A DNA stretch of 64,000 nt from an uncultured Lachnospiraceae bacterium. Lineage in GTDB: Bacteria > Bacillota > Clostridia > Lachnospirales > Lachnospiraceae. Of the stretch, positions 1 through 64,000 are shown one piece after another. The position numbers and the translations under genes are program-made. The DNA is taken from positions 62,001 to 126,000 of the forward strand of contig CAMWQW010000005.1 of assembly GCA_947176505.1 (NCBI GenBank), in the 5' to 3' direction. The stretch's first letter is position 1, and each line of letters begins with the position of its first letter. The notes beneath the pieces were generated by a model. That model did not search any database and was not told the origin of the DNA. It saw only the letters and a program-made list of their open reading frames with translations.

Positions 1-1572
1 AGCCGCATTGATGAATCCAAAGAATTGTCTGACAAGTTTAATGCGCTGGGATATCGGACGGTTTCTCTGAACGGTGATGCATCGGAGGAAGAGCGGATAG
101 ATGCCTTTGAGAGACTGGCAATGGATGAGAGCGATGCTACGGAAGAACGACAGCCGCTGGATTATATTTTTTCAGTTGAGATTCTAAATGAGGGTGTGGA
201 TATCGTAGAGGTTAATCAGGTTATTATGTTACGCCCGACAGAGTCGCCGATTGTATTTATCCAGCAGTTAGGCAGGGGATTGCGTAAAGCAGAAGGAAAG
301 GAATATGTTGTAGTTTTAGATTTTATCGGCAATTATACGAATAATTTTATGATTCCGGTTGCCTTGTCGGGAGACCGTACCTACAATGCGGATACTATCA
401 GAAAATATGTAATTAGCGGAAACAGTACGATACCGGGAGTGTCTACCATACATTTTGATGAAGTGGCAAAAGACAAAATTTTCAAATCTATCGATAAAAT
501 TCGTGGGATTCGGACGATTATAAAAGACAGCTATGTCTCTCTTAGAAACAGACTTGGGCGGATTCCATTTTTGTTAGATTTTTATGAGAACGGAGAAGTT
601 GATCCGCTTGTTATTATAAAAGAATATAAGACTTACTATGCATTTCTTGAAGTAATGGAAAAGGACACCTATACATGCTCTTTAATGGAGCAGGAAAAGC
701 TGACTTTAGAGTATTTGTCAAAAACAATTTTAAGTGGTGCACGTCCGTATGAATTGGAAATTTTGAAGGCAGTTTTGATGAACGAGCATGTTTCCGTCGA
801 GAGGCTGCAGGAGGATTTTAAGAATAAATATGACTATGATTTCAAATTACAATATATTGAAAACGCAATTGATGTATTGCAAGGACATTTTGTCAGTAAA
901 GAGGAGGAATACCAGAAGTTTTGTCATATAGATGTATTGGATTATGATGAAAGAAGAAGCTTAAGCAGAATGAGAAGCTTTGCCAATTGTCTCAAACATA
1001 AAGAATTTTATGAGCAAATCGATGATATTGTATCGGTAGGATTGAAGCGATACACGGACAAGTATATGGCGAAGGGAGGCGCTGAAACTCCTTTTGTCAT
1101 ATATGAGAAATATTCCAGAAGAGATGTAAGTCTTCTCATGAATTGTGGAAAGGATTTATCATCGACCATGTATGGAATGAAACGAATAGGTGATGATGTC
1201 TTCATTTTTGTTACATATCATAAGGAACAAGCCGGTGATGATAAGAATTATGTAGAAGGCAAGCCTGATTATGCGGATGTGTTTGATGATAATATGATTT
1301 TTCGCTGGGACTCGCAGATTGGTAAGGGAGTTGACAGTTCTTATATGCAGGGTGTGATGACTGCGAAGCGGAAGCATTTGTTTGTCAAAAAGAGTGATGC
1401 CGAAAGCAATTTCTATTATATGGGACAGTTTGATATTGTGGATGTCAAAGAGGCAGAAAAGGAAAATAATAGAGGGAAGAAAGAGGTTATTTCAAAAGTG
1501 CGGGTAAAGATGCATCAACCAGTAAGAGATGATTTACTTCGTTATCTGCAAAGCGGAATCATGGAGGATTAG
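1..1572 (+). CDS. DEAD/DEAH-box (SF2) helicase, C-terminal part with DUF3427-like tail; cut by window edge
   Basis: The reading frame is open from base 1, so the N-terminus (Walker A, DEAD box) lies outside the window; 523 codons are visible. The first ~110 residues are the helicase C-terminal RecA-like domain: motif V 'ILNEGVDIVEV' and motif VI 'QQLGRGLRKAEGK' (QxxGRxxR arginine fingers). The remaining ~400 residues lack helicase motifs and resemble the DUF3427 tail of bacterial SSL2-like helicases. Established: SF2 helicases unwind or translocate on nucleic acid using ATP. The stop overlaps the leader of the Nudix gene one base downstream, so the two are probably co-transcribed, suggesting DNA maintenance or a defence-like pair (inference). 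Confidence 0.85.
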   Translation, partial: SRIDESKELSDKFNALGYRTVSLNGDASEEERIDAFERLAMDESDATEERQPLDYIFSVEILNEGVDIVEVNQVIMLRPTESPIVFIQQLGRGLRKAEGKEYVVVLDFIGNYTNNFMIPVALSGDRTYNADTIRKYVISGNSTIPGVSTIHFDEVAKDKIFKSIDKIRGIRTIIKDSYVSLRNRLGRIPFLLDFYENGEVDPLVIIKEYKTYYAFLEVMEKDTYTCSLMEQEKLTLEYLSKTILSGARPYELEILKAVLMNEHVSVERLQEDFKNKYDYDFKLQYIENAIDVLQGHFVSKEEEYQKFCHIDVLDYDERRSLSRMRSFANCLKHKEFYEQIDDIVSVGLKRYTDKYMAKGGAETPFVIYEKYSRRDVSLLMNCGKDLSSTMYGMKRIGDDVFIFVTYHKEQAGDDKNYVEGKPDYADVFDDNMIFRWDSQIGKGVDSSYMQGVMTAKRKHLFVKKSDAESNFYYMGQFDIVDVKEAEKENNRGKKEVISKVRVKMHQPVRDDLLRYLQSGIMED

Positions 1573-1573
1573 T

Positions 1574-1975
1574 ATGAAAACAATACGTGTAGTGGCGGCA
1601 GTTATCTGTGATGATATGGAGAAACCTACGAAGATATTTGCGACAGCCAGAGGATACGGGGAGTTCAAAGGGCAGTGGGAGTTTCCGGGCGGCAAGATTG
1701 AAGCAGGAGAATCTCCAGAGAATGCGCTCGTCAGAGAAATCAGGGAAGAACTGGATACTGATATTGAAGTGGGCATTTTGATACATACCATAGAATATGA
1801 TTATCCGACATTCCATCTTTCGATGGACTGCTTTTTGGCGAAAGTGAATGCGGGCGAACTGGTACTCAAGGAAGCAGAAGCCGCCAGATGGCTTACGAAG
1901 AACGAGCTATATGATGTGCAGTGGCTGCCGGCAGATTTGTCATTAATCGAGATGCTAGAGGAGCGGATGGGATAA
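1574..1975 (+). CDS. MutT-like Nudix hydrolase (8-oxo-dGTP diphosphatase family)
   Basis: 133 aa, the normal size of MutT. The Nudix box spans residues 40-62: G40, E46 and the R54-E55-I56-R57-E58-E59 core that binds divalent metal are present. The usual glycine after REUXEE is Asp61, a tolerated change in the family. 'GQWEFPGGK' just before the box is the MutT strand that contacts the nucleotide. The family hydrolyses oxidised dNTPs to monophosphate plus PPi in the cytoplasm. ATG at 1574 is preferred over an upstream in-frame start because the gene then follows the helicase stop directly, with GGAGGA at about 1563-1568. Substrate is inferred from family only. Confidence 0.85.
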   Translation: MKTIRVVAAVICDDMEKPTKIFATARGYGEFKGQWEFPGGKIEAGESPENALVREIREELDTDIEVGILIHTIEYDYPTFHLSMDCFLAKVNAGELVLKEAEAARWLTKNELYDVQWLPADLSLIEMLEERMG

Positions 1976-2148
1976 ACGAAATATGAGAAACAGTTAACAA
2001 AATTTCCATTTATTTAACTTCTGTTCAATTGTAGATAGTCTCTTCATCTGTTATGCTGTAAGCAGCCAAGGCAAAAAAATTGATGCATTGCATATATGCA
2101 ACAGACGGATCATGAAACGACATACAGACGGAAAGGGGACTATTAGAT

Positions 2149-3315
2149 ATGCAAATCGGACAGGTAATCAGACAATATCGTAAAGAAAAGGACATGACGC
2201 AGGAGGAGATGGCGAACCGCCTTGGAGTGACGGCACCGGCAGTCAATAAGTGGGAGAACGGAGGCTCGATGCCGGATATTATGCTCCTTGCGCCGATAGC
2301 CAGACTGCTGGGGATTTCTCTTGACACGCTGCTGTCTTTTCGGGAGGAATTGACACAGGAAGAGATACAAGATATCATCTATACATTGAATTTCATGTTG
2401 CGGGAGCAGTCTTTCGGGGAAGCATTTGCGTATGCGAAAGAGAAAATAGCGCAGTATCCCAACTGTGAAGCGTTAATATTGGAAGCGGCGGTGTTGCTTA
2501 ATGCGGAGCGTATGCGGACAAAGCAAGAGACGGATAATGAAGAGACAGTCGTTCCAGTACAGTTTGATTCGGAGCAGTCGGAGAAAAAGACCGAAAAAGG
2601 CGAAGAGTGCAGGAAAGAGCAGACAGAGAAGCAGCGCGGCAGGAATGGCGGTGCATGTAAGAGCAATATAGAAAATGAATACGACGAAGTTATTAACGGA
2701 TGGCTTACCGAGGCGCTTAAGAGTGGAAAGGAACAGATCCGTACGATGGCGGCGGATGCGCTGTTTAGTTTCTATTTAGGTGATAAGCAGTATGAGAAAG
2801 CGGAAGAATGTCTGACGTACTACTCCGAACAGAATCCGGAGCGGAAATTGAAACAGGCACGGATCTACAGCAGTACAGGCAGAACGGAAGAAGCCTATAA
2901 GGCGTATGAAGAACAGCTGTTTTCCATGTATCAAATGACAAGTATGTTGTTTTACGGTATTGAGATGCTGGCGGCGCAGGATGAGAACATGGATAAAGTG
3001 CGTACAATGGTTGACAAGCAGGGTGCGCTTGCTGAAATTTTTGAGATGGGCGAGTATCATAAGGTTTCCAGCAGGCTTGAGCTTGCGGTTATGGAGAAGG
3101 ATGTGGAGGCTACGATTACTATCATGCGGCAGCTTCTTGCAGGCATTGACGATATCAATCATTTTACGAAAGCGTCCCTTTATGAGCATATGATTTTTCG
3201 GGAAATGCGACCGGCATTTGCGGAGCAGATTCGGGAAGATCTGCTTAAGAGTTTTCGGAATGAAGAGACATACGGATTTCTGCAAGGAGACAGTCGCTGG
3301 GAAGCACTAAAATAG
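2149..3315 (+). CDS. XRE-family helix-turn-helix regulator with long C-terminal repeat-like region
   Basis: 388 aa. Residues 1-60 are a Cro/CI-type HTH ('MTQEEMANRLGVTAPAVNKW'). Residues ~80-130 and 180-388 are helical, with TPR-like spacing of Ala, Tyr and Leu, and are separated by a charged linker at ~135-180 rich in Glu, Lys and Gln. XRE proteins with such C-terminal halves are common in Firmicutes as sensors of peptides or small ligands. An AAAGGGG ribosome site precedes the ATG. It lies 66 bp upstream of the BceR-like regulator on the same strand, so it may read into that module. Target and ligand unknown. Confidence 0.85.
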   Translation: MQIGQVIRQYRKEKDMTQEEMANRLGVTAPAVNKWENGGSMPDIMLLAPIARLLGISLDTLLSFREELTQEEIQDIIYTLNFMLREQSFGEAFAYAKEKIAQYPNCEALILEAAVLLNAERMRTKQETDNEETVVPVQFDSEQSEKKTEKGEECRKEQTEKQRGRNGGACKSNIENEYDEVINGWLTEALKSGKEQIRTMAADALFSFYLGDKQYEKAEECLTYYSEQNPERKLKQARIYSSTGRTEEAYKAYEEQLFSMYQMTSMLFYGIEMLAAQDENMDKVRTMVDKQGALAEIFEMGEYHKVSSRLELAVMEKDVEATITIMRQLLAGIDDINHFTKASLYEHMIFREMRPAFAEQIREDLLKSFRNEETYGFLQGDSRWEALK

Positions 3316-3381
3316 TGTGAGAAGGATTTGGAGACTTGTAAAACAAGTCATATACGCGGTGGCAGTCGATGGAGGGCTGTT

Positions 3382-4053
3382 ATGAAACATAGAATACTAA
3401 TCGTTGAAGATGACACTACAATACAGCAGCAATTGAAAAACCTTTTAATCGGAAACGGATATGAGGCGGAAAGTGTAGCGGATTTTTCGCAAGTTATCGA
3501 GCAGGTGAAATCTTTTGAACCGCATTTGACTCTGTTGGACATTAAACTGCCGGGGGACGACGGTTTTACAATCTGCTCCCGGATTCGAGCTTTTTCTGAT
3601 ATGCCGATTATTTTTGTGACGAGCAGCAATACGGACATGGATGAACTGAACAGTATCATGCTGGGTGGGGACGCTTTCATCACGAAGCCTTATAACACAG
3701 CGATTCTGCTGGCAAAGATAGCAGCGCTTTTAAAACGGGCATACAAGTCCGAAATGCAGGAGGTTCTTACATGGAATGATGTTTCCCTGCATTTGGAAGG
3801 CAGTTTCATTGAGTATGACGGACGAAGGGCTGAACTGACGAAGAACGAGATGAAGATTCTCTATTATCTTTTCAGTCATGCCGGAAAGATTTGTTCCAGA
3901 AATGATATCATCGATTTCTTGTGGGACAGTCAGCTTTACGTGGACGACAACGCCTTGAGCGTGAATATGACGCGCATTCGCGATAAGCTGGCAGCTGTTG
4001 GAGTGTCAGATTTTGTCAAAACGAAGCACAGGCAGGGGTATCTGATCTCATGA
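3382..4053 (+). CDS. bceR: BceR-like response regulator (OmpR/PhoB family)
   Basis: 223 aa. Receiver domain residues 1-115 with acidic pair E9/D10-D11, phospho-acceptor D53 ('LTLLDIKLPGDDGF') and the conserved Lys in 'FITKPYN'. A winged-helix DNA-binding domain follows (~125-223; 'ELTKNEMKILYYL', 'VDDNALSVNMTRIRDKL'). ATG at 3382 begins the receiver strand directly; upstream in-frame codons give an unrelated extension. It is followed 30 bp later by an intramembrane-sensing kinase and a BceAB transporter, which identifies the module. The likely operator is the TTACA-N4-TGTAA element at 5112-5125. In the family, it activates bceAB in response to bacitracin or lantibiotics. Gene symbol by homology of module, not orthology. 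Confidence 0.85.
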   Translation: MKHRILIVEDDTTIQQQLKNLLIGNGYEAESVADFSQVIEQVKSFEPHLTLLDIKLPGDDGFTICSRIRAFSDMPIIFVTSSNTDMDELNSIMLGGDAFITKPYNTAILLAKIAALLKRAYKSEMQEVLTWNDVSLHLEGSFIEYDGRRAELTKNEMKILYYLFSHAGKICSRNDIIDFLWDSQLYVDDNALSVNMTRIRDKLAAVGVSDFVKTKHRQGYLIS

Positions 4054-4083
4054 CACTGAGGAGCAGAATGTGGAGGCATATTT

Positions 4084-5097
4084 ATGGACGGCAAGCAATA
4101 TCTGAAGAACAAGTTCCCTGTAATTTTAATCAATCTATTGGGTATGCTGTTCCTTGCGGCATTTTTGGCTGTGAACGGCAGCAACGTTCACAGCATTCTT
4201 TTTATCTTGATTGTCTGGACCCTTGTACTGTGCTGTTATCTGGCAGCAGCCTGTTTTTTGCGCAAAAGATATCTGGACAAACTGCTTACCATGACGCAGC
4301 AGTTAGAAGAGCGGTATCTGATTGCGGAAATCACGACGAGACCTGAGAGGGCGGACGATGCGGTTTTCATAGACATTATGAAGATGGCTGAGAAGTCTAT
4401 GTTGGAAAAGATTGGAAGAATTGAGAAAGAGCGCAGGGAATACAAAGAGTATATTGAGCAGTGGATTCATGAAGCGAAAACGCCCATTGCGGCGATGAAA
4501 CTGCTATGTGAGAATAATCGCTGTGATTTTACGAGGGAATTACTTGCGGAACTAGAGCATGTGAATCATTACACGGAACAGGCGCTCTACTTCGCCAGAA
4601 GCGAACATACGGAGAAGGATTACATGATTCGCGAGACTGATTTGGCAGATGTGATTCACAGTGCGGTTGCCGATAACAAATATCTGTTGCGTCAAAATGC
4701 CGTGGCAGTTACCGTGGATCAAATGAATGAGCATGTTTACACCGACGATAAATGGTTGAGATTTATATTGAACCAGATGATAGGAAATGCGGTAAAATAT
4801 CGCGGGAAACAACCGGCAATACACTTTTATGCCATGAAGAGGGCGGATATGGTTTCGCTTATGGTGGAGGACAACGGTATCGGCATTGTAGAAGGTGACC
4901 TGCCGCGTATCTTTGACAAAGGGTTTACGGGAAGCAATGGGCGAACCGTTCAAAGCTCTACGGGGATTGGGCTTTATCTTTGCAAAAAGCTTTGTGATAA
5001 GTTGGGAATCGGTTTGGAAGTTCTCTCTAAGGGAGAGGGTACGAAGGTTGTGCTTTCTTTTCATATCAATGATTTTATAGCCGAAGTGCAGAGTTAA
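4084..5097 (+). CDS. bceS: BceS-like intramembrane-sensing histidine kinase
   Basis: 337 aa. Two transmembrane helices within residues ~10-60 are separated by only a few residues, so there is essentially no extracellular sensor, the hallmark of BceS-type kinases. The dimerisation/phosphotransfer helix contains H129 ('QWIHEAKTPIAAMK'). The ATPase domain has N box 'NQMIGNAVKY', G1 'DNGIGI' and G2 'TGIGLYLCKK'. GGAGG lies 7 bases before the ATG. In the family these kinases do not sense the drug themselves but read flux through the BceAB transporter in the membrane; the adjacent bceAB fits that model. Confidence 0.87.
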   Translation: MDGKQYLKNKFPVILINLLGMLFLAAFLAVNGSNVHSILFILIVWTLVLCCYLAAACFLRKRYLDKLLTMTQQLEERYLIAEITTRPERADDAVFIDIMKMAEKSMLEKIGRIEKERREYKEYIEQWIHEAKTPIAAMKLLCENNRCDFTRELLAELEHVNHYTEQALYFARSEHTEKDYMIRETDLADVIHSAVADNKYLLRQNAVAVTVDQMNEHVYTDDKWLRFILNQMIGNAVKYRGKQPAIHFYAMKRADMVSLMVEDNGIGIVEGDLPRIFDKGFTGSNGRTVQSSTGIGLYLCKKLCDKLGIGLEVLSKGEGTKVVLSFHINDFIAEVQS

Positions 5098-5121
5098 TTA
5101 CCCTGCACTTCTTACATTTTT
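5083..5121 (+). terminator. Stem-loop after bceS with T-rich tail
   Basis: GAAGTGCAG (5083-5091) pairs perfectly with CTGCACTTC (5103-5111) over an 11-nt loop, followed by TTACATTTTT. The left arm lies in the last bceS codons. It probably terminates bceRS mRNA or limits read-through into bceAB. The T-tail overlaps the BceR-type box, so termination and operator functions share bases. Confidence 0.6.
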
Positions 5122-5125
5122 GTAA
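5112..5125 (+). promoter_or_regulatory. Putative BceR binding site upstream of bceA
   Basis: TTACA-TTTT-TGTAA matches the TNACA-N4-TGTAA consensus known for BceR-type regulators. It sits inside a longer perfect inverted repeat (TTCTTACA / TGTAAGAA, 5109-5128), 93 bp before the bceA ATG. A possible -10 (TACAAA, near 5147) lies downstream, a position compatible with activation. The match is direct; binding is inferred. Confidence 0.7.
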
Positions 5126-5217
5126 GAACTTCGTAAGAAAAGGTGATACAAATAGATAAGTGGATTTGCTACGATACGAGTGGAACCAGAGATGACTGAC
5201 ATGGAGGATAACAAAAC

Positions 5218-5997
5218 ATGCACACGATTTTAGAACTTAAGCAGATTCAGAAATATTACGGTAATGAGGGTAATATTACAAAAGCAATCAATGATATCAG
5301 CTTTGCGGTTAAAGAGGGAGAATTCTTAGGAATTATGGGCGCTTCCGGTTCAGGAAAGACGACGCTTCTTAATTGCATTTCCACGATTGATACGGTAAGC
5401 GCAGGACATATTTATCTGGAGGGAAAAGATATCACAGAAATGAAACCTAAGGAGCTTGCGAAGTTCCGCAGAGAGAATCTGGGGTTTGTGTTTCAGGATT
5501 TCAATCTCTTAGATACGTTGACGATTTCCGAGAATATTGCGCTCGCACTGGCAATCAATAAAGTTCCGGCGGGAGAGGTAGAAGGGCGTGTTGAGGAAAT
5601 GTGCAGGAAGTTGAACATCCGTGATATTTTACGAAAATACCCGTATCAGGTTTCGGGCGGACAGAAACAGCGGTGTGCTTGTGCGAGAGCGCTGATCAAT
5701 CACCCGAAGCTTCTTCTGGCGGATGAGCCGACGGGAGCGCTTGACAGTCACTCTTCACAAATGCTGCTCTCCACGATGCAGCGTATCAATGAACAGCTTG
5801 GCACGACCATTCTTATGGTAACGCATGACGCTTTTACTGCGAGCTATGCCAGTCGTATTCTGTTCCTGAAAGACGGAGCGGTTTTTACGGAGCTTCGGCG
5901 AGGAGACGAAGGCAGAAGTACTTTTTTCAATAAAATCTTAAATGTTATGACGATGATTGGAGGTGGACAAAGTCATGTATGCGAAACTTGTGATTAG
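5218..5997 (+). CDS. bceA: BceA-like ABC transporter ATP-binding protein
   Basis: 259 aa. Walker A 'GASGSGKTTLL' (~residue 40), Q-loop 'FVFQDFNLLD', ABC signature 'VSGGQKQR', Walker B plus D-loop 'LLLADEPTGALDS', and H-loop 'VTHDA' are all intact. It belongs to the MacB/LolD-like class that pairs with FtsX-fold permeases. Its last 23 bases overlap the start of the permease gene, implying translational coupling. With BceB it is expected to free lipid II-cycle intermediates from peptide antibiotics and to signal to the kinase upstream. Expression is probably driven from the region holding the BceR box. Confidence 0.9.
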   Translation: MHTILELKQIQKYYGNEGNITKAINDISFAVKEGEFLGIMGASGSGKTTLLNCISTIDTVSAGHIYLEGKDITEMKPKELAKFRRENLGFVFQDFNLLDTLTISENIALALAINKVPAGEVEGRVEEMCRKLNIRDILRKYPYQVSGGQKQRCACARALINHPKLLLADEPTGALDSHSSQMLLSTMQRINEQLGTTILMVTHDAFTASYASRILFLKDGAVFTELRRGDEGRSTFFNKILNVMTMIGGGQSHVCETCD

Positions 5998-8248
5998 AAA
6001 TGCAAAGCGGTCAGTAAAAGAATATCTGGTCTATCTTGTGACGATGACCATTTGCGTTACCTTATTTTATTCGTTTCTGTCTATTTCCAGTAAATACTAT
6101 CAGCCGGATATCGGGATGGAATATAATTTTCGGATATTGGGTGACGGGATGAAATATGCAATCTGTGCAGTCACATTGCTGCTCATATTTTTAATAAATT
6201 ATGTAAACCAATATATGCTGCGAAGCAGACAGAAAGAATTTGCCGTGCAAGCCATCATGGGAATGGAGCAGAAGACAATCGGAATGCTCTTCCTTGCGGA
6301 GACATTTGTGATGGGGATTACAGCCATTATGTTGGGAATCATCTTGGGCATGTTCGGTTCCCAATTTATCACAGCGATGGTTCTTTCTACTTATAACAAG
6401 GACTATCGACTTACATGGACATTATTCCCGGATACGGTTCTTTTGACGATTGGTTTCTTCGTGTTGAGCTTTGCTGTGGTTGGATTTTTTAATCTGCGTG
6501 TAATCAGGAAGATTAAGATTATTGATATGCTGTCTGCGGATCGGGAGAATGAGCCTTCTTTAGAAAAAAGCCGCCAGATACCTGTTATGGTAATTCTGTT
6601 TGAAATGCTGACGGTATGGATGTTAGTGTCGGGTATCGAGAAAAAGTATTTTTATTTTGACAGCCGTATGCCGTTTCCTGTGCATATCATGTTCTGGGGA
6701 AATATTCTGTTTCCGGCGGTCACACTATTGTGGTCCGTGATATGGTTCATCAGGAAAAGATGGTCGAGAACAGCCGTCATGCCTGCAAAAACTATAGGAA
6801 GCGATGGTATGCATTGTGATAACAGGAAGCGAGAGACGCTGCTGGCTGGACTCTTGATATGCGCATTGCTTCATATACTGTCTGCAGCGAGTGTGCCTTC
6901 TGTGCAGAACGAATATTATCTTTCCATGGGTACCGGCACCGTCAATCAATATATGATGTTTGTACTCGGTAATCTGCTTTTCGTCATCTGTGCAGTCATC
7001 TATCTTGCCAATACCGTGCTTGTAGCGTGGAAGGAGCGGTCGCCGGAACACAGATACCGCAACCAGAATCTGTTTTTCTATGGGCAGATTACAACGAAGC
7101 TGTCTACCGCAAATAAAACTATGACCTTAATCAGCGTAACGCTTGTCACGGCAATTTTTCTGCTGATGGCAGCGCCTATTCTGATCGGATGGGCAAACGG
7201 TTATCTGGAGATGCGTGCGAAGTATGACGTGCAGATTTCTACAGGCTATACCAATGTCTATGAGGAAGAGGAGCTGCCTCGGGACGATTATGGATTTGTG
7301 ACGGATTATCTGGAGCAGAATGGGATTACAACGGCTTATGATTTAACTTTTAACTTGTATCTGCCAAAGAGAGATGATTTTCATAATCGGGTTAAATATG
7401 ATTTCCCGGCGGTGGCAATTTCGTTACATGACTATAATATGATCAGGGAAATGCTGGGATATGAGGCGATTTCTTTAGGGGAAAACGAGTTTACGACACA
7501 GTGGCAGTCGATTGCTACGGAAGACGACAGGGATGAATTTCTATGGACACACAAAGAAATTACTACGGATGCGGGGAGTCTGACGCTTGCCGAAAAGAAT
7601 TGTTATACGGACGCAATGGGAGAGACTCTTTATAACTATTATACAGATGTTTTGCTGGTGCTTCCCGACAGTGTCTGTGAACAACTGCTTCCGGTCAACA
7701 GGGACAGATATATCATGACAACCGACAAGATTTCTTATTTGCAGGCGCAGAAGCTTGAAGAGCTCTTCCGGTCAGTGTATCCGGAAAGTACAGGTATCGG
7801 AGCGGAATACAGAATCAGAACGAGTACGCTGCAAATCAGCAGCACGAAAGCAAATATGTTTGTCTTGCAGGCAGTCATGCTTTACGGGGCTGTTGTGCTG
7901 ATGGTAATTTGTTTTACGGTTCTTTCTTTGCAGCAACTTCTGGACTCCGCTCATTATAGGTACCGCTTTTCGGTGCTTCGCAAATTAGGAGTGGAAGAAA
8001 AAGAGATCGGACACCTTGTGCTGCAGCAGCTTGGTGTATGGTTCGGGCTGCCGGTTACCGTTGCCGTTTGTGTTTCGGCGGTTATTGTTGCATATTATAT
8101 GCAGTCGGTGTCGGCACAGATTATGGCATACATCGGAGTTGGCGCGCTGCTGGCACAGATGTCTCTGACAGGGGTAATTCTCTTGTTACTGTTGTTTAGC
8201 TACTTTATTAGTACATGGATACTCTTTAAGGGTTCCGTGAGTGCGTGA
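5975..8248 (+). CDS. bceB: BceB-like ABC transporter permease (FtsX fold)
   Basis: 757 aa, slightly longer than typical BceB. There are ten predicted membrane segments. A large extracytoplasmic domain (~residues 410-630) lies between segments 7 and 8, the hallmark of BceB-type permeases and the presumed peptide-recognition and signalling domain. Residues ~60-110 ('LLIFLINYVNQYMLRSRQKE') start the first FtsX unit; the second follows 'STKANMFVLQ'. ATG 5975 follows GGAGGTGG at 5960-5966 and overlaps bceA. The 3' end overlaps the convergent MATE gene by 63 bp. Ligand cannot be deduced from sequence. Confidence 0.87.
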   Translation: MYAKLVIRNAKRSVKEYLVYLVTMTICVTLFYSFLSISSKYYQPDIGMEYNFRILGDGMKYAICAVTLLLIFLINYVNQYMLRSRQKEFAVQAIMGMEQKTIGMLFLAETFVMGITAIMLGIILGMFGSQFITAMVLSTYNKDYRLTWTLFPDTVLLTIGFFVLSFAVVGFFNLRVIRKIKIIDMLSADRENEPSLEKSRQIPVMVILFEMLTVWMLVSGIEKKYFYFDSRMPFPVHIMFWGNILFPAVTLLWSVIWFIRKRWSRTAVMPAKTIGSDGMHCDNRKRETLLAGLLICALLHILSAASVPSVQNEYYLSMGTGTVNQYMMFVLGNLLFVICAVIYLANTVLVAWKERSPEHRYRNQNLFFYGQITTKLSTANKTMTLISVTLVTAIFLLMAAPILIGWANGYLEMRAKYDVQISTGYTNVYEEEELPRDDYGFVTDYLEQNGITTAYDLTFNLYLPKRDDFHNRVKYDFPAVAISLHDYNMIREMLGYEAISLGENEFTTQWQSIATEDDRDEFLWTHKEITTDAGSLTLAEKNCYTDAMGETLYNYYTDVLLVLPDSVCEQLLPVNRDRYIMTTDKISYLQAQKLEELFRSVYPESTGIGAEYRIRTSTLQISSTKANMFVLQAVMLYGAVVLMVICFTVLSLQQLLDSAHYRYRFSVLRKLGVEEKEIGHLVLQQLGVWFGLPVTVAVCVSAVIVAYYMQSVSAQIMAYIGVGALLAQMSLTGVILLLLLFSYFISTWILFKGSVSA

Positions 8249-9679
8249 CTGCAGCATCGCACGTATACTGAGATTGCCGGAGCTGGAAGCAGCGTCCCGT
8301 TCGGGAAAGATTTTCTTCCAGCTTATGAGAACGGCAGCCAGCGACATAACGCCCGAGAGGGTGTCAGAGACCGGACCGGACCATAAAATACCGTCAATTC
8401 CCATAAGTGCACCGAGAATCAGCATGGACGGAATAAGGAAGATAATCTGTCTGGACAGCGACAGTATCATGGACGGCATCGGCTTGCCGATTGCCTGATA
8501 AAAGATACCGATTACCATACCCGAAGGAATCATAAAGCACGCCATCAGGTAGATGCGGAAGCATTTGACGGCAAATTCCATATACAGCTCTGATTCCTGC
8601 CCGAAAAGATTGATGATTGCTTCCGGAAATAATTGGAATATAATCAGCGCTACAACCATAATGGCAGTGCAGGAAATCAAGGAAAGCTTAAATGTCTGTT
8701 TGACTCTTTTATACTGTCTGCTTCCGTAATTATATCCGAGAATCGGCTGCACGCCGGAGGCAATTCCCATGGCAATACTTGTAATCAACTGGCTGGTCTT
8801 CATGGTGATTCCGAGCGCTGCCATAGGAATATCCGCGCCATAAACAGACCTCGCCCCATATTTGACTAACAGATTGTTTTGGAGCGCAATGACAACCGTT
8901 CCGGCAATCTGTGTGAAGAACGAAGACATACCGAGGGAAATGATTTTGCCGGAGATGATTCTGTCCGGAATAAAATCCTGCTTTGTGGGCTGAACCGTTT
9001 TGAGACGGAACAGACAGAACACATAGTAAATTGCGTTGAGCAGCTGTCCGATGATGGTAGCCCATGCCGCGCCCTGTACGCCCCAATGGAATACGAAGAT
9101 AAAAATCGGGTCGAGAATAATGTTAGTAATGCAACCAATCAGCATACCGACCATACTTGCTTTGGGGCGCCCGTCTGCACGGATGACATTGCCGAAGCCT
9201 ACGCCGATGACAAATATCGGGAAACCAAGTACAATGATTCTGCCGTAGTCCATGGCATAGGACATAACTTCGCCTCTGGCGCCGAACAGAAAACAAAGCG
9301 GCTCGAGGAAGATTTCAAACAGGATGAGGAAGAGTATGCCGGATCCGATTGTTAAGGTTATCATATTTCCTATGCCGTGCGCTGCCTGTTCCGGTTCGTT
9401 TTTGCCGAGTTGAAGGCTCATGAACGACGAGGCGCCGTTCCCGAACATCATGGCAACTGCCATCAGAATCAATGTCATAGGCATAACGACGTTCGTTGCC
9501 GCATTTCCCAGATACCCTACGCCCTGCCCGATAAATACCTGATCTACCATGTTGTAGAGAGAATTGACAACGAGGGAGATGACGCTTGGGACAGCATAGC
9601 GGAGGGTTAGTTTTCTGATACTCTCTGTTCCGAGAGGATTTACCATCGGAGTTGTTGTAATTGATGTTGTTTTATTCAT
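8186..9679 (-). CDS. MATE-family multidrug exporter (MepA-like)
   Basis: 497 aa, about 40 longer than most family members because of a polar C-terminal tail. Twelve membrane segments in two MatE repeats, beginning 'LTLRYAVPSVISLVVNSLYN' with the typical 'MVDQVFIGQGVG' loop. Such proteins export cationic drugs or dyes with Na+ or H+ antiport. GGAGGTTTCC precedes the ATG. It is divergent from the LysR gene (130-bp intergenic region), which may regulate it. The 3' end overlaps bceB by 63 bp on the opposite strand; the extra tail (from about 'GNLSIRAML') is encoded there, so a lost original stop is possible. Substrate unknown. Confidence 0.88.
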   Translation of the reverse strand: MNKTTSITTTPMVNPLGTESIRKLTLRYAVPSVISLVVNSLYNMVDQVFIGQGVGYLGNAATNVVMPMTLILMAVAMMFGNGASSFMSLQLGKNEPEQAAHGIGNMITLTIGSGILFLILFEIFLEPLCFLFGARGEVMSYAMDYGRIIVLGFPIFVIGVGFGNVIRADGRPKASMVGMLIGCITNIILDPIFIFVFHWGVQGAAWATIIGQLLNAIYYVFCLFRLKTVQPTKQDFIPDRIISGKIISLGMSSFFTQIAGTVVIALQNNLLVKYGARSVYGADIPMAALGITMKTSQLITSIAMGIASGVQPILGYNYGSRQYKRVKQTFKLSLISCTAIMVVALIIFQLFPEAIINLFGQESELYMEFAVKCFRIYLMACFMIPSGMVIGIFYQAIGKPMPSMILSLSRQIIFLIPSMLILGALMGIDGILWSGPVSDTLSGVMSLAAVLISWKKIFPERDAASSSGNLSIRAMLQSRTHGTLKEYPCTNKVAKQQ

Positions 9680-9743
9680 AAATTCGGAAACCTCCTATAT
9701 TATTTTAATTTGATTTTCGTCTCTTATTGTATCTGCATTGTTC

Positions 9744-9772
9744 TTGTCTGTGAATTAAGAATTTGTTATAAT
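9744..9772 (+). promoter_or_regulatory. Sigma-A-type promoter for the LysR gene
   Basis: TTGTCT (9744-9749), 17-bp spacer, TATAAT (9767-9772); the ATG follows 37 bp later. It lies in the 129-bp divergent region with the MATE gene, so a LysR dimer bound here could control both directions, as is usual for this family. Confidence 0.6.
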
Positions 9773-9808
9773 TGATAAGAAAAATTTATAAATCCCGGAG
9801 AATAAAAT

Positions 9809-10708
9809 ATGACGACAATGCAGTTAGAGTGTTTTCTGGCTGTGGCGGAAACGCTGAATTTTGCAAAGGCTGCGGGGCAGCTTAATGTGACACAGCCGGC
9901 AGTTACACAGCAGATACGGTCTTTGGAGGAGGAGTTGAATGTGCAGCTTTTTAAGCGCACGACGCGGGTGGTGCAGATGACGCCGGAAGCGTATGCGTTT
10001 CTTGACGATGCGCGTCACATTCTTCATATGATTCATTTTACGAAGCAGCGGTTTAAAGAGCGCAGCGATGTGGGGAGGCTACCCTTTTGTATTGGCAGTC
10101 ATACTTATGAGGATTTGGATTTGCTGGCGGATATACTGCGGAGTATGGCAGATACATATCCGGAGCTGCATCCTGTTTTTCAAGTGGTTCCGTTTCAACA
10201 TTTGTACAAGCTTTTGGCGGAAGAAACGGTGGACGTTATCGTTGCCTTTCAGTCCAAGGATGATAAGGAAAGTTACGGAACCTATCGGGAGTTTATGAAG
10301 ATTCCGGTGATGGGAATTGTACCTGCCAATCATTCTTTGGCGCAGAGTGGTTATCTGACGGTGGAGGAGTTGAGAAAGCATCGGGTTATCTTTACTGCGC
10401 CACATAAATGTCCAAGTGGTCTGCGCGCGTTTCAAAATGAACTGATCAGGGACAGAGCGCTTGCGGATATGATGTTTTGTGAGGATCCGGAAGCAGCAGT
10501 TTTGTTGGCGAAGGCAGGATTCGGAGTTGCCCTGCTTCCGAAACTTCCGGGACAGAGCGATGCAAAACTTAGGGTTATTCCGGTGCAGGGGGTTGAACCG
10601 CTCTCTTTTGGCGCGTATTATAAAAGTACGTCGGGGAAGCCCATTCTCAAAGAGTTTTTGCGATTGTGCCGGGAATACTTGAGTGGGAGTAAGTTGACTG
10701 AAGACTAA
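9809..10708 (+). CDS. LysR-family transcriptional regulator
   Basis: 299 aa, standard length. Residues 1-60 are the winged HTH ('LNFAKAAGQLNVTQPAVTQQ') and dimerisation helix; residues ~90-295 form the periplasmic-binding-protein-like effector domain ('FCIGSHTYEDLDLLADIL', 'VMGIVPANHSLAQ'). LysR proteins typically autoregulate and control a divergent neighbour, here the MATE exporter. The inducer is not evident. The following glycosylase gene starts 42 bp downstream and is probably unrelated in function though possibly co-transcribed. Confidence 0.9.
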   Translation: MTTMQLECFLAVAETLNFAKAAGQLNVTQPAVTQQIRSLEEELNVQLFKRTTRVVQMTPEAYAFLDDARHILHMIHFTKQRFKERSDVGRLPFCIGSHTYEDLDLLADILRSMADTYPELHPVFQVVPFQHLYKLLAEETVDVIVAFQSKDDKESYGTYREFMKIPVMGIVPANHSLAQSGYLTVEELRKHRVIFTAPHKCPSGLRAFQNELIRDRALADMMFCEDPEAAVLLAKAGFGVALLPKLPGQSDAKLRVIPVQGVEPLSFGAYYKSTSGKPILKEFLRLCREYLSGSKLTED

Positions 10709-10750
10709 CATGGCAGAAATGCTGAAATTTAAGAAGGGAAAGAGTTTACG

Positions 10751-11266
10751 ATGATAAATCATCCGATTGAACCCGTCTATGACGAGGAATCCAAGATTTT
10801 GATATTGGGAAGTTTTCCTTCCGTGAAGTCGCGGGAACAGCAGTTTTTCTACGGGCATAAACAGAATCGTTTCTGGAAGGTCTGTGCGCTGGCGCTTGGA
10901 TGCGCCGTGCCGGAAACCGTAGAAGAGAAGCGAAAGATGCTGCTTAGACATCACATAGCGGTCTGGGACGTAATCGCAAGCTGTGAGATTACGGGTTCCT
11001 CGGATGCGAGCATACGGAATGTGGTGCCGAACGATTTGTCGTGTATCCTGTCTTGTGCGGATATCCGGACAATCTATACGAACGGCTCCAAAGCTCACAA
11101 ACTCTATCAGAAATATATTTTTCCGGTGAACGGGAGAGAAGCGTATCTACTGCCTTCCACGAGCCCGGCGAATGCGGGGTATTCGCTGGAGAGACTGGCG
11201 GAAGCTTGGAAGGTGATTGGGGAGAATGAAAAGTGTAAGATTATGAAAATGCAATCGAGTGATTGA
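10751..11266 (+). CDS. DNA-deoxyinosine (hypoxanthine) glycosylase, UDG superfamily family 6
   Basis: 171 aa, matching family length. Motif I 'LILGSFPSVKSRE' (residues ~16-28) is followed by 'QNRFWKV', and motif II 'LPSTSPANAGYS' lies near residue 137. The combination GSFPS plus STSPAN identifies the family-6 glycosylases that remove hypoxanthine (deaminated adenine) from DNA in base excision repair. The protein is small, soluble and without signal peptide. It is followed 18 bp later by a flavodoxin-fold gene. Function by family; the motifs are read directly. Confidence 0.82.
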   Translation: MINHPIEPVYDEESKILILGSFPSVKSREQQFFYGHKQNRFWKVCALALGCAVPETVEEKRKMLLRHHIAVWDVIASCEITGSSDASIRNVVPNDLSCILSCADIRTIYTNGSKAHKLYQKYIFPVNGREAYLLPSTSPANAGYSLERLAEAWKVIGENEKCKIMKMQSSD

Positions 11267-11284
11267 TGAAAGGAGAACCGTCCA

Positions 11285-11974
11285 ATGAATATTGTCATTA
11301 TCCATGGTCAGAGTCATCAAGGGTCTACATATCATATTGCGGAAATGCTCGCCCAAAAGTTGCAGGGAAAAGTTACCGAGTTCTTCTTACCGAGGGACTT
11401 CGGATCTTTTTGTGTTGGGTGTACATCCTGTTTCGAAAAGTCCGAGACGTTGTGTCCACATTACGAAAAACTGAATCCGATTACAAAGGCTTTAGATGAC
11501 ACGGATGTCATAATCTTGGCAAGCCCGGTGTATGTATATCACGCGACGGGTGCAATGAAAGCATTTCTGGATCATTACGGGTATCGGTGGATGGTGCACC
11601 GCCCGGAGGAAAAGATGTTTCGTAAACAGGCAGTATGCATTTCCACGGCGGCGGGCGCAGGCATGAAAAGCACAAACAAGGATATGGCGGATAGTATGTT
11701 TTTCTGGGGAATTGCTAAGACATATAAATATGGCGTAGCTGTGCGGGAAGTGGCATGGAAACGGGTAAATCATAAGATAAAGAGACGCGTGGAAAGAAAG
11801 ACTACGGCATTGGCGCGCAAGATTAGGAGAAATTACGGAAGAGTGAAACCGTCTGTAAAGACTAAAGTTTTCTTTTCTATTATGCGTCTGGTGCAGAAAG
11901 CAGGATGGAACGAGGCGGACCGGAAGTATTGGGAAGAAAAGGGATGGACAGGGAATAGAAGACCGTGGCGGTGA
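11285..11974 (+). CDS. Flavodoxin-fold NAD(P)H-dependent oxidoreductase
   Basis: 229 aa. The N-terminus 'MNIVIIHGQSHQGSTYHIAE' is the FMN-phosphate loop of the NADPH-dependent FMN reductase family; 'ILASPVYVYHATGAMKAFLD' is the second flavin-contact region. Cysteines in 'GCTSCFEKSE' (~residues 39-48) are typical of iron-sulfur-flavoprotein relatives, although the full cysteine cluster is not present. The last ~60 residues are basic. GAAAGGAG precedes the ATG. It probably reduces quinones, nitro compounds or protein partners; electron partner unknown. Confidence 0.8.
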   Translation: MNIVIIHGQSHQGSTYHIAEMLAQKLQGKVTEFFLPRDFGSFCVGCTSCFEKSETLCPHYEKLNPITKALDDTDVIILASPVYVYHATGAMKAFLDHYGYRWMVHRPEEKMFRKQAVCISTAAGAGMKSTNKDMADSMFFWGIAKTYKYGVAVREVAWKRVNHKIKRRVERKTTALARKIRRNYGRVKPSVKTKVFFSIMRLVQKAGWNEADRKYWEEKGWTGNRRPWR

Positions 11975-12044
11975 GACAGAACGCTTTGGCAAAGACAGCT
12001 TGATTTGGTATTGATTATACAAAATAGGGAAGGACAATCATTCA

Positions 12045-12839
12045 ATGAATACAGGCAGTGAGTTATTGAATAATTTGGATAAATTACATACAACGGAATT
12101 GGGGATAGAGCGTATCAGAAGAAATCTGTCTTTAGATACGGATGATGTGGTTGCGTGGTGCAAAACAAAAATCGGTTCTGCGGATGCCGTTATTACCAGA
12201 AACGGAAAAAACTGGTATGTGAATGTAGAAAATTGTATGATAACGGTAAATGCGTATAGTTATACAATTATTACAGCGCATAAGGAGAAAAAGAGCGCAG
12301 TGTTTACAGCAAAAACCAAAACAAACATGTTATGTGATGATATCAGATATCTAACAGAGAGAGCATTGTGGGAGACAGAAAACCTCATGAAGTGTATTCC
12401 GGACGAACTTTGGTCGAAACGTTACGATGGGATTCCCATGTGGAAATTCCTGTATCATACATTATATTCTATGGATAGATGGTACATCAATCCATACGAC
12501 GAGACATATCAGAATCCTTCTTTTCACACGGATACTTTGGCGGATTTGAATGTTATACCGGGGGAAGAGTATTTGAGCCGCGAACAGTTAGAATACTATT
12601 TCTATCAAATCCGTGATAAGATACAAAGCTATATCGCCGGACTTTCAGACAGTGAACTGTCCGAAAAACCGGAAAATTGTGATATGAGCAGATTTCGACT
12701 GATACTGGGACAGTTTAGACACTGGCATCGTCATATGGGTGTGATTTATGGATTTATTATTGAGGATGCAGGTAAATGGGCTTATGTGCTCAATATGCTG
12801 GGCAAATATCCGGATGCACCGATGCCGAATTACTATTAA
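12045..12839 (+). CDS. DUF3781-DinB-like fusion protein
   Basis: 264 aa. Residues 1-85 match what I recall of DUF3781 ('LHTTELGIERIRRNL', 'GKNWYVNVENC', 'AYSYTIITAHK'), normally a free-standing small protein. Residues ~100-264 form a DinB/YfiT-like four-helix bundle ('ERALWETENLMKCIPDELW', 'HTLYSMDRWY', 'FRHWHRHMGVIYG'). The histidines H144, H226 and H228 could be the metal triad of DinB-fold thiol transferases, though assignment is by eye. The protein is cytoplasmic, with no signal peptide. The pairing is unusual and suggests that DUF3781 acts on or with a DinB-type enzyme. Biochemical function unknown. Confidence 0.75.
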   Translation: MNTGSELLNNLDKLHTTELGIERIRRNLSLDTDDVVAWCKTKIGSADAVITRNGKNWYVNVENCMITVNAYSYTIITAHKEKKSAVFTAKTKTNMLCDDIRYLTERALWETENLMKCIPDELWSKRYDGIPMWKFLYHTLYSMDRWYINPYDETYQNPSFHTDTLADLNVIPGEEYLSREQLEYYFYQIRDKIQSYIAGLSDSELSEKPENCDMSRFRLILGQFRHWHRHMGVIYGFIIEDAGKWAYVLNMLGKYPDAPMPNYY

Positions 12840-12938
12840 GGATAAATTCTTATTGTTCAGGAAATGGGACAAAGAGAAAAACATATTTAGCACCTAGATT
12901 TAACAATTGACAGGGTTTTGTGAGAGGAGACTTTCAAA

Positions 12939-13610
12939 ATGACCGACATCTATTACATCGAGGACGACGCGTCTATCGCACAGTCTGTCAAAGAATATTT
13001 GGAGCAGTACGATTTTCGAGTGACTGTTTATGATACGATTGCCGGTGCAAGAGCGGCAATCGGGAAAATGTGTCCACAGCTTGTGTTACTTGATTGGAAT
13101 ATGCCGGACGGACAGGGAGACAGGCTGTGCCGTTTCATTCGCTCCGAGTGGAGCGAACTGCCGATTATTTTCCTGACCGTCAAGGACGACGCCAAAGATA
13201 TCGTGGCGGGGTTTAAGGACGGTGCGGACGATTATGTCGTGAAACCGTTTGAACTGACGGTGCTGCATTCACGCATACTTGCGCTGCTTCGGCGGGCAGG
13301 GCAAACCGGGCAGGCGAGGCTTCGTTGTGACGATATCATACTGGATCAAGAAAAGTTATCTGTGTACTTAGGGAAAGAGGAGCTGACTTTAAGCTTGCCG
13401 GAATACCAGCTGCTCCAGCTGCTTATGGAAAATAAAGGCAAAACAGTCATGCGCGGACAGATTTTAGAGCATGTCTGGGACAGTAACGGCAATTATGTGA
13501 ATGACAATACTTTGACGGTTACGATGAAGCGTCTTAGGGAGAAATTGCATCATCCGGCGTGCATTAAGACAATACGCAGTTTCGGATATCGAATGGAGGA
13601 TACGTTATGA
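12939..13610 (+). CDS. OmpR-family response regulator of second ABC-associated two-component system
   Basis: 223 aa. Receiver with E8/D9-D10, phospho-acceptor D52 ('LVLLDWNMPDGQGD'), Thr in 'IFLTVKDD', and Lys in 'YVVKPFEL'. Winged-helix effector domain from ~125 ('LSLPEYQLLQLLMENKGK', 'TLTVTMKRLREKL'). GAGAGGAG precedes the ATG. Its stop overlaps the kinase start by 4 bases (ATGA), indicating coupling. Together with the following kinase, ATPase and FtsX permease it forms a self-contained peptide-sensing or detoxification module, distinct from the Bce module because the kinase has a real extracellular loop. Confidence 0.87.
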   Translation: MTDIYYIEDDASIAQSVKEYLEQYDFRVTVYDTIAGARAAIGKMCPQLVLLDWNMPDGQGDRLCRFIRSEWSELPIIFLTVKDDAKDIVAGFKDGADDYVVKPFELTVLHSRILALLRRAGQTGQARLRCDDIILDQEKLSVYLGKEELTLSLPEYQLLQLLMENKGKTVMRGQILEHVWDSNGNYVNDNTLTVTMKRLREKLHHPACIKTIRSFGYRMEDTL

Positions 13611-14767
13611 TGGCAGGTAAGAAGGGTGCTGCGAGAACCGGAATTTCATTTAGGGAGAGAAGGCGGCGTGGAATCGTGATAACCGCAGTTATATCAGCAT
13701 GTTTGGGGGCTGTATTGTACACGGTACTGTTTTTTATACAGGAATATCGTAAGAGCAACGTGTATTGGGGAGCCATTCCGATGCAGTTTATTCTATTATC
13801 CGCGGCTGTGTTTATTGTGACGGCTGGCGGATTTCTTTTTGTGTGGTGGTATCCGCACAGGTATGAGCGGACGAGGATAGCTGAACTGACCGACTATTTG
13901 GAAGAAATCAATGTGGGTGGGACGGGCACGGTTCTTTCGGTGAAGGAGGATGAATTTTCACATCTTCAGGATGAGATGTATAAAACAGTCACGGAACTGT
14001 ATCATACAAGAGAGCAGGCGATTGTGGCGAAAGAAAATTATGCGGATAATCTGGCGAATATTGCGCATCAGTTGAAGACGCCGGTTACGGCAGCTTTTTT
14101 ATCGCTGCAGCTTCTGGAACAAGTCGATGATATTACGGAAGAGTCTGATAAGGAGAAAGTGAAAAATAACGTAACCTTAATAAAGAAACAGCTTGAGCGC
14201 CTACAGTATCTCGAGGAAGCTCTGCTGACACTTTCACGGATTGATGCGGGAGTCCTAAGGTTAGAGTGTGCACAAGTAGATATTTATACGGTTCTGAGCC
14301 TTGCGGCGGACAACCTTGATAATCTTCTTTCGGGAAAAAATGTTTCAGTTTCAATTCCCGACAAGGGCAGTGTCACCTTCCAAGGGGATATGGAGTGGAC
14401 TATGGAAGCACTTATGAATTTGATGAAAAATTGTATGGAACATTCCCCGGAAGGCGGCACAATCTATTGCGATTATTCCGTCAATCCGCTTTATAAAGAA
14501 ATCCGCATATGGGATGAGGGTACAGGATTTGACAAGGAAGATATTCCGCATCTGTTTGAGCGGTTTTACCGTGGGAAGAATATAGAAAAAGCGGAAGATA
14601 CGGAGAAAAATGAGGCAAACGAGCCGCAGAGGATAAGTAATGACACGGGTGTCGGAATAGGACTATCCTTGGCGCGCTCCATTCTCGAGCAGCAGAACGG
14701 AACCATATCGGCGCGCAATCTGCCGCAGGGCGGGGCATGTTTTGAAATAAAAATTTACAGTCACTGA
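13607..14767 (+). CDS. Sensor histidine kinase of second ABC-associated system
   Basis: 386 aa. Two membrane helices (~23-43 and ~62-84) flank a short external loop of ~15 residues. HisKA contains H154 ('NIAHQLKTPVTAAFLSL'). The HATPase domain has 'MNLMKNCMEHS', 'WDEGTGFDKEDI' and 'GVGIGLSLARSILEQQ'. An unusual Glu/Asn-rich insert ('KAEDTEKNEANEPQRISND') lies between the F and G2 boxes. It overlaps the response-regulator gene by 4 bp and is followed 62 bp later by the ABC ATPase. The short loop suggests sensing in or at the membrane, perhaps through the transporter. Confidence 0.87.
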   Translation: MMAGKKGAARTGISFRERRRRGIVITAVISACLGAVLYTVLFFIQEYRKSNVYWGAIPMQFILLSAAVFIVTAGGFLFVWWYPHRYERTRIAELTDYLEEINVGGTGTVLSVKEDEFSHLQDEMYKTVTELYHTREQAIVAKENYADNLANIAHQLKTPVTAAFLSLQLLEQVDDITEESDKEKVKNNVTLIKKQLERLQYLEEALLTLSRIDAGVLRLECAQVDIYTVLSLAADNLDNLLSGKNVSVSIPDKGSVTFQGDMEWTMEALMNLMKNCMEHSPEGGTIYCDYSVNPLYKEIRIWDEGTGFDKEDIPHLFERFYRGKNIEKAEDTEKNEANEPQRISNDTGVGIGLSLARSILEQQNGTISARNLPQGGACFEIKIYSH

Positions 14768-14829
14768 GTTGTCACTTTCTGTTGGTATTGTGGAATTAGA
14801 CAAATAGCAAATCAGAAAAGGAGTAAAAC

Positions 14830-15513
14830 ATGGAAATCTTAAAATGTGATAACATCAGGAAAGTGTACGGTTCCGGTGACAATCAGGTGAAAGCGCTTGA
14901 CGGAATCAATCTGTCTGTGGAGAAGGGAGAGTTTGTTGCGATTGTAGGAGCCTCTGGTTCCGGCAAATCTACGCTGCTTCATATACTTGGCGGTGTGGAT
15001 GCTCCGACGGAGGGGAAGGTCATGGTGGAAGATACGGACATTTCGACTATGAACCGGACACAGGCGGCGATTTTCAGGCGCAGAAAGGTGGGGCTGGTAT
15101 ATCAATTCTATAATTTGATTCCGACGCTGACGATTCGCAAGAATATTCTGATGCCACTTTTGCTGGATAAGAAAAAAGTGAATCAGGAGTATTTTATGCA
15201 GGTGGTGACATCGCTTGGGATAGAAGGTAAATTGGACTTTTTACCGAATCAGCTCTCAGGTGGGCAGCAGCAGCGCGCGGCAATTGCACGTTCTTTGCTC
15301 TATCGTCCTGCGCTTTTGTTAGCGGACGAGCCGACCGGCAATCTGGACCGCAGGAACGGAGAAGAAATCGTCGATTTATTGAAGCTGTCTAACCGCAATC
15401 TGAATCAGACGATCATATTGATTACGCATGACGAGAAGGTCGCTTTGGAGGCGGACCGTATCATCACGATAGAAGACGGGCACATCATAGCAGACAGAAG
15501 GCGGGGTGAATAA
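14830..15513 (+). CDS. ABC transporter ATP-binding protein (MacB/LolD class)
   Basis: 227 aa. Walker A 'GASGSGKSTLLH', Q-loop 'LVYQFYNLIP', signature 'LSGGQQQRAA', Walker B 'LLLADEPTGNLDR' and H-loop 'ITHDEK' are intact. Length and the 'DEPTGNLD' form match ATPases that partner FtsX permeases in antimicrobial-peptide or lipoprotein-type machines, not importers. AAAAGGAG precedes the ATG. The next gene starts 2 bp after the stop. Likely under control of the upstream two-component system; no BceR-type box was seen before it. Confidence 0.9.
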   Translation: MEILKCDNIRKVYGSGDNQVKALDGINLSVEKGEFVAIVGASGSGKSTLLHILGGVDAPTEGKVMVEDTDISTMNRTQAAIFRRRKVGLVYQFYNLIPTLTIRKNILMPLLLDKKKVNQEYFMQVVTSLGIEGKLDFLPNQLSGGQQQRAAIARSLLYRPALLLADEPTGNLDRRNGEEIVDLLKLSNRNLNQTIILITHDEKVALEADRIITIEDGHIIADRRRGE

Positions 15514-15514
15514 T

Positions 15515-17779
15515 ATGGGGAAAAGTGCCACTATATGTTCTGACAGGCTTCGGGTTCGCAAGAACCGTGTATCGAGTGTGTCTATTATGTCGGCAGCTCT
15601 GATTGCATCATTATTTTTGTCAATGCTGTGTAGTTTTTTCTACAATATGTGGGTATATGACGTGGAGGCTGTCGTGTTAGAGGAGGGAGACTGGCAGGCG
15701 CGCATTGCCGGAACGGTCAGCGAGGAAGAGTTAAATCTGATTCGCAGTTTTGGTAATGTAGAGCGGGCAGTAGTAAATGAGGAAGCGGCGGAACAAAAAA
15801 CCGCAGTAATCGATCTGTATTTTCACAATCCCCGAACAATCTATCAAGATATGACACTTATGTCAGAAAAGATTGGATTGGAAAGTGAGCGGATAACGTT
15901 CAACTATCAACTTCTTTCCATGTATTTTATACGCATTCCGGGTGATGACAAGCCGAGAATGATTTTGCCGTTATTTGCGACGATTATGATGATTGCCGGC
16001 TTTTCCCTGATTCTTGTAATTCATAATTCTTTTGCGGTAACTATGAATGCAAAGATTCATCAATTAGGGATTCTCTCAAGCGTTGGAGCCACACCGCGGC
16101 AGATACGCATAAGTCTGATACAAGAAGCGGCTGCGATGTGTGTGCTTCCGATCATAGGGGGGAGTCTGGTCGGAATAGGAATCGGATACGGACTGCTTAT
16201 GATGATGAATGTTTTGGCAGCACAGACAATAGGGCGTCATGATGTGACATTTCAGTATCATCCGCTCATATTTGTGCTGACGGTTTTCGCCTCTATGCTG
16301 ACAGTACTGATTTCTGCATGGATCCCGGCGAGAAAACTGGCGAAGATGACTCCGTTAGAGGCGATTCGCGGTGCGGAGGAGATGCAGCTTAGAAAGAGAA
16401 AGCATTCTCCGATTTTATACCGATTGTTCGGAATAGAAGGAGAACTGGCAGGTAATGCGCTTAAGGCACAGAAGAAGGCACTAAGGACTTCTACCATATC
16501 TTTGACGCTGGCTTTTTTGGGCTTTGCGGTAATGGTGAGTTTTTTTGAGCTTTCAAATATCAGCACAGAGTATACTTATTTCGCCAGATATAAGGATGTA
16601 TGGGATGTGATGACAACGGTAAAGGATGTACGAATAGAGGATGTGGAATCGATTGCGGCTTTACAGGAGGCGGCAAGAGAAGAAGGAGCGTCAAGCAGCG
16701 TCATATATCAGAAAGCAACGGCTGTGGCGCAGATTCCGACAGAAAAAATCAGCGAGGAGGTAAGAGGGATTGGTGGCATTGAGAGACTGACAGATGGACT
16801 GACGATACAGGAAAAAGGATATCTTGTGCAAGCTTCGATTGTCATATTAGATGACGAAGGGTTTCTGGAATATTGCGAACAGCTCGGAATCATTCCGCGA
16901 TTAGACGGGGTGGTTATTCTGAATCGCATCTGGGACAGTGTCAACAGTAATTTCCGTTATCCGGAATATATTCCTTATGTGAAGGAGGACTATGACAGTA
17001 CGGTCCTGTATGGAGGAGAACAGCAGGGCGATGAATCGAACATTGCAATCACTGTACTCGCTTATACGGATAAAGAACCGGTTTTGCGAGAAGAATATGA
17101 CGATTATGCATTGGTCCATGTGATGCCCTTATCTTTGTGGAAAGATATTTCCGCTAGAATAGGACAAAGCATAAGTGTCGAGCCGGATGTTAATGTGCGT
17201 ATTTTGATGGACAGAGAAGACAATGCCTCAATGATAAATCAAGACACCGAATTGTTGCCGCAGATAAACAGAATTGAAGAAATTATAGCGCAGATACTCG
17301 GACAGAAATATGATATTGAGACAGAGAACCGGATACAGGAGAAGCTGACCAACGATAGGATGTTATGGGGCTATCAATTGATTGGAGGAGTATTCTGTTC
17401 ACTGCTTGCTTTAATCGGGATTGCCAATGTCTTTTCCTATACAATGGGCTTTATGCGTGTGAGGAGGCGGGAGTGTGCGAGATATCTTTCGGTAGGCATG
17501 ACGCCTGACGGATTAAAGAAGATGTTTCGGATTGAAATGCTTGTGATTGCAGGACGACCAATTATGATTACACTGCCGATTACCGTGGCAGTCCTCTCTC
17601 TTATGATAAAGGCAAGTTATCTGAATCCGGCGGAGTTCTGGTCACGGGCTCCCTATGCACCGATTGCCATTTATATGGCGGCAATTTTCGGGTTCGTTGC
17701 CATAGCTTACGCGATAGGCGGAAGGAAAATATTGCACGATAATCTTGTGGAAGCGCTGCGGAATGAGGCGATGATGTAA
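15515..17779 (+). CDS. ABC transporter permease, FtsX family with two extracytoplasmic domains
   Basis: 754 aa. A membrane helix at ~20-40 is followed by an external domain (~41-145), three membrane helices (~150-285; 'ILSSVGATPRQIRISLIQEA' is the coupling region), a second N-terminal-like helix at ~325-350, a large external domain (~355-610) and three C-terminal helices ending 'EALRNEAMM'. This duplicated layout fits FtsX/MacB-like transporters that do not import solutes. ATG 15515 is chosen because GCGGGGTG is correctly spaced; an overlapping GTG at 15506 is the alternative. It converges with trkH, 27 bp away. Substrate probably a peptide or envelope component (inference). Confidence 0.85.
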   Translation: MGKSATICSDRLRVRKNRVSSVSIMSAALIASLFLSMLCSFFYNMWVYDVEAVVLEEGDWQARIAGTVSEEELNLIRSFGNVERAVVNEEAAEQKTAVIDLYFHNPRTIYQDMTLMSEKIGLESERITFNYQLLSMYFIRIPGDDKPRMILPLFATIMMIAGFSLILVIHNSFAVTMNAKIHQLGILSSVGATPRQIRISLIQEAAAMCVLPIIGGSLVGIGIGYGLLMMMNVLAAQTIGRHDVTFQYHPLIFVLTVFASMLTVLISAWIPARKLAKMTPLEAIRGAEEMQLRKRKHSPILYRLFGIEGELAGNALKAQKKALRTSTISLTLAFLGFAVMVSFFELSNISTEYTYFARYKDVWDVMTTVKDVRIEDVESIAALQEAAREEGASSSVIYQKATAVAQIPTEKISEEVRGIGGIERLTDGLTIQEKGYLVQASIVILDDEGFLEYCEQLGIIPRLDGVVILNRIWDSVNSNFRYPEYIPYVKEDYDSTVLYGGEQQGDESNIAITVLAYTDKEPVLREEYDDYALVHVMPLSLWKDISARIGQSISVEPDVNVRILMDREDNASMINQDTELLPQINRIEEIIAQILGQKYDIETENRIQEKLTNDRMLWGYQLIGGVFCSLLALIGIANVFSYTMGFMRVRRRECARYLSVGMTPDGLKKMFRIEMLVIAGRPIMITLPITVAVLSLMIKASYLNPAEFWSRAPYAPIAIYMAAIFGFVAIAYAIGGRKILHDNLVEALRNEAMM

Positions 17780-17806
17780 TTTACGCGGCAGCGGAAGACG
17801 GGGCGA

Positions 17807-19306
17807 TTACCCCTTCTTCTCACTCCGCAAATATTTCCTGTTATTGCGGACGCTCATTTTGTATGCAAATAAGTCCTTCCAGATACTCGGATGGAATAGG
17901 AGCAGCAATGGGAAAAGCTCTAATCTTCCGGCGAGCATGTCGAACATCAGGACATACTTGGCAAAATCAGAGAAAAATCCGAAGTTCGCTGCCGGACCGA
18001 CCAGCTCCAGACCGGGACCAATATTGTTGATAGTGGCGGCAACTGCCGTAAATCCGGTAATAAGATCCGTGTTATCAAATGAGATAAGGAACACCGACAG
18101 AACAAAAAGTACCATAAATGTAATAATGTATACATTCACTGTCCGGATTGTTTCATGATCAATCGGTTTTTCATCCATCTGAATTTTCTTGATGCTCTTA
18201 GGATGAATATAGGAAGTGAATTCCTTCCGAACCGTCTTAAAAAGGATAACAAAACGTGACACTTTAATACCGCCGCCCGTACTTCCGGCGCAGGCGCCCA
18301 CGAACATCAGAAGGACAAGGATAATCTTGCATGTGCTGGTCCATGCATTAAAGTCAGTGGTGGAGAAGCCGGTGGTCGTGATAATGGAAGCTACCTGAAA
18401 AGCCGACTGTGTCAATGCGTCAAAAGCGCCGGCACATGTGTCGAGAATACTCAGGAAAATAATTGCGACGGATATCAGTATTGTTAACAGATAATAACGG
18501 ACTTCCTCCATCTGTACGGCTTTTTTCAGTTTGCCAAACAGAACCAGATAGTATGCGTTAAAGTTTACGCCGAATAAAATCATAAAAATAGTAACCACCC
18601 ACTGTAAGTAGGAGGAATAACCGGCAATACTGCTGTTTTTGATACCGAAACCGCCGGTGCCGGCTGTACCGAAGCTGGTACAGAGCGCGTCAAATAATGG
18701 CATTTTGCCGAGAAGAAGCAGAATGGTTTCTATCACGGTCATGCCGAAATAAATCAGATAAAGGATCCGTGCGGTATATTTTACCTTAGGCACCAGTTTG
18801 CCTACGGAGGGACCGGGGCTTTCCGCGCGCATCAGATTAATGTTGGATCCGCCGCTTAAGGGGACGATGGCGAGCAGGAAAACCAATACTCCCATACCTC
18901 CGATCCAGTGGGTAAAGCTTCTCCAGAACAAAGAGCAGTGCGAAAGCGCTTCCACGTCACTTAAGATGCTTGCACCGGTGGTCGTAAATCCGGAGATTGT
19001 CTCAAACAGGGCGTCCGTAAAAGAAGGAATCTCCCCTGTCAGCACGAATGGGAGACAGCCGAAAAAACTTAAAAGAATCCAACTGAGGGCGGTAGCGATA
19101 CAGCCCTCTTTCAGATAGAAGACGCTGTCCGCCGGTTTCCTTCTTGTCATCAGACTGCCTAAGATAAAGCAGGCAGCAGCGACAGGCAGATACCATAAAC
19201 CTTCACGTTCTGTATAGATAAGAGCAATCAGGCAGGGCAGCAGGAGTAAAGCCGCTTCTGTTTTTAAAATATATCCTAAAATGAATCGAATGATTGAACT
19301 GTTCAT
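17807..19306 (-). CDS. trkH: TrkH-family potassium uptake channel subunit
   Basis: 499 aa. Four repeated M1-P-M2 units with selectivity-filter segments such as 'TGASILSD', 'GTAGTGGFGIKNSS' and 'TTTGFSTTDF', each with the single filter glycine typical of Trk/Ktr channels. It moves K+ across the membrane in complex with the RCK protein TrkA encoded 29 bp upstream in the same operon. The only ribosome-site candidate (GGGAGAGG) is rather far from the ATG, so translation may be coupled to trkA. It converges with the FtsX permease gene. Confidence 0.92.
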   Translation of the reverse strand: MNSSIIRFILGYILKTEAALLLLPCLIALIYTEREGLWYLPVAAACFILGSLMTRRKPADSVFYLKEGCIATALSWILLSFFGCLPFVLTGEIPSFTDALFETISGFTTTGASILSDVEALSHCSLFWRSFTHWIGGMGVLVFLLAIVPLSGGSNINLMRAESPGPSVGKLVPKVKYTARILYLIYFGMTVIETILLLLGKMPLFDALCTSFGTAGTGGFGIKNSSIAGYSSYLQWVVTIFMILFGVNFNAYYLVLFGKLKKAVQMEEVRYYLLTILISVAIIFLSILDTCAGAFDALTQSAFQVASIITTTGFSTTDFNAWTSTCKIILVLLMFVGACAGSTGGGIKVSRFVILFKTVRKEFTSYIHPKSIKKIQMDEKPIDHETIRTVNVYIITFMVLFVLSVFLISFDNTDLITGFTAVAATINNIGPGLELVGPAANFGFFSDFAKYVLMFDMLAGRLELFPLLLLFHPSIWKDLFAYKMSVRNNRKYLRSEKKG

Positions 19307-19334
19307 TTGTGTGACCGTGTCCTCTCCCGGTGAA

Positions 19335-20735
19335 TCAGTTTAAAATATCCTGAATCGAATCAAATCCCGTATGTGTCGTGACGATCATGACCGTATCGCC
19401 GACCTGAATGGAGTCATGCCCGCTGGGGATGATAATGGAACCGTTCCGGTTGATAAAAGAAATCAACAGCCCTTTCTTAAGGGAAAGCTCGGCAAGCGGT
19501 ATATTGGTGACTTTAGATTCGTTTTCCACACGAAATTCAATCGCCTCCACGCGGGAGTCAAACATATGATAAAGTGTTTCGATATTGCTGTTCATCGAAT
19601 TTTTCTTGGCGCGCACATAGGCGATAATCGCCTCAGAAGTGATGAACTTCGGATAAATAACGCTGCCAAGATCCAGATTATTCACTACATCGTCAAAGGT
19701 GATACGGTTAATTTTCGTAATTACCTTTGCCTGAGATACCATTTTGGCATGGAGCGTCAGCATGATATTCTCTTCGTCAATGCCTGTCAGCGGAACAAAA
19801 GATTCTGCGTACTCAATGCCTTCCTCTTTGAGAAGCCCTTCACTTGTTCCGTCGCCGTTAATGATAATGGCTTTGGGAAGCAGTATACTCAGTTCCTCAC
19901 AGCGTTTCGGATTATTTTCGATAATCTTGACGGAGATTCCCATGTGGATGAGCTGGGATGCAAGGTAATAGGCGGATCTGCCGCCGCCGATAATCATTGT
20001 ATTTTTAACGGCATGTGTCTTGAAGCCGATTTTCTTCAGGAAAGCCTTTGCACTCGCTCTGGAAGATACAAAAGAAAGTAAGTCTCCTTTTTGTATCCGG
20101 AAATTACCGGAAGGAATGTGGATATCACGATCGCGCTCCACAGCGCAGATTAAAACATTGTCGGCAATATTCTTGCCGAGTGTTCTGCCTAAATCGACAA
20201 TTGTCATACCATCTAACTGATTGCCGTCCGGAACTTTAAACTTAATCATTTCCGCCTGACCGTGTGCAAAAGTGCTTACTTCCAGTGCGGTAGGAAGAAA
20301 AAGAATGCGTGCTGCCTCGCGTGCAGCTTCCAGCTCGGGATTGATAATCATGGCAAGCCCAAGCTGTTCGCGCAGATAGTTGGCTTCCTTGCTGTAATCA
20401 GGAGTGCGGACTCTGGCGATAGCGGAACAGTTACCGACACGTTTGGCAACAGTACAGCACAGAAGATTAAGTTCATCCGAATCGGTCACAGCAATAATCA
20501 AATCTGCAGAGGCAATACCTGCTTCCATCTGGATGCCGAAGCTGGCGCCGTTACCGACAATTCCCATTATGTCATACAGTCCGGTCAATTCCTGAACCTT
20601 CTGCGCGTTATGGTCAATGATAGTGATGTCATGCCCCTCTTTGATGAGCTGCGCAAGAATCGTCCTGCCGACTTTGCCACATCCGACAATAATAATTTTC
20701 AGTCCCTGTTCATCTGAATTCTTTTGTTTAAACAT
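19335..20735 (-). CDS. trkA: TrkA potassium uptake regulatory protein, duplicated RCK
   Basis: 466 aa. Two tandem RCK-N/RCK-C units: Rossmann glycine motifs 'IIIVGCGKVGRTILAQL' (~residue 13) and 'TMIIGGGRSAYYLASQL' (~residue 243), with conserved acidic residues at strand ends ('ITIIDHNAQK', 'VKIIENNPKR') that bind NAD(H) or nucleotides. C-terminal RCK-C domains follow each. ATG 20735 is preferred because GGAGAGGAA lies directly upstream; an upstream in-frame ATG at 20780 has no ribosome site. It gates TrkH and is the first gene of a two-gene operon. Confidence 0.9.
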   Translation of the reverse strand: MFKQKNSDEQGLKIIIVGCGKVGRTILAQLIKEGHDITIIDHNAQKVQELTGLYDIMGIVGNGASFGIQMEAGIASADLIIAVTDSDELNLLCCTVAKRVGNCSAIARVRTPDYSKEANYLREQLGLAMIINPELEAAREAARILFLPTALEVSTFAHGQAEMIKFKVPDGNQLDGMTIVDLGRTLGKNIADNVLICAVERDRDIHIPSGNFRIQKGDLLSFVSSRASAKAFLKKIGFKTHAVKNTMIIGGGRSAYYLASQLIHMGISVKIIENNPKRCEELSILLPKAIIINGDGTSEGLLKEEGIEYAESFVPLTGIDEENIMLTLHAKMVSQAKVITKINRITFDDVVNNLDLGSVIYPKFITSEAIIAYVRAKKNSMNSNIETLYHMFDSRVEAIEFRVENESKVTNIPLAELSLKKGLLISFINRNGSIIIPSGHDSIQVGDTVMIVTTHTGFDSIQDILN

Positions 20736-20962
20736 TTCCTCTCCATTCCGAAGCGTCATACAATTATTTGGCATATGCAAGTATAATATAGCACTTTATA
20801 AAGGAAAAAGCATTATGTTTTTTTATTAGTACATTAGCACCTTAATCAGTCGCCGGAAAAAGCATGATGCATAATACGTCATTGAAATTGCAGCTTGCGC
20901 ACGGTGCGCTTGCGTTTTGCATGTGATGCGATAGAATGAAACAAGAAACGGGAGGTGATGCG

Positions 20963-21424
20963 ATGCGCGTAAGCTATAACAGAGACTCGTCTTTGCAGGA
21001 GGACAGGGTAGATATACAGTACCGGGAAGAAAGTGAACAGATTGAGATTATCCGTAATTTCTTTTCTTCCATGCAGAGTATTACAGGGAGAAAAGAGGAT
21101 GAAATCTGTGTGCTTCACCCGGGGAGCATTTTCTATCTGGAAACGGTTGAGAGAAAGCTTTTTGCTTATCAGGCAGGGGATGTCTATCAACTTGACTACA
21201 GCATGAAACGCTTTTTGGACTGTTTTGGCTGCGAGGGATTTGTACAGATCAGTAAGAACACGATTGTGAATCTGTATCGGGTGAAATATGTAAAAACAGA
21301 TTTAAATATGCGATTGAAACTCGTAATGGATAACGACGAGGTGATTGTTTTAAACAGGACGTATAAGAAAAATTTTCTTGAGGCTTTGTATCATATACGG
21401 GAGGTATGCCATGAAAATCATTAA
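20963..21424 (+). CDS. LytTR-domain DNA-binding protein
   Basis: 153 aa. Residues ~50-150 form a stand-alone LytTR domain without a receiver ('SIFYLETVERKLFAYQ', 'FVQISKNTIVNLYRVKYV', 'VLNRTYKKNFLEAL'). The ATG at 20963 is chosen because GGGAGGTG precedes it by 6 bases; an upstream in-frame ATG at 20936 contains that site. The downstream DUF3021-like membrane protein overlaps it by 14 bp, the usual LytTR-DUF3021 pair of Firmicutes, in which the membrane protein is thought to inhibit the regulator. Targets unknown; autoregulation is likely. Confidence 0.85.
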   Translation: MRVSYNRDSSLQEDRVDIQYREESEQIEIIRNFFSSMQSITGRKEDEICVLHPGSIFYLETVERKLFAYQAGDVYQLDYSMKRFLDCFGCEGFVQISKNTIVNLYRVKYVKTDLNMRLKLVMDNDEVIVLNRTYKKNFLEALYHIREVCHENH

Positions 21425-21866
21425 TAAACAAAACTTTTTTTCTACGGTATGTGTCATCTATACGCTGCTTGTACTGGGGAAACTCGTGCTTGAGTATATC
21501 ACACAGGGAGCATGGGGGAACTATCAGGGGAATCTGCTTGTGATGTTCGTACTGTCAGTGCTGCCGGTATTTGTGTTGTCGCAGCACTATCGGTTTCAGA
21601 AGTATCCGCTGCTTGCAGTGATCGTGGTGCAGTATCTTGTGCTAATTGGCGGCGTTATGCTTTTTACATGGGTATCGGGGCTCTTCGAGCCGTTACACAA
21701 AGACGCTTATCGTGATATGTTCCTGTCATTCAGCGTTCCCTACGCTATCGGAGCAGTCGTTTACTATATATCGTTGTTTTATGAGGTGAAGAAGGTCAAT
21801 CGTATGTTGAAAGCGATGAAAGAAGAAATGCCGGAAGGGCAGAACCAAGACCGGCAGGTAAAGTGA
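21411..21866 (+). CDS. DUF3021-like four-helix membrane protein
   Basis: 151 aa with four predicted membrane helices (~10-27, 42-60, 70-92, 103-125) and a charged cytoplasmic C-terminus ('KKVNRMLKAMKEEMPEG'). Overlap with the LytTR gene and topology match DUF3021 proteins, the membrane partners of stand-alone LytTR regulators. GGGAGGTATGCC precedes the ATG. In the known pairs the membrane protein holds the regulator inactive; the same is inferred here. Confidence 0.7.
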   Translation: MKIINKQNFFSTVCVIYTLLVLGKLVLEYITQGAWGNYQGNLLVMFVLSVLPVFVLSQHYRFQKYPLLAVIVVQYLVLIGGVMLFTWVSGLFEPLHKDAYRDMFLSFSVPYAIGAVVYYISLFYEVKKVNRMLKAMKEEMPEGQNQDRQVK

Positions 21867-21895
21867 CAGAGGGATTAGAGAGGAGAGAAAAGGAA

Positions 21896-22552
21896 ATGGA
21901 TGGAAAGAAAATAACGGGAACGGATTATCTGGGACTCGGATTATGGGCATTCGGCGGGCTTGGAATGGAGGCGCTTTACGCTTATCTGCTGGAGCCGATG
22001 ATATACGGTGGACCGATGCAGGAGTGGTCTGTGGTACAGACTATTGTACACTGGATATTGACATGTGCCACATGGGGGATTTTTGCGGCGGTTCTTATCA
22101 GAAAATCCGGGACGAAATATAATTTTCCCTTGACTGATAAAGGGATGAAGATGACTCTTGTGAGGGTAGGTGTGTGCCTTGTTTTTATCGCAGCGGCATG
22201 TTGGATTGATTCTATGTCTTGGGGCGGATTTAAGGTGTATTTGGAATTTCAGAGAAGAGGATTGTTGCTTTTTGTTTTTCAGTATATTTATTACGCCTTT
22301 GAGACGATGCTGTTTCTGTTGATTATTGTGTTCGGGCAGAAGGCGTGCGAAGTATGGTTTCATCGAGAAAACTTTCCCTTTGGCGGAATCATTTGCGGAC
22401 TGACATGGGGACTTGCGCACATGTTTACCAAAGACATTCTTACCGGTATACTTGGTTTGCTTCTCGGTGTGGCGCTTGGCAGTGCATATCTAGTAGTCAA
22501 CAGGGATTTGCGCAAAGCGTATGTGGTAATGTTCTTCATGTTTGTGCTGTGA
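21896..22552 (+). CDS. Multi-pass membrane protein, distantly CPBP-like
   Basis: 218 aa with six predicted membrane helices. The C-terminal 'ICGLTWGLAHMFTKD' followed by 'LLLGVALGSAYLVVNRD' recalls motifs 3 and 4 of CPBP/Abi proteases, but the EExxxR motif 1 is not evident, so enzymatic activity is doubtful. ATG 21896 follows GAGAGGAGAG; a GTG overlapping the previous stop is the alternative. It is probably in the LytTR-DUF3021 operon and could be its regulated output. Function unknown. Confidence 0.6.
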   Translation: MDGKKITGTDYLGLGLWAFGGLGMEALYAYLLEPMIYGGPMQEWSVVQTIVHWILTCATWGIFAAVLIRKSGTKYNFPLTDKGMKMTLVRVGVCLVFIAAACWIDSMSWGGFKVYLEFQRRGLLLFVFQYIYYAFETMLFLLIIVFGQKACEVWFHRENFPFGGIICGLTWGLAHMFTKDILTGILGLLLGVALGSAYLVVNRDLRKAYVVMFFMFVL

Positions 22553-22622
22553 TGTTAAGAGACCGCGGTAATCGGAGGGGAGCAAAGAGAAAAGCTGCGA
22601 ACTTTCCATGAAGTGAAATATT

Positions 22623-22676
22623 GGTTGCGCAACCGACATTTGCTGACTTGACGTCTGGAATGTGTCGCGCAACCGG
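22623..22676. repeat. Imperfect inverted repeat between membrane-protein and MFS genes
   Basis: GGTTGCGC (22623-22630) is the inverse of GCGCAACC (22667-22674), and inner segments CGACATT and AATGTGTCG also pair with a small bulge. The left arm itself is the palindrome GGTTGCGCAACC. A T5 run follows at 22683-22687. It could be a terminator for the LytTR operon or an operator for the MFS gene at 22794. Confidence 0.35.
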
Positions 22677-22793
22677 TGATGTGTTTTTATGATAATAGCA
22701 ACATAAACCGAACAGGATATTCATTTGGAATGCAGCATGTAAATGCGAAGTGAAATATCTGTGAGGGAGTAAAGAGTAAAGGAGATTGTTATC

Positions 22794-24035
22794 ATGGAAA
22801 ACAAACTATTTACAAAGGATTTTACATTGGTGGTAATCGGACAGATTATCTCACTGTTCGGCAATGCGGCGATTCGGTTTGCATTGCCGCTTTATTTATT
22901 GAATCAGACAGGTTCCTCCGCACTGTACGGAACGGTAATGGCATTGTCGTTCGTTCCGGCGGTTTTGCTGTCGCCGGTGGGCGGTTTGATTGCTGACCGT
23001 GTCAACAAAAGGAATATCATGGTGATACTTGATTTTTCTACGGCAGGGGTAATATTATTGTTTATGTTTCTGATGAATCATGTCAGTCTGGTATTACTGC
23101 TTACTGTTACATTGATGATTTTGTACGGGATTGCGGGAGCTTACCAGCCAGCCGTACAGGCGTCTGTCCCCGCATTGGTGGCGCAGGATGCGTTTATGAG
23201 CGCTAATGCGGTGATTAATGTCATCAGTTCTTTTGCATCATTGCTTGGACCGGTATTGGGAGGCATTCTATACAGCGCATACGGTTTAATTCCTGTACTG
23301 GAAGTCAGTATTGCCAGTTTTGTGGTGTCAGCAGTGATGGAGATATTCATCAGGATTCCGTATCAGAAACGGAAAGCAGAAGGCAGTATCGTGCGGACGG
23401 CACTTAAAGATTTAAAAGAGAGTGTATATTTTATCTGCAGGGAAAAACCGTTGATCGGTCAGGGACTGCTCGTAGTCTGCGGGATTAATCTGTTCCTTTC
23501 TGCCATGATTATTGTGGGACTTCCATATCTGATCACGGAAGTGCTTCCTTTCGAGACGGCGCAGGCAAACCGACTGTACGGGTATGCACAGGGAGCGTTG
23601 GCGGCAGGCGGCATTGCAGGCGGTATCAGCGCCGGTGCTCTGGGAAAGAGACTTAGAGTAAGTAAAGCCGGGAATCTACTGATTATGGGCGCTGTATGTG
23701 TATTTCCGATAGGTTCCGCGCTTCTTTGGCTGAATTCGGGTGTGGCAGTCTATATGACAATCACATCGTGCTGCTTTGTGATTATGGTTATCTCTACCAT
23801 ATTTACGGTACAGATCATGTCTTTTATGCAGGCAGAGACGCCCCAGAACCTTGTCGGTAAAGTCATCGCAGTGGCAATGACCGGCTCGATGTGTGCGCAG
23901 CCGTTTGGGAATGCGCTATATGGATTTTTGTTTGAACTGCTCGCAGGATATGAGGCGGTAGTCGTACTGTTTGCAGGCGTAGTGTCTCTTACGATTGCAG
24001 TTAGGGCAAAAAGGGTGTTTTCTAAGTTGGAGTGA
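22794..24035 (+). CDS. Major facilitator superfamily exporter
   Basis: 413 aa with twelve predicted membrane helices. The segment 'PVGGLIADRVNKRNIMV' between helices 2 and 3 is the MFS signature loop (G-x-L-x-D-R-x-N-K-R). Overall it resembles the macrolide-efflux (MefA-like) branch of 12-helix drug exporters. AAAGGAG is well placed before the ATG. It stands alone, with 240 bp upstream containing the inverted repeat noted separately. Substrate unknown; drug or peptide export is a family inference. Confidence 0.85.
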   Translation: MENKLFTKDFTLVVIGQIISLFGNAAIRFALPLYLLNQTGSSALYGTVMALSFVPAVLLSPVGGLIADRVNKRNIMVILDFSTAGVILLFMFLMNHVSLVLLLTVTLMILYGIAGAYQPAVQASVPALVAQDAFMSANAVINVISSFASLLGPVLGGILYSAYGLIPVLEVSIASFVVSAVMEIFIRIPYQKRKAEGSIVRTALKDLKESVYFICREKPLIGQGLLVVCGINLFLSAMIIVGLPYLITEVLPFETAQANRLYGYAQGALAAGGIAGGISAGALGKRLRVSKAGNLLIMGAVCVFPIGSALLWLNSGVAVYMTITSCCFVIMVISTIFTVQIMSFMQAETPQNLVGKVIAVAMTGSMCAQPFGNALYGFLFELLAGYEAVVVLFAGVVSLTIAVRAKRVFSKLE

Positions 24036-24166
24036 TTCTTCCTAAACGGTAAGCGGTTCACCTTTCGCCAAGTGATTACATTTGAGAACTTCCTGTATTT
24101 CGGAGGAAAAAAATATAAACGTGAAATTTGTTCCGGAACTACGGTGTATCACTTTGGATTTTGTGA

Positions 24167-24272
24167 TACAATAGACGCAAGTCCGGCGGCTTGCGTCGCA
24201 AGAATTGCGATGCAATTCTTGCCGGAATGATTTACGCTGTGGCATTTGTTTATATAGTACAATAGACGCAAG
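24167..24272. repeat. Direct repeat flanking two hairpins, upstream of PAP2 gene
   Basis: The 15-mer TACAATAGACGCAAG occurs twice (24167-24181 and 24258-24272), 91 bp apart. Between them are two perfect hairpins: GACGCAAG/CTTGCGTC (24174-24197, 8-bp stem) and GCAAGAATTGC/GCAATTCTTGC (24198-24222, 11-bp stem). TACAAT is -10-like in each copy. It may be a duplicated promoter, a small palindromic repeat insertion, or a structured leader. The remainder of the 274-bp gap shows nothing else. Confidence 0.5.
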
Positions 24273-24309
24273 CCATAAATAAACGAATAAGAGGGAAAGG
24301 CGGGAAAAT

Positions 24310-24867
24310 ATGCTGAATCTGTTATCGAGTCTGGACGACAACATACTGCTCTTTTTTCAGGAGGTAATCAGGAATCCTGTTCTGACGCCTCCTCTGAAGG
24401 TTATTACGACACTTGGGAACGGTGGTGCAATCTGGATTGTATTGACGATTCTCCTGCTGCTTATTCCAAAGACAAGAAAAGTGGGGTTTATGACAAGCTT
24501 GTCACTTATTGGGACACTGCTGGTCAACAATGTATTTCTCAAGAATGTGGTGAATCGTACGCGTCCCTACGAGGTGATTGAGGGACTGACCTATCTTGTG
24601 CGGACTCCGGTAGATTCTTCTTTTCCGTCGGGGCACTCGGCATGTTCTTTTGCGGTGGCGTGCATTATGTTCCGCAGGCTCCCTAAGAAATATGGCATAC
24701 CGGCGCTGATTCTCGCAATATTGATTGCACTTTCGCGGTTGTATGTGGGTGTGCATTATCCGAGCGATGTGTTGTTTGGAACAATCAGTGGCATTGCAAT
24801 CAGCTATGTGGCGGAAGCGTTGGCAGAGTGGATCCTGAAGCAGAAAAAACGCACAGGAGAAGCGTAG
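24310..24867 (+). CDS. PAP2-superfamily membrane phosphatase (BcrC-like)
   Basis: 185 aa, five to six membrane helices. All three phosphatase motifs are present: 'KNVVNRTRP' (KX6RP-like), 'SFPSGHSAC' (PSGH) and 'SRLYVGVHYPSD' (SRX5HX3D), giving the catalytic His pair and phosphate-binding Arg and Lys. Family members dephosphorylate lipid pyrophosphates such as undecaprenyl pyrophosphate at the outer membrane face. In a region with peptide-antibiotic defences, a bacitracin-relevant role is plausible but not shown. GGGAAAGGCGGG lies before the ATG. Confidence 0.87.
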   Translation: MLNLLSSLDDNILLFFQEVIRNPVLTPPLKVITTLGNGGAIWIVLTILLLLIPKTRKVGFMTSLSLIGTLLVNNVFLKNVVNRTRPYEVIEGLTYLVRTPVDSSFPSGHSACSFAVACIMFRRLPKKYGIPALILAILIALSRLYVGVHYPSDVLFGTISGIAISYVAEALAEWILKQKKRTGEA

Positions 24868-24930
24868 GAACGGGAATAGAAGAAGTGTTGACACAAGTGT
24901 CATATATTAAAGCGGAAGGAGAGGCAGCAT

Positions 24931-25908
24931 ATGGAAAAGATTAAATTTGCGATTCTTGCTACCGGCAACATAGCCGGCAGCATGGCGGAGGCGGTGAGCC
25001 GTCTTGACATATTTGAATGTTATGCGGCGGCGTCCAGAAGCTATGAGAAAGCAAAGAGCTTTGCGGATCAATGGGGATTTGAGAAAGCCTATGGTTCTTA
25101 CGAGGAGATGGTGGAAGATTCGGAAGTGGAACTTGTCTATGTCGCGTCTCCTCATTCTCATCATTATCAACATGCGAAGCTATGTCTGGAGCATGGGAAA
25201 CATGTGCTTTTGGAAAAAGCATTTACGGTTAATGCGTCGCAGGCGGAAGAGCTGATTACACTGGCAAGGGAGAAAGGGCTTCTTTTAGCGGAGGCATTCT
25301 GGCCAAGATACATGCCCAGCAGGAAGATGATTGCCGATTTGATTACGCAGGGAACAATCGGGGAAGTACGGTCTGTCATAGCGGATTTCGGAGCGCCGCT
25401 TACGCATGTTGAAAGATTGAGTAATCCTAAGCTGGCTGGTGGCGCACTGCTGGACTTAGGAGTCTATCCGTTGAATTTTGCATTGACAATTTTCACAGGG
25501 AAGGTGCTGGATATTCAGTCGAGTGCGGTCATGTCACCGGAGGGAGTGGACTGGATGAACGGCATAACGCTGACTTTTGAGGATAACAAGATGGCAGTCC
25601 TGCACAGTAACATGCTTGCCTATATGGATAACCGCGGAATCATCTACGGTGACAAAGGTTATATCGAGATGGGCGATTTGAATAACTGTTCGGAGATTCG
25701 AGTTTATGATGAAAATAAGAAACTGACCGGATGCTATCCGGTGCCTGAACAGATTAACGGATATGAATATGAGGCAATTGCATGCGCGGAGGCAATCAGA
25801 AGCGGGCAGATAGAGTGTGTGCAGATGCCTCACAGTGAGACGATGCGTCTGATGAAAATTCTGGATGCGGTCAGAGAACAGTGGGGATTTAAACTGCCCT
25901 GTGAGTAG
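24931..25908 (+). CDS. Gfo/Idh/MocA-family NAD(P)-dependent oxidoreductase
   Basis: 325 aa. The N-terminal Rossmann strand reads 'IKFAILATGNIAGSMAEAV', and 'ASPHSHHYQHAKLCLEHGKH' plus 'LLEKAFTVN' is the family EKP motif (here EKA) with the catalytic lysine. The C-terminal alpha/beta domain contains 'GGALLDLGVYPLNFAL', the usual D-x-G-x-Y/H substrate region. It resembles dimeric dihydrodiol dehydrogenase-like members that oxidise sugars or cyclitols. Cytoplasmic. Followed 30 bp later by a MATE gene; no pathway partner nearby. Confidence 0.88.
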   Translation: MEKIKFAILATGNIAGSMAEAVSRLDIFECYAAASRSYEKAKSFADQWGFEKAYGSYEEMVEDSEVELVYVASPHSHHYQHAKLCLEHGKHVLLEKAFTVNASQAEELITLAREKGLLLAEAFWPRYMPSRKMIADLITQGTIGEVRSVIADFGAPLTHVERLSNPKLAGGALLDLGVYPLNFALTIFTGKVLDIQSSAVMSPEGVDWMNGITLTFEDNKMAVLHSNMLAYMDNRGIIYGDKGYIEMGDLNNCSEIRVYDENKKLTGCYPVPEQINGYEYEAIACAEAIRSGQIECVQMPHSETMRLMKILDAVREQWGFKLPCE

Positions 25909-25938
25909 ATTTAATGATGTGACTTGCGGAGACTACAT

Positions 25939-27285
25939 ATGACAAAGAGTATGACAGAGGGTAAACCGCTTCCGCTGATTATGCAGTTTGCGGTACCCTT
26001 GTTAATTGGGAATTTGTTACAGCAGACATATAATATCATAGATGCCGCGATTGTGGGGAGAATGCTGGGTGCGGAAGCATTGGCGGGAGTGGGTGCATCC
26101 AGCAGTGTGCAGTTTCTTGTGCTGGGCTTTTGCATCGGAATCTGCTGTGGATTCGGCATTCCTGTCGCACGCAGCTTTGGCGCACGGGATTACGAGAAGA
26201 TGCGGAGTGATATTTTCCATGGGATGGTATTGAGCGGGATTGTTGCAGTGGTGTTGACAATATCCTGCGTATTTTTGTGTCCGCAGATTCTACAATTGCT
26301 TTCTACTCCGGAGGACATATACGGGAATGCATATAGCTATCTTGTGATTATTTTTATGGGGATTCCCTTTAACCTGTTATATAATTTACTGGCGGGAATA
26401 TTCCGTTCGGTAGGTGACAGCAGGACACCTTTCATATTCCTTGCTTTTTCTACAGTATTAAATATTGGTTTGGATTTATTCTGTATCATCGTTCTTCATC
26501 TGGGCTGCGCCGGCGCCGCGATTGCCACCGTGACGTCACAGGCGGTAAGCGGTATATTATGCTATGTCTATATGCGGAAGAAAATGCCAATTCTTAAGCT
26601 TGAAAGACAGGAATGCCGTCTGGACGGCAGTACTGTCAGGATGATGCTTGCAATGGGTATTCCTATGGGGCTGCAATATTCCATTACTGCGATAGGAAGT
26701 ATGGTGATGCAGTCTGCCAACAATGGTTTGGGAAGTGTGTACGTGTCCGGTTTTACGGCAGGAATGCGTATTAAGCAGTTTGCGATGTGTCCCTTTGATG
26801 CGCTTGCGACGGGCGTCTCTGTTTTCAGCAGTCAGAACCTTGGTGCGGGTAAAATGAAGCGTATTAAGTCGGGAATCAGACAAGGTGTTGGAATCGGTGT
26901 ATTATACGGGACAGTGGCGGGGCTGGTAATTATTTTTTTCGGAAGGACACTGTCGCTCATGTTTGTGTCGGGTAAAGATGTGGCGATATTAGATGCGTCT
27001 GCGAAATATCTGCGGTGCATGGGATATTTTTTCTGGAGTCTCGGTATCTTGAATGTATGTCGTATGTGCACGCAAGGGCTTGGGTTTTCGGGACGCGTCA
27101 TATTCTCCGGGCTGGCAGAAATGGTGGCAAGGATTGTGGTCAGCTTGTGTTTTGTTCCGGTCTTCGGGTTTACGGCAATCTGCTTTGCGGATCAGGCGGC
27201 GTGGCTTTCAGCCTGTGTTTACATTGTGCCGGTTTGCCTGTATTGCGTCAGAAAATGCGAAAAGAAACTGCAACATCCGGAGTAA
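25939..27285 (+). CDS. MATE-family efflux transporter
   Basis: 448 aa, twelve membrane helices. N-terminus 'PLPLIMQFAVPLLIGNLLQQ' and 'YNIIDAAIVGRMLGAEALAG' are the typical first MatE repeat; 'TAGMRIKQFAMCPFDALATG' starts the second. ATG 25939 is favoured over an upstream TTG at 25924 because it matches family start and follows GCGGAG. This is the second of four MATE proteins in the window, all only distantly alike. It exports drugs or metabolites by ion antiport; substrate unknown. Confidence 0.87.
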   Translation: MTKSMTEGKPLPLIMQFAVPLLIGNLLQQTYNIIDAAIVGRMLGAEALAGVGASSSVQFLVLGFCIGICCGFGIPVARSFGARDYEKMRSDIFHGMVLSGIVAVVLTISCVFLCPQILQLLSTPEDIYGNAYSYLVIIFMGIPFNLLYNLLAGIFRSVGDSRTPFIFLAFSTVLNIGLDLFCIIVLHLGCAGAAIATVTSQAVSGILCYVYMRKKMPILKLERQECRLDGSTVRMMLAMGIPMGLQYSITAIGSMVMQSANNGLGSVYVSGFTAGMRIKQFAMCPFDALATGVSVFSSQNLGAGKMKRIKSGIRQGVGIGVLYGTVAGLVIIFFGRTLSLMFVSGKDVAILDASAKYLRCMGYFFWSLGILNVCRMCTQGLGFSGRVIFSGLAEMVARIVVSLCFVPVFGFTAICFADQAAWLSACVYIVPVCLYCVRKCEKKLQHPE

Positions 27286-27349
27286 ATATGACATAAAGTT
27301 GTCATGTTTTAGGGCGTAAAATGTACAGAACAGAAGGAGAACCGACACC

Positions 27350-28219
27350 ATGCATTTTGTAGACGCCAAAGGAATATTATCAGCCCATAATGGCATGAAT
27401 CTGTACCGCGGATGTACTCACGGCTGCATTTACTGTGACAGCCGCAGTGAGTGCTATCAGATGAAGCATGATTTTGAGGATATTGAAGTCAAGCAGAATG
27501 CGCCGGAGCTCTTGGAACGGGCGCTTCGCTCCAAACGTAAAAAGTGCATGATTGGAACGGGAGCGATGTGTGATCCTTATATGCATTGTGAAGAACAGCT
27601 TGGGCTTACGAGAAAGTGTCTGGAACTGATTGACGAGTATGGCTTCGGGGTCACGGTACAGACGAAATCAGACCGGATTCTGCGGGATCTGGATTTGCTG
27701 ACAAGTATCAACCGCAAAGCGAAATGCGTGGTGCAGATGACTCTTACGACCTATGACGAAGAGCTGTGCCGCATCGTGGAGCCTAAGGTTTGTACCACGC
27801 AAAGACGTTATGAAGTATTGAAGATTATGAAGGAAAACGGCATTCCTACGGTAGTGTGGCTGTCTCCGATCCTGCCTTATATCAACGATACACGGGAGAA
27901 TATTGAGGGGATTCTTAGGTACTGTCTTGAAGCGGGAGTGTACGGGATTATCTGCTTCGGCATGGGAGTAACTTTGCGAAAAGGGGACAGGGAATATTTC
28001 TATGCCGCACTTGACAGGCATTTTCCGGGTATGCATGAGAAATATCACCGCAGGTTCGGATATGATTATGAGATTCCCAGTGACAGGACGAGGGAGCTGA
28101 TGAGATATTTTCGAAGCTTTTGCAAAGAGAATCATATCGTGAGTAACGTTGAGCAGATTTTTGCCTATCTGCGGGAATTTCCGGAGAATAAGGGCTATGA
28201 ACAGATGTCGCTGTTTTGA
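27350..28219 (+). CDS. Radical SAM protein, SPL/Rv2578c-like
   Basis: 289 aa. Cluster-binding cysteines C22, C26 and C29 ('RGCTHGCIYCD', CX3CX2C) hold a 4Fe-4S cluster for S-adenosylmethionine cleavage. 'GTGAMCDPYMHCEEQLGLTR' is the conserved block of the photolyase-like radical SAM family related to spore photoproduct lyase, but the protein is shorter than SplB and lacks its N-terminal domain. Family role poorly defined; DNA repair or metal-dependent modification are possible. GAAGGAGAACC precedes the ATG. A free-standing gene. Confidence 0.8.
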   Translation: MHFVDAKGILSAHNGMNLYRGCTHGCIYCDSRSECYQMKHDFEDIEVKQNAPELLERALRSKRKKCMIGTGAMCDPYMHCEEQLGLTRKCLELIDEYGFGVTVQTKSDRILRDLDLLTSINRKAKCVVQMTLTTYDEELCRIVEPKVCTTQRRYEVLKIMKENGIPTVVWLSPILPYINDTRENIEGILRYCLEAGVYGIICFGMGVTLRKGDREYFYAALDRHFPGMHEKYHRRFGYDYEIPSDRTRELMRYFRSFCKENHIVSNVEQIFAYLREFPENKGYEQMSLF

Positions 28220-28265
28220 GTGCAGGAATACGGTTATGGTCATTGGAATATAGGAGGCAATAGCG

Positions 28266-28487
28266 ATGAGTATCTTTGAGTATGACGAAGAGAAACATAT
28301 GAGAAATGAACGGGAGGAAGGGCGAGAAGAAGGACGGGCAGAAGGACGGGCAGAAGGAGAGGATATAGCATTTGCGTTGATGCAGAAACTCATAGAAGCC
28401 GGAAGAAATGAGGATGTAAATCGTGTTCTTACCGACAAAAAATATCGTGAACAACTGTATCACGAATACGGTTTGCAGAAGAGCTAA
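28266..28487 (+). CDS. Small protein resembling C-terminal tail of Rpn/PD-(D/E)XK transposase-like nucleases
   Basis: 73 aa. It contains the repetitive acidic-basic segment 'EEGREEGRAEGRAEGED' and then a short helical end ('FALMQKLIEAGRNEDVNRVL'). This pattern is the tail of Rpn-family recombination-promoting nucleases, which carry EGRxEG repeats before their C-terminus. The catalytic domain is missing, but a good AGGAGG ribosome site sits before the ATG, so it may be an independently expressed tail, as reported for internal starts in rpn genes, or a remnant. Function unknown. Confidence 0.5.
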   Translation: MSIFEYDEEKHMRNEREEGREEGRAEGRAEGEDIAFALMQKLIEAGRNEDVNRVLTDKKYREQLYHEYGLQKS

Positions 28488-28497
28488 GAGGATTGTT

Positions 28498-28944
28498 ATG
28501 AAAAAATACAGACTAAGTTTTGATATTCGGGGACTGCTGCTGTTTCTTGTGATTATGATACCCAATTTTATCTGGTTTGCAGTTCCGGCGCCAAACGATA
28601 TCTTAAGGGCAGAATCGATGACAGCAGCGCTCGATACCATTGCTTCTGTATGTCAGGTATCAATGGTGGTCGCACTATGCATTTTCAGCAATCAAGAGCG
28701 AAGTGAGACATGCTTTACGCCTTGGACTGTCGCTGTGTTTATTTGTTGTTTGCTCTATTTTGCAAGCTGGATAGCTTATTATCTTGGTATCGTAAATGTG
28801 TCTGTCATATTGGGATTGACGATTCCGCCGTGCCTTTCGCTTCTGTTTTATGCGATTGACAGGAAGAATATGGTAGCAGTGGTTCCTATTTCGATTTTTA
28901 CGATTTGCCATTTGATATATGCGATTGTCAATTATATTATCTAG
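28498..28944 (+). CDS. Small multi-pass membrane protein of unknown function
   Basis: 148 aa with about five predicted membrane helices (~10-28, 43-62, 72-92, 97-115, 122-143). N-terminus is basic ('MKKYRLSFDIRG'), so inside. No catalytic motif visible. ATG 28498 follows AAGAGGATTGTT, 10 bp after the preceding small gene. I do not recognise the family beyond small Firmicutes membrane proteins, often near exporters. Confidence 0.65.
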   Translation: MKKYRLSFDIRGLLLFLVIMIPNFIWFAVPAPNDILRAESMTAALDTIASVCQVSMVVALCIFSNQERSETCFTPWTVAVFICCLLYFASWIAYYLGIVNVSVILGLTIPPCLSLLFYAIDRKNMVAVVPISIFTICHLIYAIVNYII

Positions 28945-28945
28945 C

Positions 28946-29065
28946 ATTATTTGGAGTATGCGTTCGGGGATGATGAGCAGTTACAGTCGTGGGTCATTTC
29001 GTGCCACAAGTGCCGGGATGTCTGTCCTTATAATCTGGGGAGCGAAAACGCAATCTTACTTTAAA
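28946..29065 (+). other. Short reading frame with ferredoxin-like cysteines, possible gene remnant
   Basis: After the stop of the membrane protein, one frame stays open for ~38 codons with 'SCHKCRDVCPYN' (CxxCxxxCP), reminiscent of a 4Fe-4S half-cluster, then a stop. No start codon with a ribosome site is seen and it overlaps the 3' end of the convergent ribbon-helix-helix gene. It may be a decayed fragment or chance. Confidence 0.2.
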
Positions 29066-29259
29066 TCCAGCTCCGGTGGCACATCAATCTCGTCGGATAC
29101 ATATTTCCCGTTTTTCTTGCGCTGCCTGACGCACTCCGTCAAAAGATATTCAATCTGCCCGTTTACGGAGCGGAAGTCGTCTTCCGCCCACGCAGCGATG
29201 GCATCGTAAAGTTTTGCAGATAATCTGAGGGGCACTTGTTTCTTGCCTGAATCTCCCAT
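29056..29259 (-). CDS. Arc/MetJ-like ribbon-helix-helix DNA-binding protein
   Basis: 67 aa. '[20 protein letters not shown]' gives the beta strand (alternating K-Q-V-P-L-R-L) and helix A of a ribbon-helix-helix fold; '[19 protein letters not shown]' is helix B. RHH dimers bind tandem short palindromes. It is the second gene of an operon with the SPFH protein (73 bp apart), a pairing I recall in Clostridia. The double TGATATCA element before the operon (30473-30491) is a candidate operator, implying autoregulation. Confidence 0.8.
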
Positions 29260-29331
29260 AGTGTTCGACCTTTCTTTTCATAGTTGCCGATTTTGTGCAA
29301 TACATGTACTAAATAATATAGTTACGTTATT

Positions 29332-30384
29332 TTAGTAGAGACTTCCGGAGTTGACTACCGGTTGAGCGTCGTGGTTGCCGCATAAAACAACTAACAGATT
29401 GGAAACCATGGCTGCCTTACGCTCTTCGTCCAGTTCTACGGTATGATTTTCGTTTAAACGTTCCAGCGCCATCTCGACCATGCCTACGGCGCCGTCCACA
29501 ATCATCTTTCTTGCATCTATGATAGCAGACGCCTGTTGCCTCTGCAACATTACCGCCGCGATTTCCGGCGCATATGCGAGGTAAGTAATTCTTGCCTCTA
29601 TGATTTCAATACCCGCGTCTTCCACTCTGCTTTGAATTTCGTCACGTATCTTTCCGGCTACGATTTCGCTGGAACCGCGAAGACTGCCTTCATCAGCCAT
29701 TCCGTCGCCGGTAGTGTCTACATTAGGCGCCACATCATAAGGATAGATGCGCACGATATTACGGAGCGCGCTGTCGCACTGCAAGGAGAGAAACTCTTTA
29801 TAATTGTCTACATTAAAAACCGCTTTGGCAGTGTCCACGATGCGCCATGTCACCGCGATACCAATTTCCACCGGATTGCCGAGGCAATCATTGATTTTCT
29901 GGCGGCTGTTGCTTAGAGTCATAATCTTCAAAGAGAGTTTCTTAGTAGGGACTTCCAGACTGGTATTGACAGCGTTATCGCCAATCACCAGAGTTCCGTT
30001 CGCGCTACCCAATCCTTTCACATCACCGCTTTGGCTTAACTTGGTATGTGAAGCAGGGTTGACACCGGAACAAAACGGATTGACGAAGTAAAAGCCGTCG
30101 CCTTTGAGAGTACCGGCATATTTGCCGAACAGAGTCAACACCAGTGCTTCCTGTGGTTTTAAAACTTTCAACCCACAGAAAAGAATCCAGCCGAGACATA
30201 GGAAAAGCAGGCATATTACAAACATTGCTACGATAAGCGGTGAAGCTGTCTCGCGGTCAAGGTTTATAATGCCGATAATGAGTCCTACAATTGCAATTGC
30301 ATATAGCAGGAGAGTGATAAGCAGCATGAGCAGTCCGTTTTTCTTGCCTTGAATAAGCTTTTCTTCTAAAATTTTATCTTTCAT
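29332..30384 (-). CDS. SPFH/band 7 (stomatin/prohibitin-like) membrane protein
   Basis: 350 aa. Residues ~18-75 hold two membrane helices joined by a short loop ('LLITLLLYAIAIVGLIIGII' and 'FVICLLFLCLGWILFCGL'). The SPFH domain follows ('LKPQEALVLTLFGKYAGTLK', 'IGIAVTWRIVDTAKAVF', 'DEIQSRVEDAGIEIIEARIT', 'AAVMLQRQQASAIIDARK'), then a short C-terminus lacking the long coiled coil of flotillins. Family members scaffold membrane microdomains and regulate proteases. ATG 30384 is chosen for its CGGAGG site; an upstream in-frame start at 30459 lacks one. Confidence 0.87.
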   Translation of the reverse strand: MKDKILEEKLIQGKKNGLLMLLITLLLYAIAIVGLIIGIINLDRETASPLIVAMFVICLLFLCLGWILFCGLKVLKPQEALVLTLFGKYAGTLKGDGFYFVNPFCSGVNPASHTKLSQSGDVKGLGSANGTLVIGDNAVNTSLEVPTKKLSLKIMTLSNSRQKINDCLGNPVEIGIAVTWRIVDTAKAVFNVDNYKEFLSLQCDSALRNIVRIYPYDVAPNVDTTGDGMADEGSLRGSSEIVAGKIRDEIQSRVEDAGIEIIEARITYLAYAPEIAAVMLQRQQASAIIDARKMIVDGAVGMVEMALERLNENHTVELDEERKAAMVSNLLVVLCGNHDAQPVVNSGSLY

Positions 30385-30435
30385 GAATTCCTCCGTTCCG
30401 AAGCGGCAGTGGTGAAATATATGTTGCATACAGTC

Positions 30436-30491
30436 AGTATATTTGACACCTGCTTCCATTAGAATATTTATTTGATATCATTATGATATCA
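30436..30491 (-). promoter_or_regulatory. Promoter and tandem TGATATCA operator of SPFH-RHH operon
   Basis: Reading leftward: -35 TTCTAA (30464-30459), 17-bp spacer, -10 TATACT (30441-30436). Immediately upstream are two 8-bp palindromes TGATATCA (30473-30480 and 30484-30491) separated by TTA, centres exactly 11 bp (one helical turn) apart, the geometry of ribbon-helix-helix operators such as met boxes. Confidence 0.55.
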
Positions 30492-30579
30492 CATTGATTC
30501 TAAATGTCAATATGTTTCTTGTAAATCAAGAAGATAAGTGGATAGTTATGCCAGTATCGCTGTCTGACGACGATTTTTA

Positions 30580-30607
30580 TTGATATTTTTGATGAAAATA
30601 ATATAAT
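30580..30607 (+). promoter_or_regulatory. Sigma-A promoter of epimerase gene
   Basis: TTGATA (30580-30585), 16-bp spacer, TATAAT (30602-30607), 53 bp before the ATG at 30661. Near-consensus for sigma-A. It is divergent from the SPFH operon promoter. Confidence 0.65.
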
Positions 30608-30660
30608 AAACACATGCAAAACAACTGTAACGTATTTTGCAAGGAGGAGTATCGGTTATC

Positions 30661-31575
30661 ATGAAAAACGTACTTGTTACAGGAGGAACGGTCTTTGTCA
30701 GCCGATATGTGGCAGAATATTATGTGCGGAAGGGTTTCCACGTGTTTGTCTTGAATCGAAACAACAGACAGCAGTCTGACAAAGTTACTTTAATTGAAGC
30801 TGACAGACATCAGTTAAGCGACGAGTTGAAGAATTATAATTTTGATGTGATTTTAGATATGACGGCTTATAGTGGGGACGATGTTGAGAGGCTGCTTGAT
30901 GCGGTGGATGACTTTGGAGACTATATTCTTCTCAGTTCCAGCGCAGTATATCCGGAATACTGCAGTCAGCCTTTTCGCGAGAGTACACAGCTTGGTGACA
31001 ATAAATTCTGGGGAGCATACGGAATCGGCAAAATCGGTGCAGAGCAGGTGCTGCTTAAGCGAAAGCCTGATGCGTATATTATCCGTCCGTCGTATTTGTA
31101 CGGTCCGATGAACAATGTGTACCGAGAGGCGTTTGTTTTCGAGTGTGCGCTGAACGACAGAAAATTTTATCTGCCGAAGAACGGAAAGATGAAACTTCAA
31201 TTTTTCTATATAGATGACTTGTGCAGGGTTATGGATATTATTCTGGAACAGAAACCGGACGAGCATGTATTTAATGTCGGAAACAGGGAGGCGGTGTCTG
31301 TCCGGGACTGGGTCAGCCAGTGTTATGAAGCTGCCGGAAAAAAGCCTGAGTTTGTCAGTGTATACAATGATGAAGAACAAAGAAAATATTTCAGTTTCTA
31401 TGACTACGAGTATTGTCTTGATGTGAGCATACAGGAGAAATATTTGCCGGAGGAAAAGAAGCTTAAAGACGGAATAAAAGAATCGTTTGTATGGTATCTA
31501 AACCATGCCCATATGGTGAACAGGAAGCCGTACATAGAATATATTGATGCGAATTTGAAGGCAACGATGCAGTAA
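30661..31575 (+). CDS. NAD-dependent epimerase/dehydratase (SDR superfamily)
   Basis: 304 aa. The Rossmann start 'VLVTGGTVFVSRYVAEYYV' carries a GGTxFxxR form like CSP41/RNA-binding-type atypical SDRs instead of GxxGxxG. 'LLSSSAVYP' and 'YGIGKIGAEQVL' occupy the active-site positions; the usual YxxxK is Y-x-x-x-K in 'YGIGK'. 'IRPSYLYGPMNN' and 'FFYIDDLCRVMDIIL' are the substrate side. ATG 30661 follows AAGGAGGAG with good spacing. It may act on a nucleotide-sugar with the downstream DUF4422 protein (68 bp away), but substrate is not evident. Confidence 0.82.
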   Translation: MKNVLVTGGTVFVSRYVAEYYVRKGFHVFVLNRNNRQQSDKVTLIEADRHQLSDELKNYNFDVILDMTAYSGDDVERLLDAVDDFGDYILLSSSAVYPEYCSQPFRESTQLGDNKFWGAYGIGKIGAEQVLLKRKPDAYIIRPSYLYGPMNNVYREAFVFECALNDRKFYLPKNGKMKLQFFYIDDLCRVMDIILEQKPDEHVFNVGNREAVSVRDWVSQCYEAAGKKPEFVSVYNDEEQRKYFSFYDYEYCLDVSIQEKYLPEEKKLKDGIKESFVWYLNHAHMVNRKPYIEYIDANLKATMQ

Positions 31576-31642
31576 GAGCATACTTAGATTGATAGAATGG
31601 ATTTGGATTTATTCTAAATATATGGAAAGGGATTAAGAGACG

Positions 31643-32788
31643 ATGTCAGTTACGATTTTTACGATGACTCATAAGAAATTTGAAGCACCGGAGGATTCTA
31701 TTTACATGCCGTTGCATGTAGGACGTGCAGGGGCGCAGGATTACGGCTATGTCGGAGACAATACGGGCGACAACATATCCGAAAAGAACTGCTACTACGG
31801 GGAGTTGACGGGCGTGTATTGGGTGTGGAAAAATATCCGTACATCAGATTATGTCGGAATATGCCATTACAGGAGGTATTTTTGCACTGAGGAAGGCAGG
31901 ATTTTCAACGAGAAGGATTATCTGTCGATTTTAAAGGACTACGATATCATTACTTCCAAGAAGCTGAAACTAAACTTTTCCTATTTCGACGGTTATGCGA
32001 GTGACTATAATATTTTTGATCTGGTGACTACGGGAGAAGTGATCAGACAGATTTATCCGGAGTACTACGATGCCTTTGAAAGGCTGGTACACGGTAACGG
32101 CACTTATTTCGGCAATATGATGGTGTCGTCCAAAGAATTGTATGACGAATATGCCGAGTGGCTTTTCAACATTTTTGCAGAAGTAGAGAAAAGGATTGAC
32201 CCCAGCGGTTACGATGATTACCACAAGCGGGTATATGGTTTTATATCGGAGTTTCTACTGTTTGTATGGGTGGAAGTAAAAGGACTGAAAGTCTATGAGT
32301 GCAAGGTTGGTATGACGACTGAGAAATATGAGACGGGGCAGATGAAGGAGAAATTGTCGGATTATTTTGCACAGGGGGATATTGCAGGGGCGAAAGAGTA
32401 CTTCTTAAGTGTGCTTGAAAAAAGACCGGACGTGCTTATGGAGGCTTCGGATATTACGGGAGAATTGAAACTATCCATGCAGGTAATCGCCGTCTGTGAA
32501 CTGGAGCGACAGGCGTACGCGGAGAGCGAGCTTGACAGAGTCAGAGAGAAATACGGGAAAGAGGCAGCTGATAGAGAGAAGATATTTGCGGAACTGATGC
32601 ATTATTTTGGCAGATTAAATGAGATTGTGAACGATTGCAGAATGGGGCAGCCAAGCGAGTCGGCTCTTCAATTTCTTCAGGGGGAAAAGCCAAGCGATAT
32701 CGCCATAGAGGCTTCCGCAAGGCTCTTTATCACGGAAGAGAAAGAACTTGCGGAAGTCATGGATTGTATAAAAGAATGTCTTTCATAG
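31643..32788 (+). CDS. DUF4422 domain protein (glycosyltransferase-like)
   Basis: 381 aa. Residues 1-230 match DUF4422, found in capsule and exopolysaccharide gene sets: 'YVGDNTGDNISEKNCYYGEL', 'YWVWKNIRTSDYVGICHYRR', 'SEFLLFVWVE'. DUF4422 has a GT-A-like arrangement and is presumed to be a glycosyltransferase. Residues ~235-381 are a helical extension rich in Glu and Lys without recognisable motif. AAAGGGATT precedes the ATG. Follows the epimerase on the same strand, so the two may modify a surface glycan (inference); flagellin lies 2.8 kb away and glycosylation of it is conceivable. Confidence 0.78.
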   Translation: MSVTIFTMTHKKFEAPEDSIYMPLHVGRAGAQDYGYVGDNTGDNISEKNCYYGELTGVYWVWKNIRTSDYVGICHYRRYFCTEEGRIFNEKDYLSILKDYDIITSKKLKLNFSYFDGYASDYNIFDLVTTGEVIRQIYPEYYDAFERLVHGNGTYFGNMMVSSKELYDEYAEWLFNIFAEVEKRIDPSGYDDYHKRVYGFISEFLLFVWVEVKGLKVYECKVGMTTEKYETGQMKEKLSDYFAQGDIAGAKEYFLSVLEKRPDVLMEASDITGELKLSMQVIAVCELERQAYAESELDRVREKYGKEAADREKIFAELMHYFGRLNEIVNDCRMGQPSESALQFLQGEKPSDIAIEASARLFITEEKELAEVMDCIKECLS

Positions 32789-32838
32789 AAATGAGGAGAC
32801 TTTCTTTGGTCATACAAATTCACATTTAATGAAGGTTT

Positions 32839-34263
32839 CTATTCATTGCTGACCGTGAGCATGGAGGTATCTACCGTTGGATCGTTGGCGTCTCCCTTTG
32901 CCTTGCCAAGATAAGTGAGGGAGCCGTCCTCCTGATAGCGGTAGAAATAACTATAGTAGACATACTCATCGTTTTCATATTCACCGGACACAAGCATGAG
33001 CTCTACATAGCTGTCATCGGGAACCAAGTCATAAAGGAACAGAGGAGTTTCCGGCCATGTGGTGAATGATTGTGCAAGCTGCGTCTGGATCGTCTCGTCC
33101 TCACTCTGGGCAAAATCCGTATCATTGATAATCAGATGCGGCATAGTCTGAAAAGTGCCGTCCTCAGAAACGGAATCCTCAGTATAAACAAGAATGGAAT
33201 CTTCGGTGCCGTCATTATTCAAATCATAATGGTAAGTCTCCTTGCTCAGCAGTTTTCTTACGAATCTGTCCGCATAGGTATATGCATTATGAAATCCCAT
33301 GTCTGCTAAATCCCCGTAAGGAATGATAAATTCGATAATGCCGGCAGCAAAAGGACCGAGCGCGTAGGGACCGCTCATAAAGACCAGACCGGAAGTGGAC
33401 AGATACCATGCATCATCGGCATACAATACGGATTCCAGAGTACCGTCAGTAATGTTGTCCTCTGAAAACATTCGTTCTTTATAGTATTCTGTCTTAGCGA
33501 GGTTCTGATTATATGCGAGCGTATCTTCATGAAAAGCGGCATCATCGTCGCTTAAATCGCTAAAAGCAATCAAATCGCCGGTTTTGGCATTGTAGTTGAT
33601 ACCGATGGTATCATAGTTTCCATGAGCGCCGCCCGTATAGGCAGAATAGGTCATTGTAAAAGAAATGACATTGCTGTCGGCTCTTTTCGTTTGAAAAGAT
33701 AATTCTTCGTCGTAACCGGTGAAACTGATAGATTCTTTCTCAAAAGCGTCCTGTTCCGATTCAAACATGTCAAGATATTCTTTGCCCCACTCCTCCACTT
33801 CTGTGTTAGCGTTAAAAGATTCCACCCGGGAACTGATATCGGCATTAATTTTGTCGGCGGCAGCTTCATTTCCCTCTATGGAAACAGTCGGGTAAGAACT
33901 GCTTTTGTATAGATATACCGTACCGTCTTCGGCTGATTTGTTATTTTCTTCTTCCGTCATCTTTATCGTGATATGGGACGGCTCGCTTGTGACGTATGTG
34001 TCAGATTCATTCGCCGGATTTTCCTCGGAGTTGTCCTGCGGTGCGTTTTCCCCAATCTGTTCGTTGTTTTCGCTGTCTGTGATGTCTGTGGACTGCTGTG
34101 TGTCATTTCCTTCGGAATCTGACGTCATGTTTGAATCAGATGCATTTCCTGTGTCCGTACCGCACGCCGTGCAGCCGGCTGCTATGCCAAGAAGCAGAGT
34201 GCAGGATAAAGCGTATGATAGCGATTTACTCATAATGTGTCTGATTACATTGTTTTTTTTCAT
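32839..34263 (-). CDS. RsiV-like lipoprotein with DUF4163 and DUF3298 domains
   Basis: 474 aa. An N-terminal signal peptide ends at a lipobox with C31 ('LLGIAAGCTACG'). Residues ~40-85 are a Ser/Asp/Asn-rich linker. DUF4163 (~95-190) and DUF3298 (~195-300; 'YTGGAHGNYDTIGINYN') resemble the extracellular part of RsiV and PdaC. A C-terminal region (~310-474) has Asp-rich 'YDLNNDGTEDS', like a calcium-binding or VCBS-like loop. No anti-sigma domain is present, so a surface-exposed binding or envelope role is likely. ATG 34263 follows GGAGG. Confidence 0.75.
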   Translation of the reverse strand: MKKNNVIRHIMSKSLSYALSCTLLLGIAAGCTACGTDTGNASDSNMTSDSEGNDTQQSTDITDSENNEQIGENAPQDNSEENPANESDTYVTSEPSHITIKMTEEENNKSAEDGTVYLYKSSSYPTVSIEGNEAAADKINADISSRVESFNANTEVEEWGKEYLDMFESEQDAFEKESISFTGYDEELSFQTKRADSNVISFTMTYSAYTGGAHGNYDTIGINYNAKTGDLIAFSDLSDDDAAFHEDTLAYNQNLAKTEYYKERMFSEDNITDGTLESVLYADDAWYLSTSGLVFMSGPYALGPFAAGIIEFIIPYGDLADMGFHNAYTYADRFVRKLLSKETYHYDLNNDGTEDSILVYTEDSVSEDGTFQTMPHLIINDTDFAQSEDETIQTQLAQSFTTWPETPLFLYDLVPDDSYVELMLVSGEYENDEYVYYSYFYRYQEDGSLTYLGKAKGDANDPTVDTSMLTVSNE

Positions 34264-34616
34264 AATGTCCTCCATAATTTCCCGTTACCTGTCACATTGT
34301 ATTCTGTCAGTAAATACCATGGTACAAATCAAATGATGTACGCCGGAACACAAACGGTATGAGACAACAGGATATTAATTAGATATTGATTATAGTATAT
34401 ATTCAATTCATTCAAATTATTATCAGGGCATGAATTAGTATGACAGTTTGGAACTGAAATAGCAAGACTAATGTATGAAAAGATGCAAAAAAGATGCAAA
34501 CGCATAATGAACAACCGCACCCGTAGCCGGATGCGGTCATTCTTACACAACATATGAACTCTTAATATGATATTCCGCATACTTACGCAACTTGCATTTG
34601 TATCGGAGGATATCCG
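34264..34616. other. 353-bp intergenic region between flagellin end and lipoprotein start
   Basis: Apart from the flagellin terminator at 34514-34537, it holds a short direct repeat (AGATGCAAA twice, 34481-34500) and AT-rich sequence that should contain the lipoprotein promoter. No gene was seen here. Confidence 0.5.
34514..34537 (-). terminator. Stem-loop terminator after flagellin gene
   Basis: Reading leftward, ACCGCATCC pairs with GGGTGCGGT (one G-T wobble) over a 6-nt loop. The stem ends 80 bp after the flagellin stop. The following sequence is only moderately T-rich, with a T6 run further on, so efficiency is uncertain. Confidence 0.55.
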
Positions 34617-35564
34617 TTAACCGAGTAAGGACAGTGCCAGCTGGTTGGACTGATTTGCCTGTGACAACATAGATGTACCAGCCTGCTGCAAGATGTTGTT
34701 GTTTGCGTACTTAACCATCTCTGTAGCGATATCTGTATCACGGATCGCTGCTTCTGCAGATGTGGTGTTCTCTACTACGTTATCCAAGTTGTTGATCGTG
34801 TGCTCAAGTCTGTTCTGTACAGCACCGAGGTCAGATCTCTGCTGGGATACTAATGCCAGTGCAGCCTTTGCAAATGCATTTAAGGAGTTGAAATCCTTCT
34901 GAGTTGCAACTGTTGTGGAATCACCTGCTGTCAAGCCTGTGAAGGTGTCAATCAAATCCTCAGCCATAGCAGTTGTGATTGTTGCTTCATCCTGAACTAC
35001 ACCTTTTTCATCCAACGGACGGAAAGAAACTGATGTATAAAGCTTGTCATCGATTCCAGCCGCTAAACCTGCCATTGACATGTCTTCGATATCGATATCG
35101 ATGTGCTGTCCTGCTTCTGCACCTACCTGAAGTCCCTTGCCTGTGAAGGTTCCGTCTAACAGGTTCATCTCGTTGAAAGTTGTCGTGCTCTGTACACGGT
35201 CGATCTCGCTCATCAGCTGTGCTACTTCTCTCTGGATGTATGCACGGTCTGTTGTTGTCATCGTGCCGTTCTCACCCTTTACGGACAGCTCATTGATTCT
35301 CTGTAACATGTCATGTACTTCTGTCAGAGCGCCTTCTGCTGTCTGCACTGCACTGATACCGTCCTGTGCGTTAGCGGATGCCTGTGTAAGACCTCTCACC
35401 TGACGTCTCATCTTCTCGGAAATCGCAAGACCTGCTGCATCGTCTGCTGCACGGTTGATCTTGTAACCGGATGATAACTTCTCTGTGGACTTAGCCTGTG
35501 CGCTTGTTGTCAGACCAAGCATTCTGTTGGAATTCATTGCTGTAATGTTGTGTTGTACTATCAT
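34617..35564 (-). CDS. hag: Flagellin
   Basis: 315 aa. Conserved N-terminal D0/D1 ('MIVQHNITAMNSNRMLG', 'KLSSGYKINRAADDAAGLAI', 'QTAEGALTEVHDMLQRINEL') and C-terminal D1/D0 ('AIRDTDIATEMVKYANNNIL', 'QANQSNQLALSLLG') flank a central region of only ~90 residues, so a compact filament with no large hypervariable domain. The TLR5-contact segment around 'QRINEL' is present. AAGGAGGA lies 7 bases before the ATG. It is immediately downstream of csrA (112-bp gap) and has no convincing promoter of its own; transcription probably reads through from csrA and, in the inverted state, from the sigma-D promoter of the invertible segment. Confidence 0.96.
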   Translation of the reverse strand: MIVQHNITAMNSNRMLGLTTSAQAKSTEKLSSGYKINRAADDAAGLAISEKMRRQVRGLTQASANAQDGISAVQTAEGALTEVHDMLQRINELSVKGENGTMTTTDRAYIQREVAQLMSEIDRVQSTTTFNEMNLLDGTFTGKGLQVGAEAGQHIDIDIEDMSMAGLAAGIDDKLYTSVSFRPLDEKGVVQDEATITTAMAEDLIDTFTGLTAGDSTTVATQKDFNSLNAFAKAALALVSQQRSDLGAVQNRLEHTINNLDNVVENTTSAEAAIRDTDIATEMVKYANNNILQQAGTSMLSQANQSNQLALSLLG

Positions 35565-35570
35565 ATTTTT

Positions 35571-35610
35571 TCCTCCTTGATTTTGCCAGCCGCAATTCCG
35601 TTTGCGACCG
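35571..35610 (-). promoter_or_regulatory. Putative CsrA-binding leader of flagellin mRNA (two sites)
   Basis: On the minus strand GTCGCAA-ACGGAA-TTGCGGC (35608-35589) folds into a 7-bp stem (one G-U) with hexaloop ACGGAA, extendable to 9 pairs (35610-35587). An A(N)GGA core in a hairpin loop is the CsrA/RsmA recognition pattern. A second GGA lies in the Shine-Dalgarno AAGGAGG (35578-35572). Two sites, one upstream and one over the SD, reproduce the known layout of hag in Bacillus subtilis. Confidence 0.6.
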
Positions 35611-35676
35611 TTGTAATATGATTTAGTTATATTGTAATCCCGAAGCCCCTAGGATAGCATCGGGGTATTACCCTGT

Positions 35677-35922
35677 TTAAGAATGGTTCTTTTTCTTACG
35701 GTACTTCTCCGGAAGCTCCGGCACGGCGTAGTAGTGAGCGAGTTTTTTCTTCTCTTCCGGGTCGGTTGTCTGCGCTTCGATTACTTTGCTGCGGGCAACA
35801 TTGATATCTTTCGGAATATCTAACATGACCCGGGTATGGTTTTTACTGCCGCCTAAGAAAACGATTTTGATATCGTCGCCAATCATCAGATATTCTTCCG
35901 TGCTTACCGTCAGTCTTAACAT
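35677..35922 (-). CDS. csrA: CsrA-family translational regulator
   Basis: 81 aa. 'MLRLTVSTEEYLMIGDDIKI' followed by 'VMLDIPKDINVARSKVIEA' is the CsrA fold (five strands and a helix). The key RNA-contact Arg of strand 5 is kept in 'NVARSKV', but the basic residues at positions 6-7 of enterobacterial CsrA are replaced by V-S. A basic C-terminal extension (~residues 50-81, ending 'KYRKKKNHS') makes it longer than the usual 61-74. GGAGGTATCAC precedes the ATG. It lies directly upstream of flagellin on the same strand, where CsrA represses hag translation in Bacilli and Clostridia; FliW is not in this window. It starts 76 bp from the left inverted repeat. Confidence 0.87.
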   Translation of the reverse strand: MLRLTVSTEEYLMIGDDIKIVFLGGSKNHTRVMLDIPKDINVARSKVIEAQTTDPEEKKKLAHYYAVPELPEKYRKKKNHS

Positions 35923-35998
35923 TGTGATACCTCCCTGTATTTCTTTATTTGACATATTTGATAAAGCTGCTTCCCTGCATTTTGATTCTTTGAAGAGG

Positions 35999-36028
35999 AA
36001 TGCAACAGTTGTATAAGAAGTGTTGCAT
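35999..36028 (+). repeat. Left inverted repeat / recombinase site (IRL)
   Basis: Core 36001-36027: arm TGCAACAGTT, 7-bp spacer GTATAAG, arm AAGTGTTGCA. The arms are inverted copies with one mismatch (G at 36008). This 10-7-10 layout is that of tyrosine-recombinase crossover sites; the asymmetric spacer sets orientation. Sequence outside it toward csrA lacks a T-tract. Confidence 0.85.
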
Positions 36029-36053
36029 ACAAAATCAAGAGCAGTGCATTGCT

Positions 36054-36076
36054 TTTACAACAAAAGGTTGTATAGT
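36054..36076 (+). promoter_or_regulatory. Possible promoter region and small palindrome of recombinase gene
   Basis: TATAGT (36071-36076) is a -10 candidate; TTGCTT (36049-36054) lies 16 bp upstream as a weak -35. ACAAC-N5-GTTGT (36057-36071) overlaps this interval and could be an operator. The ribosome site AAAGGAG precedes the ATG at 36115. Confidence 0.35.
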
Positions 36077-36114
36077 GATGAAGGGACTAAATTCAGACGC
36101 AAAGGAGAATAGAT

Positions 36115-36696
36115 ATGAGCACAACATACCCAATCAAAAATGAAGAAAAATTGGAGAAATTTAAAGAGTACTATTTGACGGTCAAACCCGAATACAGAAA
36201 TTATACAATGATTATCCTTGGGCTGAATACGGCGTTTCGCATCAGTGATTTACTGATGCTAAAGTGGGGAGATGTATATAATAAGAAGAAACAGTGTTTC
36301 AAGGAGCACATCTGTATTATCGAACATAAGACCGGAAAAGAGCGGATTGTTGCGATTAATGCAAACGTATATAAAGCGCTTAATATTCTTGGGGAAGACA
36401 GTCACGATAGGAATGAAGAAAGTTATCTTTTTGCCAATGGAAGGAAGACGGATGCACACTTGTCACGTTCACAGGCGTTTCGTATTGTGAAAGAAGCAGC
36501 AGAATATGCAGGCTTAGATGAACACATTAGCTGCCATTCCCTTCGTAAGACTTTCGGGTATCATGCATGGAAGCAGGGAGTTCAGCCGGCATTGCTAATG
36601 GAGTTATACAATCATTCCTCTTATCGTGTTACGAAGAGGTACTTGTGCATTGAGCAGGAGGATAAGGATAGAGTCTACTTGAACGTACAGTTGTAA
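36115..36696 (+). CDS. Minimal tyrosine recombinase (invertase) inside the invertible segment
   Basis: 193 aa, essentially catalytic domain only, with no N-terminal core-binding domain of usual Xer size. All six catalytic residues are present: R42 ('AFRISDL'), K72 ('EHKTGK'), H141 and R144 ('CHSLRKTFG'), H167 ('YNHSS') and nucleophile Y176 ('TKRYL'). Comparable short recombinases in Firmicutes and FimB/FimE in enterobacteria invert adjacent promoters. The gene is flanked by 30-bp inverted repeats it presumably recombines, so inversion also flips its own orientation. It is followed by the sigma-D promoter 86 bp downstream and by a terminator-forming repeat. Confidence 0.9.
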   Translation: MSTTYPIKNEEKLEKFKEYYLTVKPEYRNYTMIILGLNTAFRISDLLMLKWGDVYNKKKQCFKEHICIIEHKTGKERIVAINANVYKALNILGEDSHDRNEESYLFANGRKTDAHLSRSQAFRIVKEAAEYAGLDEHISCHSLRKTFGYHAWKQGVQPALLMELYNHSSYRVTKRYLCIEQEDKDRVYLNVQL

Positions 36697-36781
36697 CGGC
36701 ATAATTCGGTGCGATTAATCGATATTATTCAATTCGAGTATTAAATGAGATTAATTTATATAAAAAAATTTAATTTTACTC

Positions 36782-36808
36782 TAAAGTATTCTGAGATGGC
36801 ACCGATAT
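36782..36808 (+). promoter_or_regulatory. Sigma-D (flagellar sigma factor) promoter inside invertible segment
   Basis: TAAA (36782-36785), 15-bp spacer, ACCGATAT (36801-36808), differing from the TAAA-N15-GCCGATAT consensus at one base. Start would fall near 36815, about 12 bp inside the right repeat boundary. In the present orientation it fires right into the IRR terminator; after inversion it would fire left toward csrA and flagellin. Confidence 0.8.
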
Positions 36809-36826
36809 ATAGAGTGTAAGGCAAAA

Positions 36827-36856
36827 ATGCAACACTTCTTATACAAGTGTTGCATT
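36827..36856 (-). repeat. Right inverted repeat / recombinase site (IRR)
   Basis: Core 36828-36854: TGCAACACTT, spacer CTTATAC, AAGTGTTGCA; the arms are perfectly inverted. Read on the minus strand it equals IRL except for one base. Opposite spacer orientation to IRL predicts inversion and not deletion of the intervening DNA. Confidence 0.85.
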
Positions 36857-36861
36857 TTTTT
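36828..36861 (+). terminator. Intrinsic terminator formed by IRR plus outside T7
   Basis: The 10-bp perfect stem of IRR with 7-nt loop is followed by seven T's (36855-36861). The T-tract beyond 36856 lies outside the invertible segment, so a terminator exists only for transcripts leaving through this end. It would stop both recombinase and sigma-D transcripts in the present orientation. Confidence 0.8.
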
Positions 36862-37106
36862 GTGTCTGTATCACAATGAAACAGGGTAACTATATTATAC
36901 CCTTACGGAAGGAAGGCTATGCTTTTATACACGCTTGAATGTCAAAGTAAATAATACTTTTCAACCCGCATTCTTTGTGATATAATGCGAGTCGGGAATT
37001 GTATAATGCATATATATGCAGAGTATGCATAATTTGGATATCTGCAATGAATATGAAGCAAATTGAAATGTGCAAGTTGTTTTGACAAGTGAAAGGATAG
37101 TGACAA
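36862..37106 (+). promoter_or_regulatory. Upstream region of amino-acid ABC operon with two -10 elements and a palindrome
   Basis: TATAAT occurs at 36981-36986 (with CTTTCA 17 bp upstream as weak -35) and at 37002-37007. The perfect 14-bp palindrome TGCATATATATGCA (37007-37020) overlaps the second and is followed by TATGCA, suggesting repressor binding. GAAAGGATAG precedes the ATG. No gene is seen in this stretch. Confidence 0.45.
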
Positions 37107-37805
37107 ATGACAGGGATTCAAACATGGTTTTCTGATTTCTGTGACTTATTTTATAAATGTTTTATCAGAGAAGACCGTTATAAGTTACTGTTAAGCGGAA
37201 TCGGCGTCACGATTAAAATATCGCTGTTAGCGGTCTTTATCGGTATATTGATTGGTATGCTGATTGCGATGTGCAATCTGTCCAAAAGAAAACTGCCGAG
37301 GGCACTCGGCGGAATCTATACGGATGTGATACGGGGAACGCCTTCCGTTACCCAGTTGATGATTATCTACTTTGTAATCTTTGCAACAGTGAATCTGGAT
37401 AAATGGATTATTGCGGCAATCGCCTTTGGCGTCAACTCCGGTGCGTATGTGTCGGAGATTATAAGAGGAGGAATCCTCTCGGTAGATCATGGGCAGACTG
37501 AGGCTGGCAGGTCGCTTGGACTCAATGCTTTTCAGACGATGACGAGAATTGTCATTCCGCAGGCAGTCAAGAATATTTTTCCGGCGCTGTGTAATGAATT
37601 TATCGTATTGATTAAGGAAACTGCCATCGTCGGCTATGTGGGTCTGATGGATATCCAGAAGGCGGGCGATTTTATTAAGAGCGCCACATTTGAAGCGTTT
37701 ATGCCATTGGTAGGAACCGCAGTGATTTACTATGTGCTGATTAAGATATTGACGCTGGCGCTTCGCCAAGTTGAGAAGCAGTTACGAAAATCCGATGTCA
37801 GGTAG
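37107..37805 (+). CDS. Polar amino-acid ABC transporter permease
   Basis: 232 aa, HisM/GlnP class. Five membrane helices; 'GVTIKISLLAVFIGILIGML' starts the transmembrane domain and 'EAGRSLGLNAFQTMTRIVIP' is the EAA coupling loop that contacts the ATPase. 'YTDVIRGTPSVTQLMIIYFV' is the conserved R-G-T-P segment of the family. First gene of a permease-ATPase-binding protein operon. It moves a polar or acidic amino acid inward; exact substrate unknown. Confidence 0.92.
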   Translation: MTGIQTWFSDFCDLFYKCFIREDRYKLLLSGIGVTIKISLLAVFIGILIGMLIAMCNLSKRKLPRALGGIYTDVIRGTPSVTQLMIIYFVIFATVNLDKWIIAAIAFGVNSGAYVSEIIRGGILSVDHGQTEAGRSLGLNAFQTMTRIVIPQAVKNIFPALCNEFIVLIKETAIVGYVGLMDIQKAGDFIKSATFEAFMPLVGTAVIYYVLIKILTLALRQVEKQLRKSDVR

Positions 37806-37820
37806 GAAGGAGTATGTTAT

Positions 37821-38543
37821 ATGATTCAAGTAAAGAACTTACATAAAAAATTCGGAGACCTGACAGTTTTAGACGGAATAGACGAGCACATTTCCCAAGG
37901 GGAAGTCGTTGTCGTGATCGGACCGTCCGGATCGGGTAAAAGTACTTTTCTCAGATGCTTAAATCTGCTTGAGAAAGCAACCGACGGCGAGATATATGTG
38001 GACGATCAGCTTATTAATGCACCGAAGGTGAATGTGAATCATGTCAGACAGAAGATGGGGATGGTATTCCAGCAGTTTAATTTATTCCCGCATCTTACGA
38101 TTATGGATAATATTACACTGGCACCGGTACTTCTTAAGAAGATGACAAAGGGGGAGGCTGTCAGGAAAGGACAGGAGCTTTTGGAGCGGGTTAATCTGTC
38201 CGAGAAGGCGGATGCTTATCCGGCACAGCTATCCGGAGGACAGAAGCAGCGTGTTGCAATTGCAAGGGCGCTTGCAATGAATCCGGAGATTATGCTTTTT
38301 GATGAACCGACTTCGGCGCTTGATCCGGAGATGGTGGGCGAGGTACTGGACGTTATGAAAGACCTTGCCAAATCCGGTATGACGATGGTGATCGTTACTC
38401 ATGAGATGGGGTTTGCCAGAGAAGTGGCTTCCAGAGTGCTTTTTATCGATCAAGGCAAAGTGATGGAGAGCGGAACGCCTGAGGAAGTATTCAATAACCC
38501 GAAGAATGAGAGAACAAAGCTGTTCTTAAGCAAAGTTTTATAG
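37821..38543 (+). CDS. Polar amino-acid ABC transporter ATP-binding protein
   Basis: 240 aa, GlnQ/ArtP class. Walker A '[12 protein letters not shown]', Q-loop '[11 protein letters not shown]', signature '[10 protein letters not shown]', Walker B '[13 protein letters not shown]', H-loop 'VTHEMGFAR'. It energises the permease encoded 15 bp upstream. AGGAAGGAG precedes the ATG. The gene is followed by stem-loops and then the binding-protein gene. Confidence 0.94.
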
Positions 38544-38544
38544 C

Positions 38545-38672
38545 AAAGTGAATTCTCTTCACTTTCTACATGGTATCAACCTTTTTCCGTTTATACCGGT
38601 TTGCGGTAAGCGATAGGAAAGAAGGTTTCAGATACAGGTAACAGGCAGTCGATTCGACAGGCAGTTACTGAC
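38545..38672 (+). other. Intercistronic stem-loops between ATPase and binding-protein genes
   Basis: AAAGTGAA/TTCACTTT (38545-38565, 8-bp stem, 5-nt loop) is followed by AACCTTTTTCC pairing with GGAAAGAAGGTT (38578-38627, one bulge) and a GTAAC/GTTAC segment with twice-repeated ACAGGCAGT (38638-38667). None has a T-tract. Such structures commonly stabilise the downstream binding-protein mRNA so that it exceeds the transporter subunits. Confidence 0.5.
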
Positions 38673-38704
38673 ACACATTTTATTTATTTCAGGAGGAGAT
38701 TATT

Positions 38705-39583
38705 ATGAAAAAGGTGACAAAGGCAGCAGCGCTTGTACTTACCATGGCTATGATGGTGTCTACACTGGTAGCATGCGGAGACAGTGCGGATGCCACAACA
38801 GATGCAGCTAACACAGAGACGACGGCTTCCGATGATGCGGCGGCAGAAACAGCCGGCACAGAAGCAGAGGCGTCAGATACTACAGCGATGACAAAGACAG
38901 AGGGCGTTATTACATTCGGAACAAATGCGGAATTCCCGCCTTTTGAGTTTGTTGCAAGCAGTGGCGTGATTGACCAGTATGACGGTATCGATATGGCGAT
39001 TGCAAAACAGATTGCGGAAGAGAACGGCATGACGGCAGCAGTTGAGAACATGGAATTTGACTCTCTGCTCATAGCTTTGCAGAATGGTCAGATTGATGCA
39101 GCTATTGCAGGTATGACGGTAACAGAGGAAAGATTAGAATCAGTTGATTTTTCCACACCGTATTATACAGCAACACAGGTTATGATCGTGAAGGAAGATT
39201 CTGATATTGCATCGGCGGCAGATATGGCGGATAAGAAGATTTGCGTTGTGCAGGGTTATACCGGTGAAATCTGCGTTAAAGATATGGGATACCCTTACGA
39301 GGCATTCAAGAAGGGTACAGAAGCCGTGATGGAGCTGGTAAACGGCAAGTGTGACGTTGTTGTTATTGACTCTGCAACAGCACAGAAATATATCAGTGAT
39401 AATGAGGGACTTAAGATTGTGGAAGATTCTGCCGCATTTGAGTCCGAGGAATATGCGATTGCCGTAAAGAAAGGCAATACAGCCCTTCTCGACATGATTA
39501 ACAAGGCAATTGAGGCAAAGCTTGCAGATGGTACGATTTCTGAGCTGGGTGTAAAGTATACTGAGGAGACTACGATTGAGTAA
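38705..39583 (+). CDS. Amino-acid ABC transporter substrate-binding lipoprotein
   Basis: 292 aa. Signal peptide with lipobox 'TLVACGD' (Cys ~23), then an Ala/Thr/Glu-rich linker to ~60, then the family-3 solute-binding fold: 'ITFGTNAEFPPFEF', 'YDGIDMAIAKQIAEENGM', 'FDSLLIALQNGQIDAAIAGM', 'TVTEERLESVDFSTPYY'. The Arg/Asp ligand set for the amino-acid alpha groups is not complete by eye. AGGAGGAG precedes the ATG. Third gene of the operon; terminated by a strong stem-loop. Confidence 0.93.
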   Translation: MKKVTKAAALVLTMAMMVSTLVACGDSADATTDAANTETTASDDAAAETAGTEAEASDTTAMTKTEGVITFGTNAEFPPFEFVASSGVIDQYDGIDMAIAKQIAEENGMTAAVENMEFDSLLIALQNGQIDAAIAGMTVTEERLESVDFSTPYYTATQVMIVKEDSDIASAADMADKKICVVQGYTGEICVKDMGYPYEAFKKGTEAVMELVNGKCDVVVIDSATAQKYISDNEGLKIVEDSAAFESEEYAIAVKKGNTALLDMINKAIEAKLADGTISELGVKYTEETTIE

Positions 39584-39624
39584 GACGTTGTCTGATATAT
39601 GAAGTGATTATATGGATCCAGTTT

Positions 39625-39664
39625 AAAACGGCACTTTTGCGAAATACAAAAGTGCCGTTTTTTC
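39625..39664. terminator. Bidirectional intrinsic terminator
   Basis: AAAACGGCACTTTTG (39625-39639) pairs perfectly with CAAAAGTGCCGTTTT (39647-39661); T-runs flank both sides in the respective reading directions. Serves the amino-acid operon and the convergent zinc-ribbon gene, whose stop codon begins at its right edge. Confidence 0.92.
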
Positions 39665-39930
39665 TATGCTTTCCACCTTGCCAGAGTCGGAAAATACTGC
39701 ATTAATCCCGCTTTGGCTTCTTCAACTGTTTTGCTGCGTCCGCCCTCGACTTCGAAAGGCGCGCAGAAGTCTGCCATTTCCTCCATGGTACAATCCTGTG
39801 CAAAAGCTCCGTCTTTATAGCAGTAGCAGCAATACATTTCATTTTTGCTCCCGTCCTGATTGGTTCCGTACTGGTCCTCCTGCATCGGCATGCCGCAGCT
39901 TTGACAAATCTTTAATCCTGTTGTTTCCAT
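39664..39930 (-). CDS. Putative zinc-ribbon protein (Zn_ribbon_2 type)
   Basis: 88 aa. 'ICQSCGMPM' and 'YCCYCYKDG' provide the CxxC pairs of a zinc ribbon (residues ~9-40). The rest is helical: 'TMEEMADFCAPFEVE' and 'EEAKAGLMQYFPTLARWK' are typical of this family of short Firmicutes proteins. TAAGGAGG precedes the ATG. The stop sits at the edge of the shared terminator. Function unknown; presumed to bind zinc. Confidence 0.8.
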   Translation of the reverse strand: METTGLKICQSCGMPMQEDQYGTNQDGSKNEMYCCYCYKDGAFAQDCTMEEMADFCAPFEVEGGRSKTVEEAKAGLMQYFPTLARWKA

Positions 39931-40075
39931 TTAGTAATCCTCCTTACCTAGTTGTTTTCCGCTGACGGGGAGGCGGATGGCGCCTTCCCGTCCTGCGGTT
40001 GTATTGTAGGATTACTATAACAAAGATAACCTGACATCAGCATGTCATATTTTATGAAATAAGCTAATTATCCAT

Positions 40076-40996
40076 TCACTCATACAATCTTCCCATCTCG
40101 GCAATCCGCTTTTGTATCTCCGTTCTCACCGATTTAGGTTCCAGTACTATTGCGGAGGGACCAAAAGATAGAATCAAGCCGTAAACCCAGTCATCTAAGG
40201 TGCAGCGATAGTGAACTTCAAAGTGTCCGTCGGGCAATACGGTAATCTCATCTTCATCGAAACGGTCATAGATGCGGTAAGCTTCCCGCTTGTCAATCCA
40301 TAAGATGATTTCGGGTTCGGGATCTTCAATGACTACACTGAGATTTGGAGCACCCATATTCTCAGAAGGCGGCTCGACAGTCAAGTCGTCTCTTATGTCA
40401 AAAGTTTCGTCAAGCGCTTCCACTCTTTTCATCCGCAGCACCTTGAACAACCGTATAGCCTGCCTTGTCCTGCAAAATGCACGCATATACCATGTATATT
40501 CTTTAAAGAGAAGCTGTACAGGTTCAACACATCGGTGGGTCATTTCCCCATGCTGCCCGTAGTAGTCAAACTGCAAAACACGACGGTTCAAAATGGCGTC
40601 TTTAATCTGACCGAATAGTTCCTGTCTGCGTCCGCTCCAGTCGGAAAAGTCTATGGCAACCCAGCTTTCCGGTTTTTCCATGAAAAAATCGCCAAGTTTT
40701 TCTAGGATTTCCTCTTCTTCGTATACACCTGTTTCCCTAAGACTGATCAGAGCGGCGAGAATCTGTTTCTGCTCTTTCTTGGAAACTAACATTTTGTTGA
40801 GGACGAATTGTTCCGTCAGGCTGATGCCGCCGCCTCTTCCTTTGGTAGTGTAGACAGGAATCCCAGCCATGCCAAGCGTATCGATATCGCGGTAAATTGT
40901 CCGTACGGATACCTCGAACCGCTCCGCCAGTTCCGTGGCAGTCACTGTCCCTTTATTCATTAATATATAGATTATGCTGAGCAGCCTGTTAATCAT
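40076..40996 (-). CDS. HTH/WYL-domain transcriptional regulator (YafY/DeoR-like)
   Basis: 306 aa. Residues 1-60 are a DeoR-type HTH ('TATELAERFEVSVRTIYRDI'). The WYL-like domain (~130-210) contains 'YTWYMRAFCRTRQAIRLFKV', where W-Y-x-R corresponds to the WYL motif, and a C-terminal WCX domain (~210-306). WYL proteins sense ligands or nucleic acids; many regulate stress or defence genes. Free-standing, with MATE upstream on the same strand as possible target. GGAAG precedes the ATG. Confidence 0.87.
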   Translation of the reverse strand: MINRLLSIIYILMNKGTVTATELAERFEVSVRTIYRDIDTLGMAGIPVYTTKGRGGGISLTEQFVLNKMLVSKKEQKQILAALISLRETGVYEEEEILEKLGDFFMEKPESWVAIDFSDWSGRRQELFGQIKDAILNRRVLQFDYYGQHGEMTHRCVEPVQLLFKEYTWYMRAFCRTRQAIRLFKVLRMKRVEALDETFDIRDDLTVEPPSENMGAPNLSVVIEDPEPEIILWIDKREAYRIYDRFDEDEITVLPDGHFEVHYRCTLDDWVYGLILSFGPSAIVLEPKSVRTEIQKRIAEMGRLYE

Positions 40997-41059
40997 AGTA
41001 GTCTTCCTTATGACAGATGCGCGATCTGCCTTTTAATTCTCTCGCACATGAAATATGTG

Positions 41060-42454
41060 TCAGATCTTAATCTGCGTCCATTGTCCCTTCTTAAACCGCG
41101 TCGATGCAAACAGAAATCGTGAAATCTGGTCAGCCAGCACGCCCAGCCATATTCCTACAATACCGAGCCTGAAAACATACCCACCCAGATAGGAACCGGC
41201 GGTACGGATAAAAGTCACGCTGATCGTAGAGGCAACCGCAGTATAGAAAGTATCTCCTGCGCCGCGAAGACAGCCCATATAAACGACCTGACTGATCTGG
41301 AAAGCGACCACGAAGATGATGACACGCATAATGCTCACGCCGATTGTGACAATATGTTCTTCTTCAAAGAAAAGCCGCATGAGCGGTCCGGCTCCGACAA
41401 AGTAGAGTACAGCGAGACATACGGAGATGATACCGCCGAACATTCTGCAGATACTGCCGTATTCTTTGGCAAGCTTATCGTCTCCGGCACCGAGGCTTCG
41501 CCCGATTAATGCCACTGCGGCGGCTTGCAGACCGTCTCCGAAAGAGAAGGACAATCCCATGATGTTCATGCCGACCTGATGTGCAGCCATAGCGTCTGTC
41601 CCCTGTTTGGCAGCCATGATTGCCGTCATCATAAAGCCGATTCGCATCAGGATCTGTTCAAAGAAAACGCTGTAGCCGACCTTGACAAGGTTGAGGAAAC
41701 TTTTTGCCGCCGGAAAGACACGGTTCCTCATTATGTATGGCAGACTGATAAATCCGTCCGGTTTTAAGATTGAGAGAATGCTCATAATACATGCCACTAC
41801 GGTTCCTAGCACTGTTGCTAATGCCGCACCGTGGATTCCCAGTGCAGGAAAACCGAAATGCCCGCCGATTAACAGATAGTTAAAAATGATGTTGACCGTA
41901 TTGGAGGTCACATTGGTACGCATGGTAATCTTAGTGTTACCTGCGCCTCTTTGCGCAGAGTTAATCCCCATTTGGATGCAGTTGAAAATCATGCCGCCCA
42001 TGATAATCTTGAAATACGCCACTGCGCTGTCATGGGTTTCGGGAGTGGAACCGCACAGTCGGATAATCGGGCTGGCTAAGGTGACAAACAGAATGCTTAG
42101 TGCGACCGCGGCAGCAATGATAAAAACGATGGCGGTGCTTAAGATTCGGTTGGCTTCCTCTGGTCGTTCTTCGCCGCGTCTTCTGGCAACGAGTGCGGAG
42201 ATAGCAACATTTAAGGCGAAGAACAGAGACAGTCCAATGAACTTGGGCTGTGTCGTAAGTCCGACGGCGGCAACGGCATAGGAACCTAATGAACTTACCA
42301 TCAATGAGTCCACCAGTCCGGCGAATGCCACAAAGAAGGACTCTATGATAGAAGGCCATGCCATGTTGAAGGTGATGCGGATATTCTCTTTACTGTGTTT
42401 GGGAGCGCTGACTTGTTTTGGAGCTTCCGTTTGTTTCAGTGGCGGCGTTGTCAT
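41060..42454 (-). CDS. MATE-family efflux transporter
   Basis: 464 aa, twelve membrane helices. 'NMAWPSIIESFFVAFAGLVD' and 'MVSSLGSYAVAAVGLTTQPK' mark the first MatE repeat; 'RIGFMMTAIMAAKQGTDAMA' the second. N-terminal 25 residues are polar and predicted cytoplasmic. AGAGGAATG precedes the ATG. It lies upstream of the WYL regulator on the same strand, with a 63-bp gap. Third MATE protein of the window; substrate unknown. Confidence 0.88.
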   Translation of the reverse strand: MTTPPLKQTEAPKQVSAPKHSKENIRITFNMAWPSIIESFFVAFAGLVDSLMVSSLGSYAVAAVGLTTQPKFIGLSLFFALNVAISALVARRRGEERPEEANRILSTAIVFIIAAAVALSILFVTLASPIIRLCGSTPETHDSAVAYFKIIMGGMIFNCIQMGINSAQRGAGNTKITMRTNVTSNTVNIIFNYLLIGGHFGFPALGIHGAALATVLGTVVACIMSILSILKPDGFISLPYIMRNRVFPAAKSFLNLVKVGYSVFFEQILMRIGFMMTAIMAAKQGTDAMAAHQVGMNIMGLSFSFGDGLQAAAVALIGRSLGAGDDKLAKEYGSICRMFGGIISVCLAVLYFVGAGPLMRLFFEEEHIVTIGVSIMRVIIFVVAFQISQVVYMGCLRGAGDTFYTAVASTISVTFIRTAGSYLGGYVFRLGIVGIWLGVLADQISRFLFASTRFKKGQWTQIKI

Positions 42455-42518
42455 GATAACATTCCTCTGTTTTATGTAATGAAAGTTATAAGAATCTTAT
42501 ATGCAATAATCGGCATGT

Positions 42519-43523
42519 TTAGTCAAAGCAGATATAATGGTCTATAAATGTAAATACTTTGGTGAAATATGTCTGCGGGTCATAGTCCATGGCGTTTGCG
42601 TGCCCGGCTTCTTTGGCGATGTACAGCTCCTTTTTACCGGGAAAAGCTTCGTATACTTCATATCCCATATCCGTTGGAACGAAATCGTCCTTTTCACCGT
42701 GGATAAACAGCATCGGTTTATTGCAGTTTGCAAGCTGTGTGAGAGCGGAAGCTTCGACATAATCATAACCGAGCTTGCGTCTGCTGATTGCACGACAGGT
42801 ATGGAGGATTGGAAAAGCGGGTAGATGATAATCCCTTTTCATGACACATGCAAAGATATCCCAGACGCTGGTGTAGCCGCAGTCTTCTATGTAGCCGACC
42901 ACATGGTCGAGGTTCTTACCTGCTGTCATCATGACGGTCGCGCCGCCCATGGATACACCATGGAGAATAATTTTTGCTTCGGCGTCCTGATTTACAATCC
43001 ATTGGATCCACTCAGCAATATCTTCCTTATCAAGCCATCCCATGCCAATGTATTTGCCTTCGCTGATTCCGTGGGCACGGTTGTCCGGCAGCAGTACATG
43101 ATATCCTTTCCGGTAGAAGACAGCGCCGTAGGGAAGCATGAAATGGTGGCTGTCCTTATAGCCGTGGATAGAAATAATCCATCGGTGGGTATCGGAATCC
43201 TGCAAGCGGTATTTTGCCCGAAGCAGTAACCCGTCTCTGTTTGTAATGGATGCGTTTTTCATGGTTTGCTCAAATTTATTGCCCATCGCCCGGAGCTTTC
43301 GCCGATTCTCCATATATGTGGCTTTGGCAGGATTGTCCGTGCAGTCCGCAGCATTTGCAGATATCTCCAAACAATCTTCTGCACTGGCAGGTGATTCGGG
43401 CGGCGCTTCGTTCCGGTTCGGAACCGCCTTTAATATGTTTTTAATAAATATAAGGCTGACTCTGCGGAGTATCAGAAGGAGTGCAGCCAGTACAAATAAG
43501 ATTTTACGGAATGTTTTTTTCAT
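42519..43523 (-). CDS. Membrane-anchored alpha/beta hydrolase
   Basis: 334 aa. One N-terminal membrane helix (~8-30) followed by an acidic linker, then the hydrolase fold: 'WIISIHGYKDSHHFMLPYG' (oxyanion side), nucleophile elbow 'LHGVSMGGATVMM' (GxSxGG), acid region 'MLFIHGEKDDFVPTDMGYE' and catalytic His in 'AKEAGHANAMD'. The arrangement resembles Firmicutes YqkD-type hydrolases with extracellular catalytic domain. GGGGAGG precedes the ATG. Substrate unknown; ester or peptide hydrolysis at the outer surface inferred. Confidence 0.87.
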   Translation of the reverse strand: MKKTFRKILFVLAALLLILRRVSLIFIKNILKAVPNRNEAPPESPASAEDCLEISANAADCTDNPAKATYMENRRKLRAMGNKFEQTMKNASITNRDGLLLRAKYRLQDSDTHRWIISIHGYKDSHHFMLPYGAVFYRKGYHVLLPDNRAHGISEGKYIGMGWLDKEDIAEWIQWIVNQDAEAKIILHGVSMGGATVMMTAGKNLDHVVGYIEDCGYTSVWDIFACVMKRDYHLPAFPILHTCRAISRRKLGYDYVEASALTQLANCNKPMLFIHGEKDDFVPTDMGYEVYEAFPGKKELYIAKEAGHANAMDYDPQTYFTKVFTFIDHYICFD

Positions 43524-43623
43524 GATAAGATGTTACCTCCCCGTTATGAAGTGACTTTGGCAGTGAACTTTGCATCTATTATATCATTTTATGAGACACA
43601 TTCAATAGATGGCAAACTCCTCA

Positions 43624-43652
43624 TTGCAATTGAATTGTAAATAAAATATAAT
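43624..43652 (+). promoter_or_regulatory. Sigma-A promoter of acyltransferase operon
   Basis: TTGCAA (43624-43629), exact 17-bp spacer, TATAAT (43647-43652), 56 bp before the ATG at 43709. Near-consensus. Confidence 0.7.
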
Positions 43653-43708
43653 GGAAACGTATTTCCAATTCTGCATCATGCAGAGTAAGTCGAATGGAGC
43701 GCAAAGCG

Positions 43709-45175
43709 ATGACATATATATCATATACATTTGTTTTGTTTGTAATATTAACAATAATTATATACTATACAGTTAATAAAAAATGGCAGTGGGCGGTGCT
43801 TTTGACTGCCAGCATTATTTTTTATCTGTGTTCCGGACCGGTTTTTTTGATTTATCTTGTGCTGTTTTCTTTTGCCACATGGTATGGCGCGAAGAAATTA
43901 GAGGAGCGGAGGATAAGCAAACCGGTATCGGAGAAGCTGCTTAAATTATTGACAGCCTTTTTGATATTTCTAAATATCGGTATACTTATGCTGCTGAAAT
44001 GGAGCGGCATGGAATTTGCCCTAATCAACCGATTGTTTGGGACAAGCTTGGCATGGCGCTTTATCATGCCTCTCGGTATGTCCTTTTTTACATTCCAGAA
44101 TACATCGTATGTGATAGACGTGTATCGGGGAGAGATTCCGGCGGAGCGGAATTTCTTTCACTATTTATTATATGCGAGCTATTTTCCCTATATTGTCTCA
44201 GGACCGATTAATCGGTATGGTAAGATGGAACACCAGCTCTTTGGCGGGAACTCTTTTGACAAGGACAGATTTTATCAGGGATTGATGCGGATACTCTGGG
44301 GATACTTGAAAGAAATGGTGATAGCGGACAGAGCAGCAATTTTTGTCGAGGAAGTGTTTGGACATCATTATATGTACCGCGGGCTGTTTATTCTGATTGC
44401 GGTCCTGCTGTTTTCTTTGCAGCTATATATGGATTTCAGCGGGTGCATGGATATTGTTATGGGAGTATCCGAGCTCTTTGGCGTTAGTATGACAGAGAAT
44501 TTTTATGCACCGTACGGGGCGACGACAACCGCGGAGTTCTGGAGAAGATGGCATGTCTCATTAACGTCGTGGTTTCGTGACTACCTTTATATTCCACTCG
44601 GCGGAAATCGAAAAGGCAAAATACACAAATATATTAATGTTATGATTGTCTTTTTGTTTTGCGGAATGTGGCATGGTGCCGGTGTTACGTTTCTGATTTG
44701 GGGTGGTCTTAACGGATTGTATCAGGTCGTTGGTGACATGACGGCTGGAGTCAGAAAGAAAGCCTGCAGGCTGATAGGATTGGATGAAGACAGCCATGGT
44801 GCGCAGGTTCGCAAGAAACTGGTCACGACGGTATTAATTGAGTTTGGATGGCTGTTTTTCCGCGCGGAAGGGTTGAAGGAAGCTTTTGAGATGCTGCGGC
44901 GCATGTTTACCGGCTGGAATCCTTGGATATTGACAGACGGGACATTATATCAGGTGGGGTTGGATATATGGGATTTCCTGATTCTGATTGTGGGTGCTGT
45001 GTGTGTCGGATGGGTTTCACGCGTGAGCAGCCGGAAAGATCTTCATCACCTTTTTGTGTCACAAAGCTGGCTGTATCAGTTGCTGATTATTTCAGCTTCG
45101 CTGGTTATATGGTATTTGTTTGGTATTTACGGACCGGGATTTGATCCGGCTGATTTTATCTATTTTGATTTTTAA
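43709..45175 (+). CDS. MBOAT-family O-acyltransferase (AlgI/DltB-like)
   Basis: 488 aa, about eleven membrane helices. 'MPLGMSFFTFQNTSYVIDVY', 'EFWRRWHVSLTSWFRDYLY' and 'LFCGMWHGAGVTFLIWGGLN' hold the conserved MBOAT motifs, with the catalytic His in 'GMWHGAG' and a second His in 'RRWHVS'. Such enzymes move an acyl group, usually acetyl, across the membrane onto a polymer. ATG 43709 is preferred to an in-frame ATG 15 bp upstream on ribosome-site spacing. Followed 45 bp later by a DltD/AlgX-like protein, the usual partner. Polymer (teichoic acid, exopolysaccharide or peptidoglycan) not determined. Confidence 0.92.
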   Translation: MTYISYTFVLFVILTIIIYYTVNKKWQWAVLLTASIIFYLCSGPVFLIYLVLFSFATWYGAKKLEERRISKPVSEKLLKLLTAFLIFLNIGILMLLKWSGMEFALINRLFGTSLAWRFIMPLGMSFFTFQNTSYVIDVYRGEIPAERNFFHYLLYASYFPYIVSGPINRYGKMEHQLFGGNSFDKDRFYQGLMRILWGYLKEMVIADRAAIFVEEVFGHHYMYRGLFILIAVLLFSLQLYMDFSGCMDIVMGVSELFGVSMTENFYAPYGATTTAEFWRRWHVSLTSWFRDYLYIPLGGNRKGKIHKYINVMIVFLFCGMWHGAGVTFLIWGGLNGLYQVVGDMTAGVRKKACRLIGLDEDSHGAQVRKKLVTTVLIEFGWLFFRAEGLKEAFEMLRRMFTGWNPWILTDGTLYQVGLDIWDFLILIVGAVCVGWVSRVSSRKDLHHLFVSQSWLYQLLIISASLVIWYLFGIYGPGFDPADFIYFDF

Positions 45176-45220
45176 TGATTTGTAACGGAAGCAATGCGTA
45201 AACAGGGATGGTAACGATTG

Positions 45221-46636
45221 ATGGGTAAATATATCAGATTGTTGGCAGGAATTGTGATAATATTATTTATTTTTGGCAGGCTGGGGCATGATATGGCGGC
45301 TAACTATGATGGAAACCAGTCGATGGACGGTTTTTACCGGCTCGACCGGGACACCGTAGACGTTATGTTCTATGGCAGCAGCCACATTTACGCGGGAGTG
45401 AACGTTGTTGACTTGTGGGATGATTACGGGATTGCAGGATTTAATTTAGCCGGAACGATGCAGACTTTGTGGAATACTTACTATAACATGGAAGAGACGC
45501 TCAAGTATCAGTCGCCGAAGGTAATGGTGGTTGATTTGTATGGTCTGCTGATTGAAGATGAGTATTACGGTTCGTCAAATGTGATCAAGAATGTGAGTAG
45601 TATGCGCTTTTCGCTGAATAAGATCAAAAGTATCTGGAACAGCGTGCCGCATGAGGAATTTCTGACTTATATCGCATCATACCCGCTGACGCATGACAGC
45701 TGGGCAGAATTAAAACAGGGTAACTATGTTGAGAAAGTAAATAATCTTGGCGGAGAATGGTATAAAGGATACAGACCCACATATGCAGTCACGTCATATG
45801 ATACATTGCCGTATATTGAGGCGAATCCGGAGAAGGCTGAGCCCACAGAGAAGAACAGGGAATATTTGGACAGAATGGTTACGTTTGCCAAGGAACACGG
45901 GATTCAGCTCGCTTTCACTGTTGTGCCTTATGCGGGGCTGCAGAGACAGGATCAGTCATTATATCTATGGGCGGAGGAATATGCTAAGGAAAATGACATT
46001 TTGTTCTTAAACGGGAATCTGCATTTGACGGAGATGGGGTTCGATCCGTCTACAGACTATGCGGAGGCGTCGCATTTGAATTATAACGGATCATGCAAAT
46101 ATACCGCGTATCTGGGTGAGTGGCTTATGGAGAATTATGAACTTACTGACCGCCGTGGAAGTCAGGCGTGGGACTCTTGGCAGAAATACAGCGACAGCTA
46201 TGCGGCGTATGAACAAAATCAGGAGTTAAGGAGAAGCGCGGATGTAGAGAGCTATCTTCATAAGCTCAGCGAACGGGAAGATTATCTGATCATCATATCT
46301 TTGGACAATCATTATAAAGAAAATGAATTGGTTAAGCCGCTAAAGGAGCTCATGGGAATCAATCCTTATGAGTTAGATGTTTCGGCTTCGGTCGTATTGG
46401 AAAATGGGACGATAGTGTATCAGACTCCAGCCGAGCCGGAATATCTATGGTATACGGAGACAGACTTATCAGATATTGCGGTATGCAGAAGTGGCGGAGA
46501 TGGGATGAAAGTGTTGGTGAACAACGAAGTGAAGAATAATTCCTACAGTGACGTCACGATTATAGTATACGATAAAATGCTTGATACGGTAGCGGATGTG
46601 GTTTCATATAATAAAGACGGGATACTGACACGCTGA
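45221..46636 (+). CDS. SGNH/DltD-AlgX-like extracellular partner of MBOAT acyltransferase
   Basis: 471 aa. An N-terminal membrane helix (~5-22) anchors an outside domain. 'DVMFYGSSHIYAGVNVVDLW' is block I, with the catalytic Ser in GSSH, and 'DYAEASHLNYNGSCKYTAYL' is block V (DxxH-like: E-A-S-H-L-N) of the SGNH family. 'MVVDLYGLLIEDEYYG' is also typical. Residues ~345-471 form a separate domain of unknown type. With the upstream MBOAT protein it probably completes polymer O-acetylation on the cell surface. Confidence 0.82.
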   Translation: MGKYIRLLAGIVIILFIFGRLGHDMAANYDGNQSMDGFYRLDRDTVDVMFYGSSHIYAGVNVVDLWDDYGIAGFNLAGTMQTLWNTYYNMEETLKYQSPKVMVVDLYGLLIEDEYYGSSNVIKNVSSMRFSLNKIKSIWNSVPHEEFLTYIASYPLTHDSWAELKQGNYVEKVNNLGGEWYKGYRPTYAVTSYDTLPYIEANPEKAEPTEKNREYLDRMVTFAKEHGIQLAFTVVPYAGLQRQDQSLYLWAEEYAKENDILFLNGNLHLTEMGFDPSTDYAEASHLNYNGSCKYTAYLGEWLMENYELTDRRGSQAWDSWQKYSDSYAAYEQNQELRRSADVESYLHKLSEREDYLIIISLDNHYKENELVKPLKELMGINPYELDVSASVVLENGTIVYQTPAEPEYLWYTETDLSDIAVCRSGGDGMKVLVNNEVKNNSYSDVTIIVYDKMLDTVADVVSYNKDGILTR

Positions 46637-46676
46637 GTACATGACATTATAGTATGATATCATTTTGGTGTGTCCG

Positions 46677-46709
46677 GAAACACTTCATTTCGTGGGGTGT
46701 TTCTTTTTT
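46677..46709 (+). terminator. Intrinsic terminator after SGNH gene
   Basis: GAAACAC (46677-46683) pairs with GTGTTTC (46697-46703), extended inward by wobble pairs, followed by six T's (46704-46709). Confidence 0.75.
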
Positions 46710-46765
46710 GTATTTCTTTATCAAATCTTCATAATTGCCCGGTATCCTTTTCTTAAGTAATCAGC

Positions 46766-46803
46766 AAAGCCGCAAGACGCTAACCATAGCGCTTCGTGGC
46801 TTT
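46766..46803 (+). other. Leader stem-loop before LanF-like gene
   Basis: AAAGCCGC (46766-46773) pairs with GTGGCTTT (46796-46803), and inner CGCTA (46778-46782) with TAGCG (46787-46791) over an ACCA loop; one small internal loop separates them. It ends just 9 bases before the ribosome site AAGGATGGG. No T-tract follows, so a role in translation control or as protein target is more likely than termination. Confidence 0.4.
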
Positions 46804-46824
46804 ACAAGAAAGGATGGGATATCA

Positions 46825-47529
46825 ATGGATATCATTTTAGAAACAACAAATCTTTGTAAGAAATTCAAAAAACAGATGGCAGTCAATGATTTATCGCTTC
46901 GCATTGAAAGAAATTCCGTATATGGACTGCTTGGTCCCAACGGGGCAGGTAAATCCACGACGCTTAAGATGATTGTGGGGATGATTCATCCGACTTCCGG
47001 TGAGATTTTTTATGACGGACATGAATGGAACAGGCGGGATTTGAGTCAGATTGGTGCGCTGATTGAGTCGCCGCCGCTCTATGATAACCTTACTGCCGAA
47101 GAAAATCTGAGGGTACGGACAACGCTGCTTAGGCTGCCCCAGTCGCGGATAGAAGAGGTGCTGCGTACGGTGGATTTGACCGATACGGGAAAGAAGCGGG
47201 CAGGACAGTTTTCCATGGGGATGAAACAACGTCTCGGCATTGCGCTTGCGCTGCTAAATCATCCAAAGCTCCTGATTCTGGATGAGCCGACCAACGGACT
47301 TGACCCGTTAGGCATACAGGAGCTGCGCGAGTTGATAAGAGCTTTTCCGGCGAAGGGTATCACGGTAATCCTGTCGAGCCACATCCTAAGTGAAGTGGAG
47401 CAGATTGCCGATCATATCGGTATTATTGCGAACGGAAGACTTGGCTACAGCGGCGCGATTGACCATACGGAAGATTTGGAAGCGCTTTTTATGAAGGTGG
47501 TACGGGATGCGGGAAAGGAGTGTGCGTAA
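46825..47529 (+). CDS. LanF-like lantibiotic-immunity ABC transporter ATPase
   Basis: 234 aa. Walker A 'GPNGAGKSTTLK', signature 'FSMGMKQRLGIA', Walker B 'LLILDEPTNGLDP', H-loop 'LSSHILSEVE'. The 'SMGMKQRL' signature and length match the LanF/CprA class exporting lantibiotics from the membrane. ATG 46825 is taken as start because AAGGATGGG lies upstream and the protein then starts like the family ('MDIILETTNLCKKF'). Followed 1 bp later by a permease. Together with two permeases and a regulator-kinase pair, it forms a complete LanFEG-RK module. Confidence 0.9.
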   Translation: MDIILETTNLCKKFKKQMAVNDLSLRIERNSVYGLLGPNGAGKSTTLKMIVGMIHPTSGEIFYDGHEWNRRDLSQIGALIESPPLYDNLTAEENLRVRTTLLRLPQSRIEEVLRTVDLTDTGKKRAGQFSMGMKQRLGIALALLNHPKLLILDEPTNGLDPLGIQELRELIRAFPAKGITVILSSHILSEVEQIADHIGIIANGRLGYSGAIDHTEDLEALFMKVVRDAGKECA

Positions 47530-47530
47530 T

Positions 47531-48262
47531 ATGTTTGATTTGATTCGAGCGGAAAAACTTAAGATGCGCCATTCTTTCGTCAGCTTTCTGCCTTTATCCG
47601 CAGCGGTTCTCCAAGTGGTTATTTCACTCTGTTTAAGCATGGGAACGTCATATTATTCCGTTAATGCGTGGAACTGGTGGTATACGATGATTTTGCCGGG
47701 GATGCTGGCGATATTGTGTTATCTTGATATGAAAAAGGAGCGGAAGCAACATTATGCCAATATGTTGACGACGCAGATTTCACCGGAGAGAAACTGGATC
47801 GGTAAGGTTTGGTACTGCGCGGAAAAAATATTGTGTGCTAATCTGCTGATTTTTTGTGGTACGGCAGCGGGCGGATTTCTGATAGGTACGTCGATACCGA
47901 TTATGAATGGTTTTGTAGCGGCGGTGCTGTTAACTGTCTGTTCTTTGTGGGCAATACCGCTGTATTTGATGTTGAGCGCGCGCTTTGGCATGTTTGCAAG
48001 TATTTTCACATGTATGGCATTGACTATCGGCAGCTTGATTGCACTTGCAGCGTCGAGGTTATGGTGGATTTGTCCTGCATCCATCCCGTTTAGGCTGATG
48101 TGTCCGGTATTACAGATTATGCCAAACGGACTGCTTGTAGAACCGGGCAGTAAGTATATGAGCGCGGCGGTCATTGTTCCCGGTGTGGCTCTATCGCTTC
48201 TGTGGTTTGTGCTGCTTACCTATGTTACAGTCCGTTGGTTTCGCAGGACAGCGGCAGGTTAA
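47531..48262 (+). CDS. LanE/MutE-like immunity ABC transporter permease
   Basis: 243 aa with six membrane helices and no external domain. 'MFDLIRAEKLKMRHSFVSFL' is the typical N-terminus of ABC-2 type LanE/MutE permeases. 'DMKKERKQHYANMLTTQISP' is the cytoplasmic coupling segment. The ATG overlaps the region just after lanF. It forms a heterodimer with the next permease. Together they remove lantibiotics from the membrane surface (family knowledge). Confidence 0.85.
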   Translation: MFDLIRAEKLKMRHSFVSFLPLSAAVLQVVISLCLSMGTSYYSVNAWNWWYTMILPGMLAILCYLDMKKERKQHYANMLTTQISPERNWIGKVWYCAEKILCANLLIFCGTAAGGFLIGTSIPIMNGFVAAVLLTVCSLWAIPLYLMLSARFGMFASIFTCMALTIGSLIALAASRLWWICPASIPFRLMCPVLQIMPNGLLVEPGSKYMSAAVIVPGVALSLLWFVLLTYVTVRWFRRTAAG

Positions 48263-48285
48263 GCGGATTGGGAGGAGATGATACA

Positions 48286-49035
48286 ATGTACAATTTGTTA
48301 TGCAGTCTTAAAGCAGATTACCTTAAGACCAAGCATACTCCTCTGCGTATGGCACATTTGGTTATTCCGTGTGCGATGGCAGCAGTTTTTCTGGCATATT
48401 ATGCCGTTGCACCGTGGAATGCCTATAGCAAGGTACAGGCATACTTTCAGATGATGGGGATGGGATTTCCTTTACTGATTGGGACATTTTGTGCTATCGT
48501 AGCAGAGCAGGAGGCTTACGCCGGAGCTTATCAGATGATGCTGGCGGTCACCGACAGGAAGAGTGCATTTATTGCTAAATTGACGCTGCTGATACTATTT
48601 GGAGCAGCCTCAGTTGTATTGGCATCGGTACTGTTCGGAACGGGTTGTTATTTTGTGCTAAAGCAGCACGTTGTGCAATATTCATTTTATTGGATTGGGG
48701 CATTTGCGATGGCAGGCGGCAGCATTTTCTTATATGTATGGCATATGTTTCTTGCCCTGCGGTTTCATAATGGAATATCCGTCGGGCTGGGCATTGCAGA
48801 GAGCCTGATGGCGGCGGTATGCCTGACAGGGCTGGGTGATTCCATATGGATTTTTCTACCTGCGGCTTGGTCGTCCAGAGTTGTATGCTCTATGATGCCA
48901 GCCTACAGTGAAGAACAATTTCCGGTCAGCGATTATAGCCGGGGTATATGGATTTGCGCGGTTGTAACGGTAGCAGCGCTTATCCTTTATGTGATGTGGG
49001 GATGTAAATGGGAAGGCGCTAAGGGGAATGAGTAG
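48286..49035 (+). CDS. LanG/MutG-like immunity ABC transporter permease
   Basis: 249 aa, six membrane helices. 'LCSLKADYLKTKHTPLRMAH' mirrors the LanG N-terminus; 'AEQEAYAGAYQMMLAVTDRK' is the coupling loop, parallel to that of the preceding permease. GGGAGGAG precedes the ATG. Third gene of the transporter; the response regulator begins 55 bp downstream. Paralogy between the two permeases is as expected for LanEG. Confidence 0.85.
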   Translation: MYNLLCSLKADYLKTKHTPLRMAHLVIPCAMAAVFLAYYAVAPWNAYSKVQAYFQMMGMGFPLLIGTFCAIVAEQEAYAGAYQMMLAVTDRKSAFIAKLTLLILFGAASVVLASVLFGTGCYFVLKQHVVQYSFYWIGAFAMAGGSIFLYVWHMFLALRFHNGISVGLGIAESLMAAVCLTGLGDSIWIFLPAAWSSRVVCSMMPAYSEEQFPVSDYSRGIWICAVVTVAALILYVMWGCKWEGAKGNE

Positions 49036-49090
49036 AAGTTAAGGTGACTTGCAGAATAGGAAAGCGGTACGGCAGCAGGAGGGAATGCGG

Positions 49091-49753
49091 ATGGCAAATA
49101 TCTTAGTGGTAGACGATGATACGGCAATACTGACAATGATACGCAGAATATTGGAAAAAGACGGGCATTATGTGACAACTGTGTCAGATTCCATAAAGGT
49201 CAGTGAAATGAAGACGGACAGTTATGATTTGATTCTTTTAGATGTCATGATGCCGGGCAAAGACGGTTTTACGCTGTGTGAGGAACTGAGGGGATTTGTA
49301 GACTGTCCGATTCTTTTTCTGACAGCCAAGTCGGAGGAGAGCAGTCTGGTGCAGGGACTTAATGCGGGTGCGGACGACTATATCAGTAAACCTTTTGGGG
49401 CGGCTGAACTGCGTGCGAGAGTCGCGGCGCATCTTAGGCGGGAGAGGAGAGAGCATTTTGTCGGGCTTACTTTTGCAGGTTCCCGATTTAATTTATCTGC
49501 GAAGCAGCTAGTGGTGGACGGTGAGGAAATCGCATTAACAAAGGCGGAGTATTTGATTTGTGAGTTCCTTGCGAGGAATCACGGACAGGTCTTTTCCAAA
49601 GAACAGATTTATGAGAGCGTGTTTGGATTTGACGGTGAAAGTAATGACACAACGATTGCGACGCATATCAAGAATATCAGGATGAAACTGGAGGAATACA
49701 ACTATTCACCGATCAAAACGGTATGGGGGATTGGTTACAGATGGGAGGACTGA
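49091..49753 (+). CDS. Response regulator of LanFEG module (NisR/CprR-like)
   Basis: 220 aa. Receiver with D8-D9-D10, phospho-acceptor D51 ('LILLDVMMPGKDGF'), Thr in 'LFLTAKSEE' and Lys in 'YISKPFGAAEL'; OmpR-type winged helix from ~125 ('LTKAEYLICEFLARNHGQ', 'TTIATHIKNIRMKLEEYN'). ATG 49091 is preferred because AGGAGG (49077-49082) is 8 bases upstream; an ATG at 49085 is too close. Its stop overlaps the kinase start (TGATG). Likely activates the transporter genes upstream. Confidence 0.88.
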   Translation: MANILVVDDDTAILTMIRRILEKDGHYVTTVSDSIKVSEMKTDSYDLILLDVMMPGKDGFTLCEELRGFVDCPILFLTAKSEESSLVQGLNAGADDYISKPFGAAELRARVAAHLRRERREHFVGLTFAGSRFNLSAKQLVVDGEEIALTKAEYLICEFLARNHGQVFSKEQIYESVFGFDGESNDTTIATHIKNIRMKLEEYNYSPIKTVWGIGYRWED

Positions 49754-51189
49754 TGAAACGGAGCAGGAAGCATAGGGAAATACCGATTGGCATATTCTTT
49801 CTTAAATATTTCTTGTATATTTTTGTGGGAATTGTGCTGGCAGTTGTCATGTTTGCATGCACATTCTGGATGCTGCTTACGAACGATGTGGTTTACCCGG
49901 CAGGCTATGCTGAGGAACAGGCAAAAGCTGCTGTTGAAGAGATACAGAAGGCGGAACGAGTGACGGAAGATTTGATTCCGGAATTGTGCCAATATGCGGT
50001 ATTTGATAGAGAGGGTCATGTCCTAAGCGGAAACATGGGAGCAAAGGAAGTGTTACGGGCGTGGAATGTGATTAACGGCAGGGAATATAATGGCGGCACT
50101 TATATCGGGGCGGATTATTATCTGGGCATTCCACGGGGTGCGGAGTGCTGCGTGCTGCGGTACCAGATACTTGTACAATATCAGTCCGCAATCCTAAGAG
50201 GATATCTGCCGCAGCCGGAAATCCTGCTGCTCATTATTTTCCTTGTGATGACTTTGGGAATCATCTTATTGGTGGCTGTCCGATTTAACACAGTTGTCAG
50301 GAAGAAACTGTCGCCGCTTGCCGACGCGGCGGATATGATACAGAGGCAGGAACTGGAATTTGAGATTTCTCGTGATTCCGTGAGAGAAATCAATACGATT
50401 CTGAATGCTATGGATGAGATGAGGATTGCCTTAAAGGAATCACTAGAGAGACAGTGGCGGATGGAGCAGACGAAGAATGAACAGATGTCTGCACTTGCGC
50501 ATGATTTGAAGACGCCGCTTACGCTCGTGCGCGGTAACGCCGAATTGCTGGGAGATACGTGTCTTACGGAAGAACAGAACGAATATATTGACGGCATTAT
50601 GGACAGCGCTTTGCAGATGCAGGAGTATGTGGGGACGATGATCGAGGTGGTCAGATCCTCGGCGCTAAGTCCTATGTGCAGGCGCTATGTGGATGTCAAA
50701 GATTTCCTAGAAGGAATTAGGAAGCAGGTTGACGGGCTGTGCGCAATACATCGTATCAATATGCAATGGGACAGTTCGGGTTTGATGGGGGAAATATATG
50801 CGGAGCCGGTACTGCTTGCCCGGGCATTCATGAATATTTTTGCAAATGCGGTGGAACATACGCCGGTCGGCGGAACGGTTCTGTTTGAAGGAAGGCAGGA
50901 TGAAACGTACTTTGTCTTCTCGGTATCCGATTCGGGAAAGGGATTTACGGGGAGTGCACTGCGCCATGCGAAAGAGCAGTTCTATATGGATGATGACAGC
51001 CGGAGTACCGCGGGCTCCCACTACGGTATGGGGTTGTACATTGTAGATATGGTAGTGAAACAGCATGAGGGCATATTGACTTTAGAGAATATTTCTTTTT
51101 CATCTGATTCGGAAGGCGTTCCGCCGGTTTCGGTGAGCGGGTGCATGCATGGAGGTGCAAAGGTTACCGTGAAGATTCCGTTGGTGTAA
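49753..51189 (+). CDS. Sensor histidine kinase of LanFEG module (CprK/NisK-like)
   Basis: 478 aa. Membrane helices at ~17-40 and ~165-190 enclose an external domain of about 120 residues, unlike the Bce kinase. HAMP-like segment, then HisKA with H250 ('SALAHDLKTPLTLVRGN') and HATPase with 'MNIFANAVEHT', 'VSDSGKGFTG' and 'YGMGLYIVDMVV'. Start 49753 follows GGGAGGA and overlaps the regulator stop. The external domain probably binds the peptide directly, as in CprK/NisK. Inducer unknown. Confidence 0.88.
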   Translation: MKRSRKHREIPIGIFFLKYFLYIFVGIVLAVVMFACTFWMLLTNDVVYPAGYAEEQAKAAVEEIQKAERVTEDLIPELCQYAVFDREGHVLSGNMGAKEVLRAWNVINGREYNGGTYIGADYYLGIPRGAECCVLRYQILVQYQSAILRGYLPQPEILLLIIFLVMTLGIILLVAVRFNTVVRKKLSPLADAADMIQRQELEFEISRDSVREINTILNAMDEMRIALKESLERQWRMEQTKNEQMSALAHDLKTPLTLVRGNAELLGDTCLTEEQNEYIDGIMDSALQMQEYVGTMIEVVRSSALSPMCRRYVDVKDFLEGIRKQVDGLCAIHRINMQWDSSGLMGEIYAEPVLLARAFMNIFANAVEHTPVGGTVLFEGRQDETYFVFSVSDSGKGFTGSALRHAKEQFYMDDDSRSTAGSHYGMGLYIVDMVVKQHEGILTLENISFSSDSEGVPPVSVSGCMHGGAKVTVKIPLV

Positions 51190-51300
51190 AGATTTCGCTA
51201 GGAATGTACGTTTGTATATGGTATACTTTAAAGCGTAGATTTTTCGAGTTTCAGTCCGTGGAGTAAAGACTGACGGCACCTAAGAAAGGATTATGTGAGA

Positions 51301-52527
51301 ATGAAAAAAATGTGGGAGAAATGGACGGGCATTAGTCTCGTCAAACGTATTATCGTAGGTTTGATCATCGGTGTGATTCTTGCGCTGATTGTTCCTCAGG
51401 CTTCCGGAATCGGGATTCTGGGCGACGTATTTGTAGGCGCGCTTAAGGCAATCGCACCACTCTTGGTATTTTTCTTGGTTATGAGTTCCCTGTCAAATGC
51501 AGGAAAGTCGCACGGCGGTGTTATTCGTACCGTCATTATCCTGTATATGTTCAGTACTGTACTTGCATCTATAATTGCAGTATTTGCGAGTATGATTTTC
51601 CCGGTGGAGATGGTGCTTCGTGAGGCGGCGGATACGGCGGCTTCCGCACCGCAGGGGATTGTGGAGGTACTGAGTACACTTTTAATGAATGTGGTAGCGA
51701 ATCCGGTATCTGCACTGGTGAATGCCAACTATATCGGTATTCTTTCATGGGCGGTGCTTTTGGGCGTAGCCTTCCGCAGCGCGAAAGACACGACGAAAAC
51801 AGCGCTTTCCGATATTTCGGAAGGCATCTCCAAAGTGGTAACAACGATTATTAATCTGGCGCCGTTTGGTATCCTAGGTCTGGTATATACGAGCGTGACG
51901 ACCAGCGGTCTCGAGACTTTCACGGTATATGGCAAGCTGCTTATTCTGCTGGTAGGCTGTATGCTTGGTATCTACTTTATTACCAATCCGATTCTCGTAT
52001 ACTGGTGCACCCGCAAGAATCCGTATCCGCTGATTTTCAAGTGTTTGAAGCAGAGTGCAATCACGGCATTCTTTACGAGAAGCTCTGCGGCGAACATTCC
52101 GGTCAATATGAAAATATGTGAAGAGATGGGCTTAGATAAAGATACATATTCCGTGACGATTCCGCTCGGTGCAACCATCAATATGGACGGCGCGGCAATC
52201 ACGATTACTGTTATGACAATGGCGACCGTACATACGCTCGGTATTCCGGTAGATATCCCGACGGCTATTGTCCTTAGTCTGCTGGCGGCTCTGGCAGCCT
52301 GTGGTGCATCCGGTGTGGCTGGAGGTTCCCTGCTGCTTATTCCGATGGCATGTTCACTGTTTGGAATACCTGATGAGGTATCCATGCAGGTGGTAGCGGT
52401 CGGTTTTATCATCGGCGTGATTCAGGATTCCGTGGAGACGGCGCTCAATTCGTCTTCCGATTTGCTCCTGTCGGCTTCGGCGGAGTTTAGGCAGTGGCGA
52501 CTTAAGGGGAAAGAAATTAAGTTCTAG
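51301..52527 (+). CDS. sstT: Serine/threonine:Na+ symporter SstT
   Basis: 408 aa. DAACS-family fold with eight membrane helices and two hairpins. 'FFTRSSAANIPVNMKICEEM' is the HP1 serine-rich tip, 'GATINMDGAAITITVM' the conserved N-M-D-G-A segment, and 'AALAACGASGVAGGSLLLIP' HP2. Length and HP1 wording match SstT specifically. ATG 51301 with AAAGGATT upstream; a GTG two codons earlier is possible. Imports serine or threonine with Na+. A small hairpin TCAGTC/GACTGA lies in the leader (about 51251-51272). Confidence 0.92.
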   Translation: MKKMWEKWTGISLVKRIIVGLIIGVILALIVPQASGIGILGDVFVGALKAIAPLLVFFLVMSSLSNAGKSHGGVIRTVIILYMFSTVLASIIAVFASMIFPVEMVLREAADTAASAPQGIVEVLSTLLMNVVANPVSALVNANYIGILSWAVLLGVAFRSAKDTTKTALSDISEGISKVVTTIINLAPFGILGLVYTSVTTSGLETFTVYGKLLILLVGCMLGIYFITNPILVYWCTRKNPYPLIFKCLKQSAITAFFTRSSAANIPVNMKICEEMGLDKDTYSVTIPLGATINMDGAAITITVMTMATVHTLGIPVDIPTAIVLSLLAALAACGASGVAGGSLLLIPMACSLFGIPDEVSMQVVAVGFIIGVIQDSVETALNSSSDLLLSASAEFRQWRLKGKEIKF

Positions 52528-52551
52528 GAATTACTGTAAATGGAGGAGCAT

Positions 52552-54768
52552 ATGGCGAAAATTATAAATCAGATCAACGTAGAAGAGGATGGGATTTATC
52601 TGGTATTTGGTGTGACGGACGAGGAGCAGTTAAAGCTCCTCCATTTTTCATCTAATCCTTTTTGCGGAATAGAAGATAACGAGCAGTATCTGCAGGAAGG
52701 ATTCCAGCTTGTGCAGGTGAATTTCTCCGGTTATAACAGACCCTACGAGAAACACGGCAATAAACATATCGTGACGGCACCAGGATATCTGCTCACTTAT
52801 GTCGGTATGGAAGATAGGCGTAACGAAGTCGGAAGACAGCTTGTGATTACCCAGAAAGACAGCCTTACGGGAGCAAAGGTGATATCCTATCTGCAATTTT
52901 ATACAGGCACGTCCACTGTGCGTATGTATCATGAAGTAGTTAACGAGGGAGCGGAAGAACAGACCTTGGAGTATATTTCCTCTTTTTACTATCTTGGTAT
53001 TGAGAAGGAAGGCAGGACAAGCTCCGATGAGAAAATGAAATTTACCTATGCCTGCCACGGCTGGCAGAAGGAGATGAATTTCTGTACGGTGACTTTTCCC
53101 CAGATGGGATTAGGACAGACACAGCCTACGGTGAATCAGAGGACTTCGTCTACTTTTGAATTGACGAATACGGGTAATTGGTCTACGAAGAGATACCTGC
53201 CTATGGGATATCTGGAAAATACGGAGGCAGATTGTGGCTTGTACTGGCAGATTGAACATAACGGTTCTTGGCATACGGAAATCAGTGATGAAAATGGACA
53301 CTTTTATCTGGCGCTCAGCGGACCGACGGAAGTGCAGTCGCATTGGTTTAAGATTCTGAAACCCGGAGAGAGCTTTATGACGGTTCCGGTGGCGGTGGGC
53401 GTTTCCAAGGCGGATTTTGATCAGGCGATGGGACAGCTTACGAGATATCGCAGGATGATTCGGCGTCCTAATAAGGATAACGAGAATCTGCCGGTTATTT
53501 TTAACGATTATATGAACTGCCTGTTCGGCGATCCCACTACAGAGAAGGAGATTCCGCTGATTGATGCGGCGGCTGAAATCGGCTGCGAGTATTATGTGAT
53601 TGACGCCGGCTGGTATGCACCCGGTGAGTGGTGGGACAGCGTAGGCGAATGGCAGCAGTGCGTAGAGCGTTTCCCCGGCGGGATAGAGGAAGTGACGGCA
53701 TATATCAAAGAAAAAGGCATGACTCCCGGATTGTGGTTGGAACTGGAAGTCATGGGAATCAATTGTGAGAAGGCGAAAAGAGTGCCGGATGACTGGTTCT
53801 TTGTCAGACATGGTAAAAGAGTCTTTGATAGAAGCCGGTATCAGTTGGATTTCCGTAACCCCGCAGTGATAGAACACGTCAACGAAGTGATAGACCGCGT
53901 GGTGAACCAATATGGCGTGGGTTACATCAAGATGGATTATAATATTGAGCCGGGTATCGGAACGGAACTGTATGCGGACAGCGTCGGGCAGGGGATGCTG
54001 GAGCATGAAAGGGCTTATCTGAAATGGCTGGACGGTGTGTTTGAGAAATATCCGGATTTGGTTATCGAGAACTGTTCCAGCGGAGGGCTTCGAACGGACT
54101 ATGCCATGTTGTCACGTTATAGTATACAGTCCACCTCCGATCAGGAGGATTATCGCAATTATGCGACGATTGCAGCAAATGCCTGTGCGGGATTGACGCC
54201 GGAGCAGGCTGCCGTGTGGTCTTATCCGCAGAGGGACGGCGACGGGGAGGAGACGGTCTATAATATGGTCAATGCGCTTCTTCTGCGCATTCATCAGAGC
54301 GGACATATACCGCAGTTGTCGGCACAGCGTAAGGCGTTAGTCAAAGAGGGCATTGACTATTATAAAAATATCCGTGGAGATATCCGCAAGGCAGTACCCG
54401 TGTGGCTGCTTGGTTTGGCAGACAGCTTGGATGATTGGCTTACCACGGCATTAAAGACGGAAGATAAAGTTTATCTTGCGGTCTGGCGCAGGGGCGGAGA
54501 GGACGATACGTGTCGGATTCCTTTAGACAAAATAATTCCGGCAGGGCACAAAGCGACCGTACGGTTGGCATATCCCAAGAAGGCTCTTGCGGAGAACGTG
54601 GAGTACGAAATGATGAATATGACAGAAGTGTCAGATGATTTGCACGCTGTCAATCCTTGTAAATGCGCAGAGAATGTGGAGGGACAGGTAAAGCAGACGC
54701 TTACTGTGAGATACCATAAGCAGGTTATGGCGAGGATTTTTGAGATAATTATTGAATCCAATTTCTGA
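52552..54768 (+). CDS. Alpha-galactosidase, glycoside hydrolase family 36
   Basis: 738 aa, standard for GH36. N-terminal beta-supersandwich (~1-300), (beta/alpha)8 barrel (~310-640) and C-terminal beta domain. Catalytic nucleophile D462 ('YIKMDYN') and acid/base D530 ('STSDQEDYRN'), spaced 68 residues apart as in the family; 'YYVIDAGWYAPGEWWDSVGE' and 'ENCSSGGLRTDY' shape the sugar site. No signal peptide, so cytoplasmic hydrolysis of imported raffinose-family or melibiose-type sugars. ATG 52552 follows GGAGGAG. No sugar transporter adjacent; possibly served by one elsewhere. Confidence 0.94.
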   Translation: MAKIINQINVEEDGIYLVFGVTDEEQLKLLHFSSNPFCGIEDNEQYLQEGFQLVQVNFSGYNRPYEKHGNKHIVTAPGYLLTYVGMEDRRNEVGRQLVITQKDSLTGAKVISYLQFYTGTSTVRMYHEVVNEGAEEQTLEYISSFYYLGIEKEGRTSSDEKMKFTYACHGWQKEMNFCTVTFPQMGLGQTQPTVNQRTSSTFELTNTGNWSTKRYLPMGYLENTEADCGLYWQIEHNGSWHTEISDENGHFYLALSGPTEVQSHWFKILKPGESFMTVPVAVGVSKADFDQAMGQLTRYRRMIRRPNKDNENLPVIFNDYMNCLFGDPTTEKEIPLIDAAAEIGCEYYVIDAGWYAPGEWWDSVGEWQQCVERFPGGIEEVTAYIKEKGMTPGLWLELEVMGINCEKAKRVPDDWFFVRHGKRVFDRSRYQLDFRNPAVIEHVNEVIDRVVNQYGVGYIKMDYNIEPGIGTELYADSVGQGMLEHERAYLKWLDGVFEKYPDLVIENCSSGGLRTDYAMLSRYSIQSTSDQEDYRNYATIAANACAGLTPEQAAVWSYPQRDGDGEETVYNMVNALLLRIHQSGHIPQLSAQRKALVKEGIDYYKNIRGDIRKAVPVWLLGLADSLDDWLTTALKTEDKVYLAVWRRGGEDDTCRIPLDKIIPAGHKATVRLAYPKKALAENVEYEMMNMTEVSDDLHAVNPCKCAENVEGQVKQTLTVRYHKQVMARIFEIIIESNF

Positions 54769-54790
54769 GGAAATACAATATACACGAATG

Positions 54791-54823
54791 ATAATCTGCA
54801 TTGTTAAAATGCAGATTATTTTG
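54791..54823 (+). terminator. Intrinsic terminator after alpha-galactosidase
   Basis: ATAATCTGCAT (54791-54801) pairs perfectly with ATGCAGATTAT (54809-54819) over 7 nt, followed by TTTTG. Confidence 0.8.
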
Positions 54824-54864
54824 TATACATATTTTTAGATGGAGTATGTGTTAGGAGGTTATGC

Positions 54865-55023
54865 ATGAGCTCGGAATCTTTTTCGTTTGTCATATATATG
54901 ATTCACGCCTGCGCTAATAGGTGGAATATGATGCCATCTGAGGTTTATCAGAAATTACAGAGTGTCGGGTGTATAGAAGGATACCTTGTACCGCATTATG
55001 ATATCCTGCATACACAGACTTGA
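54865..55023 (+). pseudogene. DUF3791 protein, C-terminally truncated
   Basis: 52 aa. 'FSFVIYMIHACANRWNMMPS' and 'VYQKLQSVGCIEGYLVPHYD' match what I recall of DUF3791 (normally ~70 aa), but it stops right after 'ILHTQT', where intact members continue. A good AGGAGG site is retained. The stop falls at the junction with the DUF3990-like remnant, so a deletion probably removed the end of this gene and the start of the next. Confidence 0.6.
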
Positions 55024-55306
55024 TTTTGGCAAAGGTTTGATATTTGGTAAGGTTGCGAATGACAAAGTGTTTCGAGTAGTGGATATGTATCATACAGGAA
55101 TTTGGGACAGAGAACGTGCTCTTAAAGAGATAAAAGTTTATCCTGCCTATGACCAGATAGCTTTTATTACACAGAAGGCGATGGACATCTATTACCACAG
55201 TACGATAGCGGAGAAAATCCACCGTGGGATAGAGGGTGTACAGTATCTTGATTTTAAGGTGCTTGTTCAGATTTTGTGTGAAACGGAGAAAGAATTACTG
55301 GCTTGA
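55016..55306 (+). pseudogene. DUF3990-like protein, N-terminally and internally deleted
   Basis: The frame contains 'RLDFGKGLIFGKVANDKVF' then 'MYHTGIWDRERALKEIKVYP'. In intact DUF3990 proteins a 'DFGKGF' motif near the N-terminus is far from the 'GKVANDKVF' block; here they are fused, so an in-frame deletion is inferred. No ribosome site. DUF3990 has been linked to the ADP-ribosyltransferase fold and is usually paired with DUF3791, perhaps as toxin-antitoxin (recalled, not shown). Confidence 0.5.
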
Positions 55307-55371
55307 TTTGTATAAACATGTGTCTATGGAACGATGCAATATAGAGAAAAGATTCAATATGTAAATTTTCA

Positions 55372-55408
55372 CGGACTAAAGTAAAGAGTTACCATTTACT
55401 TTAGTCCG
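55372..55408. repeat. 14-bp perfect inverted repeat upstream of binding-protein gene
   Basis: CGGACTAAAGTAAA (55372-55385), 9-nt loop, TTTACTTTAGTCCG (55395-55408). No T-tract on either side. It lies 80 bp before the substrate-binding protein ATG, so an operator or leader attenuator is more likely than a plain terminator. Confidence 0.55.
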
Positions 55409-55488
55409 CTACTATGATAAAATACAACAGTATTTTGATTTTGATTGAAGTGCAGTATTTGTTGTGCGCTTCGGAATGGAGGAGAATT

Positions 55489-56313
55489 ATGAAAAAGAAA
55501 CTTGCACTTATGCTGACACTGGCATTGACAGTGGGAACAGTACTTACGGGATGCGGCAATGCATCCGGCGACGCGGCACAGACAACAGCGGACAACGCGC
55601 AGACAGCAGATGGAAGCGATGTAGCTTACATTCAGGATAAGGGTACTCTTATCGTAGGTATTACGGATTTTGCACCGATGGACTATAAGAATGAGTCCGG
55701 CGAATGGATTGGCTTTGATGCGGATATGGCTCGTATTGTGGCAAAGAAGCTTGGCGTGGAAGCGCAGTTTGTAGAAATCGACTGGGATAACAAGATTATG
55801 GAGTTAGATTCCAAGAACATTGATGTTGTATGGAACGGTATGACACTTACTTCCGAGACAACATCTTCTATGGAGTGTACGAGACCGTATTGCAATAATG
55901 CACAGGTTATTGTAATTCCCGATACTGCGGACGCGGCAGGAGCTGAATTCGTATATGCGGTGGAAGCCGGTTCGGCGGGTGAAGCGGCAGCGAAAGACAA
56001 AGGCTTTCAGGTGAATGTGGTAGCATCTCAGGCAGATGCGCTGATGGAAGTTGCTTCCGGCACATCCGATGCGGCAATCATTGATTTGCTTATGGCGGGC
56101 GCTATGATTGGTGAAGGCACAAGTTATCCGAATATGAAATACACAGACGAGTTAACTACGGAAGAGTATGGCGTAGGCTGTCGCAAAGGTTCTGACTTAG
56201 CGGCATATATCAATTCTGTATTTGCAGAAAGCTATGCGGACGGTTCCATGAAAGACACGGCTACTACTTATGGCGTGCAGGAAGCGCTGGTAGAACAGAC
56301 AAATGCTGAGTAG
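55489..56313 (+). CDS. Amino-acid ABC transporter substrate-binding lipoprotein
   Basis: 274 aa. Signal peptide with lipobox 'TVLTGCGN' (Cys ~21), short Ala/Asp linker, then family-3 binding fold: 'LIVGITDFAPMDYKNESGEW', 'GFDADMARIVAKKLGVEAQF', 'KNIDVVWNGMTLTSE'. ATG 55489 follows TGGAGGAG; upstream in-frame sequence has no signal-peptide character. First gene of a binding protein-permease-ATPase operon, the opposite gene order to the importer at 37-39.6 kb. A polar or cystine-like amino acid is likely; specificity not determined. Confidence 0.92.
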   Translation: MKKKLALMLTLALTVGTVLTGCGNASGDAAQTTADNAQTADGSDVAYIQDKGTLIVGITDFAPMDYKNESGEWIGFDADMARIVAKKLGVEAQFVEIDWDNKIMELDSKNIDVVWNGMTLTSETTSSMECTRPYCNNAQVIVIPDTADAAGAEFVYAVEAGSAGEAAAKDKGFQVNVVASQADALMEVASGTSDAAIIDLLMAGAMIGEGTSYPNMKYTDELTTEEYGVGCRKGSDLAAYINSVFAESYADGSMKDTATTYGVQEALVEQTNAE

Positions 56314-56416
56314 AACAGACAAGTAGTACAGTCTGACGAAAACAGAAATCTTCTGTCGCTCCGGGGTGAAGATAGGAACCGGATTGACAGAAGATTTTAA
56401 TAAAGGAGAAGTATTT

Positions 56417-57073
56417 ATGTTTTGGAGTGTTACACAATCACTGCTGGGCGGTTTGCTTACAACGTTTCAGATCTTCATCTTTACCTTGTTGTTTGCGTTA
56501 CCGCTTGGTTTGATTCTTGCATTTGGTTCTATCAGTAAATTCAGACCGCTGCGTTATCTGATACAAGTGTTGGTGTGGATTATCCGCGGCACGCCGCTTA
56601 TGTTGCAACTTATTATTATATTTTATGGTCCCGGTCTCTGGCTTGGACATAATATATGGAGCGGTAACGAAGCGGGTCGTATCACGGCTACCGTTGTGGC
56701 ATTCAGCATCAATTATGCCTGCTATTTCTCGGTAATCTTCCGCGGAGGCATTGAAGGTGTTCCGGCAGGACAGCGTGAGGCAGGGCAGGTGCTTGGCATG
56801 ACTAAGGCGCAGATTTTCTTTCAGGTGACGCTTTTGCAGATGGTGAAACGTGTGGTGCCTCCGATGTCCAATGAAATTATTACGTTAGTTAAGGATACTT
56901 CGCTGGCGCGTATCATCGCTGCATATGAATTGACTTTTGCGGGCTATTCCTTTATGAAGAGCAATGGTTTGACATGGCCGTTATTCTATACGGGTGTATT
57001 TTATCTGATTTTTGTCGGCATACTGACGCTGTTGTTTAATTACATAGAGCGCAGACTGGACTACTTTCGATAA
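56417..57073 (+). CDS. Amino-acid ABC transporter permease
   Basis: 218 aa, five membrane helices, HisMQ class. 'VTQSLLGGLLTTFQIFIFTL', 'IIRGTPLMLQLIIIFYGPG' and the EAA loop 'EAGQVLGMTKAQIFFQVTLL' are characteristic. ATG 56417 follows AAAGGAG. It pairs with the ATPase encoded 34 bp downstream and the lipoprotein upstream. Confidence 0.92.
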   Translation: MFWSVTQSLLGGLLTTFQIFIFTLLFALPLGLILAFGSISKFRPLRYLIQVLVWIIRGTPLMLQLIIIFYGPGLWLGHNIWSGNEAGRITATVVAFSINYACYFSVIFRGGIEGVPAGQREAGQVLGMTKAQIFFQVTLLQMVKRVVPPMSNEIITLVKDTSLARIIAAYELTFAGYSFMKSNGLTWPLFYTGVFYLIFVGILTLLFNYIERRLDYFR

Positions 57074-57107
57074 AACATGAGGTTAATGATTGGAGAGGTA
57101 GAGCGAG

Positions 57108-57893
57108 ATGGCAATTCTTGAAGTGAAAAATATCGGAAAACAATTTGATTCCACCAAGGTGCTCGATGATGTCAGTTTTTCCTTGGAGGAAGGCAATGCG
57201 CTGGCGATTATCGGTTCTTCGGGTTCAGGCAAGACGACACTTTTGCGCTGCCTGAATTTTTTGGAGACTCCTGATCACGGTTCCATTACCGTTAAAGGCG
57301 AGACGCTTTTTGATGCTTCAATGTCCCTTAAGGAACAGGGACGCAATCTGCGTACGAAGCGTCTGCATTTTGGGATGGTGTTCCAGTCTTTTAATCTGTT
57401 TCCGCAGTATACGGCGCTTGAAAATGTTACATTATCCGAGAAACTGCTTGCAAAAGAACGACCGGATTTTAAGCAGAATAAAAAGGATATCTATGAGCAG
57501 ATAGAGAAACATGGCGTAGAGCTTTTGGATCAGATGGGGTTAGCTGACCGCATGACCCACTATCCGCACCAGTTGTCCGGCGGGCAGCAGCAGAGAGTGG
57601 CAATTGCAAGGGCGCTCGCGCTCAAACCGGATATTCTTTGCTTCGATGAACCTACGTCCGCCCTTGACCCGGAATTGACCGGTGAGGTGCTTAAGGTTAT
57701 CAGAGGATTGGCAGACCAGAAGACGACAATGATTATTGTTACCCATGAGATGGCTTTTGCCAGAGACGTGTCAGACCAGCTGATCTTTATGGATGACGGC
57801 GTGATTGTGGAGCAGGGTGATCCCAAGCAGGTAATCGATCATCCGCGTGAAGAGAGAACAAAGCAATTCTTGACCAGATATGCGCAGGGATAG
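57108..57893 (+). CDS. Amino-acid ABC transporter ATP-binding protein
   Basis: 261 aa, GlnQ/HisP class. Walker A 'GSSGSGKTTLLR', Q-loop 'MVFQSFNLFPQ', signature 'LSGGQQQRVAIA', Walker B '[13 protein letters not shown]', H-loop 'VTHEMAFAR'. An insert of ~20 residues ('KERPDFKQNKKDIYEQIEKH') between Q-loop and signature makes it slightly longer than the ATPase at 37.8 kb. GGAGAGGT precedes the ATG. Last core gene of the importer operon. Confidence 0.94.
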   Translation: MAILEVKNIGKQFDSTKVLDDVSFSLEEGNALAIIGSSGSGKTTLLRCLNFLETPDHGSITVKGETLFDASMSLKEQGRNLRTKRLHFGMVFQSFNLFPQYTALENVTLSEKLLAKERPDFKQNKKDIYEQIEKHGVELLDQMGLADRMTHYPHQLSGGQQQRVAIARALALKPDILCFDEPTSALDPELTGEVLKVIRGLADQKTTMIIVTHEMAFARDVSDQLIFMDDGVIVEQGDPKQVIDHPREERTKQFLTRYAQG

Positions 57894-57973
57894 AAACTAG
57901 GGAAAGCGAAATGGAAGTACAATAAAAGAAGCAACCTTTGCATTATAGGAAGACGAGACAGAGGAACGAAATA

Positions 57974-58729
57974 ATGGATGAACAGATGGGCACGGGCAAT
58001 GAATATAAGAAAGCAAAGACGATGGCAATCATAGCAGTGATTTTGATCGTACTTGCTTTTTCCTGTCTGATTGTGCCGGCATTAACGCAGTATTATGATG
58101 ATTTCAATACTGTGTTAATGCCGATTATACTGGTCGGATTTTTTGGAGGGAATATTGCGGCACTGATTTTAATCGGAAACGCATATCCGGTGTTGCTTGC
58201 TTCGGACTGTATGAAGATGGATGAGCGCTATGAGAGACAGGAGTTGACGCAGATTCTATTGCCGACACGGGATTTACTTGCACAGATATTTCTCGATAAC
58301 AAATTTAAGTATGTGAAAGAGGGGTATTACAGGAGAAAGAAATTTTCGTTTTTGAAGGATTCTGTCTGTTATTACGTTCGTATGACAGAAGATATCGAGG
58401 CTGAGAATGCCCTGCGCCGAGAAATAGAACGCCTTGACCAAGTGGGAAAGAAAGATAAAAACCTATGCATGCTCTTATTTGTGTATATGGATGAAGTCGG
58501 TGAGCGCGAGAAAAAGGACATCAAAGAACTTGGTAAGGGAACTATTGTTATGGAAAGCGTAATCAATCCTAAAATATCGTTGAGCGTGCTTGTTATCGCC
58601 GTAGACCGTAGGACAGATCAAGGATATTATATGGAGATAGGCAGACATGGGAGGCTTACTCTGTATTCGTACGGGTGTAAGATGCTGAGGAAGCTGCATT
58701 TGACGTGTCAGATGTTGGATAGTGCGTAG
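57974..58729 (+). CDS. Membrane protein of unknown function, two helices plus cytoplasmic domain
   Basis: 251 aa. Two membrane helices (~18-40 and ~50-74) at the N-terminus, then a soluble charged domain (~80-251) with 'YVKEGYYRRKKFSFLKDSVC' and 'AVDRRTDQGYYMEIGRHGRL'. I do not recognise the family. ATG 57974 with GAGGAACG upstream. It is 80 bp after the amino-acid ATPase and may be co-transcribed. Confidence 0.65.
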   Translation: MDEQMGTGNEYKKAKTMAIIAVILIVLAFSCLIVPALTQYYDDFNTVLMPIILVGFFGGNIAALILIGNAYPVLLASDCMKMDERYERQELTQILLPTRDLLAQIFLDNKFKYVKEGYYRRKKFSFLKDSVCYYVRMTEDIEAENALRREIERLDQVGKKDKNLCMLLFVYMDEVGEREKKDIKELGKGTIVMESVINPKISLSVLVIAVDRRTDQGYYMEIGRHGRLTLYSYGCKMLRKLHLTCQMLDSA

Positions 58730-58800
58730 GTGTGGAGCGTTTGTGATAAGATATTGACGCTGAACAATTTAACAAACATAAATTATTGGAGGTAAATAAA

Positions 58801-58983
58801 ATGGCTAAGAACGAACGATTTAAGATGGTTTATTCACAAGGGACTTTGGATGTAACGCAAATTTTGGTAGATACAGAGACTGGAGTGAACTATATGTTTC
58901 ATAAAGTTGCGAATGCAGGAGGAATGACACCGCTGTTGGATAAAGATGGAAACCCCGTTATTTCTCCGCTGGCAAACAACTAA
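58801..58983 (+). CDS. DUF6440-like small protein
   Basis: 60 aa. 'ERFKMVYSQGTLDVTQILVD', then 'GVNYMFHKVANAGGMTPLLD' and 'DGNPVI' follow the DUF6440 pattern as I recall it. Strong GGAGGTAAATAAA site before the ATG. Predicted all-beta and soluble. Such proteins are frequent in Clostridia near mobile or accessory regions; function unknown. Its stop lies 2 bp from the broken toxin gene on the other strand. Confidence 0.65.
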   Translation: MAKNERFKMVYSQGTLDVTQILVDTETGVNYMFHKVANAGGMTPLLDKDGNPVISPLANN

Positions 58984-58985
58984 CT

Positions 58986-59215
58986 TTAGTCGTTCAAATC
59001 AATCAGTAACTGACGGTAGCTTTTTCCGGCATATCTGCCCTCGTTACGCTCTTGATGGGACTGTGAAAATGTGTCTAGGCTCAAAATGCCTTCTTAATTC
59101 CGTCAGCTTGTCCTTTGGCATTTTCAGGAGCCAATTTCTCATTTGCGATATATTTGTAAATGTGGTCTAATTCACGAATTGCTCTAGGGTTGACCTTTAC
59201 CTTGTATTTATCCAA
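58986..59215 (-). pseudogene. RelE/ParE-family toxin, frameshifted and truncated
   Basis: Starting with TTG at 59215 (overlapping the antitoxin end by 8 bp), the frame reads a ParE-like N-terminus 'YKVKVNPRAIRELDHIYKYI' and 'NEKLAPENAKGQADGIKKAF', then stops at 59081. The next frame continues with 'LDTFSQSHQERNEGRYAGKS' and 'YRQLLID', the expected C-terminal half, before stopping at 58986. A one-base deletion and loss of the last ~20 residues (catalytic strand region) are inferred. Probably inactive. Confidence 0.75.
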
Positions 59216-59471
59216 AATGTTTTTTCTCCAATTCTGCAAAAACTATCTCTGCGTCAAGTGCTTCTGCTCCGTTAGCAATTTCCTGCTCGGACTCGAAGAT
59301 TGCTTGGTCGATGCGATTCATTCTTGCAAATTTATCATATAGCTCACTGCTCATTACAACCAAGTCGCTATATCCGTTTTTGGTAATAAAAATAGGCTCC
59401 TGTTCTTTGTGTGCGATATTGGAAATCTCGGTTGTATTGCGTAAATCCTTAATAGGCATAATAAGTGGCAT
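59208..59471 (-). CDS. Phd/YefM-family antitoxin
   Basis: 87 aa. N-terminus 'MPLIMPIKDLRNTTEISNIA' and 'EPIFITKNGYSDLVVMSSEL' are the Phd/YefM DNA-binding fold; the C-terminal ~35 residues ('ESEQEIANGAEALDAEIVF') would neutralise the toxin. AAAGGAGTG before the ATG. Its partner downstream is a broken RelE/ParE gene, so it is an orphan antitoxin here. A perfect palindrome covers its promoter, consistent with autorepression being kept. Confidence 0.85.
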   Translation of the reverse strand: MPLIMPIKDLRNTTEISNIAHKEQEPIFITKNGYSDLVVMSSELYDKFARMNRIDQAIFESEQEIANGAEALDAEIVFAELEKKHFG

Positions 59472-59491
59472 GATACTTCACTCCTTTCGAT

Positions 59492-59518
59492 AGACATAAT
59501 TATAGCGTAATTATGTCT
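59492..59518 (-). promoter_or_regulatory. Palindromic operator and -10 of antitoxin gene
   Basis: AGACATAATTA (59492-59502), 5-bp spacer, TAATTATGTCT (59508-59518): perfect 11-bp arms. On the minus strand TATAAT (59504-59499) lies within it, so antitoxin binding would block transcription. Confidence 0.75.
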
Positions 59519-59541
59519 TGATAGCAATGAGAATATGCAAT

Positions 59542-60004
59542 ATTACAACAAAAGTTGGCGAAAATAGCTCTTTGCAAAAGCTGATCCGTATGGTTCAAGA
59601 AGCAGAGGATTGCGGATAAATGTGCAAGTTGGCTCGTCCCAGTTGCTCTTTTTATTGCGATCATTGCTTATTTTGTAACAGGTAATATTGTCCGTGCTGT
59701 AACGGTACTTGTGGTATTCTGTCCCTGTGCCTTAGTTCTTGCACCCCTTACTGATATTATGGCGGCAATCGGACAGGCTGCAAAGTATGGAGTGATCATC
59801 AAATCGGGTGAAGCACTTGAAAAAATGGGAAAAGTAAATACGATAAAACTAAGTATTACCCTATCGCTTTGTATCAATTTGGTTGCTATTATTCTTTCAG
59901 TATTAGGATTGCTAACTCCCACAACAGGCGCATTAGTTCATAATGCAGAATCTTGTTTCGTAGTTTTAATTGCAGCCCTCCTTTATGATAGAAAATTTGA
60001 ATAA
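59542..60004 (+). pseudogene. Heavy-metal P1B-type ATPase, multiply deleted
   Basis: Fragments in order: 'ITTKVGENSSLQKLIRMVQE' (A-domain end), frame change, 'ADKCASWLVPVALFIAIIAY', 'VFCPCALVLAP' (CPC metal-binding helix), 'YGVIIKSGEALEKMGKVNTI', then directly 'KLSITLSLCINLVAI' and 'TPTTGALVHNAES' (C-terminal helices). The phosphorylation motif DKTGT and the whole P/N domains are missing between 'KVNTI' and 'KLSI'. The last 98 codons are open but cannot be a working pump. Cd/Zn/Co-type ancestry inferred. Confidence 0.85.
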
Positions 60005-60118
60005 TATGAGAGATTTACGAGGGAACAAGTAATTTAATGTAAATCCAATAGAAATATGAGTGTGATTGTAATATAATATTGGTGGTATAAAGCTGGTAAA
60101 TACAAGGATGGTGTTTAG

Positions 60119-60661
60119 ATGATAACTATAGAAACTAATAGATTACTTTTGAGAAATTACAGAGTGACGGATTTTGAGGATATTATCAAATATTTTTCTG
60201 ATGAAGAAGTCAGCAAATATGAAGATTTTTATCCGATGTCAGAAGAACAGGTGAGAAACATTATTACTGAGTGGAAAGATATGGATAACCGTCTTGTTGC
60301 CGAATTAAAATCAAAACAGAATGTTATAGGAAGTGTTGGATATTGGATAGATGATGAAGGACATTATTGTATAGATTATGATTTTAATCCTAGATATTGC
60401 GGACAAGGTTATGCAACAGAAGCAAGTAATGCACTTGTTCATTACTTATTTGAGTCAGTGGGTATCAGTGCAATTTATGGAGATTGTGATGTGCAGAATG
60501 TATCATCATGGAAACTTTTAGAGAGACTAGGATTTCAACGTATAAATCAGCTTGATAATCAATCATATAAAAATGATGAAAATGGAAATCCTATTTTGAT
60601 TAGTACGTTTTTATATCAATTGGATAAAGCCAAATACAATATGTCTAACAAAAATATATAG
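60119..60661 (+). CDS. GNAT-family N-acetyltransferase (RimJ/RimL-like)
   Basis: 180 aa. 'TNRLLLRNYRVTDFEDIIKY' is the typical RimJ/RimL N-terminus; acetyl-CoA site motif A is 'PRYCGQGYATEASNALVHY' (Q-x-x-G-x-G/A variant) and 'DVQNVSSWKLLERLGFQR' is motif B. AT-rich codon use resembles the neighbouring P-loop gene, not the core genes. Could modify a protein N-terminus, an antibiotic or a metabolite. A weak ribosome site (AAGGATGG) precedes ATG 60119. Confidence 0.87.
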   Translation: MITIETNRLLLRNYRVTDFEDIIKYFSDEEVSKYEDFYPMSEEQVRNIITEWKDMDNRLVAELKSKQNVIGSVGYWIDDEGHYCIDYDFNPRYCGQGYATEASNALVHYLFESVGISAIYGDCDVQNVSSWKLLERLGFQRINQLDNQSYKNDENGNPILISTFLYQLDKAKYNMSNKNI

Positions 60662-60711
60662 TTTTTCAACTAAATATCGCCGCAATCATAACAGAATAGT
60701 AGCACAGCGTC

Positions 60712-60741
60712 AGAGCGTATAGAAACAAATCTATGCGCTCT
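60712..60741 (+). terminator. Stem-loop after GNAT gene
   Basis: AGAGCGTATAG (60712-60722) pairs with CTATGCGCTCT (60731-60741), one wobble, 8-nt loop. No clear T-tract follows, so termination is uncertain. Confidence 0.4.
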
Positions 60742-60860
60742 ATAATAAGTTCATAGGGGCGAGATAATCTGAGATTATGTTTCTGTTTTTTTTGGTTATT
60801 ACATAATCGTATTTCCGGATGTTTTTGCAGGACTATTTATAAAATGAAAGGAACTTTCTT

Positions 60861-61439
60861 ATGGGGAAACTTTTGAAGAAACATATTATCATTGCAGGTG
60901 TGCCACGGTCAGGAAAAAGCACAATTTCTCAAAAAATATCGAATAATTTGGGATATCAGCATATAAGCATGGACTCAATAATCGCAGGAATTGAAAGAGT
61001 TTTTCCTGAAACAGGCATTAATTCTGATGCAGATACAGATCTTTGGGAAAATATTCAATATATCAGTTCTAAGATGGCATTATTCATTCGCGCAATGATA
61101 GACAGTGGAGAATATAATGAATGTGATTATGGGATGGTAATTGATATATTTCAATTATTGCCACAACATTATATTCAACATATAGATCCTTCTGTTTGTG
61201 AAATTTATTATTTCGGCACATCAGAAGTAACTCCTGAAGAAAGATATGAACTTTTGAAAAAATACGACACACCAAGGGACTATACCTATTATAAATCTGA
61301 AGAAGAAAATAAAGAGAATTGTGCAAGCATTGTAGCCATAAGTAAAAATCTGAAAGAACAATGCAGAATATATAATTTGCCATATTATGATACATCTTAC
61401 AGCAGGGAACAGATATTCAAGTCCATTTTTGGGTTATGA
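60861..61439 (+). CDS. P-loop kinase-like protein
   Basis: 192 aa. Walker A 'IIAGVPRSGKSTIS' (residues ~9-22) at the N-terminus, with 'GYQHISMDSIIAGIE' where kinases of the adenylate/shikimate group place a substrate-binding Asp. 'EEENKENCASIVAISKNLKE' is lid-like. No other known domain. Very AT-rich, suggesting acquisition. GAAAGGAAC precedes the ATG. It may phosphorylate a small molecule or antibiotic; substrate unknown. Confidence 0.75.
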   Translation: MGKLLKKHIIIAGVPRSGKSTISQKISNNLGYQHISMDSIIAGIERVFPETGINSDADTDLWENIQYISSKMALFIRAMIDSGEYNECDYGMVIDIFQLLPQHYIQHIDPSVCEIYYFGTSEVTPEERYELLKKYDTPRDYTYYKSEEENKENCASIVAISKNLKEQCRIYNLPYYDTSYSREQIFKSIFGL

Positions 61440-61530
61440 ACAATGTAAAAGTATTGTCAAATTCCAGTTCTCAAGCGACCAAATTTATAGCAATTTAATA
61501 AACCACAAAAATAGCCGCCAAACAGTCTGA

Positions 61531-61896
61531 TTGGTTGTGAATGCTGTGGATTTTAGTGGCAAACCGGCATCCTATACTCGAAGAGGTCCGGTATTATCTT
61601 TCTTTTACAAACCGGATGTATGTTACTATGGTGGAGATGGACCAGATAAAATAGTGGTCTGTGAACCTTTAGGTAAAGCAACTGTAACAGGTACATCTTT
61701 TGCAGCACCTTGGATAACACGTAAAATGGCATATCTTATACATGTTATGGGATTAAGTATTAAAACAAAGGAAAGACTTGATCCGAAAACAGGTAGAGGT
61801 TTGCGGTTCGGAGTTGTAGTGACATTGCGAGAAATGAATGGCAAAAACAGAATAGATGTTTATGTTAAAGCCGAGGAAGAAATTACGTTTGAATAG
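61531..61896 (+). pseudogene. S8 (subtilisin-like) peptidase, C-terminal fragment with internal deletion
   Basis: 'VVNAVDFSGKPASYTRRGPV' and 'TVTGTSFAAPWITRKMAYLI' contain the catalytic-serine motif GTSFAAP of subtilases, but the Asp and His parts are absent upstream (a stop precedes in frame). After 'HVMGLSI' the sequence jumps to 'KTKERLDPKTGRGLRFGVVV', which in relatives I recall lies much further C-terminal, so an internal deletion is inferred. No ribosome site. Relatives often occur beside an AAA ATPase in defence-like pairs. Confidence 0.7.
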
Positions 61897-62057
61897 TTAA
61901 AATGCTAAAATGATAAAGCATTATGTTATTACAAGAAGAGGGGGCTAAATGTCCTCAATATACACGTTCCCGTCTGGTTTTTATGAGGCGACAGAATTTT
62001 GTGACCCAAAATATTGCGTCATTTGCAATTGGTCTGGCAAAAGATGACTCCTCGGAA

Positions 62058-63095
62058 TCAGACAATAATTTCTTGCTCCCGGAATAGTCCGTCCACAATG
62101 TTTACATAGTCTGAGATACGGTTAGCTTTGCGTATCCTTTTTAAATATTTCTCGGAGTTGGTAAAACTCCGGCTCATGTATGTCCAGAGATCTTTCATCT
62201 TGAATAGAGAAGGAGAATCTCCGGACATAATCTTTATATATCCGCTCAGAATCTCGTCATGGAAAGCGCGCCAGATTTCCTTGGAGATAACATGTTCGGA
62301 ACGGGATGACGGCAGCTGTCTTGCAAGAGCCGGATTCTGAATAATACCCCGTCCAATCATAACACAATCTATTGTTGCAGACTTTGTCATGTTTTGACTG
62401 TCCCGCGTGTCGGTATTGAGTGCAGTAACGGCATCTTCAAGACTTTTCGCAGATATAATATCTCCGTTATAGCAGAGCGGTATCTGGCTGTGATTCCCGG
62501 CGGCGTCATTTGCCTGCAGGCGTATCACAGCCTTTGCATAAGCTTCCGGATGTGTGTCTCCGGTATAAAATTCCTTCAGCAACCGTGTATGGATGATTAA
62601 TTCATGAACCGGATATTTGGCATAGATATCCAGTAAGTTATCCCACTCTGACAAGTCGGATACGCCAAGTCTTGTTTTGACAGAGATTTTCAAAGGGCAT
62701 TTATCATAGACTTCGTAAAGAAATGCATCCAGTTCGTCAGGGACACTCAAGAAACCGGCACCTCGTTTCTTGGCGGTGACGGTGCCGGAAGGGCAGCCCA
62801 GATTCAGATTGACAGTGTCATAGCCGTAGGAAGAGATTTCTTTTGCAACGGCAAGAAAACGTTTAGCATTGTTGGTGAGCACTTGTGGCACAAGCGCGAT
62901 GCCTGCATTGTTTTCCGGTAAAATATCGCGGAGTTCCTTTGCATTAAGCGATTTGTTAGAATTTTTATCAGTGATGAAATTTTTATCGGAAATAAAAGGC
63001 GTGAAATACTTGTCAATTCCGCCAAAATATTTAGCGTGGGCGCTGCGGTATATGTAGGTAGTGATGCCCTCCATGGGCGCCAGATAGTACTGCAT
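62058..63095 (-). CDS. dus: tRNA-dihydrouridine synthase
   Basis: 345 aa. FMN-dependent TIM barrel: 'YLAPMEGITTYIYRSAHAKY' (flavin-binding start), catalytic Cys in 'LGCPSGTVTAKKRGAG', 'ISVKTRLGVSD' and 'PLCYNGDIISAKSLE' (phosphate site), then a helical C-terminal tRNA-binding domain (~270-345). It reduces specific uridines in the tRNA D-loop. AAAGGGAC precedes the ATG. The MATE gene lies 95 bp downstream of... its start side on the same strand, so it is transcribed after that gene. Confidence 0.92.
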   Translation of the reverse strand: MQYYLAPMEGITTYIYRSAHAKYFGGIDKYFTPFISDKNFITDKNSNKSLNAKELRDILPENNAGIALVPQVLTNNAKRFLAVAKEISSYGYDTVNLNLGCPSGTVTAKKRGAGFLSVPDELDAFLYEVYDKCPLKISVKTRLGVSDLSEWDNLLDIYAKYPVHELIIHTRLLKEFYTGDTHPEAYAKAVIRLQANDAAGNHSQIPLCYNGDIISAKSLEDAVTALNTDTRDSQNMTKSATIDCVMIGRGIIQNPALARQLPSSRSEHVISKEIWRAFHDEILSGYIKIMSGDSPSLFKMKDLWTYMSRSFTNSEKYLKRIRKANRISDYVNIVDGLFREQEIIV

Positions 63096-63190
63096 TGTCG
63101 AAGTCCCTTTCTAAATGGCAGCGCGCAGGGTATGACTGATTAGCTATTATTTAACCTGTGTCATCAACCTGTGACATGCATCTACGCCGC

Positions 63191-64000
63191 CTAATTTTGT
63201 TCCGAACATTTTTCCTGTGTAAAGAGATTGTCTCTTGTGATATTTTGCAGCCATTTGCCGCTGCGGTAACGCTTGATGACCCACGGCCATTTGACGAATT
63301 CATCGGTGCACAGCAGGAAGTAGACTACCAACACAGGCAGCTTAAACACAAATGCCGCAATGAATCCGAGAGGAACCGCGTAGCACCACATGTCTACGGT
63401 ATCGCAGATGAGTCCGAAACGGGTATCCCCGCCTGCACGGAACACGCCGGCAATCAGTGTGGTATTTACTGCCGCACCCATAACATAGTAAGTGTTGATG
63501 AGCAGCATATATTTCAGATAGTGCATAGCTGTATCTGACAGAGAGGCGAAGCGCAGCACAAATGGGGTGGCGATAAGAATCAGCACACCGCCGATTGCGC
63601 CGGTAATGACTGTGAGCTTCAACAATTTGGAGCCGTACTCTTTGGCGCGTTCCATATCCCCTTCGCCCATCACGTTGCCAAGCAGGATGCCGCCTGCGCT
63701 GGCAGTGCCGAAACAGAGCACAGTACCGAAATTGCGGACCACGACAACGAGAGAGTTGGCAGCCACTGCGTCGCTTCCGAGATGCCCCAGTATGACTGAA
63801 TACATGGAAAAGGCAACACTCCATGAGATATCATTGCCGAGCGCGGGCAGGGACAGCTTTACAAAGTCCTTTAGCAACAGATTATTGCGGATGAACATGT
63901 AGGCAGGATTCAGCTTCAAATCTTTACTAAATACGAGAGAAACAAGAATACAGCCGAGCAGCTCCACAATACGGGAAATGGCAGTGGCGATTGCAACGCC
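63191..64000 (-). CDS. MATE-family efflux transporter, N-terminus outside window
   Basis: 269 codons visible; the frame is open to the window edge at 64000. C-terminal MatE repeat with six helices: 'GVAIATAISRIVELLGCILV', 'VKLSLPALGNDISWSVAFSM', 'VVVVRNFGTVLCFGTASAGG', 'LLINTYYVMGAAVNTTLIAG', 'YAVPLGFIAAFVFKLPVLVV'. Ends with a basic tail. Fourth MATE protein of this window. The dihydrouridine synthase gene follows on the same strand, 95 bp after its stop. Substrate unknown. Confidence 0.87.
   Translation of the reverse strand, partial: GVAIATAISRIVELLGCILVSLVFSKDLKLNPAYMFIRNNLLLKDFVKLSLPALGNDISWSVAFSMYSVILGHLGSDAVAANSLVVVVRNFGTVLCFGTASAGGILLGNVMGEGDMERAKEYGSKLLKLTVITGAIGGVLILIATPFVLRFASLSDTAMHYLKYMLLINTYYVMGAAVNTTLIAGVFRAGGDTRFGLICDTVDMWCYAVPLGFIAAFVFKLPVLVVYFLLCTDEFVKWPWVIKRYRSGKWLQNITRDNLFTQEKCSEQN

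Follow-up and report, generated by a model that had tools for sequence, protein, structure and literature searches.

A predicted invertible sigma-D promoter segment with its own tyrosine recombinase beside a second csrA and a flagellin gene in Lachnospiraceae

The window, i.e. the whole 64-kb stretch of DNA analysed here, comes from the 4.17-Mb assembly of an uncultured Lachnospiraceae bacterium. It contains an invertible-type segment of 858 bp (35999-36856), which is bounded by inverted repeats of 30 nt (35999-36028 and 36827-36856). A csrA gene and a flagellin gene lie to the left of the segment and are read away from it. The following features were found at the locus:

34617..35564, minus strand: flagellin gene, 315 aa; the protein is identical to a copy on contig C40
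35590..35607, minus strand: hairpin of the flagellin leader with GGA in the loop (predicted CsrA-binding site), just 5' of the Shine-Dalgarno sequence at 35572-35579
35677..35922, minus strand: second csrA gene (csrA2), 81 aa from the MLRLT start; alternative ORF start at 35955
35999..36028, no strand assigned: csrA-proximal recombination site; outer arm 36000-36010 (one mismatch), spacer GTATAAG 36011-36017, inner arm 36018-36028
36115..36696, plus strand: tyrosine recombinase gene, predicted inverter; complete ORF of 193 aa inside the segment
36782..36808, plus strand: sigma-D/sigma-28-type promoter motif TAAA-N15-ACCGATAT, assigned by motif only; points away from csrA as sequenced
36823..36861, plus strand: 15-pair stem at the distal site followed by T, a predicted intrinsic terminator, based on the fold and on the T-tract asymmetry in relatives
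36827..36856, no strand assigned: distal recombination site; inner arm 36827-36837, spacer CTTATAC 36838-36844, outer arm 36845-36855

Most of this structure was described in the initial annotation, and its elements were recovered here. The 30-bp inverted repeats with one mismatch match at 29 of 30 positions, and the full recombinase gene reported between them is an intact ORF. The promoter said to lie 18 bp from the right repeat and to point right was located with TAAA at 36782-36785 and, after N15, ACCGATAT at 36801-36808. The csrA start (MLRLT) at 35922 lies at the claimed distance of 76 bp from the left repeat. The view that csrA and flagellin lack a convincing promoter of their own also holds: no minus-strand sigma-70-type site is listed between the segment and csrA, and the single one listed in the csrA-flagellin gap ends at the flagellin start codon.

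The repeats have an internal dyad structure (11-7-11), with two arms of 11 nt flanking a spacer of 7 nt in each. The left site reads ATGCAACAGTT-GTATAAG-AAGTGTTGCAT and the right one ATGCAACACTT-CTTATAC-AAGTGTTGCAT. The two spacers are reverse complements of each other, so that the sites oppose each other; with opposed sites a tyrosine recombinase causes inversion, not excision. As in inversion sites of tyrosine recombinases, half-sites surround a short spacer and the partner spacers are inverted and identical. Judged from sequence, the geometry of the repeat pair is that of inversion. A search of the window with the pattern of the site (11-N7-11, allowing up to 3 mismatches) recovered these two places alone, each on both strands, against a chance mean of 0.01. 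With up to 2 mismatches, the same two places were the only ones in the entire assembly, and the backward control pattern gave 0. As there is no further copy of the site, no contig with the alternative junction was present in this assembly, in which the reverse orientation was sought. Rfam gave zero matches in 34000-38000 at E up to 0.5.

Related loci were collected by the recombinase. The 108 non-redundant loci, window included, comprise the best 80 of 143 closest-relative loci, the genus matches and further stretches; being related, they are not independent of one another. The counts exclude L002-L004 (distant recombinases) and L220 (without recombinase). A csrA-like gene adjoins 89 of the 108 recombinase loci and is oriented away from the segment in all 89. 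Called repeats flank the recombinase in 84 of the 108, two of which (L075 and L111) are doubtful, and 76 of the 89 csrA loci are among those with called repeats. The other 13 had no repeat call in the main tally, though L009 and L100 were called in another analysis. The remaining 19 loci have no adjoining csrA, some of them carrying other cargo. A recombinase match was found in 40 of 77 genomes of the genus and, at E up to 1e-45, in 30 of 397 genomes (28 of 334 genera) of the family sample. Lone relatives of the recombinase stand by ORFs resembling ATP synthase by eye at L061, L083 and L085, with neither csrA nor called repeats.

The recombinase matches the Phage_integrase family (Pfam PF00589) at 92.9 bits. 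Residues R42, K72, K75, H141, R144, H167 and Y176, which we take to be catalytic, are kept in 88-89 of the 89 aligned loci, window included. The protein scored 43.4 bits against NCBIfam NF007371 (cut-off 222) and 37.6 bits against NF007370 (cut-off 221), thus falling far short of the FimB/FimE family-model cut-offs. Among solved structures, it was matched by distant Xer-like chains (4a8e, 5hxy) and, weakly, by repeat proteins.

Read as TAAA-N16-CCGATAT, the promoter motif of the segment agrees with the Butyrivibrio sigma-28 consensus TAAA-N16-17-MCGATAa quoted in the excerpt of PMC3720852. The strict motif occurs twice in the 64 kb (chance mean 0.5), and since 7 of 100 shuffles also reach two, it is not significant within the window alone. 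Among the 84 repeat-bearing loci, the strict motif was present inside the segment and outside the recombinase in 53, with 0.28 expected from mononucleotide shuffles. The strict form overlooks promoters with TTAA in place of TAAA at -35, and it was relaxed for this reason. The relaxed motif was found in 77 of the 84 loci (3.6 expected); it was chosen after the segments had been read and is thus fitted to the data, hence both counts are reported. Segments of approximately 2.0-2.6 kb, with additional ORFs between recombinase and promoter, were observed at L062, L067 and L103.

The switched CsrA scored 55.4 bits with the Pfam CsrA model (cut-off 27) and stayed under the NCBIfam csrA equivalog cut-offs (36.2 of 73 and 29.2 of 70.1). 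It keeps R44, presumably the RNA-binding Arg44 of CsrA, which is invariant in 16 of 16 aligned sequences. Of the two csrA genes in the genome, the one that comes after fliW is canonical, and the one at the switch is a divergent paralog with 21% identity. The switched flagellin is identical to that on contig C40 in 315 of 315 amino acids and 942 of 948 nucleotides, and the C40 gene has its own sigma-D-type motif upstream. The flagellin N-terminal model gave eight matches in the genome, including one likely FlgL and three in ORFs of 634-1256 aa; the other flagellins of the genome do differ from the switched one. Since the switched flagellin protein is also encoded on C40, the predicted product distinct to the switch is the second CsrA. 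On C40 (L185, 2663-3951), the contig ends in the 3' part of an additional tandem flagellin copy adjoining the one identical to the switched gene. Two or three tandem csrA-flagellin units are located behind one switch at L055, L056 and L072. At L074 (Roseburia faecis M72), a switch-like segment is accompanied by a divergent csrA, and the flagellin match is absent from the fetched stretch.

A GGA-loop hairpin near the Shine-Dalgarno sequence was found in 73 of 74 flagellin leaders behind switches, compared with 36.6 in shuffles. The leader alignment comprised 64 of the 84 flagellin leaders found, 62 of the 64 being distinct. Covariation of the hairpin was 0.436, as against 0.164 when shuffled and at most 0.073 when slid; the structure was derived from the same sequences on which it was tested, and the signal is lost upon sliding. 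Paired cells made up 89.3% (72.2% shuffled), and two-sided changes numbered 53 (14.4 shuffled). The C40 flagellin leader has a similar hairpin, GUGGC-AGGGAA-GCCAC. The csrA leaders are enriched in GGA-loop hairpins as well (54 of 76 vs 31 in shuffles). The hairpins in the flagellin leaders suggest that CsrA2 likely tunes or represses flagellin translation.

In the 89 csrA loci, the promoter faces away from csrA in 76 and toward it in 5, while 2 have both motifs and 6 have none. With called repeats, the respective numbers are 69, 4, 2 and 1; the loci without called repeats include 7 away, 1 toward and 5 with no motif. The 15 csrA-bearing loci of the family sample, one of which repeats a genus locus, gave 12 away, 0 toward and 3 with none. 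Assemblies present one orientation per genome, and these counts have no bearing on switching rates. The skew is strong, and switching may be rare or, in most cases, locked OFF.

A comparison of relatives for the opposite orientation had been named beforehand as a check of the inversion, and the opposite orientation was indeed found. In the five 'toward' loci (L054, L070, L072, L101 and L090), the inner segment aligns reversed to a close 'away' relative, for example over 793 bp at 75%. The csrA side of the same loci aligns forward, as does, in most of them, a short piece by the far site. At L077, L086 and L087, the recombinase is turned relative to the promoter, which nonetheless faces away. 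The sites themselves bear a further trace. When the two sites of each locus were compared across 76 loci, 4 of 532 spacer positions differed, against 171 of 836 in the outer arms and 50 of 836 in the inner arms; repeat calling favours similar sites, but not the location of the mismatches. In seven picked genomes with two switches, the spacers of the two differ, in G033 by one base. Spacers that are alike within a pair while the arms drift, and that vary between switches, would be expected if partner sites had exchanged repeatedly. A spacer of 7 bp, which holds in the window as 11-7-11, was assumed for the relatives; an automatic dyad search gave spacers of 5-9 there because A/T-rich arms lengthen the dyad. 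In genome G001, the end of one contig coincides exactly with such a site (L220), the single case of its kind. Assemblies break in this way where orientations mix, and this end is a hint, only suggestive, of mixed orientations in G001.

The two sites are not equivalent with respect to transcription. The distal site has a predicted fold of -20.1 kcal/mol (z -4.8), and the proximal side as sequenced a z of -0.6. In 76 loci, the 10 nt past the site contain on average 7.4 T distally and 2.5 proximally. The distal count is higher in 74, equal in 2 and lower in none (73, 2 and 1 if counted from the called repeat edge). The dyad is better at the distal site in 57 of the 76, equal in 14 and worse in 5. 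The first dyad tally placed the centre by a fit to the distal site, which was then mirrored, a possible bias in favour of that site; an independent fit of each site gave the same tally. In all four 'toward' loci with called repeats, the T-tract is still distal, so it is part of the fixed flank; their distal dyad is the better one in 2 and the worse one in 2. With T-richer DNA beyond it, the distal site looks like a built-in terminator that would make 'away' the OFF orientation. The sites are thereby predicted to form a one-way gate, with outward transcription stopping at the distal site and inward transcription passing the proximal one.

Probably, the segment is inverted by its own recombinase, and the promoter would drive csrA2 and flagellin only when facing them. 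As sequenced, the locus would be OFF, the promoter running outward into the distal dyad and T-tract. After inversion, the promoter would lie 18 bp inside the proximal site, where an imperfect dyad without a T-tract would allow read-through into csrA2-flagellin, with a transcript leader of approximately 118 nt. The useful output would supposedly be CsrA2 plus extra flagellin. With the predicted action of CsrA2 on flagellin translation, ON and OFF cells would differ in flagellin output. In view of the identical flagellin copy elsewhere, OFF need not alter the flagellin type. The self-contained flagellin ON/OFF cassette of the initial annotation, OFF in this assembly, is thus retained in part. 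What the reversed related loci and the terminator asymmetry support is an invertible segment that carries a sigma-D promoter together with its own recombinase and that faces away, in the predicted OFF state. It is not simply a flagellin ON/OFF device, because the same flagellin is encoded on C40 behind its own sigma-D-type motif and the distinct gene is csrA2.

The strong skew in orientation could also arise from a fixed or fossil arrangement, in which the recombinase came as a small mobile element and inverts no more, the orientation differences being old events. This would also fit the similar recombinases that lack a neighbouring csrA and called repeats (e.g., L061, L083 and L085). Such a state is improbable in view of the paired spacers, which are identical while the arms drift and which vary between loci, and of the key recombinase residues, conserved in 88-89 of 89 loci. 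The promoter is, moreover, conserved along with csrA and the terminator asymmetry, and the identities of recombinase and csrA covary across loci (Spearman 0.50, with a maximum of 0.22 in 500 permutations). The fossil reading is also disfavoured by the IMG/VR viral contigs, where 16 stretches fitted a pattern and 0 were confirmed as relatives.

Since the majority of assemblies face outward, this orientation might itself be the active one, the promoter serving the far side (an amino-acid ABC transporter from 37107) and csrA-flagellin being incidental. This is very improbable: in the window, the predicted terminator stands between the promoter and the far genes, the T-richer flank is on the far side in 74 of 76 loci, and csrA points away from the segment in all 89 loci that have it. 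In Eubacterium and Roseburia, in addition, many flagellin genes are reported to have sigma-28 promoters (excerpt of PMC3720852). A true antigenic switch, in which ON would swap the resident flagellin for a different one, has its precedent in Salmonella and could draw on the eight flagellin N-terminal matches, three of them in the long ORFs. It is nonetheless unlikely, the switched flagellin being the same as the C40 flagellin of this genome.

Inversion by the segment's own recombinase, the reading preferred here, has counterparts in known systems. The initial annotation had regarded a recombinase inside its own segment beside csrA and flagellin as an undescribed plan. This does not stand, as Salmonella hin-fljBA has that plan beside a flagellin operon: according to the excerpt of PMC9368917, the recombinase gene and promoter lie within the invertible segment and the flagellin operon outside it, and this downstream operon pairs flagellin with a regulator of flagellin expression. 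The present locus differs from the Salmonella plan in its tyrosine recombinase, in its csrA and in being spread across the family. Hin is a serine invertase, whereas the enzyme here is a tyrosine recombinase (PF00589), and the regulator is FljA in Salmonella and a CsrA paralog here. In hin-type systems the switched flagellin is unlike the other one, whereas here it is identical to the C40 copy. The product of a hin-type operon also represses the other flagellin; the present genome has csrA2 and candidate target hairpins. Unlike in hin-fljBA, the distal site here forms a predicted terminator. We propose that the locus is a tyrosine-recombinase analogue of hin-fljBA. A wider reading, tentative and rated slightly below an even chance, is that of a convergent counterpart across Lachnospiraceae, in which inversion would release CsrA2 to reprogram flagellin translation per cell and the sites would act as a one-way gate, the distal one as a terminator and the proximal one as a broken terminator. 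If true, one circuit was built twice from unrelated recombinases.

The flagellar switch of Clostridioides difficile is similar in that site-specific inversion between inverted repeats governs flagella (excerpt of PMC7446863). There, according to the same excerpt, the promoter is outside, the inverted piece lies in the flgB 5' UTR, and Rho acts on OFF transcripts. In contrast, promoter and recombinase are inside the segment here, and the site pair is unique. The C. difficile recombinase RecV is a tyrosine recombinase that is encoded elsewhere and serves other loci. In the cwpV switch of the same bacterium, a terminator is tied to the invertible region and the promoter is outside the segment; the present locus shares the linked terminator but has the promoter inside. 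FimB and FimE are likewise small tyrosine-type invertases, and the fim recombinase genes sit outside the inverted element. Flagellin homeostasis by Hag-FliW-CsrA is described for B. subtilis in the excerpt of PMC6529632. This genome resembles that system in having fliW with the canonical csrA and a GGA-loop hairpin by the flagellin Shine-Dalgarno sequence; it differs in having a second, divergent csrA, the switched one, immediately 5' of a flagellin gene. Searches of open-licence PMC papers gave no description of an invertible csrA-flagellin promoter in Lachnospiraceae.

A widespread and mostly predicted-OFF switch would let gut bacteria silence the flagellin operon heritably, cell by cell. 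The flagellins of gut Eubacterium and Roseburia are immunostimulatory, IL-8 being reported as secreted in response to flagellin preparations (excerpt of PMC3720852). The switch might also account for some of the fliC genes for which no promoter was found in that study.

The module may serve other cargo, as at L081 (Eubacterium sp. 14-2). There, a like segment at 5863-6693 has repeats matching at 32 of 33 positions and a sigma-D motif, but no csrA, and is flanked by secreted-looking ORFs of 570 and 718 aa. At L209, L210, L211, L212 and L214, recombinases that are 47-49% identical lie in repeat-bounded segments amid surface-sugar genes (NeuB-like, nucleotide-sugar and glycosyltransferase-like ORFs, named by eye). 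By eye, these segments have a sigma-A-like promoter in place of sigma-D, and they are possibly phase-variable glycan loci.
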